A stretch of DNA of 64,000 nucleotides from Halomonas halmophila (GTDB lineage Bacteria > Pseudomonadota > Gammaproteobacteria > Pseudomonadales > Halomonadaceae): contig NZ_BJOC01000008.1 in NCBI RefSeq assembly GCF_006540005.1, forward strand, positions 1 through 64,000. Direction: 5' to 3'. Position 1 is the stretch's first letter, and each line of letters starts with the position of its first letter. Shown in pieces: positions 1-64,000 of this stretch. Position numbers and translations under genes: made by a program. The notes under the pieces are model-generated. The model saw nothing but the letters and a program-made list of their open reading frames with translations. It searched no databases and was not told the DNA's origin.

Positions 1-28
1 GGACCGTCACTTGTTGGGCTGCACTTGC

Positions 29-105
29 TTACCTCTTACCTCTTACCTCTTACCTCTTACCTCTTACCTCTTACCTCTTACCTCTTACCTCTTACCTCTT
101 ACCTC
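29..105. repeat. Tandem 7-bp repeat (TTACCTC), 11 perfect copies
   Basis: Eleven uninterrupted copies of TTACCTC run from 29 to 105, followed by two degraded copies up to about 118. The tract ends some 60-75 bases before the start codon of the first gene of the dgc operon, so it lies in the probable promoter or leader region. No gene is visible in 1-180. A related G/A-rich string on the opposite strand occurs near 35030. Copy number of such short arrays often varies by slippage. Confidence 0.95.
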
Positions 106-180
106 TTTCTCTTGCCTCTTAAACATGATCCCGCACACGTAAACCTTCTATAAAAAACAGCAATTCCGAGGAATAACACC

Positions 181-729
181 GTGACCAAGATGGCCCCCGA
201 GCTGCCCATCGAAGTGGACGCCGAGACCGGTGTCTGGACCACCGATGCACTGCCGATGCTGTACGTACCCCGCCACTTCTTCGTCAACAATCACGTGGCG
301 GTCGAGGAAGCCCTGGGTGCTGACGCCTATGCCGAGATCCTCTACCAGGCGGGTTACAAGAGTGCCTGGCACTGGTGCGAGAAAGAGGCCGCGATGCATG
401 GCCTCGAGGGCGAGGACGTGTTCGAGCACTACATGAAGCGACTCTCCCAGCGTGGCTGGGGCTTGTTCATCACCGAGCACATTGATCTCGCCGAGGGGAC
501 CTGCCGGGTTCGGCTCGAGCACAGTGCCTTCGTCTACCAACTCGGCAAGGTCGGCCGCAAGGTCGAGTACATGTTCACCGGCTGGTTCGCCGGCGCCATG
601 GATCAGATCCTCGAGGCGCGCGGCAGCCAGCTGAGAACGGTCGCCGAACAGACGCAGAGTGCCGCCGAGCAGGGTTGTGAAGTCGGCTATTTCGTTACCG
701 TGCCGCGTGATGACCGGGACCAGGGCTGA
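181..729 (+). CDS. DUF5943 domain protein of the dimethylglycine operon
   Basis: A 182-residue soluble protein with no signal peptide or membrane segment. It resembles the DUF5943 family (the Pseudomonas aeruginosa PA5397 type), which sits directly upstream of dgcA in betaine-degrading bacteria and is loosely related to 4-vinyl-reductase (V4R) small-molecule-binding domains. The GTG start at 181 is chosen because GAGGAA lies seven bases upstream (168-173); an in-frame ATG follows three codons later. It ends 12 bases before dgcA, so it is cotranscribed. The biochemical role is unknown; an accessory or ligand-sensing role in dimethylglycine demethylation is inferred from conserved position only. 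Confidence 0.85.
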   Translation: MTKMAPELPIEVDAETGVWTTDALPMLYVPRHFFVNNHVAVEEALGADAYAEILYQAGYKSAWHWCEKEAAMHGLEGEDVFEHYMKRLSQRGWGLFITEHIDLAEGTCRVRLEHSAFVYQLGKVGRKVEYMFTGWFAGAMDQILEARGSQLRTVAEQTQSAAEQGCEVGYFVTVPRDDRDQG

Positions 730-741
730 GGAGTAGAGATC

Positions 742-2814
742 ATGGCATTCGATGCGATGTTCCAGCCGATTCAGATCGGCAAGCTGACCATTCGGAACCG
801 GGTTGTCAGCACCGCGCATGCGGAAGTGCATGCCACCGACGGTGGCATGACCACCGACCGCTACGTGAAGTACTACGAGGAAAAGGCCAAGGGTGGCTGT
901 GGCCTGTGCATCTGCGGTGGCTCGTCGATTGTATCCATCGACAGTCCCCAAGCCTGGTGGAGCTCGGTCAACCTGTCCACCGACCGGATCATCCCGCACT
1001 TCCAGAATCTTGCCGACGCCGTGCACAAACATGGCGGCAAGATCATGATCCAGATCACGCACATGGGGCGTCGCTCGCGCTGGGATGGCTTCGACTGGCC
1101 GAATCTGGTCTCGCCGTCAGGTATTCGCGAGCCGGTTCACCGCTCTACCTGCAAGACCATCGAAGAAGAAGATATCTGGCGTATCATCGGGGATTTCGCT
1201 CAGGCCGCTCGCCGGGCCAAGGAAGGCGGGCTGGATGGCGTCGAACTGTCGGCCGTTCACCAGCACCTCATGGACCAGTTCTGGAGCCCGCGGGTCAACA
1301 AGCGCACCGACCAGTGGGGCGGCAACTTCGAGAACCGCATGCGCTTCGGCATGGAAGTCCTCAAGGCGGTCCGCGCCGAGGTCGGTGACGACTTCGTGGT
1401 CGGCATGCGCATCTGTGGTGACGAGTTCCTGCCGGATGGCCTGACCCATGACGACATGAAAGAGATCGCGGCCTATTACGATGCCACCGGGCAGATCGAC
1501 TTCTTCGGTGTGGTGGGATCCGGTTGCGATACCCACGACAGCCTGGCCAACGTCATCCCCAACATGTCCTATCCGCCGGAGCCCTTCCTGCACCTGGCGG
1601 CGGGCATCAAGGAAGTGGTCAATGTGCCGGTGATCCACGCCCAGAACATCAAGGATCCCAACCAGGCCAACCGCATCCTCGAGGGAGGCCATGTCGACCT
1701 GGTGGGCATGACCCGTGCGCACATTGCCGATCCGCACCTGATCACCAAGATCAAGATGGATCAGGTGGACCAGATCAAGCAGTGCGTGGGGGCCAACTAC
1801 TGCATCGACCGCCAGTATCAGGGGCTGGACGTGCTGTGCATCCAGAACGCCGCCACGTCCCGCGAGTACATGGGACTGCCGCACATCATCGAGGAGACCG
1901 AGGGCGCCAAGCGTCGTGTCGTCGTGGTCGGCGGTGGCCCCGGGGGTATGGAAGCGGCCCGCGTGGCGGCCGAGCGCGGGCATGCGGTGACCCTGTTCGA
2001 GGCCGCCGATCAGCTCGGTGGCCAGATCACCACGGCGGCCAGGGCGCCCCAGCGTGATCAGATCGCGGGCATCACCCGCTGGTACCAGCTCGAGCTGAAC
2101 CGCCTGGGCGTCGACCAGCGCATGGGCACGCGTGCCGATCAGGCGACCATTCTCGACCTCAGGCCGGATATCGTCGTGCTGGCCACCGGTGGCCGTCCCT
2201 ACCTGGATCAGTTCGAGGACTGGGGCTATGACGCGGACCTCGAGCAGAGCCTGGTGGTCAGCACCTGGGATATCCTCGACGGGCGTGTCGAACCGGGCAA
2301 GAATGTGTTGATCTACGACACCATCTGCGAGTTCTCTGGGGTCTCGGCGGCGGATTATCTGGCCGAGAAGGGGGCCCAGGTCGAGATCGTCACCGATGAC
2401 GTCAAGCCGGGCTCCGCCGTGGGCGGCACCACCTTCCCGACCTACTATCGCAGTCTCTACGAGAAGGAAGTCGTCATGTCCTCCGACATGGGGCTGCACA
2501 AGGTCTATCGCGAGGGCGACTCCCTGGTGGCAGTGCTCGAGAACGAGTACACCGGCACCCAGGAAGAGCGAGTGGTCGATCAGGTCGTGGTGGAGAACAG
2601 CATTCGTCCCGACGAGGCTCTGTATTACGAGCTCAAGCCGCAATCGCGCAACAAGGGACAGCTGGACCTCGAGGCACTCTATGCGGCGGACCCGCAACCC
2701 TGCCTCAGCGAAGAGGGAGACGGCTGGCTGCTGTTCCGCCTCGGTGACTGCACCTCGCCGCGCAATACGCATGCCGCCATCTACGATGCCCTGCGTATCT
2801 GCAAGGACTTTTAA
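742..2814 (+). CDS. dgcA: Dimethylglycine demethylase subunit DgcA (TMADH/old-yellow-enzyme family)
   Basis: A 690-residue flavoprotein that with DgcB converts dimethylglycine to sarcosine. Residues 1 to about 375 form the FMN-binding TIM barrel of the trimethylamine dehydrogenase/2,4-dienoyl-CoA reductase type, followed by an FAD/NAD-type Rossmann region with GGGPGG near residue 396. At the place where TMADH ligates a 4Fe-4S cluster I see Cys348, Cys354 and Cys366, but the expected middle cysteine is Ala351 (C-V-G-A-N-Y-C). One canonical ligand is therefore missing. GAGGAG precedes the ATG by eight bases. It lies between the DUF5943 gene and dgcB. Identification rests on family resemblance and on the exact gene order known from Pseudomonas. 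Confidence 0.93.
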   Translation: MAFDAMFQPIQIGKLTIRNRVVSTAHAEVHATDGGMTTDRYVKYYEEKAKGGCGLCICGGSSIVSIDSPQAWWSSVNLSTDRIIPHFQNLADAVHKHGGKIMIQITHMGRRSRWDGFDWPNLVSPSGIREPVHRSTCKTIEEEDIWRIIGDFAQAARRAKEGGLDGVELSAVHQHLMDQFWSPRVNKRTDQWGGNFENRMRFGMEVLKAVRAEVGDDFVVGMRICGDEFLPDGLTHDDMKEIAAYYDATGQIDFFGVVGSGCDTHDSLANVIPNMSYPPEPFLHLAAGIKEVVNVPVIHAQNIKDPNQANRILEGGHVDLVGMTRAHIADPHLITKIKMDQVDQIKQCVGANYCIDRQYQGLDVLCIQNAATSREYMGLPHIIEETEGAKRRVVVVGGGPGGMEAARVAAERGHAVTLFEAADQLGGQITTAARAPQRDQIAGITRWYQLELNRLGVDQRMGTRADQATILDLRPDIVVLATGGRPYLDQFEDWGYDADLEQSLVVSTWDILDGRVEPGKNVLIYDTICEFSGVSAADYLAEKGAQVEIVTDDVKPGSAVGGTTFPTYYRSLYEKEVVMSSDMGLHKVYREGDSLVAVLENEYTGTQEERVVDQVVVENSIRPDEALYYELKPQSRNKGQLDLEALYAADPQPCLSEEGDGWLLFRLGDCTSPRNTHAAIYDALRICKDF

Positions 2815-2819
2815 CCCCT

Positions 2820-2903
2820 AGCTGGAAGTCTGAAGCTTGAAGCTGGAAGGAACCCCCGCGTTTTGCGGCTTTTCTTTCAGCTTCCGGCTTTCAGCTTCCG
2901 GCT
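2820..2903. repeat. Long imperfect inverted repeat between dgcA and dgcB
   Basis: The left arm (2820-2850, AGCTGGAAG-type repeats) is complementary with few mismatches to the right arm (2874-2903, CTTTCAGCTTCCGG-type repeats). The centre holds a small hairpin, CCGC-GTTTT-GCGG, followed by CTTTTCTTTC. It fills almost the whole 109-base gap between two genes of one operon, so it could act as a partial terminator, an mRNA stabiliser, or be an interspersed intergenic repeat. Confidence 0.8.
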
Positions 2904-2923
2904 CGCCGATGAGGTGAGACGAG

Positions 2924-4918
2924 ATGCTCGATACCCTCCTGCCGATACTGATCTTCGCTGCCCTGGTGGTAGCGGCGATCGGCGCCTGGCGTCGCTCGCG
3001 GCTCTGGCGTCAGGGGCGCCCTGCCAGGGTCGACCTGATCAAGGGGCTGGCCGCCATGCCACGCCGCTATCTGGTGGATCTGCACCATGTCGTGGAGCGC
3101 GACAAGGTCATGTCGCATACCCATGTAGCCACGGCCGGCGGCTTTGTGGCGGCCGCCTTGCTGATGATCCTGGTACACGGTCTGGGACTGGCCGAGGGCG
3201 TGCTGGGCTGGCTGCTGCTGCTGGCGAGCACCTCGATGTTCGTGGGCAGCCTGTTCGTGGCGCGGCGTCGCCGTAATCCGCCGGCTCGCCTGTCACGCGG
3301 CCCCTGGATGCGCCTGCCGAAAAGCCTGATGGCGTTTTCGGTCAGCGTCTTCATCATTACGCTGCCGAGTGTCGGCCTCTTGCCCGAGGGGCTGCTCACC
3401 GGTGCTGTCGGCACGTTGTTTGCCCTGATCCTGGCGGCACTCGTCACCTGGGGGCTCGCCGAGATGCTGGTCGGCATGGGCTGGGGTGGCCCCATGAAGC
3501 ACGCCTTCGCGGGGGCGCTGCACCTGGCCTTTCATCGTCGTCCCGAACGCTTCTCGACGCGTGACGGGGGAGAAGGGCGCTCCACCGGCCTCAAGGCGCT
3601 GGATCTGAATGATCCCGATGCCACCCTGGGGGTCGAGAAGCCGAGCGATTTCACCTGGAACCAGCTGCTGGGCTTCGACGCCTGTGTGCAATGCGGCCGC
3701 TGCGAGGCGGTATGCCCGGCCTTTGCCGCCGGTCAGCCGCTCAACCCCAAGAAGCTGATCCAGGACATGGTCGTCGGCCTGGCCGGTGGCAGCGATGCCG
3801 AGTACACCGGCAGCCCTTATCCGGACCGCCCGGTGGGGGAGCACCACGGCACGCCGCATGGACCGATCGTGGCACGTGACGGCAAGGCCCTGGTGGACTC
3901 CGAGACCCTCTGGTCATGCACCACCTGCCGTGCCTGCGTGGAAGAGTGCCCGATGATGATCGAGCACGTGGATGCCATCGTCGACATGCGCCGTTTCCTG
4001 ACCCTCGAGCAGGGCGAGACGCCCGGCAAGGGCGCCGAAGTGCTCGACAACCTGATCGCCACCGACAACCCGGGTGGCTTCGATCCCGGTGCGCGCATGC
4101 ACTGGGCGGCGGACCTGGAACTGCCGCTGATGTCCCAGCGCGGCGAGGCCGAGGTGCTGTTGTGGCTCGGTGATGGTGCCTACGACATGCGCAACCAGCG
4201 CACCCTGCGCGCCTTCATCAAGGTCATGCGTGCGGCCGGTGTCGATTTCGCCGTGCTCGGTGACGAAGAGCGCGATAGTGGCGACGTGGCCCGCCGCCTG
4301 GGCGACGAGGCGACCTTCCAGTCGCTGGCCCGACGCAATATCGCCACGCTGTCGCAGTATCGCTTCGAGCGCATCGTGACCTGTGACCCGCACAGCTTTC
4401 ATGTGCTGGGCAACGAGTATACCGAGCTGGGCGGGGACTACCATGTGTCCCACCACAGCACCTTCATCGGTGAGCTCTATGATGCCGGCCGCCTTGCTTT
4501 CCGCCCCTGGAAGGGAGGACGCGTGACCTATCACGATCCCTGCTACCTGGGGCGCTACAACGGCGAGTTCGAGGCGCCGCGCCATGTGCTCAGGGCGCTG
4601 GGCATCGAGGTGGCCGAGATGCAGCGTTCCGGCTTCCGTTCGCGCTGCTGTGGCGGCGGTGGCGGTGCTCCGATCACCGACATCCCGGGCAAGCAGCGCA
4701 TCCCCGACATGCGCATGGGGGATGTTCAGGAAACCGGTGCCGACATGGTGGCCGTGGGCTGCCCGCAGTGCACGGCGATGCTGGAAGGTGTCGTCGACAG
4801 CAGCGCCGACGTGCGTGATATTGCCGAGCTGGTGGCGGATGCGCTGGTGCACGAGACCCCCGCCGCGACGGGTGGCGCGTCAGCCGACGCGCCGTCACTG
4901 GCCAAGGAGGTGGCGTGA
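2924..4918 (+). CDS. dgcB: Dimethylglycine demethylation protein DgcB (membrane iron-sulfur oxidoreductase)
   Basis: A 664-residue membrane protein. The N-terminal 200 residues contain several hydrophobic segments. Two ferredoxin-type cysteine clusters follow: C-V-Q-C-G-R-C starting near residue 254 and C-T-T-C-R-A-C near 332. The C-terminal half carries two CCG-type heterodisulfide-reductase-like domains (DPCYLG near 539 and C-C-G-G-G-G near 575). The layout fits a membrane electron carrier linking dimethylglycine oxidation and the ETF pair to the quinone pool, as proposed for Pseudomonas DgcB. Its TGA stop overlaps the ATG of the next gene, so translational coupling with the ETF genes is likely. 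Confidence 0.92.
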   Translation: MLDTLLPILIFAALVVAAIGAWRRSRLWRQGRPARVDLIKGLAAMPRRYLVDLHHVVERDKVMSHTHVATAGGFVAAALLMILVHGLGLAEGVLGWLLLLASTSMFVGSLFVARRRRNPPARLSRGPWMRLPKSLMAFSVSVFIITLPSVGLLPEGLLTGAVGTLFALILAALVTWGLAEMLVGMGWGGPMKHAFAGALHLAFHRRPERFSTRDGGEGRSTGLKALDLNDPDATLGVEKPSDFTWNQLLGFDACVQCGRCEAVCPAFAAGQPLNPKKLIQDMVVGLAGGSDAEYTGSPYPDRPVGEHHGTPHGPIVARDGKALVDSETLWSCTTCRACVEECPMMIEHVDAIVDMRRFLTLEQGETPGKGAEVLDNLIATDNPGGFDPGARMHWAADLELPLMSQRGEAEVLLWLGDGAYDMRNQRTLRAFIKVMRAAGVDFAVLGDEERDSGDVARRLGDEATFQSLARRNIATLSQYRFERIVTCDPHSFHVLGNEYTELGGDYHVSHHSTFIGELYDAGRLAFRPWKGGRVTYHDPCYLGRYNGEFEAPRHVLRALGIEVAEMQRSGFRSRCCGGGGGAPITDIPGKQRIPDMRMGDVQETGADMVAVGCPQCTAMLEGVVDSSADVRDIAELVADALVHETPAATGGASADAPSLAKEVA

Positions 4919-6186
4919 TGAGCGAGGTGCAACGTCGCGATCCGCGCAAGGAGTGGATCGCCCGCAATCGGCTGCATCCTCGGCACCTCGAAGTGCTGGC
5001 CGAGCTGGGCCGCGGTGCGGCCAGCGAGTGGATGGGGCCGCATGGTGTATTGCGACGCAATCCCCATGCGGTGGGCTTCACCGGTCCCAATGGTGTCAAG
5101 CGCATCGACCGCAGTGGCGCCCAGCAGGGCGTCACCGGGGGCGGGGCGGCGGCAGCCGCGGCAGAGCAGAAACCCCGGGTCGAGATCAGCGACCCGGCCT
5201 TCTCGGTGGTCGTCGTGCCGGACATGGCGGGTGGCCGCTTGAGTGGTCATGATCGCGACCTGCTGGGCCTGGCACGACGCCTGGCCGATGTGGACAGCGC
5301 TTCCCGCGGGGTCGTGGTGGCCGTGGTGTTCGGCCCGCACAAGGAGTCCAGCTTCGAGGAAGCCGGCATCGATCGGCTGCTGCATCTCGATTCGTCGGAC
5401 GTGACAGGCTATGCACCGGAGGCACGCCTCGGCGCGCTGGGCATGATCGACATGGCCTGGACGCCCAGGCACTGGCTGCTGCCGGACTCGAAACTGGGTG
5501 GTGGCGAGCTCGGCCGTCGCCTGGCCGCGCGCCTGGACGAGCGGCCCGCGACCGGTGTCTGGCAGGTCGAGGCGGACCCCAACCAGGCTACGGGCTGGCA
5601 CTGTATTGCGCGTGGCGCGGCCGAGTCGCTGGATATTCAGCGCGAACTGCCGCGCATCACCCTGGCTCTGGCCGAGTGCGCCGAGCCGGTAAGCGAAACG
5701 CGTCATGCGGCGGCTCCCCTGAGCCTGCCCGAACCCTTGCCGACGACGCTGTCGCGCATCGAGGACCTGGGCCAGGTGCCCGTCGACCCGTCCGGCGTGG
5801 CGCTGTCCGAGGCCGAGTTCATCCTCTCCGCCGGCAACGGCGTCAAGGACTGGGACGGCTTCCATCACGCCGCCGAGGTGCTGGGCGCCACCGAAGGGGC
5901 ATCGCGTGTGGCCGTCGATGACGGCTATATGGCACGCGATCGTCAGGTCGGTGCCACCGGTACCTGGGTAACGGCCAAGGTCTATGTGGCGGTGGGCATC
6001 AGTGGTGCCATCCAGCATCTGCAGGGTATCCAGACCTGCGAGAAGGTCATCGCCATCAACATGGATCCCGGCTGCGACATGTTCAAGCGCGCTGACCTGG
6101 CGGTGGTCGGCGATTCGGGGAAGATTCTCGAGTCGCTGGTCACGCTGGTCGAGCAATCACGAGAGGAGAGTCGCGATGCAGCCTGA
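4918..6186 (+). CDS. etfA: Electron transfer flavoprotein alpha subunit of the dgc operon
   Basis: A 422-residue ETF alpha subunit. The C-terminal FAD-binding half is clear: RQVGATGTWV near residue 343, then SGAIQHL and NMDPGCDMF. The N-terminal part is longer than in generic EtfA, opening with a basic stretch before the ETF core. ATG at 4918 is preferred because AAGGAGG ends seven bases upstream; an overlapping GTG at 4915 is possible. It overlaps dgcB by one base and the beta-subunit gene by eleven. The position implies it takes electrons from DgcA or sarcosine-type dehydrogenation and passes them to DgcB. This role is inferred from context, by analogy with PA5400. Confidence 0.9.
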   Translation: MSEVQRRDPRKEWIARNRLHPRHLEVLAELGRGAASEWMGPHGVLRRNPHAVGFTGPNGVKRIDRSGAQQGVTGGGAAAAAAEQKPRVEISDPAFSVVVVPDMAGGRLSGHDRDLLGLARRLADVDSASRGVVVAVVFGPHKESSFEEAGIDRLLHLDSSDVTGYAPEARLGALGMIDMAWTPRHWLLPDSKLGGGELGRRLAARLDERPATGVWQVEADPNQATGWHCIARGAAESLDIQRELPRITLALAECAEPVSETRHAAAPLSLPEPLPTTLSRIEDLGQVPVDPSGVALSEAEFILSAGNGVKDWDGFHHAAEVLGATEGASRVAVDDGYMARDRQVGATGTWVTAKVYVAVGISGAIQHLQGIQTCEKVIAINMDPGCDMFKRADLAVVGDSGKILESLVTLVEQSREESRDAA

Positions 6187-6979
6187 TTCCTCCAGGAGGC
6201 CCGCGCTCGAGGTCACCGTCCTGGTGTCCGTGGGGCGTCATCCGGTGACGGGGCGTGCCCGTCGTGCCGATCAGGACGCGCGCGGTGTCGAGCTGGCCAA
6301 GTCGCTGCCCAACGCCGAGATCGGCCTGCTGCATGCGGGGCGCTTGAGCGAGTGTGATGAGCCGGCCCTGCGCAGTTATCTGGGCATGGGCTTTGCCGAG
6401 CTGTCCCTGCTCGAACAGCCCGAAGGGGCCGATGTGGTGCCGGCCGTGGCGGAGGCGCTGGAGGCTTCCTCGTCCCAGCTGGTCATTACCGGCGAGCGCG
6501 CCGAGCAGGGCGAAGGTTCCGGTCTGATGCCCTATCTGCTGGCCGAGCGTCTCGGCTGGCCACTGGTTACCAGCCTGGCGGCGGTGGAGAGTGTCGAGAA
6601 TGGGCAGGCGACTCTGTTGCAGGCCCTGCCGCGTGGCCAGCGGCGTCGCCTCAAGGTGCGTCTGCCGGCGCTGTTGACGGTAGACGGCTCGGCCCCGGCG
6701 CCGCGTCAGAGTGCCTATGGGCCGGCGCGCCGCGGGCAGTTCGACAGCGTGCCGGGTTCGGTCTGTGACGATGAGCCCTGGTCGCAATGGCAGGTGCAAC
6801 CCGCGCGCAAGCGACCCAAGCGCCTCAAGATCGTCAAGGCAACGTCGCCACGCGACCGCTTCAAGGCGGCAGCGGCCAAGTCCGAAGGCGGTGGTGGTCA
6901 GGTGCTGACCGATGTCACGCCGCAGGAGGGGGCCGAGGCGATCTTCAAGCTGTTGCGCGAGGAAGAAGTCCTGCGCTGA
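6176..6979 (+). CDS. etfB: Electron transfer flavoprotein beta subunit of the dgc operon
   Basis: A 267-residue ETF beta subunit starting at the ATG at 6176 (MQPDSS) behind a GAGAGGAGAG purine run. The ETF core is visible (SVGRHPVTG, then ADQDARGVELAKSL, later GLMPYLLAERLGWPL). The C-terminal third is basic and longer than in minimal EtfB. It overlaps etfA by 11 bases and is the last gene of the DUF5943-dgcAB-etfAB operon, followed by a strong hairpin at 7010. The pair matches PA5400-PA5401 in position and is presumably dedicated to dimethylglycine catabolism rather than to fatty acid oxidation. Confidence 0.9.
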   Translation: MQPDSSRRPALEVTVLVSVGRHPVTGRARRADQDARGVELAKSLPNAEIGLLHAGRLSECDEPALRSYLGMGFAELSLLEQPEGADVVPAVAEALEASSSQLVITGERAEQGEGSGLMPYLLAERLGWPLVTSLAAVESVENGQATLLQALPRGQRRRLKVRLPALLTVDGSAPAPRQSAYGPARRGQFDSVPGSVCDDEPWSQWQVQPARKRPKRLKIVKATSPRDRFKAAAAKSEGGGGQVLTDVTPQEGAEAIFKLLREEEVLR

Positions 6980-7009
6980 GGCGCCGGCTTTCAGCATTCC
7001 CTCCAAACC

Positions 7010-7037
7010 AGAACGGCGGCCCTCGGGCCGCCGTTCT
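7010..7037. terminator. Hairpin terminator between etfB and the convergent IalB gene
   Basis: A perfect 12-bp stem (AGAACGGCGGCC with its complement) around a 4-base CTCG loop. It lies between two convergent genes and lacks a clean U-tract on either strand, so it may serve both. Confidence 0.7.
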
Positions 7038-7084
7038 GCTTGGTCACTCACCTGTCGTCGGCATGAATCACGCCGCCGAGGCCA

Positions 7085-7600
7085 TCAGAGCTGTGCCATG
7101 GCGTCGGTGAAGCCCATCAGCGAGATGTCCAGGTCCATGCGCTGGCCATTCGGCGCCATCAGGCTGAGTGTCGCCGTGGTACCGCCGCGCAGGCTCTGCA
7201 GCAGCGAGGACTGCAGCGGAATGTCGGCGCGGCATCCCTGCCGCTGACAGACCTGGTAGGGGAACTGCACCGGCTCGCTACCATCGATACTGAGCTGCAG
7301 GCCGGGGGCCAGGCGCACACCCAGCGGGACCAGAAAGGTCATGATGGGGCGCTCGGCCTGGGGCGGATCGGCCAACACCACGCGCATCATGGGTTGGTCA
7401 CTGTCGTTGTTGGTGATGATCTGGTTCATGGTGCAGGGACCCTGGCTGGCCTCCTGCGGGCAGATGACCTGCCAGTCCTGGAACTGCTGAGTGTCGACAT
7501 TGGCATTGGGGTTCTGTTGCTGCGCGAAAGCCTGCGGCGCGAAGGCCAGCAGGGCGAGCAGCGCGGCCAGGCAAAGGCGTGGCGCGAGGCGGTTGAGCAT
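7085..7600 (-). CDS. Invasion-associated locus B (IalB) family secreted protein
   Basis: A 171-residue protein with an N-terminal signal peptide (hydrophobic LAALLALLAF, cleavage likely after AQAFA). The mature part has the IalB pattern: a DWQVIC segment, paired cysteines (PCTM and CQRQGC) and the C-terminal SLMGF...DAM. The family is periplasmic or surface exposed; it was named in Bartonella, but most members are in free-living proteobacteria with unknown role. AGGAGA precedes the start. It faces away from fdhA and is convergent with etfB, so it is probably not part of the betaine pathway. Confidence 0.85.
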   Translation of the reverse strand: MLNRLAPRLCLAALLALLAFAPQAFAQQQNPNANVDTQQFQDWQVICPQEASQGPCTMNQIITNNDSDQPMMRVVLADPPQAERPIMTFLVPLGVRLAPGLQLSIDGSEPVQFPYQVCQRQGCRADIPLQSSLLQSLRGGTTATLSLMAPNGQRMDLDISLMGFTDAMAQL

Positions 7601-8005
7601 AAAAGGTCTCCTGTCGGTTCAGCGACATCCTGTTGCTGAAAGGGTGTGGATCATGACCGGGTCCATGATACGCATCTTTCGCGGCTCGTGGGGAGACCCG
7701 AGTCAGGGGGCTCATGGTGGCAAGCCATGTGGCCAGCCTATCGTGGGCCTTTGTAAAGCATGTTCCGGGGACGAGCAAGCTGCAGGCTCGAGCAAGGCTG
7801 ACCGGGCTCCTCCGGGCATCCGCCAGGGCGAGCTAGATCCGACGCGTGGCCTGCAAGCTTCCGTGAACGACGCCATGTCTCGTTTTGGCATGGCGATGAC
7901 TCTCACAGGATAGTCGGCCGCGTGGAAGGGGCTATTGTCGGCATGCGGAGCTTCCGCCTTGGGGAAACACTGCTTAAATGCCTGCGCATGCCAATCGCTT
8001 CGCTA

Positions 8006-8076
8006 TAGCCGCCATCCTTGGCGGCTACCCTGCGGGCCCGTCCAAGGACGGTTCAAATTCGCTCCCGGCGAATTTG
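8006..8076. repeat. Three consecutive perfect hairpins in the 619-base gap before fdhA
   Basis: The gap 7601-8219 holds no convincing gene. Within it are three adjacent perfect inverted repeats: TAGCCGCC-N6-GGCGGCTA (8006-8027), CCGTCC-AA-GGACGG (8038-8051) and CAAATTCGC-N5-GCGAATTTG (8054-8076). They end about 140 bases before the fdhA start codon. They may be an interspersed REP-like element, a structured leader, or operator sites. The rest of the gap shows the divergent promoter side of the IalB gene and no other structure I can support. Confidence 0.85.
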
Positions 8077-8219
8077 TGCGCGGTGCTGGTGCGCCAGCCC
8101 GGTCGAAAGCCGCCTAACGATACGTTATGTCGCGCTTTCCGTGCCCCGTGCGCCTTGCGCTTCAATTTATTCAGCGTTTTCTTTGCACGCTACTCACCAC
8201 AAGTCTAAGGAAGATAGCC

Positions 8220-9413
8220 ATGAGCACAGCCAACCGCGGTGTCGTCTACAAGGGTCCCGGCAAGGTCGCCGTCGAATCCATTCCCTTTCCGGAGCTTGCC
8301 CTGGGCAATCGCAAGTGCCAGCACGGCGTGATTCTCAAGGTCATCACCACCAACATCTGCGGCAGTGACCAACATATGGTGCGGGGGCGCACCACGGCGC
8401 CGGAAGGCCTGGTACTGGGGCACGAGATCACCGGCGTCGTCCTTGAGACAGGCCGTGATGTCGAGTTCCTCAAGCCCGGCGACATGGTCTCGGTGCCCTT
8501 CAATATCGCCTGTGGACGTTGCCGCAACTGCAAGGAAGGCCAGACCGGCATCTGTCTCAACGTCAATCCGGCACGCCCGGGTGCTGCCTACGGCTATGTC
8601 GACATGGGCGGCTGGGTCGGTGGCCAGACCGACTACGTCATGGTGCCCTATGCCGACTTCAACCTGCTCAAGTTCCCCGACGCCGATCAGGCCATGGAGA
8701 AGATCCAGGACCTGACGCTGCTGTCCGACATCTTCCCCACCGGCTTCCATGGCTGCGTGACCGCGGGTGTCGGCCCCGGCAGCACCGTCTATGTCGCCGG
8801 CGCGGGGCCGGTCGGCCTGGCGGCGGCGGTATCCGCACAGCTGCTCGGCGCGGCCTGCGTGATCGTCGGCGACATGATCGACGAGCGCCTGGCCCAGGCA
8901 CGCAGCTTCGGTTGTGAAACCATCGACCTGACCCAGGACGGTGACATGCCCGACAAGATCGAGGCGATCACCGGTGAGCGCGAGGTCGATGCCTTCGTCG
9001 ACTGCGTCGGCTTCGAAGCCCATGCCTGTGGCTGCAACCACGGCAAGGAAGCGCCTGCCGCGGTGCTCAACTCGGCCATGGAAGTCACGCGTGCCGGTGG
9101 CCAGGTCGGCATTCCGGGGCTCTATGTCACCGAGGATCCGGGCGCCTCCGACGAGGCGGCCAAGCAGGGCTCGCTGAGCATGCGCTTCGGTCAAGGCTGG
9201 GCCAAGTCCCATTCCTTCCATACCGGCCAGTGCCCGGTCATGAAGTACCATCGCCAGCTGATGCAGGCGATCCTGTTCGACAAGGTCAAGATTGCCGATG
9301 CGGTGAATGTCCAGATGATCACTCTGGATGATGCGCCCAAGGGCTATGCCGACTTCGATGGTGGTGCACCGAAGAAGTTCGTCATGGACCCGCACGGCAG
9401 CGTGGCAGCCTGA
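8220..9413 (+). CDS. fdhA: Glutathione-independent formaldehyde dehydrogenase
   Basis: A 397-residue zinc-dependent medium-chain dehydrogenase that oxidises formaldehyde to formate using tightly bound NAD. Catalytic zinc residues are visible as Cys47 (NICGSD) and His68-Glu69 (LGHE); the structural zinc set is Cys98, Cys101, Cys104 and Cys112. The Rossmann motif GAGPVGLAAA lies mid-protein. AAGGAAG lies six bases before ATG 8220; the frame stays open upstream but without a site. It stands between the dgc and gbc genes, fitting removal of formaldehyde released by DgcAB and SoxBDAG. Length and motifs match the Pseudomonas putida type. Confidence 0.95.
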   Translation: MSTANRGVVYKGPGKVAVESIPFPELALGNRKCQHGVILKVITTNICGSDQHMVRGRTTAPEGLVLGHEITGVVLETGRDVEFLKPGDMVSVPFNIACGRCRNCKEGQTGICLNVNPARPGAAYGYVDMGGWVGGQTDYVMVPYADFNLLKFPDADQAMEKIQDLTLLSDIFPTGFHGCVTAGVGPGSTVYVAGAGPVGLAAAVSAQLLGAACVIVGDMIDERLAQARSFGCETIDLTQDGDMPDKIEAITGEREVDAFVDCVGFEAHACGCNHGKEAPAAVLNSAMEVTRAGGQVGIPGLYVTEDPGASDEAAKQGSLSMRFGQGWAKSHSFHTGQCPVMKYHRQLMQAILFDKVKIADAVNVQMITLDDAPKGYADFDGGAPKKFVMDPHGSVAA

Positions 9414-9633
9414 CAGCGCGACGCTGAGGCCATGATGGGGGCGCGCCCTGGCGTGCCGGCCCCGATCCACCGGAGCCATTCATCCGCCGCGGCGGGTGGG
9501 TGGCTTCTTTGCATGATCCGGCGTTGCGCGCCTGGCCGGGTGGTGCCAATCTAGAGAGAAAGACGACTGCAGGGCATCGCCCGTCGGGATCGGTCGATCC
9601 ACTGGAGCGATGTCACGCAAGGGGGATGCCGTG

Positions 9634-9873
9634 ATGATGATCGTCGAGTTGATTGACGGTGACGACTTTCGCGACCGACTGGTCGAGCTCGGAATTCGCA
9701 TCCCGGAGGATGCCTGCCCCGAGACGTGTGCCCGCACGGCGCTGCGCAAGCACATGGAGGTCGGGGTGCCGGGGTTGCAGGAAGTGGTGCAGGAACTGAT
9801 GGACAAGACGGATATTCTGTTGCCCTCGGTGAGAGCCGCGGTTGAGCGCTTTCTGCTGCCCGCACTGCGCTGA
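9634..9873 (+). CDS. Small hypothetical protein
   Basis: An open frame of about 79 residues starting at ATG 9634, with AAGGGGG eight bases upstream; an in-frame ATG at 9610 with a poorly spaced GGAG is an alternative. The product is acidic and soluble, with two cysteines (DACPETC) and an amphipathic C-terminal half. I do not recognise a family. It lies between fdhA and the terminator of gbcA, whose hairpin it may share on the opposite strand. It could be a genuine small gene or chance, though its codon use resembles its neighbours. Confidence 0.5.
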   Translation: MMIVELIDGDDFRDRLVELGIRIPEDACPETCARTALRKHMEVGVPGLQEVVQELMDKTDILLPSVRAAVERFLLPALR

Positions 9874-9903
9874 CGGGTCTGTCGGAACCGAGCGCCCATG
9901 AAA

Positions 9904-9929
9904 AATGCCGACCCCTCGGGGTCGGCATT
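9904..9929 (-). terminator. Rho-independent terminator of gbcA
   Basis: A 12-bp perfect stem (AATGCCGACCCC and complement). On the minus strand it is followed by TTTTTC, so it is well placed to end gbcA transcription 27 bases after the stop codon. Confidence 0.85.
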
Positions 9930-9955
9930 GTCATTGGCAAGCGGCGAGGGCGTGA

Positions 9956-11239
9956 TCAGCCGCTGGCCAGCGACAGGCGCGGAGCACCGCCCAGGTTGTC
10001 CAGCATGCGCTCGCTGTACCACTTGACGAAATCGATGACGCCGAACTCGAAAGTCTCGGAGTAGGGGCCCGGCTGATAGGCGGTAGAGTTGATGCCACGC
10101 TGGTTCTCTTCCGCCAGGCGACGATCCTGGTCATTGGTGGCGTCCCAGACCCGACGCATCTGCTCGGGATCATAGTCGACCCCCTCGACGGCATCCTTGT
10201 GCACCACCCACTTGGTGGTGACCAGTGTCTTCTGTGGGCCGATCGGTAACACACGGAAGACCACCGCATGGTCGCCCATGAAATGGTTCCAGGAGTTGGG
10301 CAGGTGCAGAATGCGCAGCACGCCCAGATCCGGGCTGGGCAGGCGGCCCAGCAGCTTGCGGCTGGCCTGCTTGCCGTCCATTGTCATGGATACGGTTCCG
10401 TTGAGCAGCGGAGTACGCGTCAGGCGGTTACGCCGACCGATGCGCTTCAGTTCCCAGGGCACGCCCATGGTCTGCCACTCGTTCTGCTTGCGCTCCACCA
10501 GTGCCCGGTAGGCAGGCGTGGCCCGCGGGTCTTCGCTGTCGTCGAATTCCTGCAGCGAGTTGAGCAGTTCCGGGTGGGCACCGTTGCAGTGGTAGCACTC
10601 CCGGTTGTTCTCGATGACCAGCTTCCAGTTGGCGTCCTCGACGATGTTGGACTCGGCCGCCACCTTGGCGTTGTCCATGTCGCACAGGTCGAGATAGTGG
10701 TCGAGGCTTTCCAGGAGTTCGTCGATGTCTTGCGGCTGCTCGGCCAGGCTGATAAAGATATAGCCGCCTCCGGTGCGCACATTGACCGGCTTTAGGCCAT
10801 ACTGCGAAAGATCGAAGTCCGACCCCATGTCGGTTCCGGCGAACAGCAGGCGACCGTCCAGCTCATAGGTCCACTGGTGATAGGGGCAGACCAGCTTGGC
10901 CACCTTGCCCTTGTCGTGCACGCAGAGGCGCGAGCCACGGTGGCGGCAGACATTGTGGAAGGCGTGCACCTCGCCGTTGTTGCCGCGCACGATGACGATC
11001 GGATTGTTGCCGACCTCCAGTGTCATGAAGTTGCCCTTGGCCGGAATCTCGCAGGTCAGCCCGGCAAAGAGCCACTCCTTCTCGAAGATTTCCTGAACAT
11101 CAATCCGGAACAGGCGCTCGTCATTGTAGAACGGCTGGGGCAATGAGAAATTCGGATGCCGATTGTTGAGCATCTCGGCGGTTGCCTCGCGAGCGGGAGC
11201 CAGGGGGTCATCCAGGCGTTCGAGTGACAGTGGATCCAT
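9956..11239 (-). CDS. gbcA: Glycine betaine demethylase oxygenase subunit GbcA (Rieske)
   Basis: A 427-residue Rieske non-haem iron oxygenase that removes one methyl group from glycine betaine, giving dimethylglycine and formaldehyde. Rieske ligands are Cys98-x-His100 and Cys118-x2-His121; the mononuclear iron histidines are probably His217 and His222 (ECYHCNGAHPE). The ATG at 11239 (MDPLSL) is chosen over the ATG 15 bases upstream because AGGAAG lies about seven bases before it. It is divergent from its reductase gbcB across a 328-base regulatory region, the same arrangement as PA5410/PA5411. Confidence 0.95.
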   Translation of the reverse strand: MDPLSLERLDDPLAPAREATAEMLNNRHPNFSLPQPFYNDERLFRIDVQEIFEKEWLFAGLTCEIPAKGNFMTLEVGNNPIVIVRGNNGEVHAFHNVCRHRGSRLCVHDKGKVAKLVCPYHQWTYELDGRLLFAGTDMGSDFDLSQYGLKPVNVRTGGGYIFISLAEQPQDIDELLESLDHYLDLCDMDNAKVAAESNIVEDANWKLVIENNRECYHCNGAHPELLNSLQEFDDSEDPRATPAYRALVERKQNEWQTMGVPWELKRIGRRNRLTRTPLLNGTVSMTMDGKQASRKLLGRLPSPDLGVLRILHLPNSWNHFMGDHAVVFRVLPIGPQKTLVTTKWVVHKDAVEGVDYDPEQMRRVWDATNDQDRRLAEENQRGINSTAYQPGPYSETFEFGVIDFVKWYSERMLDNLGGAPRLSLASG

Positions 11240-11567
11240 GGGGCACTTCCTCATTGCTGGGCCACTCGAGTGGCCTCGGGATTGTGGGGCAAAGAACTTG
11301 GAGGTCGCGGTCTACCACGCAGGGGGTCGGGGCGTGGCGAGGTTGAGAGAGTGTGGCGCAGTGCCTGGCTCGCTAGTTGCTCATTGACGACGTCTGATGA
11401 TGCAGTTGCGACGCAGGTTGCAAGAAAAATGGGGTCTGCTGGAAACCATGGGCATGCTCATGTCGCTTCCAGGCAAGTCGCTGCTTGCAGGGCTGCGCAA
11501 AATTCCGTTAACGGCAGGCGGGAACCGCGGTCGGATACCTCCATGCTGCAGCCTAGGCGACGCGACG
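11240..11567. promoter_or_regulatory. Divergent control region between gbcA and gbcB
   Basis: No gene is visible. The hexamer GTCGCT occurs twice in direct orientation at 11462-11467 and 11477-11482, and GCGAC (its core on the other strand) occurs near 11407. AraC-family regulators such as GbdR bind direct repeats, and a TGTCGC core also recurs before glyA and fdhA, so this is a candidate GbdR site. The spacing of 15 bases is not typical, and the assignment is tentative. Confidence 0.4.
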
Positions 11568-12674
11568 ATGACCATGAACTTCCTCAACCCAGTCACCACT
11601 CAGACCTGGACCAACGGCCGCCACCCGGTACGCTGCGTCAAGGTCATCCAGGAAACCTGGGATACCCGTACTTTCTGCTTCATGGCCGAGCAGCCGGTCA
11701 TGTTCTTTTTCAAGCCCGGGCAATTCGTCACCCTGGAACTGGAAATCGAGGGGGAGCAGGTCATGCGCTCCTACACGATCGCCAGCTCGCCGTCGGTTCC
11801 CTATAGTTTCTCCATTACCGTCAAGCGCATCCCCGGCGGCAGGGTGTCCAACTGGCTGCACGACAACCTGGGCGTCAATGATGAGCTGGCCGTGCATGGT
11901 CCGGTCGGCGGTTTCAATATCATCGACTACCCGGCTGACAAGATCCTGATGCTGTCCGGTGGCGTGGGCATCACGCCGCTGATGTCGATGGTGCGCTGGC
12001 TGTTCGATACCAACGCCGCCGTGGACCTGCAATTCGTGCACAGCTCGCGGACGCCCAAGGATCTGATCTTTCATCGCGAGCTGGATCACATCTTCTCGCG
12101 CATTCCCGAGTTCAAGCTGCACGTGGTCTGTGAGCGGGGCGATGAACTGGGCGAGGCCTGGTCCGGCTTCCGTGGCTATCTCAATCAGGCCATGCTCGAG
12201 CTGATGGCGCCCGACTTCATGGAGCGCGAGATCTTCTGCTGCGGCCCGACCCCGTACATGAACGCGGTCAAGCAGATCCTCAAGGCCAATGGTTTCGACA
12301 TGAACCACTACCATGAAGAGTCCTTCGGTGCCACGCCGATGGACGTTCAGGAAGAGGTCATCGAACATGCCGAACAGGCCGAGGCCGAAGCCGAGGAAGT
12401 TGAAGCCGCCGACATGGTCAATATCGAGTTCAGCACGTCCGGCAAGAGCGTCAAGGTGCTGCCCAGTGAGACCATTCATGCCGCGGCTTCCAAGCTCGGC
12501 CTGCACATTCCCAAGGCATGCGGCATGGGCATCTGCGGCACCTGCCGTGTCGGTGTGACCGAGGGCCAGGTCGACATGGAACACAACGGCGGTATCACCG
12601 AGGATGATATCGAGGACGGCTACATCCTCTCCTGCTGCAGCAAGCCACTGGGCAATGTGGTCGTGGACTTCTGA
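11568..12674 (+). CDS. gbcB: Glycine betaine demethylase reductase subunit GbcB
   Basis: A 368-residue ferredoxin-NADP reductase-type protein that feeds electrons to GbcA. The FAD-binding barrel contains R-S-Y-T-I-A-S-S, the NAD(P) domain contains LSGGVGITPLMSM, and a plant-type 2Fe-2S domain closes the protein with Cys318, Cys323 and Cys326 plus a late cysteine in LSCCSK. The start at ATG 11568 (MTMNFLNPV) matches the usual start of the family; ATG 11574 is possible. The open frame continues 57 codons upstream, but that part is low complexity and has no good binding site. Followed by a hairpin at 12709. Confidence 0.94.
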   Translation: MTMNFLNPVTTQTWTNGRHPVRCVKVIQETWDTRTFCFMAEQPVMFFFKPGQFVTLELEIEGEQVMRSYTIASSPSVPYSFSITVKRIPGGRVSNWLHDNLGVNDELAVHGPVGGFNIIDYPADKILMLSGGVGITPLMSMVRWLFDTNAAVDLQFVHSSRTPKDLIFHRELDHIFSRIPEFKLHVVCERGDELGEAWSGFRGYLNQAMLELMAPDFMEREIFCCGPTPYMNAVKQILKANGFDMNHYHEESFGATPMDVQEEVIEHAEQAEAEAEEVEAADMVNIEFSTSGKSVKVLPSETIHAAASKLGLHIPKACGMGICGTCRVGVTEGQVDMEHNGGITEDDIEDGYILSCCSKPLGNVVVDF

Positions 12675-12708
12675 TCAGCCCTCGGCAGAGTGGCACCCAT
12701 CCCTCATG

Positions 12709-12728
12709 GACCCGCCGACCGGCGGGTC
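12709..12728 (+). terminator. Hairpin after gbcB
   Basis: GACCCGCC and its complement form an 8-bp stem around GACC, followed by TTGTGGTT. It lies 35 bases after the gbcB stop, and a weak U-rich tail follows. Confidence 0.65.
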
Positions 12729-12830
12729 TTGTGGTTGCCGGTAAAGGCTGACCCGCGGGCCAGCGTTGGTGCCCGCGGAGCAAAGCGCTAGACTGTCGGC
12801 TTTCGGCTCGTGTCCTGCAGGGGGATTGCC

Positions 12831-13892
12831 ATGTCGGACCCCGTTTCCCGGCCGTTGTCGGTCGGCTTCGTGCTCTTGCGCCGGTTCACCATGCTGCCCT
12901 TCGCGGCCTTCGTCGACTGCTTGCGGCTGGCTGCCGACGAAGGCGATCGCAGCCGTCAGCTGCGCTGTCACTGGGTATTCATGACCAGTGCCGGCCAGGA
13001 TGCCATGTCGAGCTGTGGTGCAGCGGTCACGCCGTGCACCGCCTTTCGCGATCCGCGGGAGTTCGACTACATCGTCACCATCGGTGGCGTGCAGGACGAG
13101 CATGACGAACTCGATGACACGGCCATCGCCTATCTGCGCCGTGCGGCCCAGGCGGGGGTGCCCCTGGTCGGTGTCTGCACCGGAGTGTTCGCGCTGATCC
13201 AGGCTGGTGTGATGGGGGGCCGGCGCTGCTGTGTCAGCTGGTATCACCATGGTGATCTGACACGCCGCTTTCCGGATATCGAGCCGGTGGCGGACCGGCT
13301 GTTCATCGATGACGGCAATCGCCTGACCTGTGCCGGCGGCACGGCGGCCGCCGACCTGGCGGCCTATCTGGTCGAGCGCCATCTGGGCAAGGCCTGGGCG
13401 ATGAAAAGCCTTCACATCATGCTGTTCGACGAGGCGCGTCCCGGCGAGCATCCCCAGCCGCAGCCAGTGGTCTTCGACAAGGTCGAGGATCGAGTGGTCA
13501 GGCGTGCCATCGCCATCATCGAGCAGCACCTGGGCGAGGCCATGACGGTGGACGAGCTGGCGCACCGAGTCGGCACCTCGCGACGCAACATCGAACGCAG
13601 GTTCCGCGAGGTGCTGGGGGTCGGGCCCCAGAAGTTCGCACGTGATCTGCGGCTGCGCTACGGGCTCTGGCTGCTGCACTATACCGCCAAGAGTGTCACC
13701 GAGATCGGGGAGCGCTGCGGTTTCTCCGATACCGCCCATTTTTCCCGGCACTTCCGCGAGGCCTTCGGCGCCACGCCCTCCACGGTGCGCAAGACCGCCT
13801 CCGGGCGTGATACGGCGCGGGTCGATCCCTTCTTTCTGCATATCGAATCGCGGCCCGGCGAGGGCCAGGCGGAAGGCAAGAAGCGTCGCTGA
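12831..13892 (+). CDS. gbdR: GbdR-type transcriptional activator (AraC family, GATase1-like sensor)
   Basis: A 353-residue regulator. Residues 1 to about 195 resemble the DJ-1/PfpI glutamine-amidotransferase-like sensor fold (VGVCTGVFAL nucleophile-elbow region). About 225-325 is an AraC double helix-turn-helix (VDELAHRVGTSRRNIERRF and GFSDTAHFSRHF). In Pseudomonas GbdR senses betaine or dimethylglycine and activates gbc, dgc and sox genes; the same role is inferred here from placement between gbcB and glyA. ATG 12831 is preferred to GTG 12810 because AGGGGG lies six bases upstream. Confidence 0.92.
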   Translation: MSDPVSRPLSVGFVLLRRFTMLPFAAFVDCLRLAADEGDRSRQLRCHWVFMTSAGQDAMSSCGAAVTPCTAFRDPREFDYIVTIGGVQDEHDELDDTAIAYLRRAAQAGVPLVGVCTGVFALIQAGVMGGRRCCVSWYHHGDLTRRFPDIEPVADRLFIDDGNRLTCAGGTAAADLAAYLVERHLGKAWAMKSLHIMLFDEARPGEHPQPQPVVFDKVEDRVVRRAIAIIEQHLGEAMTVDELAHRVGTSRRNIERRFREVLGVGPQKFARDLRLRYGLWLLHYTAKSVTEIGERCGFSDTAHFSRHFREAFGATPSTVRKTASGRDTARVDPFFLHIESRPGEGQAEGKKRR

Positions 13893-14036
13893 CCGGGGGC
13901 CACCGGCGTTGGGCTCCGGGCCAGTGATTTATTCTGCTGTGGCGTCGTCATGGCCGCGATCACTTCGCCATCCTGGTGTGTGTGTTCAAGATCTTGCTGC
14001 CCGTGAACGCCCTGAGCGCGCCATTTCGCATGGCCC

Positions 14037-14070
14037 GTCGCGAATATGGCGCTAAAGTTGTCGCGTATAT
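14037..14070 (+). promoter_or_regulatory. Direct repeat before glyA-sox, candidate GbdR operator
   Basis: Within the 304-base gene-free gap 13893-14196, GTCGCGAATAT (14037-14047) is repeated as GTCGCGTATAT (14060-14070), a 23-base period close to two helical turns as used by AraC-family activators. A TATTAA box about 23 bases downstream could be the -10 element, with no good -35, as expected for an activated promoter. No glycine riboswitch fold was found in this gap. Confidence 0.55.
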
Positions 14071-14196
14071 TCAATCGCTCGCGGCCAGGTTTGGCTATTA
14101 ATGACGGATATCAGCGAGAGGCTGTCCAGGCGTCTCGCGGGTTCATGAAATTGACGTTTCGACTCCATGTAATCCAGCCATTCCTCAGGTGATGTC

Positions 14197-15498
14197 ATGA
14201 ACAACAACGCCCTCAGTCAGACCGATCCACAGATCGCGGCCGCCATCGACGAAGAGGTGGCGCGTCAGGAAGCCCATATCGAGCTGATTGCCTCGGAAAA
14301 CTACGCCAGCCCCCAGGTCATGGCGGCCCAGGGCACCCAGCTGACCAACAAGTACGCCGAGGGCTATCCCGGCAAGCGTTACTATGGTGGTTGCGAGCAT
14401 GTGGATGTGGTCGAGCGCCTGGCCATCGAGCGCGCCTGTGCGCTCTTCGGTGCCGACTATGCCAACGTCCAGCCGCACTCCGGCGCCCAGGCCAATGCCG
14501 CTGCCTTCATGGCACTGGTGGCACCGGGCGACACCGTGCTGGGCATGAGCCTGGCGCATGGCGGGCACCTGACCCATGGCGCGGCCCCGAACTTTTCCGG
14601 CAAGCACTACAATGCCGTCCAGTATGGCCTGAACCCCGACACTGGCGAGATCGACTACGAGGAAGTCGAACGTCTGGCCCACGAGCACCAGCCCAAGCTG
14701 ATCATTGCCGGTTTCTCCGCCTACTCGCGGGTCATCAACTGGCGCCGTTTCCGTGACATCGCCGATGCCGTGGGCGCCTGGCTGCTGGTCGACATGGCGC
14801 ATGTCGCCGGTCTGGTCGCCGCGGGGCATTATCCGAGCCCGCTGCCCCACGCCCATGTGGTCACCACCACCACCCACAAGACCCTGCGCGGTCCGCGCGG
14901 CGGTCTGATCCTGTCCGCCAGCGGCGATGAGGCGCTCTACAAGAAGCTCAACGGCGCGGTCTTCCCGGGCCAGCAGGGCGGTCCCCTGATGCACGTCATC
15001 GCCGCCAAGGCGGTGGCCTTCCGCGAGGCCATGAGCCAGGACTTCGTGCGCTATCAGGCGGGCGTCATCGACAATGCCCGCGCCATGGCCGATGTCTTCG
15101 TCGAGCGCGGCTGCGATGTGGTGTCCGGCGGTACCGATGATCACCTCTTCCTGGTCTCCATGATCAAGCTGGGCGTGACCGGCAAGGACGCCGATGCGGC
15201 CCTGGGCCGGTCCAACATCACCGTCAACAAGAACGCGGTTCCCAATGACCCGCAGAGCCCCTTCGTGACCTCCGGCCTGCGCATCGGCACGCCGGCCGTG
15301 ACGACGCGCGGCTTCGACCAGGCGGATTGCGAAGCACTGGCCGGCTGGATCTGCGACATCCTGGATACGCTATCTCGGCAGGAAGATACCACCGAGATTG
15401 AAGCCGAGGTGCGCGGCAAGGTCGCCGAGCTGTGCGCTCGTCACCCGGTCTACGGCGTTGCCGTGGGCAGCCAGGCCGACGCCACCACCACCGCGTGA
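14197..15498 (+). CDS. glyA: Serine hydroxymethyltransferase of the sarcosine operon
   Basis: A 433-residue PLP enzyme that interconverts glycine plus 5,10-methylene-tetrahydrofolate and serine plus tetrahydrofolate. The PLP lysine is Lys228 in [14 protein letters not shown]; the N-terminal IELIASEN motif is intact. It is the first gene of glyA-soxBDAG, starting at ATG 14197 with AGGTGA upstream. As in the Pseudomonas glyA1 arrangement, it would consume both products of sarcosine oxidase (glycine and the folate-bound one-carbon unit). It is probably a dedicated paralogue in addition to a housekeeping GlyA elsewhere; that is inference. Confidence 0.95.
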
Positions 15499-15543
15499 AG
15501 CCCTTCCCGCCATGCCTGGCGGGAACCCAGTAGGAGAGATTCC

Positions 15544-16794
15544 ATGCAACGTTATTCAGGCTTCGGGCTGGTCAAGCACGCACTGAGCCACCACGAGAAC
15601 TGGCAGCGCCAGTGGCGCAATCCCACGCCCAAGAAGGCATACGATGTCATCATTATCGGTGGCGGCGGTCATGGCCTGGGCACGGCCTATTATCTGGCCA
15701 AGGAGTTCGGCATCCGCAACGTGGCGGTGATCGAGAAAGGCTGGCTGGGTGGCGGCAATACCGCCCGCAACACCACCATCGTGCGCTCCAACTATCTGTG
15801 GGACGAGGCCGCGGCGCTCTACGAGCACTCCCTCAAGCTGTGGGAGGGGCTGTCCCAGGACATCAACTACAACGTCATGTTCTCCCAGCGTGGTGTGCTC
15901 AACGTCGGCCACACGCTGCAGGACATGCGTGACATCCAGCGCCGGGTCAATGCCAACCGCCTCAATGGCGTCGACAGTGAAGTCCTCGACGCCAAGGGCG
16001 TGCAGGAGCTGGTGCCGGCCATGGACTGCTCCCAGAATGCCCGTTATCCGGTCATGGGCGCCTCCTGGCAGCCGCGTGCCGGCGTCGCCCGTCACGACGC
16101 CGTGGCCTGGGGCTTTGCCCGCGCGGCGGATGCCTATGGCGTGGACATCCTGCAGCAGACCGAGGTCACCGGCTTCAAGATCCGCGACGGCCAGATTCAC
16201 GGCGTGCACACCAACCGCGGCGATATCGAGGCCAAGACGGTGGGCTGTGTCACCGCCGGCAACTCCGGCGTCATGGCCAAGATGGCAGGCCTCAAGATGC
16301 CCATGGAATCGCATCCGCTGCAGGCGTTGGTCTCCGAGCCGCTCAAGCCGGTGCTCGACACCGTGGTGATGTCCAATCATGTGCACGGCTACATCAGTCA
16401 GTCGGACAAGGGCGACCTGGTCATCGGGGCCGGCATCGACGGCTACAACGGCTATGGTCAGCGTGGCAGCTATCCCACGGTCGAGCATACGCTGCAGGCC
16501 ATCGTCGAGATGTTCCCGTCCTTCTCGCGGGTCCGCATGAACCGTCAATGGGGCGGTATCGTCGACACCTGCCCGGACGCCTGCCCGATTCTCTCCAAGA
16601 CCAAGGTCAAGGGGCTGTACTTCAACTGTGGCTGGGGCACCGGCGGCTTCAAGGCCACGCCGGGCTCGGCGCATGTCTTCGCCTCGAGCCTTGCCAAGGG
16701 AGAAATGCATCCCATCGCGGCACCGTTCTCCATCGATCGCTTCAATACCGGTGCCTTGATCGATGAACACGGTGCGGCCGGTGTCGCCCACTAG
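15544..16794 (+). CDS. soxB: Sarcosine oxidase beta subunit
   Basis: A 416-residue flavoprotein subunit of heterotetrameric sarcosine oxidase. The FAD motif I-I-I-G-G-G-G-H-G begins near residue 37; the [16 protein letters not shown] segment and the C-terminal [12 protein letters not shown] flavin-contact region are typical. The subunit carries the active site that oxidises sarcosine to an imine. GGAGAG precedes ATG 15544, and it follows glyA by 45 bases. Length agrees with the family. Confidence 0.95.
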
Positions 16795-16888
16795 GCGTTG
16801 ACGACATTCGCCTGCGCTCGAGGCCGCAGCGGCTCACCGAGCGCAGCAACCCTATTTGCTTTCATCCTCAGCGATGGAGGAACCTGAC

Positions 16889-17248
16889 ATGTTCTATATC
16901 TACTGCCCCTATTGCGGTGAGCATCGGGAAGAAGAAGAGTTTCACCCCAAGGGTGAGGCGCATATCGCACGCCCGGCGGATCCGGAATCGTGCAGCGACG
17001 AAGAGTGGGGCGACTACCTCTTCTTCCGCACCAATCCACGTGGCATCCATCACGAGATGTGGGTGCACGCCGTGGGCTGCCGCAAGTTCTTCAACATCAC
17101 GCGCAACACGGCAACCTACGCGATCCTCGAGACCTACCGGATGGGAGAGCAGCCTTCCATCACGGATGACACCCGTGAGCCGCTCGAAGTCGCGCAAACC
17201 CCGACGGAGACCACCCCCGCTGATAACCTGGAAGGAGTCCGAGCATGA
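16889..17248 (+). CDS. soxD: Sarcosine oxidase delta subunit
   Basis: A 119-residue small subunit of heterotetrameric sarcosine oxidase. The N-terminus MFYIYCPYCGEH has the paired cysteines that, with later histidine and cysteine residues (HAVGCRKFF), bind a structural zinc. Translation should start at ATG 16889, six bases after GGAGGAA; the open frame extends upstream without support. The C-terminal 30 residues are acidic and threonine rich. The stop overlaps the soxA start by four bases (ATGA), indicating translational coupling. Confidence 0.93.
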   Translation: MFYIYCPYCGEHREEEEFHPKGEAHIARPADPESCSDEEWGDYLFFRTNPRGIHHEMWVHAVGCRKFFNITRNTATYAILETYRMGEQPSITDDTREPLEVAQTPTETTPADNLEGVRA

Positions 17249-20200
17249 GCCAGCCCAATCGTCTAGACCGGGGGGGAAGCATCGATCGCTCGCGCGAGCT
17301 GAGCTTCACCTTCAATGGTCAATCCTACCGCGGCTATGCCGGCGATACCCTGGCCTCCGCTCTGCTGGCCAACGGGGTGGATATCGTCAACCGCAGCTTC
17401 AAGTACTCTCGTCCGCGGGGCATCGTCGCCGCCGGCGCCGAAGAGCCCAATGCGGTCATTCAGCTGGGCAGCACCGAGGCCGCTCAGGTGCCCAATGTGC
17501 GTGCCACCCAGCAGGCGCTCTTCGATGGCCTGGAAGCCCGCAGCACCAATGGCTGGCCCAATGTCCAGCGCGACCTGATGGGCCTGGTCGGAAAGCTGAG
17601 CGGGGGGTTCATGCCGCCGGGCTTCTACTATAAGACTTTCATGGCGCCGGCCTCCATGTGGATGACCTACGAGAAGTTCATCCGCAAGGGCGCGGGCCTG
17701 GGTCGGGCCCCGGCGGAACGCGATCCGGACACCTATGACCACGTCAATCGTCATTGTGACGTCCTGGTAGTCGGCGCGGGGCCGGCCGGCCTCGCCGCCG
17801 CCCTGGCCGCGGGACGCAGCGGTTCCCTGGTGATCCTGGCCGACGAGCAGGAAACCATGGGCGGCTCGCTGCTGGATACCCGTGAGCTGCTCGACGAGCG
17901 TCCGGCCGAGCAGTGGGTCGCCGAGGTGACCGCTGAGCTGGAAGCCATGGACAATGTCCTGCTGCTGCCGCGTACCACGGCCAATGGCTATCACGACCAC
18001 AATTTCGTCACCCTGCATGAGCGGCGCACCGAGCACCTCGGTGAAACGGCCCCCGAGCACAATGGCCGCCGGCCGGTACGCTCGCGTCTGCACCGTGTCC
18101 GCGCCGGGCTCGTGGTGCTGGCCACCGGGGCGCATGAGCGGCCGCTGGTCTACGGCAACAACGATGTACCGGGCAATCTGCTGGCGGGTGCCGTCTCCAG
18201 CTACATTCGTCGCTATGGCGTGGTGCCGGGCAGCAAGCTGGTGCTCTCCACCAGCAATGATCATGCCTACCGGGCGGCGCTCGACTGGGCGGAAAGCGGC
18301 CGCGAAGTGGCGGCGATCGCCGACGCGCGCGCCGAACCGAAGGGCGAACTGGTCGAGCAGGCCCGCGCCAAGGGCATTCGCATCATCCCCGGTGCGGCCG
18401 TGGTGGAAGCGCGTGGCCAGAATCGAGTCAGCGGGGCGCGCGTGGCCCGCATCAACATCGACGACTTCCGGGTCGAGGGCGATGGTGAACTGCTCGAATG
18501 CGACACCATCGCCAGCTCCGGCGGCTACAGCCCGGTGATTCACCTGGCGTCGCACACCGGTGCGCGTCCCACCTGGCGCGATGACATCCTCGGCTTCGTG
18601 CCGAACATGGTCGACGGCGTGCAGGCTGCCGGCGGGGTGCAGGGCGTCTATGCCACCCCCGAGGTGCTGGTGGGAGGCTGGACCGCCGGCGCCGAAGCCG
18701 CCCGGGTTGCCGGTTTCGAGGCCCTCGAGGCCGCTTTGCCGAGTGTCGAGACGCGTCACGACGGCGAAGCCGTGGCGCTCTATCAGGTGCCGCACCAGAA
18801 GGCCACGCTGCGTGCCCCTAAGCAGTTCGTCGACATGCAGAACGACGTGAGCGCGGCGGCCATCGAGGTGGCGACCCGCGAAGGCTTCGAGTCCATAGAG
18901 CACGTCAAGCGCTACACCGCCATGGGCTTCGGAACCGACCAGGGCAAGCTGGGCAATATCAACGGCATGGCGATTGCCGCGCGCTGCCTGGGACGCACCA
19001 TTCCCGAGGTCGGCACCACGGTCTTCCGCCCCAACTACACGCCGGTGACCTTCGGTGCCATCGTCGGCCGGCACTGCCGCGAGCTCTTCGATCCCAAGCG
19101 CTATACCGCCATGCACCAGTGGCATGTCGAGCAAGGCGCCGAGTTCGAGGACGTCGGTCAGTGGAAGCGCCCCTGGTACTTCCCGCGCCGCGTGCAGGGC
19201 CGTCAGGAGAGCATGCACGACGCCGTGGCCCGCGAGTGTCGCGCGGTTCGCGAGAAGGTCGGCATCCTCGATGCTTCCACCCTGGGCAAGATCGACATTC
19301 AGGGCCCGGATGCGCGCGAGTTCCTGGGCCGTGTCTACACCAACAAGTGGGCCAAGCTGGCGCCCGGCCGTGTCCGTTATGGTCTGATGTGCAAGGACGA
19401 CGGCATGGTGTTCGACGACGGCACCACCAGCTGCCTGGCCGAGAATCACTTCCTGATGACCACCAGCACCGGCGGCGCCGCCACCGTGCTGGAATGGCTG
19501 GAAGTCTGGCACCAGACCGAGTGGCCGGAGCTGGAGGTGTACTTCAACTCGGTGACCGACCACTGGGCGACCCTGACCGTGACCGGACCCGAGGCGCGCA
19601 AGCTGATGTCCGAGGTCACCGATATCGACCTGGATCGCGAGTCCTTCAAGTTCATGGACTGGCGTGAAGGCAAGGTCGCCAACGTGCCGGCGCGTGTCTT
19701 CCGCATCTCCTTCACCGGGGAGCTGGCCTACGAGATCAACGTCCAGGCCAACTATGCGCTGCATGTCTGGGAGACGCTCTTCGCGCATGGCGAAAAGTAC
19801 GAGCTGACGCCTTACGGCACCGAGACCATGCACGTGCTGCGTGCCGAGAAGGGCTTCATCATCGCCGGTCAGGACACCGATGGTTCGGTGACTCCGGAAG
19901 ACCTGGGCATGCATTGGGCCATCGGCTACGACAAGCCGTTCTCCTGGATCGGCAAGCGGGCGCTGACCCGTCCGGATACCGCCCGGGCCGATCGCAAGCA
20001 GATGGTCGGGCTCAAGCCCAAGGATCCCAAGGTGATCCTGGAAGAGGGCGCGCAGATCGTCTTCGAGCCCGAGCATGCCATTCCCATGCCCATGAAGGGC
20101 CATGTGACCTCCAGCTATTACAGCCCGACCCTGGACAGCGGGTTCGCCCTGGCCGTGGTCAAGGGAGGCCATCAGCGCATGGGCGAGACCGTCTACCTGC

Positions 20201-20283
20201 CGATGGTCGACGGCCAGGTCCATGAAGCCGAGATCGTCAGCCCGATCTTCGTCGACCCCAAGGGAGAGCGCCAGAATGTCTAA
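17245..20283 (+). CDS. soxA: Sarcosine oxidase alpha subunit
   Basis: A 1012-residue subunit combining three parts. An N-terminal ferredoxin-like fold covers about 1-110 and lacks iron-sulfur cysteines, as is normal for this subunit. An NAD-binding pyridine-nucleotide-oxidoreductase module has VVGAGPAG near residue 175. The C-terminal part, from about 610, is a GcvT-like folate-binding domain that transfers the one-carbon unit to tetrahydrofolate. It begins inside the soxD stop and ends eight bases inside soxG. Length matches known SoxA. Together the complex yields glycine, 5,10-methylene-tetrahydrofolate and hydrogen peroxide. Confidence 0.95.
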   Translation: MSQPNRLDRGGSIDRSRELSFTFNGQSYRGYAGDTLASALLANGVDIVNRSFKYSRPRGIVAAGAEEPNAVIQLGSTEAAQVPNVRATQQALFDGLEARSTNGWPNVQRDLMGLVGKLSGGFMPPGFYYKTFMAPASMWMTYEKFIRKGAGLGRAPAERDPDTYDHVNRHCDVLVVGAGPAGLAAALAAGRSGSLVILADEQETMGGSLLDTRELLDERPAEQWVAEVTAELEAMDNVLLLPRTTANGYHDHNFVTLHERRTEHLGETAPEHNGRRPVRSRLHRVRAGLVVLATGAHERPLVYGNNDVPGNLLAGAVSSYIRRYGVVPGSKLVLSTSNDHAYRAALDWAESGREVAAIADARAEPKGELVEQARAKGIRIIPGAAVVEARGQNRVSGARVARINIDDFRVEGDGELLECDTIASSGGYSPVIHLASHTGARPTWRDDILGFVPNMVDGVQAAGGVQGVYATPEVLVGGWTAGAEAARVAGFEALEAALPSVETRHDGEAVALYQVPHQKATLRAPKQFVDMQNDVSAAAIEVATREGFESIEHVKRYTAMGFGTDQGKLGNINGMAIAARCLGRTIPEVGTTVFRPNYTPVTFGAIVGRHCRELFDPKRYTAMHQWHVEQGAEFEDVGQWKRPWYFPRRVQGRQESMHDAVARECRAVREKVGILDASTLGKIDIQGPDAREFLGRVYTNKWAKLAPGRVRYGLMCKDDGMVFDDGTTSCLAENHFLMTTSTGGAATVLEWLEVWHQTEWPELEVYFNSVTDHWATLTVTGPEARKLMSEVTDIDLDRESFKFMDWREGKVANVPARVFRISFTGELAYEINVQANYALHVWETLFAHGEKYELTPYGTETMHVLRAEKGFIIAGQDTDGSVTPEDLGMHWAIGYDKPFSWIGKRALTRPDTARADRKQMVGLKPKDPKVILEEGAQIVFEPEHAIPMPMKGHVTSSYYSPTLDSGFALAVVKGGHQRMGETVYLPMVDGQVHEAEIVSPIFVDPKGERQNV

Positions 20284-20926
20284 CACTGTTGATGACAAGA
20301 TCAAGACCTTCGATACCCGCACGGATGCCAACGTGCCGATCGAATCACCGCTTGCGTATACCTATCGGCGTTCGGGGGCTCCGGCCCCCGACAAGAACAG
20401 TAAGGCGGTATTGCACGAGCGCCCCTTCCTGGGTCATCTGACACTGCGTGGCGGGGCCATCGTGCTGGACGAGGCGCTGCGTTCGGTGCTCGACATGTCG
20501 TTGCCGGCCGAGCCCCAGTCGCTGCTCTTCGACGCCAGCGGCGAGCGTAGCGTGCAGTGGATCTCGCCCGACGAATGGCTGTTGATCGTGCCGGGAGGCG
20601 AGGAATTCGAACTGGAGAATCGGCTGCGCGAAGCGCTCGGTGATGCCCATTTCGCGATCACCAATGTGGGCGGAGGCCAGACCGTCGTCGATCTCGAGGG
20701 CGAGGCGGCCAGCGAACTGCTGATGAAGTCGGTGATCTATGACGTGCATCCGCAGCACTTCCCGGTGGGCAAGGGCGTGACGACGGTATTCGCCAAGGCC
20801 TCGGTGATCCTGCGGCGTCCCTCGGAAACGCGTTGGGAACTGGTGGTACGGCGCAGCTTCGCCGATTACGTCTACCGCTGGTTGCTGGATGCCGGGGCCG
20901 AGTACGGCATCGGGGTCCAGCGCTGA
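20276..20926 (+). CDS. soxG: Sarcosine oxidase gamma subunit
   Basis: A 216-residue gamma subunit with a GcvT-like fold (SPDEWLLIVPGG, NVGGGQTVVDLEGEAA, RSFADYVYRWLLDAG). ATG 20276 (MSNTVDD) is the start, with GGGAGAG about eight bases upstream inside soxA. It is the last gene of glyA-soxBDAG; a hairpin with a U-tract follows at 21000. The cluster does not place a purU gene next to it, unlike some Pseudomonas loci. Confidence 0.92.
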   Translation: MSNTVDDKIKTFDTRTDANVPIESPLAYTYRRSGAPAPDKNSKAVLHERPFLGHLTLRGGAIVLDEALRSVLDMSLPAEPQSLLFDASGERSVQWISPDEWLLIVPGGEEFELENRLREALGDAHFAITNVGGGQTVVDLEGEAASELLMKSVIYDVHPQHFPVGKGVTTVFAKASVILRRPSETRWELVVRRSFADYVYRWLLDAGAEYGIGVQR

Positions 20927-20999
20927 TCCGTCAGCTACGCCGTGATACCCATGGGGTGGCGGCGCACGGCGCCTCTGGCTGTTGAGGCGCGATTCAATG

Positions 21000-21026
21000 A
21001 GGCCGGGGTTTTCGCTCCGGCCTTTT
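21000..21026 (+). terminator. Rho-independent terminator of the sox operon
   Basis: AGGCCGG pairs with CCGGCCT across a loop of about ten bases, followed by TTTTGC. It lies 74 bases after the soxG stop. Confidence 0.8.
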
Positions 21027-21080
21027 GCGTATGTACCAGACATGAAGCGACTCCCGAGGGGCCCGAGATGGTTATAGTCG

Positions 21081-21096
21081 GTTACAAACTGTTACA
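21081..21096 (+). promoter_or_regulatory. GTTACA direct repeat upstream of the DUF4168 gene
   Basis: GTTACA occurs at 21081-21086 and again at 21091-21096, a 10-base period on the same helix face, about 85 bases before the start codon. Such spacing suits an OmpR/PhoB-family response regulator. This is a pattern-based suggestion only. Confidence 0.4.
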
Positions 21097-21179
21097 TTAA
21101 TGATTGAACTTGCCATCCCGAGGACCGTCCCAAAGTGGCGAATCAACGAAAACGCACCAATGAATGACTGGAGATGTTC

Positions 21180-21569
21180 ATGCAACGACTCACCACTCTG
21201 CTATCTGCCGCTCTGCTTTCCACTGGTCTGATGGCAGGCGTTGCCCAGGCACAGGATTCGAGCTCCACGGCGAACCAGTCGCAGACTCAAGGACAGGCCC
21301 AGGCCAGTAACTTCTCTGACCAACAACTCCAGAAGTTCGCTGATGCATCCAAGGAAATCGCTTCGATCTCTCAGGATTACACCAAGCAGCTGCAGAATGC
21401 TGAAGGTAAGGAAGCACAGAAGAAGATCCGTGAAGAAGCTAATGGCGAGATGATCAAGGCTGTTGAAAGCAGTGGCCTGAAAGTGGAAACCTTCAACTCC
21501 ATTGGCAAGGCCGTGCAGCAGAACCCTGAGCTGATGAAGAAGGTTCAGGGTATGACCTCCGGTCAATAA
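21180..21569 (+). CDS. DUF4168 family secreted protein
   Basis: A 129-residue protein with a signal peptide (LTTLLSAALLSTGLMAGVAQA, cleavage after AQA), then a glutamine/serine-rich linker and a helical DUF4168 domain (FSDQQLQKFADASKEI, later NPELMKKVQGM). DUF4168 proteins are small exported helical proteins of unknown function, common in halophilic and marine gammaproteobacteria. ATG 21180 is preferred over 21174 because TGGAG lies six bases before it and abuts the other. Single-gene unit, with GTTACA repeats upstream and a strong terminator downstream. Confidence 0.88.
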   Translation: MQRLTTLLSAALLSTGLMAGVAQAQDSSSTANQSQTQGQAQASNFSDQQLQKFADASKEIASISQDYTKQLQNAEGKEAQKKIREEANGEMIKAVESSGLKVETFNSIGKAVQQNPELMKKVQGMTSGQ

Positions 21570-21619
21570 GTAGCGTTCGAACTCGAACTCCTTCCGGACG
21601 CAGCGGTACCAGCGCATAG

Positions 21620-21645
21620 GCCACCTTCGGGTGGCTTATTTTTTT
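21620..21645 (+). terminator. Rho-independent terminator of the DUF4168 gene
   Basis: GCCACC-TTCG-GGTGGC, a tetraloop hairpin, followed by TTATTTTTTT. One of the clearest intrinsic terminators in the window. Confidence 0.92.
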
Positions 21646-21724
21646 GCGGGTTGAAGAACGCCGCTTTACAGTCTCCGGCGATCCTTTCAAACTTGGCGTA
21701 TTCGTTGCTTTCGGAGCCGCCGAC

Positions 21725-23632
21725 ATGGAAGTAGAACTGCTGGAAATTCGCCAGCACATGGGGCGCTTCCCGCCCTTCGAGGCGCTGTCCGACGACCTGC
21801 TCGATGAAGTGGTCGGCAGTATCGATGTGGCCTACTACAAGGCCGGCGAGGAAATCCTGGCACTCGACCAGGAGCTGCACCATCTCTGCTATGTGCGCAG
21901 CGGGGCGGTGGAAGTCTTCCGACGTAGCGGAGACTTGCACAATCGTCTCGGCGAGGGTGACATCTTCGGCCAGTTGAGCCTGCTGCGTCACCGCCGCACG
22001 CGCTATCCCGCCACAGCGATGGAAGACACCCTGCTGTATTTCATCCCCGAGGAGATGTTTCATCGGCTCTGCGAAACCGATGATGTGTTCGCCGACTTCG
22101 TCGAGTTGCAGCGACCGCGCCTGGAAAGTGCGGTAGAGCAGCACAAGAAGAACAACGACATGATCGTCACGCGTATCCGCAAGCTGGTGACGCGTTACCC
22201 GGTCATGGTCGAGGCATCTACCACGGTACAGGAAGCCGCCCGCCAGATCGGGGATTTCCAGGCGTCCGCCGTGCTGGTGCTGGACGAGCCCGTGGACAAC
22301 CCTCGTTATACGTTTCGCGACAGCGAGGACCGAGCCTGGCAGGTACGCGGCATTCTCACCGACAGTGATTTTCGCACCAAGGTGGTGGCGGAAGGTCGGC
22401 CGCCGGAAACGCCGGTGGGTGACGTGGTCGCCAACAGGGTGATCGCCGTGCAGTCCGATGAATCTGTGCACGAGGCCATGCTGTGCATGCTGCGCAACAA
22501 CATTCATCACCTGCCGGTCATGCATCGTCGCCGGCCGGTGGGCATCGTGCACCTGTCGGATATCATTCGCTACGAAACCCAGAGCAGCCTGTACCTGGTC
22601 AGCAATATCTTCCATCAGCCCAACATGGAAGGGCTGGCGCGCCTGGCCCCGGACATCAGTGGCGCCTTCGTGCGCATGGTGGAGGAGGGCGCGGATTCGC
22701 GCATGGTCGGCAGTGCCCTGTCGACCATCGGCCGCAGCTTCACGCGCCGGCTGCTGGAACTTGCGGAAGACACCCTCGGGCCACCGCCGGTGCCCTATTG
22801 TTTCATGGCCATGGGCTCCATGGCGCGCAACGAGCAATCGATCGTCACCGACCAGGACAATGCGCTGGTCCTGTCCGACGACTTCGATCCCGAACAGCAC
22901 GATGCCTACTTCCTCGAGATGGCCAAGATTGTCAGCGATGGCCTGGACGCCTGTGGCTATACCTACTGCAAGGGCGACATCATGGCCACGAATCCCCAGT
23001 GGCGGCAGCCGCTGGCGACCTGGAAGCGCTATTTCAGCGACTGGATCGACGACCCGAACCCCGAGCACCTGCTGCACAGTTCGATCTTCTTCGACTTGGA
23101 TACCGTTCACGGTGAAAACGCCATGGTCGAGGAGCTTCAGGATCTGGTGGCCGACAAGGCGTCGAGGAGTTCGCTGTTCCTGGCGGCCATGGCGCGCAAC
23201 GCCCTGAATCGTACGCCGCCGCTGGGCTTCTTCCGCACCTTCGTGATGGAGAAGGACGGCAAGCACAACAACTCGATCAACCTCAAGCGGCGCGGCACGG
23301 CTCCCTTGACGGATCTCATCCGGGTGCATGCGCTGGCCTGCGGCTCGCGTGCCCAGAATAGCTTCGAGCGCCTCGATGACATCGACAAGACCTCATTGCT
23401 GGCCCCGGGCGTCAGCGACCGCCTGCGCTATGCGCTGGAACTGATGTCCATGTCGCGCATTCGCCATCAGGTGATCGACCTGGAGCACGAGCAGACGCCG
23501 GACAACAACATCGAGCCGGAGAACGTCTCGAGCCAGGAGCGCCACAACCTGAAGGAAGCCTTCCAGGCCCTGAGCCATGCCCAGAAGTTCCTCAAGTTCC
23601 GCTATCCGTTGCCTTCATCGAGGTCGCGCTGA
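21725..23632 (+). CDS. cNMP-binding, CBS and DUF294 nucleotidyltransferase-like protein
   Basis: A 635-residue multidomain protein. Residues about 15-135 form a cyclic-nucleotide-binding-like barrel, and about 145-285 hold two CBS repeats (TTVQEAARQIGDFQASAVLV, SVHEAMLCMLRNNIHHLPVM). Then comes a GlnD-like DUF294 nucleotidyltransferase with G-S-M-A-R-N-E and D-Q-D-N, and a DUF294 C-terminal helical domain. The architecture suggests a nucleotide-sensing uridylyl- or adenylyltransferase, but the substrate is unknown. ATG 21725 follows GGAG by seven bases. Its stop is directly followed by the ATG of a DEDDh exonuclease gene; this pairing recurs in gammaproteobacteria (from memory) and suggests a shared role. 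Confidence 0.88.
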   Translation: MEVELLEIRQHMGRFPPFEALSDDLLDEVVGSIDVAYYKAGEEILALDQELHHLCYVRSGAVEVFRRSGDLHNRLGEGDIFGQLSLLRHRRTRYPATAMEDTLLYFIPEEMFHRLCETDDVFADFVELQRPRLESAVEQHKKNNDMIVTRIRKLVTRYPVMVEASTTVQEAARQIGDFQASAVLVLDEPVDNPRYTFRDSEDRAWQVRGILTDSDFRTKVVAEGRPPETPVGDVVANRVIAVQSDESVHEAMLCMLRNNIHHLPVMHRRRPVGIVHLSDIIRYETQSSLYLVSNIFHQPNMEGLARLAPDISGAFVRMVEEGADSRMVGSALSTIGRSFTRRLLELAEDTLGPPPVPYCFMAMGSMARNEQSIVTDQDNALVLSDDFDPEQHDAYFLEMAKIVSDGLDACGYTYCKGDIMATNPQWRQPLATWKRYFSDWIDDPNPEHLLHSSIFFDLDTVHGENAMVEELQDLVADKASRSSLFLAAMARNALNRTPPLGFFRTFVMEKDGKHNNSINLKRRGTAPLTDLIRVHALACGSRAQNSFERLDDIDKTSLLAPGVSDRLRYALELMSMSRIRHQVIDLEHEQTPDNNIEPENVSSQERHNLKEAFQALSHAQKFLKFRYPLPSSRSR

Positions 23633-24355
23633 ATGACCATGCTCGTACCACGTCGTCCCCAGATACCCGATTGGACGGCCTATCTGGCGCAGCGGGCCGA
23701 GCATGCGCAGGACGCGCGGCTGGCCCGTTTCTTCGAGGCCGGCACGCCGTCACCGGATACGCCGATCCGGGATGTGCCGATGGTGGCGCTGGACATGGAA
23801 ACCACGGGGCTCGATGCGCGCAACCATGCTATCGTCAGCATCGGTATCGTGCCCTTCAGTCTGGGACGCATCCAGCTGAGCGAACGTCGTTACTGGGTGG
23901 TCCGGCCCCAACGCACCCTGCATGCCGAGTCGGTGACCTTTCACCACATCACCCATACCGATATCGAGCAGGCGCCGGAACTCGGCGATGTCCTCGAGGA
24001 CCTGCTGGAAGCACTGCAAGGCCGCCTGGTGGTCGTGCATTACCGGCACATCGAGCGGCTCTTTCTCGATGATTCGGTAAAGGCACGTCTCGGCGAGGGC
24101 CTGATGTTCCCGATGATCGATACCATGGCCGTCGAGGCGCGCTTCCAGCGCCAGACCTGGCTGGCGCGCTTCAAGCGCTGGGTGGGGCGGCCGCCGGCGT
24201 CGATTCGTCTCTTCGACAGCCGCGCTCGCTATGGCCTGCCGGCCTACCAGGGGCATCATGCGCTGACCGATGCGCTGGCCACTGCCGAGCTGCTGCAGGC
24301 GCAGGTGGCCCATCACTATGAGCCGGAGATGCCCATCGGTCAGCTCTGGACCTAG
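23633..24355 (+). CDS. DEDDh 3'-5' exonuclease (DnaQ-like)
   Basis: A 240-residue exonuclease of the DNA polymerase III epsilon fold. Exo I is D-M-E-T-T-G near residue 59, the middle acidic motif precedes FHHITHTDI, and Exo III is H-H-A-L-T-D-A. The substrate may be DNA or RNA; it lacks a polymerase-binding tail, so it is not replicative DnaQ. It starts right after the stop codon of the DUF294 gene with no spacer, so the two are almost certainly cotranslated. ATG 23639 is an alternative start. Confidence 0.9.
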   Translation: MTMLVPRRPQIPDWTAYLAQRAEHAQDARLARFFEAGTPSPDTPIRDVPMVALDMETTGLDARNHAIVSIGIVPFSLGRIQLSERRYWVVRPQRTLHAESVTFHHITHTDIEQAPELGDVLEDLLEALQGRLVVVHYRHIERLFLDDSVKARLGEGLMFPMIDTMAVEARFQRQTWLARFKRWVGRPPASIRLFDSRARYGLPAYQGHHALTDALATAELLQAQVAHHYEPEMPIGQLWT

Positions 24356-24363
24356 GGAAGCGC

Positions 24364-24963
24364 TCAATAATCGATGCCGCGCCTGGCCTCCAGGCCTGCA
24401 TTGAAGGCGTGGCGAACTTCCTGCATCTCGCTGATGGTGTCGGCGGCATCGAGCAGCTGACGATGGGCGTTACGCCCGGTGACGATCACCGTCTGTTCGG
24501 CCGGGCGCTCGGCCAGGGCATGCATGACGTCCTCGATGGCCAGGTAGCCGAACTTGAGCATGTAGGTGATTTCGTCCAGCACCACCAGATAGACGTTCGA
24601 GTCGGCCAGCATGCGCTGTGCGGCCTGCCACACTTCCTGGCAGGCTTGCGTATCGGCTTCGCGGTTCTGTGTTTCCCAGGTGAATCCCGTGCTCATGATG
24701 GCCACGTCCAGCCGGGGATCCTCGACCAGGCGCTGGCGCTCGCCGCACTCCCATTTGCCCTTGATGAACTGCACCACGCCGACGCCAAAGCCGTAGCCCA
24801 GGGCACGGGTGACGGTGCCCCAGGCGGCGGTGGTCTTGCCCTTGCCGTTGCCGGTGAAGACGAGGAGTTGGCCGCGCTGCTCGCTGGCACTGGCGATGCG
24901 CTGGTCGACATGCGTCTTGAGGCGCTGCATGGCCTGGCGGTGGCGGTTGTCACGATCTGTCAT
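24364..24963 (-). CDS. cobO: Cob(I)yrinic acid a,c-diamide adenosyltransferase
   Basis: A 199-residue CobA/CobO/BtuR-type ATP:corrinoid adenosyltransferase. The P-loop G-N-G-K-G-K-T-T-A-A lies near residue 39, followed by the family segments VQFIKGKW, MSTGFTWETQ and VLDEITYMLKFGYL. It attaches the adenosyl group to cobalt in adenosylcobalamin synthesis or salvage. Full length. It is convergent with the exonuclease gene (9 bases apart) and stands alone here without other cobalamin genes or a visible cobalamin riboswitch upstream. Confidence 0.95.
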   Translation of the reverse strand: MTDRDNRHRQAMQRLKTHVDQRIASASEQRGQLLVFTGNGKGKTTAAWGTVTRALGYGFGVGVVQFIKGKWECGERQRLVEDPRLDVAIMSTGFTWETQNREADTQACQEVWQAAQRMLADSNVYLVVLDEITYMLKFGYLAIEDVMHALAERPAEQTVIVTGRNAHRQLLDAADTISEMQEVRHAFNAGLEARRGIDY

Positions 24964-25141
24964 GCGAAAGGTCCGAAACTGACGGTATGAAGGTGACTCG
25001 GCAGCTTACGCGACCCGCTGATGGGCGTCGATGTCTTCATGTTTACGCTAGAGTGTCATGAGAACCCTTCAGGTTGGGGTGGCTGACAGCGTCATCCAGG
25101 CGCGCCACAATCCGTCAGGAACCGGCCACGAGTCTAGTCGC

Positions 25142-25633
25142 ATGACCCTCACGCTGCGCCCGGCGGCGGCTCACGACCTCGCCGCCCTGTGTCACCTGGA
25201 GCAGGTCGCCTTGAGCAAGGACCGCTTCAGTCGCCGTCAGCTCTATCATCTCCTGCATGGTGCCAATGCCCTGACCGTGGTAGCGGACGGGAGTGCAACC
25301 GGCCTGGCGGGCTATGGCACCCTCTTGATGCGACGCAACAGTCGGCAGGCCAGGCTCTATTCCTTCTGTGTACATCCCCGACAGCGAGGGCGCGGTCTCG
25401 GTCGTGACATGCTGCGCTGGTTGATGCGCGAGGCCATCGCCAGCGGCTGTGAACGAATGGTGCTGGAAGTACGGGTCGACAATCCGGCGGCCCTGGCTCT
25501 CTACCGGCAGGCCGGCTTCCTGCCCGAGGCCTGGCTCACCGCGTATTATGAAGACGGTTGCTCCGCCTGGCGGATGTCCCGGGCGCTGGCGGCACCCGGT
25601 CCTGATATACAGCCTCGCATAGCCGCTTCCTGA
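25142..25633 (+). CDS. GNAT family N-acetyltransferase (RimI-like)
   Basis: A 163-residue acetyltransferase. The acetyl-CoA-binding motif is R-Q-R-G-R-G-L-G-R-D, preceded by LYSFCVHP and followed by VRVDNPAALALYRQAGF, giving the full GNAT order. It resembles RimI-type ribosomal-protein or small-molecule acetyltransferases; the substrate cannot be told. The start MTLTLRP at ATG 25142 aligns with the usual N-terminus; upstream codons to 25058 look non-coding, and no strong ribosome-binding site is visible. Confidence 0.85.
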   Translation: MTLTLRPAAAHDLAALCHLEQVALSKDRFSRRQLYHLLHGANALTVVADGSATGLAGYGTLLMRRNSRQARLYSFCVHPRQRGRGLGRDMLRWLMREAIASGCERMVLEVRVDNPAALALYRQAGFLPEAWLTAYYEDGCSAWRMSRALAAPGPDIQPRIAAS

Positions 25634-25726
25634 AGGCGTGATTGAGGATGCCGATTGGCAGATGCGGCGCCGATGCGCTTCAATGGTCATCAAGATTCCA
25701 ATACCGCCACAGGGAGCAAGCGCCAC

Positions 25727-26104
25727 ATGTCACACGCACGCCGTGTCGCCTTCATGGTCCTGGCGGGGTTGTGTTTTATGCTCGGCGTGATCGGTGCCTT
25801 CCTGCCGATCATGCCGACGACCTGCTTCATGCTGCTGGCGGTGTGGTTCGCCTCGCGCAGTTCACCCCGTTTTGCCGCCTGGATCCGCCAGCACCCTCGC
25901 TTCGGCCCCACGGTCTCGGCCTGGGAAGCCGAACGTGCCATTCCTCGGCATGCCAAGTGGACAGCCGGCATCATGCTGCTGGTCTCGATGATCGTGCTGG
26001 CCTTCACGGTCAGCCTGTTGTGGCTGAAGCTGGTGTTGATTCTCGGGCTGGCGCTGCTGGGTGCCTGGATCCTGACCCGCCCGGAACCCGCCGCCACGTC
26101 CTGA
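25727..26104 (+). CDS. YbaN/DUF454 family inner membrane protein
   Basis: A 125-residue membrane protein with a first hydrophobic helix carrying GLCFMLGVIGAFLPIMPTTCFML, the DUF454 hallmark with its conserved LP-x-MPTT. The middle basic region is R-x-P-R-F, followed by two closely spaced helices near the C-terminus. Function unknown across the family. ATG 25727 has AGGGAG about ten bases upstream. It follows the acetyltransferase by 93 bases and precedes pepN by 117, which may have its own promoter. Confidence 0.87.
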   Translation: MSHARRVAFMVLAGLCFMLGVIGAFLPIMPTTCFMLLAVWFASRSSPRFAAWIRQHPRFGPTVSAWEAERAIPRHAKWTAGIMLLVSMIVLAFTVSLLWLKLVLILGLALLGAWILTRPEPAATS

Positions 26105-26221
26105 TGGCCGAGCCTGCAGGAGGTGACGCCACCCCGGCCGTGACGGCCCGGATCCTGCTTTGAGGTTGTGGCATGCTGAGCCGTACAATGGTCGGCAACT
26201 TTTGACAGGAGCCATACCTCG

Positions 26222-28852
26222 ATGTCCCAGCCCCAAGCGATTCACCTAAGCGACTATCTGCCACCTGCCTATCGCGTACGCCACACCGAGCTGACCTTCG
26301 ACCTCGACCCGGCCGCGACGCGGGTCAAGGCGCGCCTGCATCTCGAGCGCCACCCCGAGCGGGAAGCGGGCGCCGCGCTGGAGCTCGATGGCGAGCAGTT
26401 GACGCTCGAGTCGGTCGCCATCGACGGCCAGTCGCTTGGGGCTGACGAGTACCAGCTGACCGAGCAGGGTCTGCGCATCGAGGGAGTGCCGTCGCACTTT
26501 CAACTCGACACCGAAGTGACCATCGCCCCCGAGGCCAACACGGCACTGGAAGGGCTCTATCAGTCCGGCGGCATGTTCTGCACCCAGTGCGAGGCCGAAG
26601 GGTTTCGCCGCATCACCTTCTATCCCGATCGTCCCGATGTCATGGCGACCTTCTCGACCACCGTGATCGGACAGGCCGAGCGGGAGCCGGTGCTGCTCTC
26701 CAACGGCAACCCGGTGGAGCGCGGCGAGCTGCCGAACGGGCGTCATTTCGTGACCTGGGAGGACCCTCACCCCAAGCCCTGTTATCTGTTTGCCCTGGTC
26801 GCCGGTGACCTGAAGAAGGTCGAGGATCGCTTCACCACCATGAGCGGGCGTGACGTCACCCTGCAGATCTGGGTGGAAGAGGAAAACCTCGGCAAGACCG
26901 ATCACGCCATGGCCTCGCTCAAGCGTGCCATGCGCTGGGACGAGGAAACCTATGGTCGCGAGTATGATCTCGACCTGTTCATGATCGTCGCGGTCAATGA
27001 CTTCAACATGGGCGCCATGGAGAACAAGGGGCTCAACATCTTCAATTCGGCGGCGGTGCTGACCCATCCGGACACGGCCACCGATGCGGCCTTTCAGCGT
27101 GTCGAAGGCATCGTCGCCCACGAGTACTTCCACAACTGGTCGGGTAACCGGGTGACCTGCCGCGACTGGTTCCAGTTGTCCCTCAAGGAAGGCTTCACCG
27201 TCTTTCGTGACCAGACCTTCTCCGCCGACGTGAACTCGGCACCGGTCAAGCGTATCCAGGACGTGTCCTTCTTCCGCACCGCCCAGTTCGCCGAGGACGC
27301 CGGGCCGACGGCCCACCCGGTGCGTCCCGACCACTACATCGAGATCGGCAACTTCTACACCCTGACCATCTACGAGAAGGGCGCTGAAATCGTCCGCATG
27401 CTGCGCAATCTGGTCGGCTGGGAGGCCTTCCGGCGTGGTTCGGACCTGTATTTCGCGCGCTTCGACGGCCAGGCGGTCACCATCGAGGACTTCGTGGCCT
27501 GCATGGCGGAGGCCTCCGGGAAGGACCTGAACCAGTTCATGCTGTGGTACTCCCAGGCCGGTACACCGGAAATCGATGCCCACGGCGAGTATGACTACGC
27601 CCGCGCCGAGTACCGCCTGGTGCTGCGGCAGCGCACGCCGGCCACGCCCGGGCAGGCCGACAAGCAGGCCCTGCACATCCCCCTGCGCATGGGGCTGGTG
27701 GGCACCAAGAGCGGCCGCGATCTGGCGCTGACACTGGACGGTGAATCCATCGGACGCGACGGCGTGATCCACCTGCGCGAGGAAGAGCAGGAATTCGTCT
27801 TCACCGACCTCGCCGAAGCACCGGTGCCCTCGCTGGCGCGGGGCTTCTCGGCGCCGGTCAAGCTGAACTTCCCCTATTCCCGCGAGGACCTTGCCTTTCT
27901 GCTGGCCAACGACAGTGATGGTTTCAACCGCTGGGATGCCGGCCAGCGTCTGGCACTGCTGGCGCTGGATGATCTGATCGCCGCCCATCGCAATGGTGTC
28001 GAGAAGGTCATGGATACCCGTGTCACCGAGGCCTTCCGCACCCTGCTGCGTACCGACACCGATGACAAGGCGATACTCGCGGAAATGCTGACACTGCCGT
28101 CGGAGGCGTACATCGCCGAACAGCAGCCGGTGGTCGATGTCGACGCCATCCATGCGGCGCGTCAGTTCGTCAAGCAGTCCCTGGCCGGGACGCTGCGCGA
28201 TGATTTCCTGGCGGTCTACCAGACCAATGTCGATGCCGCGCCCTATGCGCCGGAACCGGAGCAGATTGCCGCACGCAGCCTGAAGAATGTGGCCCTGTCC
28301 TACCTGATGAGCATCGAGGACGAAACAGCGGTCTCACTGGCCCAGCGTCAGTTCGAGGCCGAGCACAACATGACCGATGTGCGCCACGCCCTGACGCTGC
28401 TGACCCACAGCAGCCGTGACGACCTGGCCGATCCGGCGTTGAAGACCTTCGGCCAGAAGTGGGCGCATGATCCGCTGGTCATGGATCAATGGTTCAGCAT
28501 CCAGGTCTCGCGGCCCCAGGACGACGCCCTGGAGCGTGCGCGCTTCCTCATGGAGCACGAGGCCTTCTCTCTGACCAATCCCAATAAGGTGCGCGCCCTG
28601 ATCGGCGCCTTCGCCCAGAATCGCGTCAACTTCCACCGCCTGGATGGTGAGGGTTACAAGCTGCTGGCCAATGCGGTCATCGAGCTCAACCGCCTGAACC
28701 CGGAAATTGCCGCCCGGCTGCTCACTCCGCTGACACGCTGGCGGCGGTTCGACGAGACGCGGCAGGATCTGATGAAGGCGGAACTGGAGCGCATCCAGGC
28801 CGAAGACCTGTCACCCAATGTCTATGAGGTGATCGAGAAGGCGCTCGCCTGA
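26222..28852 (+). CDS. pepN: Aminopeptidase N
   Basis: An 876-residue M1-family metallopeptidase that removes N-terminal residues from peptides in the cytoplasm. The G-A-M-E-N exopeptidase motif lies near 263-267. The zinc site is H300-E-Y-F-H304, with the third ligand glutamate about 19 residues later in LKEGFTVFRDQ. Length matches gammaproteobacterial PepN. AGGAG lies about 11 bases before ATG 26222. A long hairpin follows the stop at 28874. Confidence 0.96.
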   Translation: MSQPQAIHLSDYLPPAYRVRHTELTFDLDPAATRVKARLHLERHPEREAGAALELDGEQLTLESVAIDGQSLGADEYQLTEQGLRIEGVPSHFQLDTEVTIAPEANTALEGLYQSGGMFCTQCEAEGFRRITFYPDRPDVMATFSTTVIGQAEREPVLLSNGNPVERGELPNGRHFVTWEDPHPKPCYLFALVAGDLKKVEDRFTTMSGRDVTLQIWVEEENLGKTDHAMASLKRAMRWDEETYGREYDLDLFMIVAVNDFNMGAMENKGLNIFNSAAVLTHPDTATDAAFQRVEGIVAHEYFHNWSGNRVTCRDWFQLSLKEGFTVFRDQTFSADVNSAPVKRIQDVSFFRTAQFAEDAGPTAHPVRPDHYIEIGNFYTLTIYEKGAEIVRMLRNLVGWEAFRRGSDLYFARFDGQAVTIEDFVACMAEASGKDLNQFMLWYSQAGTPEIDAHGEYDYARAEYRLVLRQRTPATPGQADKQALHIPLRMGLVGTKSGRDLALTLDGESIGRDGVIHLREEEQEFVFTDLAEAPVPSLARGFSAPVKLNFPYSREDLAFLLANDSDGFNRWDAGQRLALLALDDLIAAHRNGVEKVMDTRVTEAFRTLLRTDTDDKAILAEMLTLPSEAYIAEQQPVVDVDAIHAARQFVKQSLAGTLRDDFLAVYQTNVDAAPYAPEPEQIAARSLKNVALSYLMSIEDETAVSLAQRQFEAEHNMTDVRHALTLLTHSSRDDLADPALKTFGQKWAHDPLVMDQWFSIQVSRPQDDALERARFLMEHEAFSLTNPNKVRALIGAFAQNRVNFHRLDGEGYKLLANAVIELNRLNPEIAARLLTPLTRWRRFDETRQDLMKAELERIQAEDLSPNVYEVIEKALA

Positions 28853-28873
28853 TCCCTGCGGAGTAGCGCCAGG

Positions 28874-28906
28874 ACACCAGCGCCGCCCGCGAGGCGGCGC
28901 TGGTGT
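28874..28906. terminator. Hairpin between convergent pepN and a small membrane protein gene
   Basis: A perfect 14-bp stem (ACACCAGCGCCGCC and complement) with a CGCGA loop, placed 22 bases after the pepN stop and 20 bases beyond the stop of the minus-strand gene. No U-tract, so a bidirectional hairpin terminator or mRNA-end stabiliser. Confidence 0.65.
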
Positions 28907-28925
28907 GTGGGGCCGGCGTATCTCA

Positions 28926-29213
28926 CTAGTTGATCAGCCAGCCCAGTACCAACAAGGCCAGCAACCACCACAGCAGGGTGGCGATGAAGGCGCGTCGCAG
29001 CAGGGCGCTGAAGCCGCGCCACAGCATCCACAGGCCGAGCACCAGGATGAGCAGGCTGATCCAGGACGCCGAGATGCCGAGTGACTCGGACAGACCGCTG
29101 AACAGGCCATCCACGGCGTCATCGGCATGGCGGAAGAGGCCGCCCAGTAATTCGACGATCAGGCGAATGCCTTCGCCCAGGGTGTTGCCGATAAAGGCAA
29201 ACAGGTCTTCCAT
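28926..29213 (-). CDS. Small hypothetical membrane protein
   Basis: A 95-residue protein. The N-terminal half is amphipathic (GNTLGEGIRLIVELLGGLF). The C-terminal half contains two hydrophobic helices (WISLLILVLGLWMLW and FIATLLWWLLALLVLGWLI) separated by a basic RRAF turn, so the loop between them should face the cytoplasm. No family recognised. It lies downstream of the antiporter gene on the same strand with an 89-base gap and could be cotranscribed with it. Confidence 0.65.
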   Translation of the reverse strand: MEDLFAFIGNTLGEGIRLIVELLGGLFRHADDAVDGLFSGLSESLGISASWISLLILVLGLWMLWRGFSALLRRAFIATLLWWLLALLVLGWLIN

Positions 29214-29302
29214 GGCAGAGATCCATCGCAGACTTGAAACGAGGCGCCAGTATCGCGGCTCTCGTCATGCGGGGCAAGGCGCCCCGACCCGTTCCCGAGT
29301 GC

Positions 29303-30901
29303 CTAGCCGAGCTGCTGGATCTTGGCGTAGATGCCGGCCTCCTCGGCGGCGCTGTCGGCCAGGGCGCGTCCTGCCTCGTCATAGACGTGGAAGACCGCAT
29401 TGGCTCCCAGTTCGCGAATCGGGCCGATTTCCTCGGGGTATTCGACCACGGCCGTGATACGCCCCGGGAAATGCCGCAGTCGCAGTTGCTTGAGCGCCGC
29501 CAGGTTGCCGGCATGGTGAGGCATGGCCAGGACCACCATGCGTGCCTGCGGCGACATCAGCAGCTTGTCCCAGAAGTCCGAATCCACGGCGTCACCCTCC
29601 AGGATGTTGAAGCCGCGCTCCTCCAGGCGCTTGACGCTCTTGGGATTGCTGTCAATGCCCAGCACATTCAGGCCGTACTCCTTCTGCAGGCGGCGGTAGG
29701 CGCTGCGCCCGATGCGGCCCATGCCCAGCACCACGGCTTCGGCATCGCCGACATCGATGGGCCGGTCACTCGGCGACAGGGCCGCGCTGTCGATGCTGGG
29801 CAGCAGGCGCTCGAGGCGCCGATAGAGGCGCTCGCTGAAGGCATTGAGGAGTGACGAGGCGGCAAAGCTCAGGGCCACGGCCAGCGATAGCGTGACCAGC
29901 CAGTCGGTGGGCAGCAGGCCGGTGCTGGCGGCGATGGCGCCGACGATCAGGCCGAATTCGGAGTAGTTGGTCAGGCTCAGAGATGCCAGCAGCGAGGTAC
30001 GATGGCGCATGCGAAAGCACATGAAGACCAGCTGGAAGAGCAGCCCCTTAAGCGGCAGCAGCATGACCAGCAGAATGGCCAAGACGACCTGTTCCAGGTC
30101 GGGCAGGGCGGTCAGGCCCAGGCTGAGGAAAAAGCCGACCAGCAGCAGCTCCTTGAGGTTGAACATCGAGCGGGCCAGCGTCTGCGCCGCGGGGTGGGGC
30201 GACAGCAGCAGGCCGATGATCAAGGCGCCGAGATTGCCCTTGACGCCGACCGCCTCGAACAGCGCATAGCCCAGCACCAAGGCCAGCAGGATGCCGCACA
30301 GCATCTGCATCTCGCCATGGCCCATGCGGTCGAGCAGGAGGCGCAGCGTCGGTGCCGCGGGAATCAGCAGCAGCAGGCCCAGGGCCCAGGGGCTCGGCAG
30401 GGTTCCGCTGGAGGCCGTCAGGAAGACCACGGCGAAGATGTCCTGCATGATCAGCACGCCGATGGCCAGCCGACCATAGGCGGTCTGTGATTCGCTGCGC
30501 TTCTCGAGTACCTTGACTACCAGTACGGTACTCGAGAACGACAGGGCGAAGGCCAGCAACCACAGCGTCGATGACGGGACATCGCTCAACATCGACAAGC
30601 CTGCCAGCTTGAGGCCCATGAAGATGCCCATCAGCGCCAATGTCGAGGCCAGCATGTGCAGGGTGGCGCCGCCCCAGACATCTGGTCGCAGCAGGGTGCG
30701 GATATCCAGTTTGAGCCCGATGGTGAACAACAGCAGGGTGACCCCGATACCGGCCACGACATCGAGCATGGCCGAGGCCTCGAAGCCGAGGACATTGAGG
30801 GCGAACCCGCCCGCCAGAAAGCCGACCAGCGGTGGCAGGCGCAGAATCTGAGCGACCAGGCCACCGAGGAAGGCGGCGATGATGAAGGCTGGATCGATCA
30901 T
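29303..30901 (-). CDS. CPA2 family cation:proton antiporter with TrkA-N domain (YbaL/Kef-like)
   Basis: A 532-residue protein. About 370 residues form the Na+/H+ exchanger membrane domain with many helices (FTIGLKLDIRTLL, FLSLGLTALPDL), followed by a cytoplasmic TrkA-N/RCK nucleotide-binding domain starting at VVLGMGRIGRSAYRRL near residue 400. This layout matches YbaL and KefB/KefC, which export potassium or exchange cations for protons. No separate KefF/KefG ancillary oxidoreductase gene is adjacent, and the C-terminus is shorter than in KefC, so YbaL-like is the better label. It is divergent from the lipid kinase gene. Confidence 0.88.
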   Translation of the reverse strand: MIDPAFIIAAFLGGLVAQILRLPPLVGFLAGGFALNVLGFEASAMLDVVAGIGVTLLLFTIGLKLDIRTLLRPDVWGGATLHMLASTLALMGIFMGLKLAGLSMLSDVPSSTLWLLAFALSFSSTVLVVKVLEKRSESQTAYGRLAIGVLIMQDIFAVVFLTASSGTLPSPWALGLLLLIPAAPTLRLLLDRMGHGEMQMLCGILLALVLGYALFEAVGVKGNLGALIIGLLLSPHPAAQTLARSMFNLKELLLVGFFLSLGLTALPDLEQVVLAILLVMLLPLKGLLFQLVFMCFRMRHRTSLLASLSLTNYSEFGLIVGAIAASTGLLPTDWLVTLSLAVALSFAASSLLNAFSERLYRRLERLLPSIDSAALSPSDRPIDVGDAEAVVLGMGRIGRSAYRRLQKEYGLNVLGIDSNPKSVKRLEERGFNILEGDAVDSDFWDKLLMSPQARMVVLAMPHHAGNLAALKQLRLRHFPGRITAVVEYPEEIGPIRELGANAVFHVYDEAGRALADSAAEEAGIYAKIQQLG

Positions 30902-31019
30902 GACGGCTCCGCTGCGACAACAGGATGCAAGGCTACGTATTATAAGGAAGTCATAAACTGAATGGCATTCATCATCCTAGCGTGTCGCCCTGGCATTCAA
31001 CGCATGCGGCACAGCTGTC

Positions 31020-31964
31020 ATGACGCGAGGAGGTTGGGTGGGCTCCACCAGGTTGATTCTTAACGGCCAGGTTGCGCAATTGCCGGCGTTGCGTCAGGCC
31101 GTCTTCGCCAGTCGTCGCTCGGGCGCCCGGCTGGAAGTGCACGTGACCTGGGAAGCCGGGGACGCGGCACGCCTGGCCGAGCAGGCCGGCCGCGACGGCA
31201 TGACCCGGGTGATCGCCGGCGGCGGTGATGGCACCGTCAACGAAGTGGTCAATGGGTTGATGCGGCTGGTGCGCCACCAGCGTCCGGAGCTGGGCATCCT
31301 GCCCCTGGGCAGTGCCAATGATCTCGCCGCTTCGCTGGGCATGCCCATGCCCCCCGGCAAGGCACTGGCCGTGGCCTTGACTGGCGCGGCGCGCCGCGTC
31401 GATGTGGTCAGGCTCGATGAGCGCTATTTTCTGAACATGACCACCGGCGGTTTTGGCGCCGAGGTCACATCGTCCACGCCGAAGAGCCTCAAGCGCTTGA
31501 TGGGTGGCGGGGCCTATTCGCTGATCGGCGCGCTCAAGGCCTGGCAGCACCGCCGCTATCCGGGCGAGATCCGCTGGGCGGAGGGTAGGCGTCGGGCCGA
31601 TCTGTTCGTGCTGGCCATGGGCAATGGCATCCAGTCCGGCGGGGGCCAGCCGTTGACGCCCGAGGCCTGTCTCGATGATGGCCTGCTGGATATCCTGGTG
31701 GTCCGCGACGTCGCCTCCCTGCAGGACATGGTCAGTATGCGCCGCGAGTTGCAGACACGCCCTGTGCAGGGCGCGTTCGTCGAAGCCTTTCGCACGCGCT
31801 GGCTCAGCTACGAAGGACGCCAGCCGCTGCCCTTGACCCTGGATGGCGAGCCCATGCAGCGCCGACGCTTCAGCGCCGAGGTCGAACCCTCGGCGCTGGA
31901 ACTCGTCGCGCCGGCGGGCTGTCCCTTGTTTAGCGACGGCCGAGAGGGGCGCGGACCATCCTGA
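31020..31964 (+). CDS. yegS: YegS-type lipid kinase (diacylglycerol kinase catalytic family)
   Basis: A 314-residue kinase of the diacylglycerol/sphingosine kinase fold. The nucleotide-binding motif G-G-G-D-G-T-V-N-E lies near residue 63, then LPLGSANDLAASLG and FLNMTTGGFGAEV, which are typical of YegS. The C-terminal half is the beta-sandwich lipid-binding domain with DDGLLDILVV. It phosphorylates membrane lipids in vitro in E. coli; the natural substrate is uncertain. ATG 31020 aligns with a slightly extended N-terminus, and no clear Shine-Dalgarno is seen. Confidence 0.9.
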   Translation: MTRGGWVGSTRLILNGQVAQLPALRQAVFASRRSGARLEVHVTWEAGDAARLAEQAGRDGMTRVIAGGGDGTVNEVVNGLMRLVRHQRPELGILPLGSANDLAASLGMPMPPGKALAVALTGAARRVDVVRLDERYFLNMTTGGFGAEVTSSTPKSLKRLMGGGAYSLIGALKAWQHRRYPGEIRWAEGRRRADLFVLAMGNGIQSGGGQPLTPEACLDDGLLDILVVRDVASLQDMVSMRRELQTRPVQGAFVEAFRTRWLSYEGRQPLPLTLDGEPMQRRRFSAEVEPSALELVAPAGCPLFSDGREGRGPS

Positions 31965-32015
31965 ACCGGCCCCTGGCATGCAGCCCGGGCGCTGCCGAAC
32001 CGAGGAGATTGCATC

Positions 32016-32444
32016 ATGTTGACGCCTTTCCATCTTGCCGTGCAGGTCCGCGATCTGGCCGAGGCGCGCGCTTTCTACGGTGAACTGCTGGGGTGCACGG
32101 AAGGTCGCTCCAGTGACACCTGGGTGGATTTCAACCTCTATGGCCACCAATTTGTCGTGCATCTCAATCCGGCGCTAGGTGAAGGTGGCGTGGCCAGTCA
32201 CCATAATCCAGTGGACGGCCATGGCGTCCCGGTGCCGCATTTTGGTGTCGTTCTGGAAATGGCCGACTGGGAGCGGCTGGTCGACCGCCTGAACGCTGCC
32301 GGCGTGAGTTTCGATATCGAGCCCCATGTGCGCTTTCAGGGCGAGCCCGGCGAGCAGGCCACCATGTTCTTCCGTGATCCGAGCGGCAATGCCATCGAGT
32401 TCAAGGCCTTTCGTGACATTCAGGGGCAGTTGTTTGCGACCTGA
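32016..32444 (+). CDS. VOC/glyoxalase family protein
   Basis: A 142-residue protein of the vicinal-oxygen-chelate superfamily. It has the two beta-alpha-beta-beta-beta halves: [23 protein letters not shown] at the start, [10 protein letters not shown] in the middle and [15 protein letters not shown] near the end. Likely metal ligands are the first His and the terminal Glu. Substrate unknown; such proteins include dioxygenases, glyoxalase I and resistance proteins. GAGGAG lies eight bases upstream of ATG 32016. It follows yegS by 51 bases and may be cotranscribed. Confidence 0.88.
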
Positions 32445-32522
32445 GGGTCACCCCAGCCGCGAGTGCTTGCGGTACGCCAGGGGGTCTGTTGCAATATCGC
32501 TTCGTTTGTCGGGAGGCCGAAG

Positions 32523-33269
32523 ATGTCCATGAAATTCTGGGTGCCGTTGGCGTTGGCACTGTCGTTGCTGGTAACCGGATGTGGCGAGGAGCCGGACACC
32601 CCGGTCAATGAACAGAGCTCGTCGGAGCAGACAGCAGCAGGGGCAACCGAGGAAGAAGCGGCGAGCCCGGCCGATGAAGAAGCGGAGGGCGAGCCGGCTG
32701 CCTCGGGCAGCGAGAGGACAACGGCAGCCGCGGCGTCCGGGAGCGAAGAACCCGAGCCGAGTGCGTTGGCTGACGAGTCCGCCATGACCAATGAAGAGCT
32801 GTCGACCCTCGAAGCTTCGCAGGAGAGTGGCAGCAGCGCGGGGCTGGGCGAGTCGGAATCACTGCCCGGCGAAGCCAGCGAGGCTGATGTGGAGGCTATC
32901 ATCGAGGAGACCGAGCGGCGTTTCCAGGAAGCCAAACAGGAGATCGACGAGCAATTCAAGGAAGCCGAACAGCAGGCCCCGGAGGCTACCAGTATCTCGG
33001 AAAGCGACATGGGGGTCGACCTGGATGAGGCTCTGGAATCATCGAGTGAGCTGCCGGAGGAACCGGCGACGCTTGGCGAATCCAGCTCCGACCCGGAAGT
33101 GCAGGCGATTCTCGAGCAAACCGAGAAACGCTTTCAGGAAGCCAGTCAAAAGATCGATCAGCAGTTCGAGCAGGCTGAACAGGCAGTGCCCGATGAAGTT
33201 GAAGTCCGCGAGTCGACGACCACCACCGAGCCTGGATCAGCCGCGACCGGGGAGGGTTCCACACCCTGA
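32523..33269 (+). CDS. Acidic low-complexity lipoprotein with duplicated helical unit
   Basis: A 248-residue predicted lipoprotein: signal peptide with lipobox L-V-T-G-C, so Cys21 would be lipidated. The mature region is rich in Glu, Ser and Ala with very few hydrophobic residues. Two copies of a unit of about 43 residues are visible: one contains IIEETERRFQEAKQEIDEQF and the second ILEQTEKRFQEASQKIDQQF, each followed by a short linker. They probably form coiled-coil helices. GGGAGG lies six bases before ATG 32523. No family recognised. Strongly acidic composition suits halophile periplasmic proteins. Confidence 0.8.
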   Translation: MSMKFWVPLALALSLLVTGCGEEPDTPVNEQSSSEQTAAGATEEEAASPADEEAEGEPAASGSERTTAAAASGSEEPEPSALADESAMTNEELSTLEASQESGSSAGLGESESLPGEASEADVEAIIEETERRFQEAKQEIDEQFKEAEQQAPEATSISESDMGVDLDEALESSSELPEEPATLGESSSDPEVQAILEQTEKRFQEASQKIDQQFEQAEQAVPDEVEVRESTTTTEPGSAATGEGSTP

Positions 33270-33336
33270 GTGGTGGTCGACAGGCGTCAGCATGCTGCTT
33301 GTCGGTCGGCGTCGGGGTGAACGACCAGACATCAAA

Positions 33337-33360
33337 AAGGCCCACCTTGCGGTGGGCCTT
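33337..33360 (-). terminator. Rho-independent terminator of the cold-shock gene
   Basis: AAGGCCCACC-N4-GGTGGGCCTT. Read on the minus strand the stem is followed by TTTTTGATG, giving an intrinsic terminator 50 bases after the csp stop codon. It may also end the convergent lipoprotein gene. Confidence 0.88.
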
Positions 33361-33410
33361 CGCATGGCGTCGTCAGCAACGACGCCCCGGGGGAGACAGC
33401 CGCTGTGGAC

Positions 33411-33617
33411 TCAGTCTTCCGCCCGGACGTTGGAGGCCTGAAGGCCCTTTTTGCCCTGAGTGACCTCGAAGGAGACCTTCTGGCCGTCCTGCAGGGACTT
33501 GAAGCCTTCAGCCTGAATCTCGGAGAAGTGAACAAAGAGGTCATCGCCACCGTCTTCCGGAGAGATGAAGCCATAGCCCTTGGTGTCGTTGAACCACTTG
33601 ACAGTGCCAGTTGCCAT
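33411..33617 (-). CDS. CspA-family cold-shock protein
   Basis: A 68-residue single cold-shock domain: [15 protein letters not shown] includes RNP1, and DLFVHFSEI is RNP2. These bind single-stranded RNA or DNA and melt mRNA structure. Length and sequence match the CspA/CspD-like family; which paralogue cannot be decided. Upstream on its strand is a gene-free stretch of almost 300 bases, allowing the long 5' untranslated leader typical of cold-inducible csp genes. Confidence 0.93.
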
Positions 33618-33909
33618 TGTCGATTTCCTTAACTAGCTAAATGATGTTGCTGGGCGTGACGAAGAGATCGCACTATGCCCAAGTGCGTGGGCAAGACAAG
33701 AAAGAAGTGCGCACTCGGTGTATCGAAGGGATCGACGTACAACTGACGACTTTTCTACTTGCTGTCCAACGCGATTGATGGTGCATCAGCGCCAGGGTTG
33801 CGTCAACCGCGACCCGCGAGGAAACTGTTGTCACCAACAAGAATCACTGTAGATGGAAAGCTCCGGGTCGTCCAGTGACGCAGGAGCCTTCACAACCCTT
33901 TGTCGAGAC
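33618..33909 (-). promoter_or_regulatory. Gene-free region upstream of the cold-shock gene
   Basis: This 292-base region separates divergent csp and TM2 genes. It has no convincing open frame. By analogy with cspA it probably contains a long structured csp leader and the promoters of both genes, but I could not pick out a reliable cold box or -10/-35 pair by eye. Confidence 0.35.
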
Positions 33910-34341
33910 ATGTCCATGCAACACACGCAAATTGCCGCGCAAGGCACGCACAGCAAACTGGCCGGTTACCTGCTGTGGGTCTTTGGCTTCCTGGGTGCCC
34001 ACCGTTTCTACTTCGGCAAGCCGGTCAGCGGCACCATCTGGTTCTTCACCTTCGGCCTGTTCCTGATCGGCTGGTTGGTCGACCTGTTGCTTATTCCTGC
34101 CATGGACCGTCAGGCCGACCTGCGTTTCCAGGCCGGGCCGCTCAACTACACGCTGGCCTGGTTGCTTCTGACCTTTTTGGGGGTCTTCGGCGTGCACCGC
34201 TTTTATCAAGGCAAGTGGCTGACCGGCCTGCTGTATCTGTGCACGGGCGGCTTGTTCCTGCTCGGCGTGCTGTATGACTTCTGGACCCTGAATGACCAGA
34301 TTTCCATGCGACATACCGAGCGTGGTGTATTCAGCCACTGA
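33910..34341 (+). CDS. TM2 domain membrane protein
   Basis: A 143-residue protein with two TM2-type units. The first has KLAGYLLWVFGFLGAHRFYFGKP followed by a helix; the second has LAWLLLTFLGVFGVHRFYQGKW and a GGLFLLGVLYDFWTL helix. The repeated GxHRFY signature defines the TM2 domain. Function unknown. ATG 33910 (MSMQHTQ) or 33916 is the likely start; the frame extends upstream to 33853 without support. Followed by the LysE gene after 15 bases, probably in one operon. Confidence 0.85.
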   Translation: MSMQHTQIAAQGTHSKLAGYLLWVFGFLGAHRFYFGKPVSGTIWFFTFGLFLIGWLVDLLLIPAMDRQADLRFQAGPLNYTLAWLLLTFLGVFGVHRFYQGKWLTGLLYLCTGGLFLLGVLYDFWTLNDQISMRHTERGVFSH

Positions 34342-34356
34342 GGCGTGGAGGGGGTC

Positions 34357-35001
34357 ATGCTGATCGATACGCAGTTCTGGCCGTTTGTGGTCGCCATCAC
34401 CCTGTTGAGCATTACCCCGGGGGTCGACACCCTGCTGGTGATTCGTAATACCGCTCGGGGCGGGCCGCGGGATGGCATCCTGACCAGCCTGGCCATCTGC
34501 TGCGGGCTATTTGTGCATGCCGCCATTTCGGCCCTGGGCATATCCCTGATCCTGCTGCAGTCGGCATGGGCCTTCGGGGTGCTGAAACTGGCCGGTGCCG
34601 CTTACCTGATCTGGCTGGGCCTGAGCAGCCTGCTGGCAGCGCGACGCGGTCAGGGCCTGCCGGTGGCGAGTGTCGCGGAATCGCGCCAGAGCGTGCCGAT
34701 CTGGCGCTCGTTGCGGGAAGGGTTGCTGTCCAATGTGCTCAATCCCAAGACCGTGGTCTTCTACATGGCCTTTCTACCGCAGTTCATCGCGCCGGGGGAT
34801 CCGGCGCTGCTCAAGTCGCTGTGGCTTGCCGGCGTGCATTTCGCGATCGCCAACCTGTGGCAGATCGGCGTGGTCTTCATGGTCGGCAGCGCCGGACGCT
34901 GGCTGGCCACCCCCGCCTTCTCGCGCTGGCTGAACGGCATCACCGGCGGGGTGTTGATCTTCTTCGGGATCAAGCTGGCGGTGACACGGGCGCCAGGCTG
35001 A
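34357..35001 (+). CDS. LysE/RhtB family amino acid exporter
   Basis: A 214-residue inner membrane protein with about six hydrophobic segments. The family signature near the N-terminus is ITPGVDTLLVIRNTARGG, and NVLNPKTVVFYMAFLPQF marks the middle. Members export lysine, threonine, homoserine lactone or related compounds; the substrate here cannot be assigned. GGAGGGGG directly precedes ATG 34357. It follows the TM2 gene closely. Confidence 0.9.
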   Translation: MLIDTQFWPFVVAITLLSITPGVDTLLVIRNTARGGPRDGILTSLAICCGLFVHAAISALGISLILLQSAWAFGVLKLAGAAYLIWLGLSSLLAARRGQGLPVASVAESRQSVPIWRSLREGLLSNVLNPKTVVFYMAFLPQFIAPGDPALLKSLWLAGVHFAIANLWQIGVVFMVGSAGRWLATPAFSRWLNGITGGVLIFFGIKLAVTRAPG

Positions 35002-35021
35002 GCCTGTCGCAATGAATTAAG

Positions 35022-35128
35022 GCAGAGGGAAGAGGTAAGAGGGAAGGGAAAGCCGCCAGTCCGTACACTTCGGGAGGGAGCTTTCTTCCTTCTTCAAGCG
35101 GCGATAGCCGCGTTCTTCCCTCTTCAAG
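35022..35128. repeat. Purine/pyrimidine-rich intergenic inverted repeat
   Basis: AGAGGGAAGA at 35024-35033 is complementary to TCTTCCCTCT at 35114-35123, and the left arm contains AGAGGTAAGA, the complement of the TTACCTC repeat unit seen at the start of the window. It lies between convergent LysE and slt genes and is probably an interspersed intergenic repeat also able to act as a hairpin. Confidence 0.6.
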
Positions 35129-35175
35129 TTTATGACGTCAGGCTTCTGGTGTCGCCGGAGACGGCAACTCCGGGG

Positions 35176-37125
35176 TCAGTTCCTCGCCTGCAGGGTGCCG
35201 TCGTAGCGTCCCTGGCGTTCCCGTGGGGTCAGCAGGGCCACGCCGCTGGTGTTTCCTCCCTTGGCCAGGCTTTCGAAGATCACCCGATAGGTCATCACTG
35301 CCTGCACATAGGCACGCGTTTCGTAGAAGGGAATGCTCTCGACGAAGAGATCGAATTCCCGGGATGGGTTCTCGCGCAACCAGCGGTCCACCCGGTGAGG
35401 GCCGGCGTTGTAGGCCGCCGCGGCAGCCAGGCGGTTGCCGCTGTAGCGCTGGATCATGTCGCCGATGTAGGTACTGCCCAGGCGGATGTTGGTCGCCGGA
35501 TCGAGCACACCATAGGGTCCGGGGTCGGCCAGTCCCAGTTGGCGACTGACGCTGGCGGCGGTACCCGGCATGAGCTGCATCAGACCCCGGGCGCCGGCGG
35601 ATGACAGGGCGTCGGCATTGTAGGCGCTCTCGCGACGGGCAATGGCCATCAGCAGGTAGGGATCGACGCCGGTCTGTTGTCCCCAGTGCATGAACTGGTC
35701 GCGATAGGCCTCCGGGAAACGCCAGGGCAGGGCGTCCCAGAGTTCGGCGGCAATGGTGGTCTGCACCAGACGTGCGTACCAGCCTTGGCGCTGGGCATAG
35801 TCGGCCATGGCCCGGGCTTTGCGCTCGCTGACCCGGGCGGCAGCGGCGTACCACTCGCTGGCGGCAAGTCCCGGCTCATCGATGCGCAGCAGGGCTTCGG
35901 TACGACGCACCACTGGCCAGTTACCGACCTGCTGACGTAGCTTCGGATCGACCTGAGTGGAGGCCATGTCAAGCGCATAGGGTTGGCCGAGGCGGTCGGC
36001 AGCCGCGAAGCCATAGAAGCCGCGCTCGGCGGCGGCGTGCTGATAGGCGGCCTGTGAGGCACTGCCATGACCCAGCTGGGCGTGGGCGCGGCCCAGCCAG
36101 TACTGCCAGCGTTCCTTGTCACGCTGCTTGGCCTCCATGCGTTCGATCCAGCCGATGACGCCCTGCCAGTCGCGGTCGCCGAGTGCCACGCGAGTGCGCA
36201 GTTCAAGCAGTTCGGCATCGGCCAGGCGCGGCATGATGTCATCGACCCAGCCACGGTTCTGCCGGATATCGCGTACCAACGAGTAGAACACCAGGTCGTG
36301 CTCGATGGCGCGGCGGTGTTGTGTGGCGATGGATAGATGCGGCGAGATTTTGCGCCAGGCTTCCAGTGCGGCTTCTGTATCGGCCCGGGTGAAACCGTGC
36401 ATGGCGGCGGCGTAGAGGGCGCCGCTGCCGCGGCAGTCCGGGCCGATGCAGGTGGGCACGCGGGTAATGGCGGAGTAGTCGGATTGCAGTCGCTCCATGA
36501 TGGCCTGGCCCTTGCTCCAGGCCGGACCGAGCTGCCGGCCGAGGTAGCTCACCATGCCGCTCTCGCCGTTTTGCCAGGCCAGCATCATGCGTTCCCAGAT
36601 CTCCAGCGGGCCAATCGCGCCGCGGGCCCGCAGGGTGTTGAAGAGCGGGTTGCAGGCTTCCGGCTGAGAGCGTCCGGTGTGCCAGAGATCCCGACCACCG
36701 GCGGCCGCTTCTTCCGGTCGAACCTTCAGCAGGGCAGCGTAGTAATGGCACTGGCGCTCGGTGCTGTCGGGCACACCCTTGACGACTGCCCGCAGTCGAT
36801 CGTAACGGCCTGCCTCGCCATAGGCCGAAATGGCCTGACCGCGCATCCAGTCAGCCAGCGGCGAATCTCGATGGGCGTCGATGTATTGCAGCACACGCTC
36901 TGGTGCGGCCTGTGGCAGGCTGCCCTTGAGCCGGTGGTACTCGACATAGCCGGCCAGCACATGCTGGTGGACGGCTGCCTGGTCGATGGCCTGCCAACGC
37001 TGTTCGCGTGCCGCCTCCAGGGCGTCATGCATCGCCTGGTCATTGGCCTGGACGGTGATCGGCAGCCACAGCAGGGCGGCCGTGAGCAAGGGCTTCCAGG
37101 AAACAAGGGGGGAAGAGCGAAGCAT
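35176..37125 (-). CDS. slt: Soluble lytic murein transglycosylase
   Basis: A 649-residue periplasmic peptidoglycan lyase of the Slt70 type. Signal peptide at the N-terminus (LLTAALLWLPITVQA), then a long alpha-helical superhelical U domain of about 420 residues, a linker domain, and a C-terminal lysozyme-like catalytic domain. In that domain the catalytic Glu lies in A-R-R-E-S-A-Y-N, followed by SSAGARGLMQLMPGTA and AAYNAGPHRVDRWL. Length matches Slt70. It is divergent from the DUF1232 gene. Confidence 0.95.
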   Translation of the reverse strand: MLRSSPLVSWKPLLTAALLWLPITVQANDQAMHDALEAAREQRWQAIDQAAVHQHVLAGYVEYHRLKGSLPQAAPERVLQYIDAHRDSPLADWMRGQAISAYGEAGRYDRLRAVVKGVPDSTERQCHYYAALLKVRPEEAAAGGRDLWHTGRSQPEACNPLFNTLRARGAIGPLEIWERMMLAWQNGESGMVSYLGRQLGPAWSKGQAIMERLQSDYSAITRVPTCIGPDCRGSGALYAAAMHGFTRADTEAALEAWRKISPHLSIATQHRRAIEHDLVFYSLVRDIRQNRGWVDDIMPRLADAELLELRTRVALGDRDWQGVIGWIERMEAKQRDKERWQYWLGRAHAQLGHGSASQAAYQHAAAERGFYGFAAADRLGQPYALDMASTQVDPKLRQQVGNWPVVRRTEALLRIDEPGLAASEWYAAAARVSERKARAMADYAQRQGWYARLVQTTIAAELWDALPWRFPEAYRDQFMHWGQQTGVDPYLLMAIARRESAYNADALSSAGARGLMQLMPGTAASVSRQLGLADPGPYGVLDPATNIRLGSTYIGDMIQRYSGNRLAAAAAYNAGPHRVDRWLRENPSREFDLFVESIPFYETRAYVQAVMTYRVIFESLAKGGNTSGVALLTPRERQGRYDGTLQARN

Positions 37126-37314
37126 CAGAGGTTCTCGCTGTGTCGTCGGTCCTGGCCGATCATGGGTGAGTCACGCCAGTGATCTTGCCAACAAGGTACG
37201 GGCTCGACAATGTGGTCGACAAGACGCGTTCATGCCATCGAGGGTATCCTAGCGTTTGGCGGGGAGCCTGGATAGGCAATCCTGCGGCGTTGCGGCATCT
37301 TTTCAGGAGGGATG

Positions 37315-37662
37315 ATGGCTGGATTCAAGGGGTTGGCGTTGTTTCAGCGCCTCAAACAGCGCTCTCGTGTGCTAGGACGCATGCGGCGAGCCCTTAGCCT
37401 GTTCGTGCCGATGCTGGCCGACGTTCTGCGCGGGCGCTATCGTCCCGTGCCCTGGCCGGCGATCGCCTGGATGCTGGTGGCGTTCGCCTACCTGGTTTCG
37501 CCGCTTGATCTGATCCCGGATGTGCTGATGTTGATCGGTGTGGTCGATGATGTGGTCGTGGTTGGCTGGCTGTTGACCCGCGTCGACCGCTCACTCGAAG
37601 CATATCGGCGCTGGAAGTATGGAGACACCGACACCGAGTTGCCGGATGACGCCAGAGAGTGA
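37315..37662 (+). CDS. DUF1232 (YkvA-like) membrane protein
   Basis: A 115-residue protein. The DUF1232 signature is visible as WMLVAFAYLVSPLDLIPDVL followed by GVVDDVVVVGWLL. It is preceded by a basic amphipathic N-terminus and followed by a charged tail. The domain is short, membrane associated and of unknown function. AGGAGG at 37305-37310 is too close to ATG 37312, so ATG 37315 is slightly favoured. The gene ends just before the heat-shock promoter of htpG. Confidence 0.82.
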   Translation: MAGFKGLALFQRLKQRSRVLGRMRRALSLFVPMLADVLRGRYRPVPWPAIAWMLVAFAYLVSPLDLIPDVLMLIGVVDDVVVVGWLLTRVDRSLEAYRRWKYGDTDTELPDDARE

Positions 37663-37674
37663 TGCTGAGGCACG

Positions 37675-37702
37675 CTTGAAAAACCTGCGGTGAACCCCAT
37701 AT
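37675..37702 (+). promoter_or_regulatory. Sigma-32 heat-shock promoter of htpG
   Basis: CTTGAAA at 37675-37681, a 13-base spacer, then CCCCATAT at 37695-37702. This matches the established RpoH consensus (CTTGAAA, 11-16 bases, CCCCATnT) exactly and stands 69 bases before the htpG start codon. Confidence 0.93.
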
Positions 37703-37770
37703 CGACGACATAACGCCATTGGTGGTTGCTGCCACCGTCACTGACACGTCGAGAAAGGGGTCCGAAATCG

Positions 37771-39675
37771 ATGACCACTGCCACCCATGAGGAAACGCTG
37801 GGCTTCCAGACGGAAGTCAAGCAACTGCTCCACCTGATGATCAACTCCCTGTACTCCAACAGGGAAATCTTCCTGCGCGAGCTGGTCTCCAACGCGGCCG
37901 ATGCCTGTGACAAGCTGCGTTACGAAGCGCTGGACAATGATGCCATCTTCGAGGGCGACAGCGAGCTGCGCATCGAGATCGAGCATGATCAACAGGCCGG
38001 CACCATCACCCTGCGTGACAACGGCATCGGCATGAATCGTGACGAGGTCATCGAGAACCTCGGCACCATCGCCCGCAGTGGCACGTCCGAGTTCCTCAAG
38101 CAGCTCTCGGGTGAACAGCAGAAGGATGCCAAGCTGATCGGTCAGTTCGGTGTCGGTTTCTACTCCGGCTTCATCGTCGCCGATGACGTCACGGTGCGCA
38201 CCCGTAAGGCGGGAACGGACCACAGTGAAGGCGTCGAATGGCGTTCACAGGGCGAGGGCGAGTTCAGCGTCGCGGATGTCGAGCTCGAGCGCCACGGCAC
38301 CGAGATCATCCTGCACCTCAAGGAAGACGCCAAGGATTTCGCCGACGACTTCCGCATCCAGAACCTGGTGCGCAAGTATTCCGACCACATCGATGTGCCG
38401 GTGCGCATGCCGAAGACCGAGAATGCCCGCGATGACGAAGGCAACGAGATCGAGGGCAGCGAGGTCACGACCTGGGAAACCGTCAACGAGGCCACCGCGC
38501 TCTGGGTGCGTCCCAAGACGGACATCGAGGACGAGGAGTACAAGGCGTTCTACAAGCATGTCGCCCATGACTTCTCCGACCCGCTGACCTGGAGCCACAA
38601 CAAGGTCGAGGGCAAGCTCGAATATACCAGCCTGCTCTATGTGCCGGGACGTGCGCCCTTCGACCTCTACGAGCGTGACGGCGCGCGTGGCGTCAAGCTC
38701 TACGTGCAGCGCGTCTTCATCATGGATGACGCCGAGCAGTTCCTGCCGCTCTATCTGCGCTTCATCAAGGGCGTGCTGGATACCCGCGACCTGTCGCTCA
38801 ACGTCTCCCGTGAACTGCTGCAGCAGGACCCGCAGGTCGACAAGATCAAGTCGGCCCTGACCAAGCGCTCCCTGGACATGCTCAAGAAGCTGGCCAAGGA
38901 CGACGAGGCCTACCAGACGTTCTGGAACACCTTCGGCAGCGTGCTCAAGGAAGGACCGGCCGAGGATCATGCCAATCGCGAGAAGATCGCCGGCCTGCTG
39001 CGCTTCTCCACCACCCATACCGACAGCGCCACCCAGGATCAATCACTGGCCGACTATATCGGGCGCATGAAGGAAGGGCAGGAGAAGATCTACTACATCG
39101 TCGCCGACGGCTTCAATGCCACCAAGTCGAGCCCGCATCTGGAGATCTTCCGCAAGAAGGGCGTCGAGGTGCTGCTGCTCCACGACCGTATCGACGAGTG
39201 GCTGATGAGCCACCTGACCGAGTTCGAAGGCAAGTCCTTCGTCGACGTGGCCAAGGGCGATCTCGACCTGGGCGAAGTCGAGGACGAGGACGAGAAGAAG
39301 GCCCAGGAAGAAACCGCCAAGGCCAAGGAAGACCTGGTCAAGCGGGTCCAGGACGCGCTGGGCGGTGATGTCCAGGAAGTCCGCGTGACGCATCGCCTGA
39401 CCGATTCCCCGGCCTGCGTGGTGCTGCCCGAGCATGAGATGGGTTATCAGATGCGCCGCATCATGGAAGCCGCAGGGCAGCCCATGCCGGAGGTCAAGCC
39501 GATCCTCGAGCTCAACCCTGAGCATGCCCTGGTGACTCGCCTGGAAGGTGCCGAGGGAGAGGGCTTCGGTGACCTGGCGCGTATCCTGCTGGATCAGGCC
39601 GTGATCGCCGAGGGCGGCCACCTCGATGACCCGGCAGCTTACGTCAAGCGACTCAATACGTTGCTGAGTGCTTGA
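37771..39675 (+). CDS. htpG: Molecular chaperone HtpG (bacterial Hsp90)
   Basis: A 634-residue Hsp90 chaperone. The N-terminal GHKL ATPase contains [26 protein letters not shown] and [12 protein letters not shown]; the middle domain has the SRELLQQ arginine loop; the dimerisation domain ends the protein. ATG 37771 ([12 protein letters not shown]) is chosen because the fold begins there; a GAAAGGGG run lies about ten bases upstream. Transcription should be driven by the sigma-32 promoter at 37675. A perfect 18-bp palindrome (39671-39688) covers the stop codon. Confidence 0.96.
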
Positions 39676-39709
39676 CGTCCACGTCAAGTAGAAATTTCCT
39701 GCGCCTTTT

Positions 39710-39735
39710 CTCGACCCCGCTGCGGCGGGGTCGAG
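39710..39735 (+). terminator. Hairpin after htpG
   Basis: CTCGACCCCGC and its complement form an 11-bp stem with a TGCG loop, 35 bases after the htpG stop. There is no U-tract on the plus strand. A second, earlier perfect palindrome at 39671-39688 (CTTGACGT-CC-ACGTCAAG) overlaps the stop codon; either or both could form the 3' end. Confidence 0.6.
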
Positions 39736-39883
39736 TCGTGTCGGGCCGGTGCTTTCGGGCAGATCCGGATACGCCTTCGGCAATGGTCTCGACGGCATGC
39801 GCCTTGAGAAAGATTTCCAACTCAGGTATTGATAGCCGGCTCGAGTCGTGAATAACGATAAACCTGCAAGGGGGAGATCCAAC

Positions 39884-41455
39884 GTGAAGATTGGTGCACC
39901 CAAGGAGTCCGCTGCAGGGGAAGCGCGTGTCGCGTTGACCCCCGAGAGCGCTCAGCATCTCCAGAAGCTTGGACACGAATGTTTGATAGAAACGGGCGCT
40001 GGCACGGCGGCAGGCTTTGATGACGCGGCCTACCGTGACGCTGGCGTGGAAGTTATCGAGGGCGCCGAGGCGCTCTGGCAGGCGGCGGATGTGGTCATCA
40101 AGGTCCGCGAACCTTCCGAGGTCGAGGCCGCTCGCCTGCGACAGGAACAGACGCTGATCTCGTTTTTCTGGCCGGCCCAGAACGAGGAGCTGCTGGAACG
40201 TTGCCGGGCCACCGGCGCCAATGTCATCGCCATGGACATGGTGCCGCGCATCTCGCGGGCCCAGAAGATGGATGCGTTGTCGTCCACGGCCAATATCGCC
40301 GGCTATCGCGCGGTGATCGAGGCGGGCAACCAGTTCGGGCGCTTCTTTACCGGCCAGGTGACCGCCGCGGGCAAGGTGCCGCCGGCCAAGGTGCTGGTGG
40401 TCGGTGCCGGCGTCGCGGGCCTGGCGGCCATCGGCACGGCGACGAGTCTCGGGGCCGTGGTGCGCGCCTTCGACGTGCGCCCCGAGGTCTCCGAGCAGAT
40501 CGAGTCGATGGGCGCCGAGTTCCTGTTCCTCGATTTCGACAATGCCGAGGACGGCTCGGAAAGCGGGGGTTATGCCAAGCCTTCCAGCCCGGAGTTTCGC
40601 GAGAAACAGCTGGCGCTGTTCCGTGAACAGGCCGCGGATGTCGATATCGTCATCACCACGGCGCTGATTCCCGGCAAGCCGGCGCCGAAACTGTGGCTGG
40701 AAGACATGGTCAAGTCCATGAAGCCGGGATCGGTGATCGTCGACCTGGCCGCCGAGCGGGGCGGCAACTGCGACCTGACCGAGCCGGACCAGCGCATCGT
40801 CACGGATAACGGCGTGGTCATCGTCGGTTACACCGATTTCCCGTCGCGCATGGCCACCCAGGCCTCGCTGCTGTACGCCACCAACGTCCGCCACATGATC
40901 ACCGATCTCACGCCCGAGAAGGATGGTCAGCTGAATCACGACATGGAAGACGATGTCATTCGTGGCTCGACGGTGGCCTACCAGGGCGAGATCACCTTCC
41001 CGCCGCCGCCGCCCAAGGTTCAGGCGATCGGCGCGGCCAAGCCCAAGCCCAAGGAAAAGGAACCCACGCCGGAAGAGAAGAAGGCGGCGGAACATGCCAC
41101 CTTTGTCAGCCAGACCAAGCGTCAGGTCGGCATGCTGGCCGTGGGCGGGGCGCTGATGCTGTTGCTGGGCCAGGTGGCACCGCCATCCTTCATGCAGCAC
41201 TTCATCGTCTTCGTGCTGGCGTGCTTCGTCGGCTTCCAGGTGATCTGGGGCGTGAGCCACTCCCTGCACACACCGCTCATGGCGGTGACCAATGCCATTT
41301 CCGGCATCATCGTGCTGGGGGCGATACTGCAGATCGGCTCGGGCAGCATCCTGGTCGGGCTGCTGGCGGCGATATCGGTCCTGATTGCCACCATCAATAT
41401 CGTGGGCGGCTTCCTGGTGACACGCCGGATGCTGGCCATGTTCCAGAAGTCATGA
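39884..41455 (+). CDS. pntA: NAD(P) transhydrogenase subunit alpha
   Basis: A 523-residue alpha subunit of proton-translocating transhydrogenase. The N-terminal NAD(H)-binding domain shows [17 protein letters not shown] and the Rossmann segment [16 protein letters not shown] proline/lysine-rich linker precedes four membrane helices at the C-terminus, so this is the E. coli-type long PntA rather than the split pntAA/pntAB form. The GTG at 39884 is chosen because AAGGGGGAGA lies about eight bases upstream and the family starts at MKIGAPKES; a GTG at 39848 is less likely. Cotranscribed with pntB. Confidence 0.95.
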
Positions 41456-41471
41456 GCCGCGGAGAGACACC

Positions 41472-42905
41472 ATGTTGAGTCAAGGATTCGTGTCCGCGGC
41501 GGCGATCGCGGCAAGTGTATTGTTCATCCTCTCGCTGGGGGGCTTGAGCAATCAGGAAAAGGCCAAGCGGGCGGTGTGGTACGGCATCGTCGGCATGGCC
41601 GTGGCGGTAGGGTTCACCGCCTTCGGGCCGGGAATTGGCGGTTACTGGTGGATGGTGCCGATGATGGTCATCGGCGCCGTGGCCGGTGTCTACCTGGCGA
41701 AAAAGGTCGACATGACCGAAATGCCACAGCTGGTGGCGGCACTGCACAGCTTTGTCGGCCTGGCGGCGGTCTTCGTCGGTTTCAATGCCGACCTGGAGCG
41801 ACGCCGCGTGCTGGCCGCGGAAGGCGGCAGCGAGGGCTTTTCGGCCTTTGCCGCCCTGGTGGCGGAAAAGACGCCGGCGGAGCTGACCTTCCTGCAGATC
41901 GAGGTCGTTCTCGGCGTCTTCATCGGTGCGGTGACCTTTACCGGCTCGGTGATCGCCTTCGGCAAGTTGGCCGGCAAGGTGGATGGCAAGCCACGCCAAC
42001 TGCCGGGTGGTCACTGGCTGAATGCGGGCGCCGCAGTGCTGTCGCTGCTGCTGGCGGTGCTCTATCTCAATGGTGCCGGCTTCTGGACGCTGCTGGTGCT
42101 GGCGGCGCTGGCGCTGTTCATCGGCTATCACCTGATCATGGGCATCGGCGGTGCCGACATGCCGGTGGTGGTCTCCATGCTCAACAGCTATTCCGGCTGG
42201 GCGGCGGCGGCCATCGGCTTCACGCTCTCCAATGATCTGTTGATCGTCACCGGTGCCCTGGTGGGCTCCTCGGGGGCCATCCTGTCCTACATCATGTGCA
42301 AGGCGATGAACCGCAACTTCGTCAACGTGATCCTGGGCGGCTTCGGGGGCTCTCAGGGGCCGGCGGCCGAGATCGAGGGCGAGCAGGTCGCCATCGATGT
42401 CAACGGCGTCGCCAGTGCCCTGAACGATGCCGACCGTGTCGTCATCGTGCCGGGGTACGGCATGGCGGTGGCCCAGGCACAGAATGCCGTCAGTGAATTG
42501 ACGCGCAAGCTGCGTAGTGCCGGCAAGGAAGTGCTGTTCGGCATTCACCCGGTCGCCGGTCGTCTGCCCGGCCACATGAACGTCCTGCTGGCCGAGGCCA
42601 AGGTGCCCTATGACATCGTCCTCGAGATGGACGAGATCAATGATGACTTTGCCGAGACCGATGTGGTGATCGTCATCGGCTCCAACGACATCGTCAATCC
42701 GGCCGCCCAGGAAGACCCCAACAGCCCCATTGCCGGCATGCCGGTGCTGCGGGTCTGGGAATCCAGGCAGGTCATTGTCTGCAAGCGCGGGCAGGGTACC
42801 GGCTACTCGGGCATCGAGAACCCGTTGTTCTTCAAGGAGAACACGCGCATGCTCTACGGCGATGCGCGGTCCAGCATCGATTCGCTGGTTCCCCTGGTGG
42901 AATGA
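41472..42905 (+). CDS. pntB: NAD(P) transhydrogenase subunit beta
   Basis: A 477-residue beta subunit. Around nine hydrophobic segments fill the first 270 residues, followed by the soluble NADP(H)-binding domain with [15 protein letters not shown] and [21 protein letters not shown]. With PntA it couples hydride transfer between NADH and NADP+ to proton movement across the inner membrane. It starts 16 bases after pntA with GGAGAG upstream. Terminator at 42947. Confidence 0.96.
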
Positions 42906-42946
42906 GCCCCGGGCCGGCCGGGCCGGCCCGTTTCGTTGCTGTATCC

Positions 42947-42970
42947 AACGCCCCGACTCGGGGCGTTTTT
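42947..42970 (+). terminator. Rho-independent terminator of pntAB
   Basis: AACGCCCCG-ACT-CGGGGCGTT followed by TTTTT, 42 bases after pntB. A further GC-only palindromic stretch lies at about 42906-42930. Confidence 0.92.
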
Positions 42971-43009
42971 GGTTACAATCCTGCCAACATTCTCTTGCAC
43001 GGGGCGATC

Positions 43010-44077
43010 ATGTCCGATGAGCACAACAGGGTAGCGGTGCTGGGCGGCGGCAGCTTCGGCACCGCCCTGGCCAGCATCGCAGCCGATAATGGCTTCGAGG
43101 TGCGACAGTGGCTGCGCGATGCCGAACTCGCCGCTCAGATCAATCGCGAGCATCGCAATGGCCGCTACCTGCCCGACTTCGCCATCAACCTCGCCGTGGT
43201 AGCCCACACGCAGCTCGCTGAGGCGTTGCAGGGGGCGGGGCTGGTGCTGGTGGCCATTCCCTCCAAGGGCTTTCGTGATGTGGTGCGCCAGGCACGGCCT
43301 TGGCTCGAGCCCGAGTGCATCCTGGTCAGTACCACCAAGGGCATTCAGGAAGATGGTTTCAAGCTGATGAGCCGGATTCTCGAAGAGGAGACGGATGGCC
43401 AGCATATCGGCGTGCTCTCGGGGCCCAATCTGGCCTCGGAGGTCGCCCAGCATCAGTTGACGGCCTCGGTCATCGCCAGTCATGACCCCTTGACACGCAC
43501 CCGCGTGCAGACCGCGCTGGGGTGTGACTATTTCCGCGTCTACGCCAGCAATGACCGCTATGGTGTGGAGCTCGGCGGGGCCCTGAAGAACATCTATGCC
43601 ATTGCCGCCGGCATGGCTGCGGCGCTGGGCATGGGCGAAAACACCCGCAGCATGCTGATGACGCGTGCCCTGGCGGAGATGAGCCGCTTCGCGGTCGCCC
43701 AGGGGGCCAATCCGATGACCTTTCTCGGGCTCGCCGGGGTCGGCGATCTGATCGTGACCTGCTCCTCGAGCCTGTCGCGCAACTATCGGGTCGGTTTCGC
43801 GCTCGGCGAGGGGCGTAGCCTGGATGAGGCCGTGGAGGCGCTCGGCCAGGTGGCGGAAGGCGTCAACACCGTGCGCCTGGTGCGTGACATGGCGCATCAG
43901 GAAGGCGTCTACATGCCGTTGGCCGAGGGACTCTATCAGGTGCTCTTTCGGGATGTGCCGGCCCGTGACATGGCGCGCCTGCTGATGCAGGGTGAGCAGA
44001 GCAGCGATGTGGAATTCGTTCTGCCGCGCGAGAATGTGCAGCAGGATCACCGCGACTCGGGACACAATGATGGCTGA
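43010..44077 (+). CDS. gpsA: Glycerol-3-phosphate dehydrogenase [NAD(P)+]
   Basis: A 355-residue enzyme making sn-glycerol-3-phosphate for phospholipids. The N-terminal nucleotide motif is [10 protein letters not shown]; the SGPNLASEV and [14 protein letters not shown] segments and the GLAGVGDL catalytic-lysine region are intact. ATG 43010 (MSDEHN) is chosen, as the frame upstream runs through the pntB terminator. The 3' end overlaps sixA by eight bases, and the C-terminal 20 residues are a polar tail beyond the usual family end. Confidence 0.94.
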
Positions 44078-44555
44078 AACCCTGTTGATCATGCGCCACG
44101 GCGAAGCCGGGGCAGGGCGACCGGACAGCGAACGCGAACTGACCGCGACAGGGCACCGTGAAGCCGCCCGCATGGCGGCGTGGCTGGCCGGGCGTCAGGA
44201 CCTGGACCTCGCCCGCTTGCGGCTGCTGGTCAGCCCGTATCGACGCGCTCAACAGACGGCCGAGCCGATAGCCGAGGCGCTGGGCGCTTCTCTGGAGACC
44301 CTGCCGCTGCTGACGCCGGACGATGCCCCCGGTGCCGTGCTCGACTGGCTGCTCGAGGCCGACCCGAGTGCCCCCTGCCTGCTGGTCAGCCACATGCCGC
44401 TGGTCGGCGCCCTGACCGGCCTGCTGGTGGAAGGGCGCAGCGAGCATGGCCTGGGCTTGCCGACCGCCGCCATCGCCGAACTCACGACCGAGGTGCCGGC
44501 AGCCGGCTGTGCACGCCTGGCAGGCTTCATCACGCCCGCTGACCTGCCCGCCTGA
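44070..44555 (+). CDS. sixA: Phosphohistidine phosphatase SixA
   Basis: A 161-residue histidine phosphatase with the catalytic L-I-M-R-H-G-E-A motif (nucleophile His10) and the second histidine in [12 protein letters not shown]. SixA removes phosphate from HPt domains or from the nitrogen phosphotransferase protein NPr in E. coli. It overlaps gpsA by eight bases, so the two are cotranscribed; ATG 44067 is an equally close alternative start. The end of the gene is next to the right end of the IS110 element. Confidence 0.9.
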
Positions 44556-44600
44556 CATGACGCGGTTCCCTCTCTCTAACTAGATACCATCTCTCCTAAC

Positions 44601-44635
44601 CGGCCACAAACATTCCATCAGGCGGTTTGTGGCCG
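44601..44635 (-). terminator. Hairpin at the 3' end of the IS110 gene
   Basis: CGGCCACAAAC (44601-44611) pairs with GTTTGTGGCCG (44625-44635), an 11-bp perfect stem that encloses the transposase stop codon. No U-tract. It could protect the transposase mRNA or be a subterminal repeat of the element. Confidence 0.65.
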
Positions 44636-45595
44636 ATATTCGGTCTGGGTCTTGAGGACACCGTAGGCGATGTGGAGCAGCTTCCGCATCGCCGCCCCCA
44701 AGGCCGCCATTTTGCTCTTGCCGTTTGTTGTAAGCCGCTGGTATAGCGCCGAGATATCCGGATTCCGCCTCAGCCCGACAACGGCTGCCATGTATAGGCT
44801 TTGACGCAGTTTCGGATTGCCGGCTTTCGACAAGCGGGGACGCCCCCGGACGGAGCTAACCGATTCCCAACTGACGGGCACGAGCCCCGCAAACGCTGCG
44901 GCCTGGCGAGCGCTTTCGAAAACACGGCTACGCAGCATCGCCAACAGTCGGAGAGATACCGCAGGGCCAACGCCAGGAATCGTTTGCAGCAAGGCACGAT
45001 CCTGCTTCAAGTCAGGGTGCTGATCGAGGTTGTCATCGATCTCCTGCTGGAGACGATCTCGCTCACGCGTCAACGCCAGCAGAATGTCATCGATCGAGCG
45101 GAGGATATCGGTTGCCATGGCGAACTCGGCTTTCTCGCGCCGGTTTCGCTCACGCTGAATGTCCTTGTCCAGAGCATCGAGTCTCGCTGCCAGAGCTTTG
45201 AGCTTGCGGACTTCCTCGGGCTCTGGCTGCCAGGCTTCAGGGCGTTGAGTCGCGCCATACCGGGCCAGAACCACACTGTCCTTCTTGTCCGTTTTGCCAC
45301 GTATCCCCAGGCCACGGGAGAAATCGCGCACTTGCGCCGGATTGAGGACATAGACCTGGATGCCGGCAGCATGCAGCCAATACGCGAGCGTTTCGTGATA
45401 GATACCAGTGGCTTCCATCAACACATACAACTGATCCAGTGACTCCCCGGTCTGGTGTTCGAGCCATTCCACCAAGCGAGGAAAGTCCTGCTGGCGATTG
45501 GCGAATACTCGGGTCTTGACCTTGCCGGTCGTCACATCGCGTAGCCAGGCGCAGTCGAGTTTCTGCTTGCTGACGTCAATGCCAATTACTGCCAT
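44618..45595 (-). CDS. IS110 family transposase (DEDD recombinase)
   Basis: A 325-residue transposase. The N-terminal RuvC-like DEDD domain shows Asp7 (GIDVSK), Glu61 (MEATG), and Asp103/Asp106 (KTDKKD). A coiled linker with LRSIDDILLALTRERDRLQ follows, and the C-terminal Transposase_20 domain contains LLQTIPGVGPAVSLRLL and a serine-rich RGRPRLSKAGN segment holding the expected catalytic serine. All motifs are intact, so it looks functional. ATG 45595 (MAVIGIDVSK) is the family start. IS110 enzymes work with an element-encoded bridge RNA. It lies between sixA and the hexarate cluster. Confidence 0.93.
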   Translation of the reverse strand: MAVIGIDVSKQKLDCAWLRDVTTGKVKTRVFANRQQDFPRLVEWLEHQTGESLDQLYVLMEATGIYHETLAYWLHAAGIQVYVLNPAQVRDFSRGLGIRGKTDKKDSVVLARYGATQRPEAWQPEPEEVRKLKALAARLDALDKDIQRERNRREKAEFAMATDILRSIDDILLALTRERDRLQQEIDDNLDQHPDLKQDRALLQTIPGVGPAVSLRLLAMLRSRVFESARQAAAFAGLVPVSWESVSSVRGRPRLSKAGNPKLRQSLYMAAVVGLRRNPDISALYQRLTTNGKSKMAALGAAMRKLLHIAYGVLKTQTEYRPQTA

Positions 45596-45788
45596 GATCT
45601 CGTCGCCTTTCCTTGTTCGTGCAGCCTCACCCCGATTCCGGAGGGGCTTGGATACCATTCAAGCTATCGAGATAGAGGGCATCAGGGGGCATAATCTAAG
45701 AACCAGGCTATAACGCCTCAGGCTTTGTGGATGCTCACCCTGATGCCAAGGCCTGCTGGTAGCTAATCAACAAGCCCGGAGAGACACA
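45596..45788 (-). ncRNA. Candidate IS110 bridge RNA region
   Basis: The 193 non-coding bases upstream of the transposase are where IS110-group elements (such as IS621) encode the bridge RNA, transcribed in the same direction as the recombinase. A perfect 10-bp inverted repeat, GGCATCAGGG/CCCTGATGCC (45678-45687 and 45738-45747), closes a 50-base region, and further GC-rich pairing is possible near 45635-45650. Placement follows family knowledge; the exact RNA ends and guide loops were not resolved. Confidence 0.4.
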
Positions 45789-45933
45789 AGGCTTTGTCCG
45801 AAAAGTCGACGAGCGAAGGATAGACAAGGCAAAAATCAGCGAAAAAGCGGAGTTTACGAGAGTTGTAAATGAGCATGTTGAGCTGATTTTTAACGCCGTA
45901 TAGCCGAGCGCAGTCAGTTTTCAGACAAAGCCT
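45789..45933. mobile_element. MITE-like palindromic element, 145 bp
   Basis: AGGCTTTGTCCGAAAA (45789-45804) and TTTTCAGACAAAGCCT (45918-45933) are 16-bp terminal inverted repeats with one mismatch. Inside, AAAAATCAGC (45831-45840) pairs with GCTGATTTTT (45882-45891), and TTTAC with GTAAA near the centre, so the element can fold into one long hairpin. It is non-coding. No target-site duplication is obvious. It is probably mobilised in trans by a DDE transposase recognising GGCTTTGTC ends. It abuts the IS110 element on one side and supplies part of the stop codon of the AEC permease on the other. Confidence 0.8.
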
Positions 45934-46891
45934 ATATCACGCCGGCGATACGCAGCATGAAAACACCGGCCGTCACCGTGATACTGGCCATCAGGGTGGT
46001 CAGGGCAATGATGTTGGCGGTGAGGGTTTCATCACCGCCCATGGCCTTGGCCATCACGAAAGCCGCAGCCGCCGTGGGACTGGCGAAGAACAGGAACATG
46101 ACGCCCAACTCGCGCCCTTCGAAGCCGACCCACCAGGCCACGGCGGTCGCCAGTATCGGGATGCCGACCATCTTCCACAGGCTGGCGCCCAGTGCGGCGG
46201 CATAACTCCTCTTCAGCGCGCGCGTCGACAGCGTGGCCCCGATGCAGATCAGCGCAAGGGGCAGGGTCAGCGAGGCAAAGTAATCGCCGCTGGTGGCAAG
46301 CCACACCGGAAGTTCGATCTCCACAATCGCCAGAGGTGTGGCCCCCAGGACCGACAGAATCAGAGGGTTCTTGCCAATGTGTCCGGCGATGCTGCGCCAT
46401 TGGGCATGGCGCGATCCTCCGCCATGTGGCCGGTAGATGCTGAGTATCACGACGGACAGGATATTGTAGGTCAGGATGACCACGCCGAGCAGCAGCCCGC
46501 CCAGGGACACGCCGGCCTCGCCATACATGCCGTGGGCCAGCGCCAGGCCGACGATACCGCAATTGCCGCGAAAGGCGCCCTGCACATAGACCCCGCGCTG
46601 ATGCCTGGGCACCCGCCAGGCCGCCCAGCCCCAACTGATCAGGAAGCTGGCCAGCGTCGCCAGTGCGAAGAACAGCAGCAGCCAGGGATCGAGGGTGCTG
46701 TCCAGATCCGTCCCGATCAGGCTCAGAAAGATCAGCGTCGGCAGGGTGCCATGAAAGACCAGCCGGGAGGCGGTGTTGACGAAAGCCTGGTCGATCCAGC
46801 CCAGCCGCTTCAGGCCAACGCCGATGAACACCATGGCAAAGACCGGCAGGGTGATGTCCAGTGTGGAGAGGAAAAGCTGCGTCAATGGCAT
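45932..46891 (-). CDS. AEC family permease
   Basis: A 319-residue auxin-efflux-carrier-type transporter with about ten hydrophobic segments. The N-terminal half has LPVFAMVFIGVGLKRLGW and RGNCGIVGLALAHGMYG; the C-terminal half has LPLALICIGATLS and FFASPTAAAAFVMAKAMGG. Bacterial AEC members carry organic acids such as malate or malonate. It is divergent from the 2-hydroxyacid dehydrogenase gene across a region with operator-like site A, so hexarate-linked regulation is plausible. The TAG stop lies across the edge of the MITE, so the native C-terminus may have been changed by a residue or more. A truncated paralogue lies at 58665. Confidence 0.9.
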   Translation of the reverse strand: MPLTQLFLSTLDITLPVFAMVFIGVGLKRLGWIDQAFVNTASRLVFHGTLPTLIFLSLIGTDLDSTLDPWLLLFFALATLASFLISWGWAAWRVPRHQRGVYVQGAFRGNCGIVGLALAHGMYGEAGVSLGGLLLGVVILTYNILSVVILSIYRPHGGGSRHAQWRSIAGHIGKNPLILSVLGATPLAIVEIELPVWLATSGDYFASLTLPLALICIGATLSTRALKRSYAAALGASLWKMVGIPILATAVAWWVGFEGRELGVMFLFFASPTAAAAFVMAKAMGGDETLTANIIALTTLMASITVTAGVFMLRIAGVI

Positions 46892-47080
46892 GGCAGGGTC
46901 CTGAAGGCCAAGGAATAAAACCAGAGGCGGCTATGGTGCCGGCGTCAAACGGCTTTTACCAGTCAGCCCGGCACGGCCGGGTCCCTGCACGAGCGAGGGT
47001 GGCCGTACCGAGACCCGAGCGCGTCGGTGGGCCTTGAGCGGCGCCGCATGGATAGAGCGATTGCATTCTACTCTGGGTAT

Positions 47081-47098
47081 ATTGTATGACATATGACA
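47081..47098. promoter_or_regulatory. Operator-like site A of the hexarate region
   Basis: ATTGTATGACATATGACA matches site B (48325-48342) at 15 of 18 positions. TTGCAT (47061-47066) with an 18-base spacer to TATGAC gives a possible promoter overlapping the site, reading toward the hydroxyacid dehydrogenase gene. The AEC gene starts on the other side. The TTGT...ACAA outer bases form an imperfect dyad, as in GntR-type operators. Confidence 0.6.
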
Positions 47099-47207
47099 AT
47101 AAGTGGGCTTGTAACCTGCGCAGGAAGCCGGGGGCGTCTCGTGTTGTCGAGGACTCGCGCAGGGGAAATGATGACCTGTTTTTCTATCCGTGATGTGAGG
47201 TGGCGTG

Positions 47208-48170
47208 GTGTCTAGCCAAAAACTGGTGGTGGTGCATGAGTTGTATCCGGAGCTCGCCGAGCAACTGGCCGAGTGTTTCGATCTGACGCACTTTACGCGC
47301 GTCACGACGCAAGAAGACATGACGGCCTTCAGGGCGGCGTTGAGTCAAGCCGATGCCTATGTCGGGTCCGGCATCAGGTTCACCGAGGAACTCCTGGAGG
47401 CGGCGCCCAGGCTGAAGGTGGTGGCTAGTGTTTCTGTCGGCGTCGACAGTTATCCCGTCGAGGCCATGCGCCAGCGCGGCATCGTGCTGACCAATACGCC
47501 GGATGTGTTGACGGAGTCCACGGCGGATACGGGCTTCATGCTGATGATGATGGCGGCCCGTCGTGCCGGGGAAATGCTCGATATGGTCCAGAATCATGAG
47601 TGGAAGGCCTCGTTGTCGCGCCAGCATTTTGGTGTCGACATGCATGGCAAGAAGCTTGGTGTGGTCGGCATGGGACGTATCGGCCAGTCGGTGGCCAGGC
47701 GGGGGCGTGATGGCTTCGGCATGTCGGTGAACTATTACAATCGCTCGGCCAGGCCGGACGTGGAGTCCGCTCTGGGAGCCCGGCGGGTCGAACTCGAGCA
47801 ACTGTTCCGCGAGAGTGACTTCATCTGCGTCACCATCCCCTTGACCGCCGAGACCGAAGGACTGATCGGTCGCCATTACCTTGCCATGACCCGGCCCCGG
47901 GCAATCTTCGTCAACATCTCGCGCGGCAGGGTGGTGCGCGAGGACGAACTGGCCGCCTGCCTGCAGGATGGCAGCCTGTACTACGCCGGCCTCGATGTCT
48001 TCGAGCAAGAGCCATTGCCCGCTGACTCGCCCTTGATGGGCTTGTCCAATGTCATCTGCCTGCCGCACATCGGGTCTGCCACGTTTCAGACCCGCAATGC
48101 CATGTGCGACCTGGCCGTCGAAAACGTCAACCGGGTCCTGGCGGGCGAACAGGCCGTCACGGCCGTCTGA
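47208..48170 (+). CDS. D-isomer-specific 2-hydroxyacid dehydrogenase (GhrB/2-ketogluconate reductase-like)
   Basis: A 320-residue NAD(P)-dependent dehydrogenase. The nucleotide motif is G-V-V-G-M-G-R-I-G-Q-S near residue 150. The catalytic Arg lies in NISRGRVV, the Glu in FEQEPLP, and the His in LPHIGSAT. It resembles glyoxylate/hydroxypyruvate reductase B and 2-ketoaldonate reductases. In this cluster it may reduce a 2-keto sugar acid or hydroxypyruvate, but the substrate cannot be read from sequence. Tandem GTG codons lie at 47205 and 47208; the second has the better spacing from GAGG. Confidence 0.87.
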   Translation: MSSQKLVVVHELYPELAEQLAECFDLTHFTRVTTQEDMTAFRAALSQADAYVGSGIRFTEELLEAAPRLKVVASVSVGVDSYPVEAMRQRGIVLTNTPDVLTESTADTGFMLMMMAARRAGEMLDMVQNHEWKASLSRQHFGVDMHGKKLGVVGMGRIGQSVARRGRDGFGMSVNYYNRSARPDVESALGARRVELEQLFRESDFICVTIPLTAETEGLIGRHYLAMTRPRAIFVNISRGRVVREDELAACLQDGSLYYAGLDVFEQEPLPADSPLMGLSNVICLPHIGSATFQTRNAMCDLAVENVNRVLAGEQAVTAV

Positions 48171-48294
48171 GCCGTGACACCGGGAGGGACAACGGGAGTA
48201 GCGGTTCGCAGCGCTTCTTGGGTCGTCAGCGCCTGACGCTCTCGTTGCCAGCAGGCGGTCGTCATACTTTGGTCTAGATGCGACTTTCGGCGTA

Positions 48295-48342
48295 TTGCCT
48301 GAGCCCGCTCGGCCATCTAACTTATTTGTATGATGTATGACA
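48295..48342 (+). promoter_or_regulatory. Promoter with operator-like site B before kdgD
   Basis: TTGCCT (48295-48300), a 17-base spacer and TAACTT (48318-48323) form a possible -35/-10 pair, followed at once by TTTGTATGATGTATGACA (48325-48342). The same arrangement occurs before the TRAP operon. An operator here would block the start site, fitting a repressor released by a sugar acid or its intermediate. Confidence 0.55.
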
Positions 48343-48396
48343 TGAAGGTTGAGTCACAGCCTTCACCTTGTCCTGGACGAACAAGAGGGCGATCCG

Positions 48397-49314
48397 GTGA
48401 TCTATAAGCACGAAGATGTCAAACAGGCGATCAGTGACGGACTGCTGTCCTTCCCTGTGACCGATTTCGACGAGCAGGGGCGCTTTGATGCAGAAAGCTA
48501 TCGTCAGCGTCTGGAGTGGTTCATCAGCCATGAAATCTCGGCGGTGTTTGTCGCGGGTGGCACGGGAGAGTTCTTCAACCTGTCTCAGGAGGAGTTCCGG
48601 GAGATCGTCCGTCTGGCCGTCAGGACGGTCGATGGCAAGCTGCCGGTGATCGCCAGCGCCGGTCTCAGTGTGGCGACGGGCAGCAACTTTGCCCGCATCG
48701 CCGAGGAAGAAGGGGCCGACGGCATCCTGCTGATGCCGCCGTATCTGACCGAATGCCCTCAGGATGGCCTGGTGGCTTACGCCCGTCAGATCTGTGACGC
48801 CACCGCGATCAGCGTGATTTACTACAACCGTGGTAATGGGGTGATGAGCCCGGACTCAGTCCAGCGCCTGGCCGAAGCCTGTCCGAACCTGGTGGGGCTC
48901 AAGGATGGCAAGGGCGACATGCAGGCCCTCAATCGTGTCATCAAGACCGTGGGCGATCGCCTGGCCTATGTGGGCGGTGTGCCGACGGCCGAAATCATCG
49001 CCGAGGCTTACCTGGCCATGGGCGTGAACACTTATTCCAGCGCCGTATTCAATTTTGTACCGGATATGGCCGTGACCTTCTACAAGGCACTGCGCGCCGG
49101 CGACACCGACACCGTGCAACGCATCTCGCGGGAATTCTTCCTGCCCTTTGTCGATCTACGCGATAACAAGGCGGGATATGCCGTCAGTCTGATCAAGGCG
49201 GGCACCGATATCATTGGTCGCCCTTCCGGCAGCGTGCGTGCCCCGCTGGAAATGCCCAATGATGAAGAGCGAGCGAAGTTGGCCGCTCTAATCAAGAAAG
49301 CTCAAGAGTCATAA
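48397..49314 (+). CDS. kdgD: 5-dehydro-4-deoxyglucarate dehydratase
   Basis: A 305-residue class I aldolase-fold enzyme of the DHDPS/NAL superfamily that dehydrates and decarboxylates 5-dehydro-4-deoxyglucarate to 2,5-dioxopentanoate. It begins with DGLLSFPVTDFD, has GGTGEFFNLS, the catalytic tyrosine in VIYYNRGNG, and the Schiff-base Lys169 in GLKDGKGD. GTG 48397 follows AGAGGG by seven bases and gives the usual family length; a TTG at 48349 would add 16 residues next to the operator. It leads the run of hexarate genes. Confidence 0.94.
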   Translation: MIYKHEDVKQAISDGLLSFPVTDFDEQGRFDAESYRQRLEWFISHEISAVFVAGGTGEFFNLSQEEFREIVRLAVRTVDGKLPVIASAGLSVATGSNFARIAEEEGADGILLMPPYLTECPQDGLVAYARQICDATAISVIYYNRGNGVMSPDSVQRLAEACPNLVGLKDGKGDMQALNRVIKTVGDRLAYVGGVPTAEIIAEAYLAMGVNTYSSAVFNFVPDMAVTFYKALRAGDTDTVQRISREFFLPFVDLRDNKAGYAVSLIKAGTDIIGRPSGSVRAPLEMPNDEERAKLAALIKKAQES

Positions 49315-49432
49315 ACTCTCTGGTCGGTACCACTCGGTGACATGTGGTACGAGCAGCGAAAAGAGGCCTGGCCGTAGGGTATTACAATCAACAAAGGCCT
49401 CATTACGCCAAGCAACAAGGAGACACAGCTCC

Positions 49433-50494
49433 ATGAAAATGATCAAGAATCCGCTTCGTAAGCTGGTGTGTGCAGTAGCCCTCGCCGGTGCCGCCGGAAC
49501 ATCCATGTCAAGCTTTGCTGCTGCTGAGTGCCCGATTCCGGATAATGTACGTGTGGTGATCGGGTCGACCTCGACTGGTGGTGATACGTATCAGAACTCC
49601 AGTCTTGTGGCAGATCACCTGGCCAAGGAACTTGACATCAATATGAAGGTTGATGCCGTTGGTGCGGTTCCTGCTTTTCGTGCCCTTGAGCGAAGCCCGA
49701 ATGGCAATACCATCATGATCTTCCACGACATGGCATATCTGGGGCATCTGTATGATGTCAATGGATATGGGAATGTCTTCGAAAAGTTCAAGATCGGTCC
49801 AAGCGTAGCCATTAATCCGGGCAATGCCTATCTGGTACCCAAGGACTCGCCCTACCAATCGATCGAAGAGATCATCGATGCGGCAGGTAATGGCGAAGAG
49901 ATCAAGGTTGCCATTCAGCCGGGTGGTGTATCCGAAATTGGCTTCAGCGCCCTGAAAAATGCTGTCAAGCGTGAATATCCTGGTAAAGAAGGCAATATCG
50001 TCGCGGTAAATACTGGCTCGCAGGCCGATAAAAACCAGCTGCTTTTCAATGACTATGCCGATGTCATCAATGGGTCTGTTCAGGCCAACGAACAGTTTAC
50101 CCGGTTGCCGGAAAGCGACCAGAAAGCCATGCGCTTCGTTTGGCTGACGGCACGCAACGAAACTATACAGAAGGCTAACTCGGAAGGGTTGGGTGAAACC
50201 ACGCGAGAGGACCTGCTGAATTACGTTTCTCCGAATGCTTCCGTACCGATGACGGACAAGCAAAACTTTACCTTCGATAAAGAGTTTTTCTTTATCTATA
50301 ACAAGGGAACGGATCAGAAAATCGTAGATTGCATTGATAATGCTCTGAAGGAGGTCTATGCCAAAGGGGATATTAAGAAGCGCCAGAAAGAGTTGTTCTT
50401 TATTCCCAATTATATGCCATCTTCTGAAGCCAGTAAGCATCTGAAGGGTAAGATGGCTGACTACAAGAAGATTATCAATAATATTCAGTCCTGA
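49433..50494 (+). CDS. tctC: Tripartite tricarboxylate (TTT) family substrate-binding protein
   Basis: A 353-residue periplasmic receptor. The signal peptide is CAVALAGAAGTSMSSFAAA (cleavage near residue 30). The mature Bug/TctC fold shows VRVVIGSTSTGGDTYQNSS and GGVSEIGFSALKNAV. Sequence similarity to characterised TctC is distant, but the following tctB- and tctA-like genes settle the class. Given its neighbours it probably binds glucarate, galactarate or a related acid; this is inference. AAGGAGA lies nine bases upstream. Base composition from here to 52548 is clearly more AT-rich than the rest of the window. Confidence 0.85.
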   Translation: MKMIKNPLRKLVCAVALAGAAGTSMSSFAAAECPIPDNVRVVIGSTSTGGDTYQNSSLVADHLAKELDINMKVDAVGAVPAFRALERSPNGNTIMIFHDMAYLGHLYDVNGYGNVFEKFKIGPSVAINPGNAYLVPKDSPYQSIEEIIDAAGNGEEIKVAIQPGGVSEIGFSALKNAVKREYPGKEGNIVAVNTGSQADKNQLLFNDYADVINGSVQANEQFTRLPESDQKAMRFVWLTARNETIQKANSEGLGETTREDLLNYVSPNASVPMTDKQNFTFDKEFFFIYNKGTDQKIVDCIDNALKEVYAKGDIKKRQKELFFIPNYMPSSEASKHLKGKMADYKKIINNIQS

Positions 50495-50502
50495 TCCTTT
50501 CT

Positions 50503-50525
50503 GGCCGGCGCTGTGTGCGTCGGCC
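50503..50525 (+). terminator. Intercistronic hairpin after tctC
   Basis: GGCCGGCGC-N5-GCGTCGGCC, a 9-bp stem with one G-T pair, right after the receptor gene and without a true U-tract. It probably stabilises the receptor transcript or ends a fraction of messages, giving more receptor than membrane components. Confidence 0.6.
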
Positions 50526-50585
50526 TCTCTGGCTTTAGGATGAAGTTGAGAGTGTCGGTGTTGAGTGGATGTCAAAAGGTGGATT

Positions 50586-51029
50586 ATGGGAGATGGTTTC
50601 TTGTCGATGTTTGAAGTTTCTGTAAGCTTTGAGCAATCTCACCTTTTCTTTCCAAGAATTATTACTTGGGCCCTGGTATTGATGCTGGGTGTGATTTTGA
50701 TCAAACATCGAAATGCTTTGCTGCCGGGTCTCAAGCGAGCTGGGGAAGCCGTTCTCGGCAAGAGTGAAGAGTTTCATTGGACCCGCTTTTTCGGAACACT
50801 CACCCTGACAACGGCGTACTTCTACTTGATGTATGTCGTAGGTGGTATTTTTCCGAATACTGGGTATGGATTTCTCTTTATGTCTGTACCTTTTATTTTT
50901 TGCTTGTCATTGCTTTATGTTGATCAAAAAACTTGGAAAAATTTGGCGATAATTGCGGCCACCGCTGTTATAGCACCGCTGCTGGTATGGTTCATGCTAG
51001 CGCATCTTTTTGGTATAACACTGCCTTGA
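50586..51029 (+). CDS. tctB: TTT family small membrane subunit (TctB-like)
   Basis: A 147-residue protein with four hydrophobic segments: PRIITWALVLMLGVILI, LTLTTAYFYLMYVVGG, LFMSVPFIFCLSLLY and IIAATAVIAPLLVWFMLA. That is the size and topology of TctB, the poorly conserved small permease subunit. ATG 50586 (MGDGFLSMF) has AAGGTGG close upstream; GTG 50565 or ATG 50607 are alternatives. DNA here is very AT-rich (17 G or C among 60 bases at 50881-50940). It lies between the receptor and tctA. Confidence 0.85.
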   Translation: MGDGFLSMFEVSVSFEQSHLFFPRIITWALVLMLGVILIKHRNALLPGLKRAGEAVLGKSEEFHWTRFFGTLTLTTAYFYLMYVVGGIFPNTGYGFLFMSVPFIFCLSLLYVDQKTWKNLAIIAATAVIAPLLVWFMLAHLFGITLP

Positions 51030-51045
51030 TGGCGGAGAGATAAGC

Positions 51046-52548
51046 ATGGATTTCCTCTCACAATTAACGCCAATGTTCTTCCTGTTAGTGTTGCTGGGGA
51101 CATTGGTGGGTATCATATTTGGTTCGATTCCGGGAATGACCGCCACGATGGCAGTGGCGGTTTGTCTGCCGTTGACCTATGCACTTGGCATGAATGGTGC
51201 GCTGGCACTTTTGCTTGGCCTCTATGTTGGGGGGATCGCCGGAGGGATGGTGCCTGCGGTTCTCTTGAACTTGCCTGGTACGCCTTCTTCGATATGTACA
51301 ACCTTCGATGGCTACCCCATGGCCCAGGCTGGTAACGGCGAAAAGGCACTGAAGATTGGTGTTGTTGCTTCTTTGTTTGGCGGCCTGTTTAGTGCGGCCG
51401 CCCTTTTTTACCTGGCTCCGGTTTTGGCGGAGTTTGCCATTAAGTTTTCTTATGTAGAAAAGTTTCTGGTTATCCTCCTGGCGCTCAGTGTTATTGCCTC
51501 CCTCTCTAAGAGTCTGCTGATGGGGTTGTTTAGTGGTGTTTTGGGTATATGGCTTAGCCTGGTGGGTGTCTACCCCATAACATCGGGAGGTAATGGTGAA
51601 GTTCGCCTGGTGCCTTCCTTCCTGGAAGAGACGATGTATAGCGGCTTTACGCTATTGCCGGTCTTGATCGGCATATTCGGCTTGGCTGTCATTTTTGGAG
51701 ATGCGGCCAAAGGGCTGAAAGGCGAGGCATCCGAAGGCATAAAGCTTGGAAGAGGTGAGAAATTCTCCTTTAATATCTTCAAGGGGAAATTGGTCAACCT
51801 GGTGCGTTCATCCTCCATTGGTACCTTTGTTGGCATACTGCCAGGGGTTGGCGGAAGCACGTGCTCGATCTTGTCTTATACGCAGGAAAAGAATTTTTCG
51901 AGAGATTCGTCCCAGATGGGTAAGGGCGCCCCACAGGGAATTGTTGCTTCCGAAGCTTCGAATAATGCCTTGACGGGCGGCGCTCTCGTTCCTCTCCTGT
52001 CATTGGGTATTCCTGGTGACTCGACCACAGCGATACTGATTGGTGCCTTCACGCTACAGGGTATCCAGGTTGGTCCCTTGTTCATCAATAGCAATCTGGA
52101 TACGTGGTATATCATCATCACAGCGTTGGTGGCGGCGAATGTTGTCATGTTCTTCGCCATGTTCTTCGCGATACGTCACATTGCTAGAGTCGTAGAGGTG
52201 CCAAAACACCTGCTTTATCCCGTTATCATCATGATGTGTGTGGTAGGTGCCTATGCCATCAATTATGGTGTCATGTTTGATGTATGGGTCCTCCTTTTGT
52301 TTGGCGTGTTGGGGTATGTACTGGCCAAGCTCGGCATCGAGATGGTCCCCCTGATTATTGGGTTTATTCTGGGTGGGCCTGCAGAAGTGTATTTTGTCAA
52401 AAGCATCGAGTCGTTCGGTAATTTGACCGTATTCTTCACGAAGAGCCCGATTGCTATCGTGCTTTGGGTCTTGATCGCTATTTCCATCGCTTTCCCGGTT
52501 TACATGCGGATGCATTCGCGCAACCCGCATGCGGCACATTCCGGTTGA
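51046..52548 (+). CDS. tctA: TTT family large membrane subunit (TctA-like)
   Basis: A 500-residue permease with about 11-12 hydrophobic segments. The TctA signatures are clear: [41 protein letters not shown], the mid-protein repeat [20 protein letters not shown], and [19 protein letters not shown]. With TctB it couples solute uptake to an ion gradient, using the periplasmic TctC receptor. GGAGAG lies eight bases before ATG 51046. It is the last gene of the AT-rich block; the following garD returns to normal composition. Confidence 0.94.
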
Positions 52549-52589
52549 TATCCGAGAAAGTGTGGAATATTAAAGGACAGGGAAACTGC

Positions 52590-54158
52590 ATGACAGGTAA
52601 CCGACTGAAATTGCGCGCCATCAAGGTCCATGATCGAGACAACGTCGCGGTTATCGTGGACGATGGGGGGGTTAGTGCTGGCGAGCGACTGGATGACGGA
52701 GTAGAACTCCAGTGCCATGTCCCTCAGGGCCACAAGGTGGCCCTGGTAGATATTCCGCTGGAGGGTAAAGTATGGCGTTATGGTGAGGTGATCGGTACTG
52801 CGAAGGTGGCGATCCCTTGTGGTGGTCATGTCAACGAGACCAATCTGCACATGCCGACACCGCCGGCTCTGGACGAATTGCCGTTGGCGACGCGGTCGGC
52901 ACCATCGGCGGAAACGCTTGAAGGTTATACCTTTGAAGGGTTTCGCAATGCCAATGGCAGCGTCGGTACCAAGAATGTGCTTGGCATCACCACCAGCGTG
53001 CAATGCGTAGCTGGTGTAGTGGATCATGTAGTGCAGCGCATTAAGAGTGAGCTGCTGCCCCGGTTTATCAATGTCGATGACGTGGTGGGGCTCAATCATA
53101 GCTATGGCTGTGGCGTGGCGATCAATGCCCCGGCTGCCATGGTGCCGATTCGCACCCTCAAGAACCTGGCTCGGAATCCCAACTTCGGCGATGAAGTGAT
53201 GGTCGTCGGTCTGGGTTGCGAGAAGCTTCAGCCGTCCACTCTGGTCGATGACCAGCCGGTCAAGATCTATCAAAACACTGAAGCGGCGGATCCGCAGGCC
53301 AATGTGCTGAGCCTGCAGGATGAGTCCTTCGAAAGCTTTGCCGATATGGTCGAAGGCATCATGGCCATGGCGGAACGCCATCTCGAGCGCCTGAACCAGC
53401 GTCAGCGCGAGACCTGCCCGGTGTCGGAGCTGGTGGTGGGCATGCAGTGCGGGGGCAGCGATGCCTTCTCCGGCCTGACGGCCAACCCTACGGTGGGTTT
53501 CGCGACGGATCTCATCGTCCGCGCCGGTGGCAGCGTGATGTTTTCCGAAGTCACGGAAGTGCGTGACGCCATTCACCTGCTGACACCACGTGCCGTGGAT
53601 GCTGAGGTCGGCCAGGCGCTGGTCGATCAAATGGCCTGGTACGACGACTACCTGTCTCAGGGCCAGGCCGATCGCAGTGCCAATACCTCGCCCGGCAACA
53701 AGAAGGGCGGGTTGAGCAACATCGTCGAGAAGGCCCTGGGGTCGGTGATCAAGTCGGGGCACTCGCCGATTGTCGATGTCATCGGGCCGGGTGAACGCCT
53801 TCGCAAGCGTGGCCTGACCTTCGCCGCCACGCCGGCCAGCGACTTCATCTGCGGCACTTTGCAGGCCGCCGCGGGCATGAACCTGCAGGTCTTTACCACC
53901 GGCCGCGGTACGCCCTACAACCTCCCCATGACCCCCGTCATCAAGGTCGCCAGCAATTCCACCCTGGGCCGCCGCTGGCATGACCTGATCGACCTCGATG
54001 CCGGGCGTATCGCCACCGGCGAGGCTTCCATCGAGGATATGGGCTGGGAATTGTTCCACCTGATTCTCGATGTGGCCAGTGGGCGTCAGCAGGCGGCGGC
54101 CGACAGGCTGGGGCTGTACAACGATCTGGTGCTCTTCAATCCAGCGCCGGTCACCTGA
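52590..54158 (+). CDS. garD: Galactarate dehydratase (UxaA/GarD family)
   Basis: A 522-residue hexarate dehydratase that converts meso-galactarate to 5-dehydro-4-deoxyglucarate. The N-terminal SAF domain is visible ([20 protein letters not shown]). After a linker comes the UxaA/GarD core with [35 protein letters not shown] and [11 protein letters not shown]. Altronate dehydratase belongs to the same family, but length and context (gudD, kdgD) favour GarD. ATG 52590 starts the SAF domain; upstream frame runs into tctA. It is followed by gudD after 34 bases. Confidence 0.88.
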
Positions 54159-54192
54159 GGCGTTGTTGAATATTGTAACGAGGCAATATCCC

Positions 54193-55518
54193 ATGTTTCC
54201 GAAAATTACCCAGATGAAAATCGTGCCGGTGGCCGGCGAGGATGGCTTCCTGCTTAACCTGAGCGGCGGCCATGCCCCCTGGTTCATTCGCTGCGTGCTG
54301 GTGCTGGAGGACGAATCCGGAAACCGCGGAGTCGGCGAGATTCCCTCCAGTGACGGCATCCTCAAGGGGCTGGAGCAATGTCGCGAGCTGGTCGAAGGCT
54401 CGAGGGTCAATGACGTCAAGCAGACTCTGAATCGTGTGCGTCTGCTGCTGGCCCGCAATGGTCGCGAAGAGCGCGGTCGCCAGACCTTCGACCTGCGGGT
54501 CGCGGTGCATGTCATCACGGCGATCGAGTCGGCCCTGTTCGACCTCTTCGGGCAGGCCATGGGTATGCCGGTAGCCGACCTGCTGGGTCAGTATGGCCGG
54601 CAGCGCGACGAAGTGGAGGCGCTCGGCTATCTGTTCCTGCTGGGCGATCCCGACAAGACGGACCTGCCGTACCCGCGTGCCACCGATCCCGTGGATGCCT
54701 GGGACGAGGTGCGTTATCGCGAAGCCATGACCCCCGATGCCGTCGCCGACCTGGCCAAGGCGGCCTATGAGCGTTACGGCTTCCGCGACTTCAAGCTCAA
54801 GGGCGGCGTGCTGCGTGGTGAAGACGAAGCCGACTGCATCCGTGCCCTGCATGAGGCCTTCCCCGATGCGCGCCTGACGCTGGACCCCAACGGTGCCTGG
54901 GGGCTCGACGAGGCGGTGCGTGTGCTCGATCCCGTCAAGCACCTGCTGAGCTATGCCGAGGACCCCTGTGGTCAGGAAGGTGGCTTCTCCGGTCGCGAGA
55001 CCATGGCAGAGTTCAAGAAGCGTACCGGACTGCCTACCGCCACCAACATGATTGCCACCGATTACAAGCAGTTGCAGCTGGCCGTGCAGTTGAACTCGGT
55101 GGATATCCCGCTGGCAGATTGCCACTTCTGGACCATGCAGGGCGCCGTGGCCGTCGGCGAGCTGTGCAACGAATGGGGTATGACCTGGGGCTCGCACAGC
55201 AACAACCATTTCGACATCTCCCTGGCCATGATGACGCACGTGGCGGCGGCCTGCCCGGGCGAGATCACCGCCATCGACACCCACTGGATCTGGCAGGACG
55301 GCCAGCGCATCACCACCGATCCCTTCCTGATTCGTGACGGCAAGCTGCAGGTACCGAAGACGCCGGGCCTGGGTGTCGAACTGGATGATGCCCGACTCAT
55401 GGAAGCGCACGAAAAATACAAGCGCCTCGACGTCACGCAGCGCGACGACGCCATGGCCATGCAATATCTGATCAAGGGCTGGGAGTTCGATCCCAAACGC
55501 CCGGCGCTGGTGCGCTGA
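54193..55518 (+). CDS. gudD: Glucarate dehydratase
   Basis: A 441-residue enolase-superfamily enzyme that dehydrates D-glucarate (and L-idarate) to 5-dehydro-4-deoxyglucarate. The catalytic K-x-K is Lys201/Lys203 (FKLKGG). Metal ligands are in LDPNGAW, EDPCG and ATNM, and the His base in [10 protein letters not shown]. Length and opening ([24 protein letters not shown]) match GudD. ACGAGG lies nine bases upstream in the loop of a small ATATTG/CAATAT hairpin, which could modulate translation. It is linked with garD. Confidence 0.95.
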
Positions 55519-55617
55519 CACCAGACCCAAGAGGCGGCACGAGCAATGCCGCCGACTGTTTCCGGGTGATACGGCGCTAGGCGCGGTATTACCGCTTCCC
55601 TCGACAGGAGAGATATG

Positions 55618-57195
55618 ATGACACTCGAAGGCAAGCAACTGATTGGCGCTCAGGCCGTTGCGGCCGAAGGCGCACTGATTCATGCGGTGAACCCCTCCAC
55701 CAACGAGCGTCTGGACCCGGGGTACGCGGCGGGTAGCAAGGCCGAAGTCGAGCGTGCCTGTGATTTGGCCTGGACGGCCTTCGACCAGTATCGCGAAACG
55801 GGCCTGGAAGAGCGGGCCAGCTTTCTCGAGGCCATTGCCGATGAGATCGAGGCCATCGGCGAGCCGCTGATCGAGCGCGCCATGGCCGAATCCGGCTTGC
55901 CGCAGGCGCGTATTCAGGGCGAGCGTGGCCGTACCTGCGGCCAGCTGCGCCTGTTCGCCGGCGTGGTGCGTGCCGGCGAGTGGCTCGATGTGCGGATCGA
56001 CCCGGCACTGCCGGAACGCCAGCCGATGCCGCGGGTCGACCTGCGTCAGCGTCATGTCGCCTTGGGGCCGGTGGCGGTATTCGGTGCCTCCAATTTCCCG
56101 CTGGCTTTCTCCGTCGCCGGTGGTGACACGGCCTCCGCGCTGGCCGCGGGCTGCCCGGTCGTGGTCAAGGCCCACTCCGCGCATCCGGGAACGTCCGAGC
56201 TGGTCGGTCGGGCCATCCAGAGAGCGGTGGAGAAGTGCGAGCTGCCTGAAGGCGTGTTCTCCCTGTTGTATGGTTCCGGTCGTGAAGTCGGCCAGGGCCT
56301 GGTGACCGACTCGCGTATCAAGGCGGTCGGCTTCACGGGCTCGCGCTCCGGCGGCACGGCGCTGGTACAGGCGGCGCAGTCGCGTCCCGAGCCGATTCCG
56401 GTCTATGCCGAAATGAGCTCGATCAACCCGGTCTTCCTGCTTCCGGCCGCGCTTCAGTCGCGTGCCGCCGAGCTGGGCGAGGCCTTTGTCGCCTCGCTGA
56501 ATCTGGGCGCCGGTCAGTTCTGCACCAACCCCGGGCTGGTCATCGCCGAGAAGGGCGAAGGACTGAACAACTTCCTGGCCGCCGCCGGCGAGGCCGTGCA
56601 GGGCGCCGCGTCGCACACCATGCTGACGCCGGGCATTCACGACGCCTACAACAAGGGCGTTGATGCCCTGGTCAGCAATGACAAGGCGCGTGAAATCGCA
56701 CGCGGGCCGGCGGGTGACGGTGACAACCAGTGCCAGGCCGGCCTGTTCGCGGCCTCCGCCGCGGATTTCCTGTCCGACGAATCGCTGCAGGCCGAGGTCT
56801 TTGGTGCCACCTCGCTGGTCATCGAGTGTGCCGACCAGGACGAGGTCAAGCGGGTAGCCGAACACCTGGAAGGTCAGCTAACGGCGACCCTGCAGATGGA
56901 CGATGCCGATGCCGAAGCCGCTCGCGCGCTGCTGCCGGTGCTCGAGCGTCGGGCGGGTCGCGTCATGGCCAACGGCTGGCCGACCGGCGTCGAGGTCTGC
57001 CACGCCATGGTGCACGGCGGCCCCTATCCGGCGACCTCGGACTCGCGCACCACCTCGGTGGGCAGTGCCGCCATCTATCGCTTCCTGCGTCCGGTCTGCT
57101 ACCAGAACCTGCCCGAGGCCCTGCTGCCCGAGGCCCTCAAGGACAGCAACCCGGCCGGCGTCAGCCGCCTGGTGGACGGAAAGCGCGAAGCATAA
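55618..57195 (+). CDS. 2-oxoglutarate semialdehyde (2,5-dioxovalerate) dehydrogenase
   Basis: A 525-residue NADP-type aldehyde dehydrogenase that oxidises 2,5-dioxopentanoate, the KdgD product, to 2-oxoglutarate. The catalytic cysteine is Cys302 ([10 protein letters not shown]) and the general base Glu265 (YAEMSSINP). [17 protein letters not shown] and [15 protein letters not shown] mark the KGSALDH type III subgroup. AGGAGAG lies five bases before ATG 55618; ATG 55615 is too close. It completes the route from hexarates to the TCA cycle. Strong terminator downstream. Confidence 0.92.
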
Positions 57196-57229
57196 AGCCA
57201 GATACCCAGCTGGATAATCGTCAAGCATT

Positions 57230-57253
57230 GGCGGCCTGCGGGCCGCCTTTTTT
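57230..57253 (+). terminator. Rho-independent terminator of the garD-gudD-aldehyde dehydrogenase unit
   Basis: GGCGGCC-TGCG-GGCCGCC followed by TTTTTT, 34 bases after the aldehyde dehydrogenase stop codon. Confidence 0.93.
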
Positions 57254-57367
57254 ATGTGACCCGATGGCGTTGACTCGCCGGACTGAGAAGCCGGCTCCGG
57301 AAGGCTTTCAATGGTGCACGTCGGCCTTCTCGGGAGGGTAGAGCAAGCTGATAACAGGAGATATGCC

Positions 57368-58594
57368 ATGACCTCTGATGCGCCGGTAGCGAGCACGCCC
57401 CCGCATGCGCCGCCCAAAGTCGCCTGGTGGGTGGCACGGCGACTCTCGCGGATCCTGTGTCTCGATGACTTCGAGCCGGTGGCCAAACGTCACCTGCCGA
57501 GACCGCTCTTTGGTTATGTCGCGGGTGCTGTGGAAACCCAGGCGTCCTACCGCGACAACCGTGCGGTCTTTGACGAGCTTGGCTTTCAGCACCGAGTGTT
57601 GCGTGATGTCAGCCAACGCCAGTCCTCGATCTCGCTGCTGGGGAGGCGTTATTCAGCACCCTTCGGTATTGCGCCGATGGGCATATGCTCGCTGACCGGG
57701 TATCGAGGGGATCTGGCGCTGGCCCGGGCCGCCGCTCGGGCCGGCATCCCGATGATCCTCAGCGGCTCGTCCCTGATCCGCCTCGAGGAAGTCATGGCGC
57801 AAGCGCCGGATACCTGGTTCCAGGCCTACTTGCCCGCCGAGTCGTCGCAGATTGATTCCTTGCTCGACCGTGTGGCTCGGGCCGGCGTCGAGACACTGGT
57901 CGTCACGGTGGATTCGGCCGTCGTTCCGAATCGCGAGAACAATCTGCGTAACGGTTTTCGTACGCCCTTGCGCCCGAGCCCACGACTGTTCTGGGATGGC
58001 TTGACGCATCCGCGCTGGAGCCTGGGAACCTTGTTGCGCACCTGGGTGCGCCATGGCATGCCGCACTTCGAAAACAATACTGCGGAGCGTGGTGCCGCCA
58101 TTATATCCAGACACGTCCAGCGTGATTTTTCCGGACGTGAGCATCTCGACTGGTCCGAGTTGCAGCGTATTCGCCAGCGTTGGCAAGGGCGCCTGGTCAT
58201 CAAGGGGCTGCTGAACCCGGAGGACGTTGCCAAGGCACGAGCGCATGGTGCCGATGGAGTGATTCTTTCCAACCACGGTGGACGTCAGCTGGATGGTGCT
58301 GTATCGCCGATGCGCACCCTGCCCGCGGCACTGGAGGTAGCGGGTGACATGTCGGTGATGATTGATAGTGGCTTCCGGCGTGGCTCCGATGTGCTCAAGG
58401 CGCTGGCCCTGGGGGCGAGCTGTGCCTTCATCGGGCGACCCTTTAACTATGCGGCTGCCATTGGTGAAGAAGGTGGCGTGGATCACGCCATTCATTTATT
58501 GATGGACGAGATTCGCGCCGATATGGGCATGCTGGGGATCAACCGGCTGGAGGAGCTCGAATCGGATGCCCTGATCAACCTGGCTCGGCCATGA
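57368..58594 (+). CDS. FMN-dependent alpha-hydroxyacid dehydrogenase (LldD-like)
   Basis: A 408-residue FMN TIM-barrel enzyme of the L-lactate/mandelate dehydrogenase and glycolate oxidase family. Seen: DFEPVAKRHLPRPLFGYVAGAVE at the start, FGIAPMGICSLTGYRGDLALARAA, LVVTVDSAVVPNRENNLRNGF, the substrate lysine in LVIKGLL and the catalytic histidine/arginine in N-H-G-G-R-Q-L-D-G. The enzyme oxidises a 2-hydroxyacid to a 2-oxoacid. The substrate is unknown; lactate, glycolate or an aldonate are possible. AGGAG lies seven bases before ATG 57368. Preceded by a terminator, so it has its own promoter. Confidence 0.88.
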   Translation: MTSDAPVASTPPHAPPKVAWWVARRLSRILCLDDFEPVAKRHLPRPLFGYVAGAVETQASYRDNRAVFDELGFQHRVLRDVSQRQSSISLLGRRYSAPFGIAPMGICSLTGYRGDLALARAAARAGIPMILSGSSLIRLEEVMAQAPDTWFQAYLPAESSQIDSLLDRVARAGVETLVVTVDSAVVPNRENNLRNGFRTPLRPSPRLFWDGLTHPRWSLGTLLRTWVRHGMPHFENNTAERGAAIISRHVQRDFSGREHLDWSELQRIRQRWQGRLVIKGLLNPEDVAKARAHGADGVILSNHGGRQLDGAVSPMRTLPAALEVAGDMSVMIDSGFRRGSDVLKALALGASCAFIGRPFNYAAAIGEEGGVDHAIHLLMDEIRADMGMLGINRLEELESDALINLARP

Positions 58595-58664
58595 GGAGGC
58601 GTACAGGGCCTGGAGCACGAGCCAGTGCAATACCGAGCCATGCATGCCCGTCTGCCGATTGGGG

Positions 58665-59225
58665 TCATATCAGCCCCAGCAGCAGGCCCCCGGAGATCCC
58701 GATGATCAAGGGGTTGGTCGCCACATCCTTGAGAATGGCCCCGGGGTGGGAATTGACCAGCGGGCTGTAGACGGCCAGCACGATGGCCGACAGTACCAGG
58801 TTGAGCATGATGATGCCGCCCGCCATGACGCCACCCAGGGAAAGCCCCAGCTCACCGTACATGCTGGTCGCCAGGGCCAGCCCCATGATGCCGCAGTTGC
58901 CGCGAAATGCCGCCTGAACGTAGACGCCACGTTGTTGCCGGGGGCAGCGGTATAGCGACCAGGCCCAGATCAGCACGAACATCAGCGCTGAAATGATCAG
59001 GTAATACACCACCAGTCCGAGCTGGAAGTCCTCACCGGGTTCGGCACGCAGAATGCTCAGGAAAAGCAGGGCCGGCATGGTGACCTTGAATACCAGACTG
59101 GAGGCGGTATTGATGAAGGCCTGATCGATCCAGCCCAGGCGTTTCAGCAGGACTCCCATGAACACCATGGTGAATACCGGCAGGCTGACATTCAGTGTAT
59201 CGAGCAGCAGGTGAGTCATTGGCAT
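58665..59225 (-). pseudogene. Truncated AEC family permease
   Basis: About 186 residues that match the N-terminal 58% of the AEC permease at 45932-46891 (VSLPVFTMVFMGVLLKRLGWIDQAFINTAS, RGNCGIMGLALATSMYG). The frame ends after ISGGLLLGLI. Roughly 130 C-terminal residues are missing, and only 70 bases separate the stop from the FMN dehydrogenase gene, so the 3' part was deleted rather than frameshifted. Five membrane helices cannot form the full carrier. Its promoter side still carries operator-like site C. Confidence 0.8.
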
Positions 59226-59303
59226 CTTGTCCTGATGCGGAAGATCGGCATTGTGACGGGACATGAGGGGCAGCAGGCTGCGACCGCCTGGCATGGCAGC
59301 ATA

Positions 59304-59321
59304 ATTGTACGATATATGATG
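59304..59321. promoter_or_regulatory. Operator-like site C
   Basis: ATTGTACGATATATGATG, related to sites A and B (TTGTAyGA-N2-TATGA core retained, last two bases different). It lies about 80 bases upstream of the truncated AEC gene, in the 465-base gene-free gap 59226-59690. Confidence 0.45.
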
Positions 59322-59454
59322 ATTGTCGGCACGTCCGCATGGTTCGCTGGCGAGCCTGTCTGGTTCGGGTAGCCACCAGCCGGCGACTGGAGGAGAAGCG
59401 GAAGCAAGGCGGGGATGGCCGATAGCACTTTAGTCTCAAAGTGGTCGGGAAGGC

Positions 59455-59505
59455 TTGTAAGGTGCACGGAGACTGACTAACTTGTCATTCATATGATGTA
59501 TTACC
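59455..59505 (+). promoter_or_regulatory. Promoter with operator-like site D before the TRAP operon
   Basis: TTGTAA (59455-59460), a 17-base spacer and TAACTT (59478-59483) are followed by TTCATATGATGTATTACC (59488-59505), which matches site B at 14 of 18 positions. The -10-like TAACTT is identical to that before kdgD. The rest of the gap to dctP (59506-59690) holds a leader without a visible gene or terminator. Confidence 0.55.
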
Positions 59506-59690
59506 AGTTAAGTTCTGCCGTCATGTCCGAGCGGAGATTCTGGTAATCCGTCAGAAAAGGCATTCAAGACATTCGCTTAGACGTGTGTCCCTTGATGATA
59601 AAAGACGCCCCGAACGGCTTTGGTAACAGAGCACAGGGGCATCAGAACAAGCACAATGATTGACCATATCCTACTCGGATGGAGCGAGCC

Positions 59691-60695
59691 ATGCTGACCA
59701 ACAAGACAACGAATTTCCGTCATTGCTTGAAGCTCACCACCGCCACGGGCCTTCTGGCCATGGTGGCCTTACCTGCCCAGGCAGAACAGTGGCGGGGCTG
59801 GAACATCCACCCGCCTGGCTACCCCAACAGTGTGGCCCTGGAAAGCTTTGCCGAGGAGGTGGCCGAGAAGACGGAAGGGCGCGTTGAACCCAAGGTCTAC
59901 CACAATGCCGTGCTGGGTGATCAACCGGATGCTATCGAGCAGACGCGAAGTGGGGCTCTGGATTTTGCCAACTTCAATATGGGACCTATGGGACCCATTG
60001 TACCGGCAACCAACGTCCTGTCATTGCCGTTCATCTTCAGCAGTCCCGAAGATATGTACCGCATCATGGATGGGGAAATCGGTGAGCGTTTCGCGGATGC
60101 ACTGGCCGACAAGAACCTGATTGCGCTTTCCTGGTTCGGCTCTGGTGCGCGGAGTCTGTACAACACGGATCATCCGGTGACATCCCCCGAGGATGTGGAC
60201 GGGCTCAAGGTCCGCGTGATGAACAACGACCTCTATGTGCAGATGATCGACGAGCTGGGCGGCAACGCCACGCCGATGGCTTACAGTGAGGTCTACCAGT
60301 CGCTGAAAACCGGTGTCATTGACGGTGCCGAAAACAACTATCCGTCCTACGAATCCAGTGGTCATTATGAAGTTGCCCAATATTACTCCCTGACCGAGCA
60401 TCTGATACTGCCCGAGTGCTTGTGTATCGCCAAATCCACCTGGACCGAATTGTCCGAGGAAGATCAGGGCATTGTCCGTGAAGCAGCGGAAAACGCGGCT
60501 CAGGAGCAACGCAAGCTCTGGGAGGAGCAGGCACAGAAAAGCCGAGAAATGGTGCTGGAATCCGGTGTGAAAATCAACGAAGTCGATGATAAATCTGTCT
60601 TTCAGGAGAAAATGCAGCCGATTTATGATGCCTTCATTCAGGAACATCCGGACCTCGAAAGCCTGGTAAGCGATATTCAGAACGCGCAGAAATAG
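59691..60695 (+). CDS. TRAP transporter substrate-binding protein (DctP family)
   Basis: A 334-residue periplasmic receptor. The signal peptide LTTATGLLAMVALPAQA is cleaved near residue 32. The DctP fold is clear, with the conserved ligand-binding arginine in GLKVRVMNN and the following TPMAYSEVYQSLKTGVIDGAENN signature. Members next to uronate and hexarate genes commonly bind sugar acids such as glucuronate or galacturonate. GGAG lies about seven bases before ATG 59691. It is the first gene of a dctPQM operon and is separated from dctQ by a perfect 30-bp palindrome. Confidence 0.93.
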   Translation: MLTNKTTNFRHCLKLTTATGLLAMVALPAQAEQWRGWNIHPPGYPNSVALESFAEEVAEKTEGRVEPKVYHNAVLGDQPDAIEQTRSGALDFANFNMGPMGPIVPATNVLSLPFIFSSPEDMYRIMDGEIGERFADALADKNLIALSWFGSGARSLYNTDHPVTSPEDVDGLKVRVMNNDLYVQMIDELGGNATPMAYSEVYQSLKTGVIDGAENNYPSYESSGHYEVAQYYSLTEHLILPECLCIAKSTWTELSEEDQGIVREAAENAAQEQRKLWEEQAQKSREMVLESGVKINEVDDKSVFQEKMQPIYDAFIQEHPDLESLVSDIQNAQK

Positions 60696-60713
60696 TGCCG
60701 TCCACACCATGCC

Positions 60714-60743
60714 GAGCCCCGGTCGGCGCGCCGACCGGGGCTC
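60714..60743 (+). terminator. Perfect 30-bp palindrome between dctP and dctQ
   Basis: Two exactly complementary 15-base arms meet at 60728/60729; the left arm begins GAGCCCCGGTCGG. RNA would form a very stable GC-rich hairpin. It is followed by CTCGAAGGGG, not a U-tract, so it probably protects the dctP message or causes partial termination rather than complete arrest. Confidence 0.85.
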
Positions 60744-60762
60744 CTCGAAGGGGTCAGAAACC

Positions 60763-61296
60763 GTGAGTGATTATTCCGATCAACCCGAGGTTCCGCCCGA
60801 GGAACAGGCTGCGCGCTCTGCCGTCGACCGTGTGCTTGATGGCATGGCGCAACTCTGCATTATCGTCTCCGGCATTCTGCTCGTTTTCTTGATTGCTTCG
60901 TTCGGCTGGCTGGTCTTCGGGCGTTACGTCCTCAACGATACGCCGACCTGGGTTGAACAGACCTCGTTGCTGATCGTCATCTATGTAACTTTCCTGGGTG
61001 CCGCCGCCGGGGTGCGCAACAAGTCCCACCTGAGCATCGACTTCATTCGGGAGGGACTGCCGACCGTGCCGCGTAGCCTGATGCGGCTGGTGGCGGATCT
61101 GTTCGTGGTGGCCTTTGGCGTTTTCATGGCATGGCAGGGCTACATCATGGTGCTCGACAATCTGAGTCGGCCGATTCCGATGATCGGTCTTTCCGAGAGC
61201 TGGCGCGCCGCGCCGATGGTGGTCAGTGGGCTGCTGATGGTGCTGTTCTCGGTGGTCAATATCGTGCAGCGTCTCATGACACCAGGGGAGACGTGA
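60763..61296 (+). CDS. TRAP transporter small permease (DctQ family)
   Basis: A 177-residue membrane protein with four hydrophobic segments: LCIIVSGILLVFLIASFGWLVFGRYVL, LLIVIYVTFLGAAAGVR, LFVVAFGVFMAWQGYIMVL and MVVSGLLMVLFSVVNIV. It has the DctQ signature of W-V-E-Q followed by H-L-S-I-D. The GTG at 60763 is chosen, nine bases after AAGGGG; no ATG fits. It is the small subunit that pairs with DctM. It follows the 30-bp palindrome and ends three bases before dctM. Confidence 0.9.
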   Translation: MSDYSDQPEVPPEEQAARSAVDRVLDGMAQLCIIVSGILLVFLIASFGWLVFGRYVLNDTPTWVEQTSLLIVIYVTFLGAAAGVRNKSHLSIDFIREGLPTVPRSLMRLVADLFVVAFGVFMAWQGYIMVLDNLSRPIPMIGLSESWRAAPMVVSGLLMVLFSVVNIVQRLMTPGET

Positions 61297-61299
61297 ACC

Positions 61300-62580
61300 A
61301 TGGGCCTGATACTACTCTTTGGCGTCTTCTTTCTCGGTCTGATCGTCGGTGCGCCCGTGGCATTTGCCGTCGGCCTGGCCTCGATCGTGACCTTCCTCTA
61401 CGAGGGGCTGCCGCTCTTCGTCGGCTTTCAGCGCATTCTGTCCGGTATCTCGGTGTTTTCGCTGCTGGCCATCCCTTTCTTCATATTCGCTGGCGAGTTG
61501 ATGCTGCATGGTGGCATCTCCAATCGCCTGGTGCGTCTCGCCTCGGCAGCGGTGGGGCGGATTCGCGGCGGCCTGGGACTGGTGAATGTCTCGTCGTCGA
61601 TGCTGTTCGGGGGCATTTCCGGGTCGGCTGTTGCCGATACCTCGGCACTGGGGTCGATTCTGGTGCCGGTCATGAAGGAAAAGGGCTACGACGCCGACTA
61701 TGCCGTCAATGTCACTGTCACCTCGTCGGTTGCCGGGGTGGTCATTCCGCCCAGTCACAACATGATTCTTTATGCTGTCGCGGCAGGCGGCGGGATCTCG
61801 GTGACCCAGTTGTTCATCGCCGGCATCGTCCCCGGCATTCTGATGTGCCTCGCCCTGGCGGTTGCCGCCTATGTGGTGGCCGTCAAGAGAGGATATGCCG
61901 GTGAGGAGTTCCCCGGCTGGAGCGCGTTGATCATCAGCTTTGCGGCGGCGCTGCCGGGTCTGCTGACGGCGGTCATCATCGTTGGTGGCGTGCTCTCGGG
62001 CATCCTGACCGTGACCGAGTCCGGTGCCTTCGGGGCGATCTATGCCATCGTCATCACGGGGCTGGTCTATCGCGAGCTGACCTGGCACTCCTTCAAGAAG
62101 GCGGTCTATCAGTCGGTGCGCACGACCTCGCTGGTGATGATTCTGGTCGGGTGCGCCTCGGCCTTCTCCTACCTGCTCGCCTTGTACAGTGTCCCTGAAA
62201 TGCTGAGTGAGGCGCTGCTGGCCATCTCCGACAACCCCTACGTCATCCTGCTGATGCTCAACCTGCTGTTGCTGGGTCTCGGCATGATCATGGACATGGC
62301 GGCGCTGATTCTTATCTGCACGCCGATCTTCCTGCCGGTTGCCATGCAGTTCGGCATGGACCCCATTCAGTTCGGCATCATCCTGATGATCAATCTGGGA
62401 TTGGGGCTGTGCACACCGCCGGTCGGGTCCTGTCTGTTTGTCGGCAGCGTCATCGGCAAGATCAAGATGGAGCAGACGGTGCGCACCATCTGGCCCTTCT
62501 ATCTGGCGCTGTTCGCCGTGCTGATGCTGGTGACCTATGTGCCCGCGGTATCGCTGATGCTGCCGTCCTTCTTCCAGTAA
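61300..62580 (+). CDS. TRAP transporter large permease (DctM family)
   Basis: A 426-residue permease with about 12 hydrophobic segments. The DctM features are FFLGLIVGAPVAFAVGLAS, the paired SGSAVADTSALGSILVPVMKEKGYDADYA and VVIPPSHNMILYAVAAGG motifs, and GLCTPPVGSCLFVGS near the end. It uses a sodium or proton gradient to move the acid captured by DctP. It starts three bases after dctQ with GGGGAG about 12 bases upstream, and precedes the cycloisomerase gene by 33 bases, so transport and catabolic genes share one transcript. Confidence 0.95.
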   Translation: MGLILLFGVFFLGLIVGAPVAFAVGLASIVTFLYEGLPLFVGFQRILSGISVFSLLAIPFFIFAGELMLHGGISNRLVRLASAAVGRIRGGLGLVNVSSSMLFGGISGSAVADTSALGSILVPVMKEKGYDADYAVNVTVTSSVAGVVIPPSHNMILYAVAAGGGISVTQLFIAGIVPGILMCLALAVAAYVVAVKRGYAGEEFPGWSALIISFAAALPGLLTAVIIVGGVLSGILTVTESGAFGAIYAIVITGLVYRELTWHSFKKAVYQSVRTTSLVMILVGCASAFSYLLALYSVPEMLSEALLAISDNPYVILLMLNLLLLGLGMIMDMAALILICTPIFLPVAMQFGMDPIQFGIILMINLGLGLCTPPVGSCLFVGSVIGKIKMEQTVRTIWPFYLALFAVLMLVTYVPAVSLMLPSFFQ

Positions 62581-62613
62581 CGCTGCTCGTACCCGTTGGG
62601 ACAGGAAATCACA

Positions 62614-63750
62614 ATGAAGATCGAACGCGTGCATACGCACATCCTCGACTACAAGCTCGACCAGGCTTTCGAGAGCGCCACGATGCGTTTCGAGCGGCGC
62701 CAGCATTGCCTGGTCGAGGTGGTCTGTGAAGACGGTACCGTAGGGTGGGGCGAGTGCCTGGGGCCGGCCAGGGCCAATGCCTCGGTGGTCGGGCTTTATG
62801 CCGGCGCCCTGGTCGGTGCCAATCCCCTGGAGACGGAAAAGCTCTGGCTCGACCTCTACAACCGATTGCGCGACCAGGGGCAGCGTGGCCTGACGATGAC
62901 GGCGCTGAGCGGTATCGATATCGCGCTCTGGGATATCAAGGGCAAGCACTATGGAGCCTCGGTCAGTGAATTGCTCGGTGGGCGTTTTCGCGAAACGGTC
63001 CGGGCCTATGCTACCGGCTCATTTCGCCGTGATGGCGTGGACCGCGTCCAGGATGTCGCCGAGGAAGTCGCTGGCTATGCCCGTGAAGGGTTTCATGGCG
63101 TCAAGATCAAGATCGGCTTCGATGTCGAGGAGGACCTGCGCGCCATCGCCGCCGTGCGCGAGGCGATCGGCCCCGAACGTCGGCTGATGATCGACGCCAA
63201 CCACGGCTACGACCTGCTCGAGGCCATCGAGGTCGGCAAGCGCGCCGAGCCCTTCGGTATCGACTGGTTCGAGGAGCCGGTGCTGCCCGAGCAGATCGAT
63301 ACCTACCACGCCGTGCGCCAGGGCCAGCCGATTCCGATGGCCAGCGGCGAGAACTGGCACGGTCGCTACGCCATGCTCGAGCCGCTGTCGACTCGCGCCG
63401 TGGACATCGCCCAGCCCGACGTCTGCGGCGTCGGCGGATTCAGCGAGATGCGTCGGGTCGCCGACATGGCGGCGATGTTCGGCGTGCGCCTGGTGCCGCA
63501 TGTCTGGGGCACGGCGGTATGCATCGCCGCCAGCCTGCAGTTCATGGCGGCGTTGCCGCCCAACCCGCCGCGCCGCCGGCCTCTGGAGCCGATAATGGAG
63601 TTTGATCGGACGAAAAACCCGTTTCGACAGGCGGTCGTCGAGACGCCAATCGAGCACCATGACGGTGTCATGTCCATTCCCGATGGCCCGGGGCTGGGGA
63701 TCCGCATCAATCGCGATGCCCTGCATGAGCATGCCTTGAGGGAGAATTGA
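62614..63750 (+). CDS. gci: Mandelate racemase/muconate lactonizing family enzyme, probable D-galactarolactone cycloisomerase
   Basis: A 378-residue enolase-superfamily enzyme. Visible are the K-I-K-I-G lysine motif, metal ligands in DANHGY, FEEP and ASGENW, and the histidine in HVWGTAV. Length and the directly following galactarolactone-isomerase-like amidohydrolase point to the Agrobacterium Gci type, which opens D-galactaro-1,4-lactone to 5-dehydro-4-deoxyglucarate (3-deoxy-2-keto-hexarate). Other sugar-acid dehydratases of the same fold remain possible. ATG 62614 has AGGAAA five bases upstream. The product would be the substrate of KdgD encoded at 48397. Confidence 0.82.
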   Translation: MKIERVHTHILDYKLDQAFESATMRFERRQHCLVEVVCEDGTVGWGECLGPARANASVVGLYAGALVGANPLETEKLWLDLYNRLRDQGQRGLTMTALSGIDIALWDIKGKHYGASVSELLGGRFRETVRAYATGSFRRDGVDRVQDVAEEVAGYAREGFHGVKIKIGFDVEEDLRAIAAVREAIGPERRLMIDANHGYDLLEAIEVGKRAEPFGIDWFEEPVLPEQIDTYHAVRQGQPIPMASGENWHGRYAMLEPLSTRAVDIAQPDVCGVGGFSEMRRVADMAAMFGVRLVPHVWGTAVCIAASLQFMAALPPNPPRRRPLEPIMEFDRTKNPFRQAVVETPIEHHDGVMSIPDGPGLGIRINRDALHEHALREN

Positions 63751-63753
63751 AGC

Positions 63754-64000
63754 ATGACCGAGATAGCGGCCAATACGCGTCCCCTGAGCGGAACGCCTCC
63801 GGCGCTCGAGGCGCCGCCCGGGGCCACCGACTGTCATATCCATCTCTACCTGCCAGGCTACGAGGCGCAGCCGGGTGGTCCGCCGATCCCGGAACTGGCG
63901 ACGGTAGAGGATTATCGGCAGTTGCAGCGCTGGTTGTCCCTCGAGCGGGTTGTTGTTACCCAATCGAATGCCTACCAATGCGATAACAGCGCCTTGCTGG
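63754..64000 (+). CDS. gli: Amidohydrolase, probable D-galactarolactone isomerase (partial, runs off the window)
   Basis: The first 82 codons of a gene starting at ATG 63754, four bases after the cycloisomerase gene stop, with AGGGAGA about nine bases upstream. After a 25-residue lead comes G-A-T-D-C-H-I-H-L-Y, the HxH metal-binding motif of the amidohydrolase_2 (COG3618) family, then Q-L-Q-R-W-L-S-L-E-R-V-V-V-T-Q-S-N-A-Y, typical of dicarboxylate/lactone hydrolases and of galactarolactone isomerase. The assignment to galactarolactone isomerase rests on pairing with the cycloisomerase. The C-terminal part is not in the window. Confidence 0.8.
   Translation, partial: MTEIAANTRPLSGTPPALEAPPGATDCHIHLYLPGYEAQPGGPPIPELATVEDYRQLQRWLSLERVVVTQSNAYQCDNSALL

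What the first reader, a model, noticed from the sequence alone, without database searches (positions are those of the whole stretch)
45789..45933. 145-bp MITE-like element abutting the IS110 and forming a permease stop codon
Sixteen-base terminal inverted repeats (one mismatch) and nested internal complementarity identify a non-autonomous palindromic element. It touches both neighbours: the IS110 left end is immediately adjacent, which suggests IS110 targeting of palindromic DNA, and its last bases supply two of the three bases of the AEC permease TAG stop. It may have replaced the native C-terminus.
Basis: seen in the sequence. Interest (0 to 1): 0.55.

Follow-up and report, generated by a model that had tools for sequence, protein, structure and literature searches.

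The report
MITE that a bridge-RNA transposon targets
A short, non-coding jumping DNA in a Halomonas-like bacterium appears to be the landing site of a second jumping gene whose predicted guide RNA matches its end, and its hairpin-shaped middle also occurs in distantly related bacteria.

Summary
It has 20 matches in this genome; 42 of 58 genomes searched, own included, have matches. Its likely autonomous partner is a 912-bp IS5-family element with the same ends and YTAR/TA target. The neighbouring IS110, a relative of IS621, is not there by chance: its upstream region holds a predicted bridge RNA whose 9-nt left guide equals the MITE end, and guide and target co-vary over 24 junctions (144 of 168 matches, 0 of 100,000 permutations). 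Eighteen of 30 distinct junctions are IS5/MITE ends. So IS110 targeting is supported, but through guide sequence rather than palindromic shape. The stop-codon idea fails: a relative shows the uninterrupted site, gap-free over 241 columns, with TAG already there. Unexpected: the hairpin core of the interior (stems co-vary, internal loops fixed) recurs in Pseudomonas, and in MAGs of Nitrosomonadales, Mariprofundales and Bacteroidota, inside elements with other terminal repeats; ERIC of E. coli is a weak but suggestive relative.

The parts
45790..45932 (.). 143-bp MITE (IS5-family type): terminal inverted repeats 45790-45804 and 45918-45932 (15 nt, one mismatch), imperfect hairpin inside
   Evidence: arms; fold; other copies; flanks
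45818..45906 (-). conserved hairpin core with internal loops UCA/CUCC and GCGUU/GCCUUG; only hit of model R2 in the window at E up to 1 (74.9 bits, E 1.1e-17)
   Evidence: covariation
45933..45934 (+). TA, right target-site duplication of the MITE; also two bases of the permease TAG stop (other strand)
44581..44582 (+). TA, left target-site duplication of the MITE, now separated from it by the IS110; its A lies in the IS110 core AG
44584..45788 (-). IS110-family element, 1205 bp without the 2-bp core
   Evidence: junctions; transposase
44582..44583 (.). IS110 core dinucleotide AG (CT in transposase orientation), right-end side
45789..45790 (.). IS110 core dinucleotide AG, left-end side; the G is the first base of the MITE
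44618..45595 (-). IS110 transposase; start at MAVIGIDVSK preferred by inference to the longer ORF 44618-45658
   Evidence: DEDD_Tnp_IS110, Transposase_20; IS621, E 8.5e-62
45596..45788 (-). non-coding region, predicted bridge RNA
   Evidence: fold of 45595-45790, z -2.93; relatives
45678..45747 (-). target-binding loop with closing stem 45678-45687 / 45738-45747
   Evidence: (pair I3)
45720..45728 (-). left target guide; on the + strand identical to AGGCTTTGT at 45789-45797
45696..45699 (-). right target guide candidate (CTAA; actual flank CTAG)
   Evidence: both sides seen in four loci only
45650..45658 (-). left donor guide candidate, 8 of 9 with the IS right end plus core
   Evidence: not tested by covariation
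45612..45616 (-). right donor guide candidate, 5 of 5 complementary to core plus IS left end
   Evidence: not tested by covariation
45932..46891 (-). AEC-type permease (Mem_trans); its native stop codon was the MITE target

Best explanation
The element is a MITE moved in trans by an IS5-family transposase (912-bp partner; one match in this genome). It inserted at the TA of the permease's own TAG stop codon (a CTAG/YTAR target) and restored the stop with its terminal G. Later an IS110 element inserted at the far end of the MITE. Its predicted bridge RNA carries a nine-nt left target guide equal to one base of the duplicated TA plus the last eight bases of the MITE, and a right guide that fits the YTAR flank. 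The 11-bp target is thus the joint between an IS5-type end and its duplicated target. Shown by sequence: copies, ends, TA duplications, partner element, empty site, IS110 joints, guide-target covariation. Inferred: that the RNA is made and bound, that the IS5 transposase moves the MITE, and the order of events. The MITE interior is a conserved hairpin core whose stems co-vary while its internal loops stay fixed; most likely the folded core matters to the spread or tolerance of such elements, but that step is not shown.
For: Family: 20 matches; 42 of 58 genomes, own included. Partner: 23 copies measured, 902-918 bp, 912 in 16; TA on both sides in 17 of 23, all 17 YTA..TAR; DUF4096 and DDE_Tnp_1, IS5_3 above cut-off. 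MITE: TA on both sides in 24 of 49, of these 22 fit YTA..TAR on both sides. IS110: IS621 homologue E 8.5e-62, NF033542 225 bits against a cut-off of 140. Junctions: 29 of 30 start with AG, 18 of 30 are IS5/MITE ends. Guide against target, 24 pairs: matches at positions 1-10 are 23, 24, 22, 20, 20, 20, 22, 21, 19, 2, so agreement stops after nine bases; positions 3-9 give 144 of 168 against 127.4 +/- 2.7 permuted, 0 of 100,000. With the dropped L083 added: 146 of 175, 129.1 +/- 2.7, 0; distinct pairs only (17): 91 of 119, 77.4 +/- 2.8, 0; the 10 pairs with a variant guide: 53 of 70, 41.1 +/- 3.3, 11 of 20,000. A nine-base left and four-base right guide is what PMC11208160 uses for IS621 (passages). 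Empty site: 241 columns, no gap, score 211 = 226 identities.
Against: Twelve of 30 junctions are not IS5/MITE ends by the pattern: L091 and L092 look like decayed ends, L126 is an IS end-to-end joint, L187 lacks AG, L074, L113 and L180 fit better with a shift, L232 (an end) has three mismatches to its guide. L115, counted as an end, keeps only about the first 15 bases. L083, dropped by the filter, has a target (AGGATACC) that its guide does not match. More distant IS110 copies (L080, L087, L111, L112) were not testable with the guide pattern. The pairs are related copies, so permutation figures are not strict probabilities. The window's right guide matches 3 of 4 bases. L004 and L066 carry ACACAAGGC without an IS110: unexplained. 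No expression data.
Confidence: 0.9

Rival explanations
1. IS110 recognises palindromic or hairpin DNA as such and the sequence match is incidental.
For: The MITE is a strong hairpin; REP and attC sites, targets of IS1111 relatives, can also fold (PMC11187229, passages).
Against: The same IS sits at ends of the 912-bp IS5-family element (L071, L072, L157, L179, L185) and at sites that are not such ends but match the guide (L085, L100, L105; what these sites are was not examined). Guide variants go with target variants.
Confidence: 0.05
2. The MITE created the permease stop codon or replaced its C-terminus.
For: The stop overlaps the MITE edge.
Against: 30 orthologue loci end at the equivalent residue; uninterrupted site with TAG in G035.
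Confidence: 0.02
3. The interior is conserved only because the MITEs are young and spread between species; complementary arms are kept by palindrome correction, not by a function of the fold.
For: Such correction is known in principle (recalled). The Bacteroidota records seen are all MAGs by their titles, so mis-binned contigs are possible. G.U cells do not exceed A.C cells (17 against 27 and 17 against 25), so no RNA-strand preference for the modelled strand. Shuffle controls do not allow for relatedness.
Against: Correction should also erase the fixed mismatched loops, yet these are best conserved while stems change on both sides: 262 cells against 91.6 +/- 7.8 shuffled, slid controls 77-119, in 72 sequences. 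Terminal repeats differ between groups while the core stays.
Confidence: 0.35
4. The core is the translation start (GGAG ... AUGAGC) of a small peptide.
For: On the other strand GGAG lies upstream of AUG or GUG and codons 2-4 read mostly SI[LF].
Against: The frame is no more open than in shuffled arms: 45 of 96 against a mean of 43.8.
Confidence: 0.04

Closest known systems
IS621 / IS110 family with bridge RNA (PMC11208160; passages)
   Same: IS110 recombinase, guide-bearing non-coding region upstream of the gene, nine-base left and short right guide, CT core in transposase orientation
   Different: The guide reads the end of an IS5-type MITE plus its TA duplication instead of a REP sequence
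IS4321 / IS5075 (IS1111 family), which target terminal inverted repeats of Tn21-type transposons (title in a reference list and one passage of PMC11187229)
   Same: A member of the IS110/IS1111 group that settles on the terminal repeats of another mobile element
   Different: Non-coding region lies upstream here; the host element is IS5-family/MITE
MITEPsy1 of Pseudomonas syringae (PMC3189936; passages)
   Same: Short element without a gene, IS5-like, duplicated CTAG or YTAA target
   Different: Other ends, 100 nt; whether it has the hairpin core was not tested
ERIC (RU-1) of enterobacteria (PMC2759123; passages)
   Same: MITE-like hairpin with TA ends and TA duplication; the unpaired motifs of the core are present in order
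   Different: Stems differ; match weak (20.0 bits, E 0.0027 in 40 kb)

Membership tests
IS5-family MITE | terminal repeats shared with an autonomous IS5-family element | tested here: met
IS5-family MITE | target preference and duplication shared with that element (YTAR, TA) | tested here: met
   of copies with TA on both sides, 22 of 24 MITEs and 17 of 17 IS copies fit on both sides
IS5-family MITE | no transposase gene, several copies | tested here: met
IS5-family MITE | mobilised in trans by the IS5 transposase | not testable with these tools
   needs a transposition assay
IS110 family, IS621-like | IS110 transposase domains | tested here: met
   catalytic residues not checked one by one
IS110 family, IS621-like | upstream non-coding region folding into target- and donor-binding loops | tested here: inconclusive
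   target loop in the predicted fold; donor guides match but the donor loop was read by eye only
IS110 family, IS621-like | guide matches natural target and co-varies with it | tested here: met
IS110 family, IS621-like | RNA expressed and bound by the recombinase | not testable with these tools
   needs RNA sequencing or co-purification
IS1111 family (IS4321/IS5075 type) | non-coding region downstream of the transposase gene | tested here: not met
   the guide region lies upstream
ERIC | ERIC core sequence and structure | tested here: inconclusive
   best hit of 40 kb, E 0.0027; next hit 16.1 bits, E 0.028
Rfam RNA family | match to a curated model | tested here: not met
   E up to 1: only a miRNA model at 21.2 bits, cut-off 69; 9 loci, gathering: three tRNAs

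The most novel reading that the evidence does not exclude
The MITE interior belongs to a cross-phylum family of transposable hairpin cores: fixed internal loops (UGCUCA/CUCCGC and GCGUU/GCCUUG) set in stems that change by paired substitutions, carried between many different IS-type terminal repeats, with ERIC of enterobacteria as one member. The core, not the ends, would be the persistent unit, repeatedly re-clothed with the ends of whatever IS is active in a host.
Probability: 0.45. Interest if true: 0.8.

Novelty: new variant of a known kind. Interest (0 to 1): 0.6.

Why it matters
It gives a natural, multi-genome example of apparent bridge-RNA targeting in which guide variants and target variants can be read side by side, on a target made by another transposon's insertion. 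It also points to a hairpin core shared by MITEs of distant bacteria, which would make the old question of where ERIC-like repeats come from, and why they persist, testable.

Tried and rejected
Palindrome-shape targeting, a MITE-made stop codon and a coding micro-ORF were tested and set aside. Rfam gave no usable match. No phage record matched; seven plasmid records did. A partner for the second MITE type (ends GAGGGTGTTTACAAA) was sought in 19 genomes and some contig ends; only MITE-sized pairs or unpaired ends were seen. RNA-strand preference in the hairpin: G.U 17 and A.C 27 (A1), 17 and 25 (A2), 22 and 60 in 122 partly related copies; if anything this points to the strand opposite to the modelled one, and the dereplicated sets are too small to decide.

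Paper searches: core motif as letters (48 papers hold one of the strings, 15 listed, none opened); MITE with Halomonas and IS110 or IS5; bridge RNA, IS110 and terminal repeats (64 papers, 25 listed; 395 papers, 15 listed; 4 listed); ERIC or cross-phylum cores. In the listings and the passages I read I saw no description of this IS110/MITE pair or of the shared core; that is not proof of absence, and the library lacks most subscription journals.

Rows dropped before counts; left ends with more than 9 mismatches in the last 39 bases (this dropped L083 and distant IS110 copies) and junctions with the same first 24 target bases as another; one search repeats the test with L083; 12 of 54 dereplicated cores with inserts or rearranged arms. 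A1: two more (L260, L283), leaving 40. A2: 41 chosen from A1 and the 30 model hits; 15 of A1's 40 were left out, among them ones lacking the lower motif, so A2 flatters the consensus. A3 repeats the count on all 42 plus 30 without choosing and gives the same result.

Full report
What is there. Against other copies the element proper is 143 bp, 45790-45932, next to TA. In its own genome the 145-bp query has 20 matches at E <= 0.001. By pattern, six of these have GGC..TGTC..GAAAA-type ends on both sides and six have another pair of ends, GAGGGTGTTTACAAA, around an interior that still aligns; the rest are partial or decayed. Of 58 genomes searched (own included) 42 have matches. Plasmids: 7 records, six Pseudomonas and one Halomonas; phages: none. 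That the host is Halomonas-like is an inference from these matches and from named relatives; the genome itself is unnamed.

Partner. Two IS110 copies in other genomes abut not the MITE but an element with the same end and a transposase gene. A search with that stretch found matches in 43 of 90 genomes of the genus, own included. The full element is 912 bp in 16 of 23 measured copies (range 902-918), with TA on both sides in 17 of 23, all 17 of YTAR form. Its two reading frames match DUF4096 and DDE_Tnp_1 and NCBIfam IS5_3 above the cut-off. The MITE flanks show the same preference: 24 of 49 have TA on both sides and 22 of these fit YTAR on both sides; some of the others have an IS110 on one side.

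IS110. The neighbouring gene is an IS110 transposase; the closest solved relative is IS621. Matches of any length to the IS occur in 32 of 90 genus genomes, and to its left non-coding end in 32 of 275 family genomes, 7 of 24 genera. Comparing ends gives a core dinucleotide AG (CT in transposase orientation) and an IS body of 44584-45788. The upstream region folds into a stem-loop and a target loop closed by GGCATCAGGG/CCCTGATGCC. Inside that loop lies AGGCTTTGT, the MITE end itself. In 24 junctions with a readable guide, guide and target agree at 144 of 168 positions 3-9 (permuted 127.4 +/- 2.7, 0 of 100,000), and agreement stops at position 10 (2 of 24). The result holds with the dropped L083 added, with distinct pairs only, and with variant guides only (11 of 20,000). 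This fits the nine-base left guide used for IS621 (PMC11208160, passages). Of 30 distinct junctions 29 begin with AG and 18 are IS5 or MITE ends; the poor fits are listed under evidence against. The right guide (CTAG in most copies, CTAA in the window) fits the IS5 target preference, but only four loci show both sides. Donor guide candidates match 8 of 9 and 5 of 5 and were not tested further.

Stop codon. AEC homologues were found in 89 of 90 genomes at E <= 1e-40. The 30 loci fetched, window included, end at the equivalent residue: 29 have the same length from a conserved motif, one (L202) is one residue shorter inside it. In G035 the predicted empty site (left flank through TA joined to right flank) aligns over 241 columns without a gap, 226 identical. 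The TAG stop was there first. In G066 another MITE sits at the same stop (L215). So two of 30 loci have a MITE there; CTAG at a stop codon is simply a good IS5-type target.

The interior. Their terminal repeats differ: TAGCAGGCCGTTGAAAAAC, TTACTGTGTCACA, GAGGCTGAATAAAAAG, GGGAACCTCTAAAAA and others; automatic detection allowed four mismatches and found none for part of the cores. The core was fixed by the search pattern, so its conservation in that set proves nothing; the flanking GCGTT and GCCTTG and the stems were free, and some Alistipes copies lack the lower motif. In 40 diverse sequences stems co-vary: 139 two-sided cells against 56.7 +/- 5.8 shuffled, slid controls 38-84. A covariance model then found hits in 52 of 200 genomes of the phylum, own included, 26 of 109 genera. 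Among them the apical stem itself varies by paired changes. On all 72 sequences taken together, without choosing, the counts are 262 two-sided cells against 91.6 +/- 7.8, slid controls 77-119, score 0.332 against 0.106, and the apical helix is paired in 99.7% of cells with two-sided changes at all five pairs. Shuffles do not correct for relatedness. No Rfam family matches usefully.

ERIC. The recalled ERIC core is in 5375 of 5426 E. coli genomes. Neither model was built with it, yet the one ERIC copy examined scores 19.8 bits (R1, E 5.5e-5 in 644 bases) and is the best of 13 hits in 40,044 bases (R2, 20.0 bits, E 0.0027; next 16.1 bits, E 0.028, inside a gene). The unpaired motifs CUGCGUU, UCA/CUCC and CGCCUU agree. 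I chose ERIC because I saw the likeness, so this is a lead, not proof.

Verdict. The IS110 link is sequence-guided and well supported by comparison, untested by experiment. The stop-codon idea is refuted. The interior hairpin core shared by distant bacteria is the part that would surprise a specialist; its function is open.

Noticed in passing
own genome contigs C8:67898-68014, C13:20032-20143, C13:88576-88691, C3:134820-134927, C24:15527-15601, C18:28878-28952 (L009-L012, L014, L015): A second MITE type with ends GAGGGTGTTTACAAA shares the interior of the window MITE; five of the six are flanked by matching three-base TNA repeats. No autonomous partner was found.
   Followed up: partly
L002, L003, L008, L017, L041, L073, L097, L234, L237, L259, L261, L330 and others: An optional 16-nt hairpin module CTCG-N4-CGAG-YCC-NN-TC sits after CTC in the core: 15 of 15 occurrences in 1.8 Mb of fetched loci lie in MITE cores, 13 on the 5' side and 2 on the 3' side.
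   Followed up: partly
L004 (C19:155787) and L066 (G009:C15): MITE copies flanked by ACACA-AGGC as at an IS110 joint, but with no IS110 gene in the adjacent stretch read.
   Followed up: partly
L215 (G066:C1, near 1153964): Another MITE at the same permease stop codon, with a further insert inside its 3' arm resembling that in L012 and L338.
   Followed up: partly
window 58662-59225, minus strand: A second AEC-like stretch, 48% identical over query residues 1-192, with one TGA inside.
   Followed up: no
L083/L122 and L126: IS110 left end followed directly by a sequence like an IS110 right end (AGGATACC, AGATACC), as in a tandem or circle-type joint.
   Followed up: no
L069 (P. amygdali plasmid), 2897-4143: An IS630-family transposase gene ends 30 bp before a MITE of this family; a short sequence found on both sides of that gene abuts the MITE's CTA flank.
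   Followed up: no
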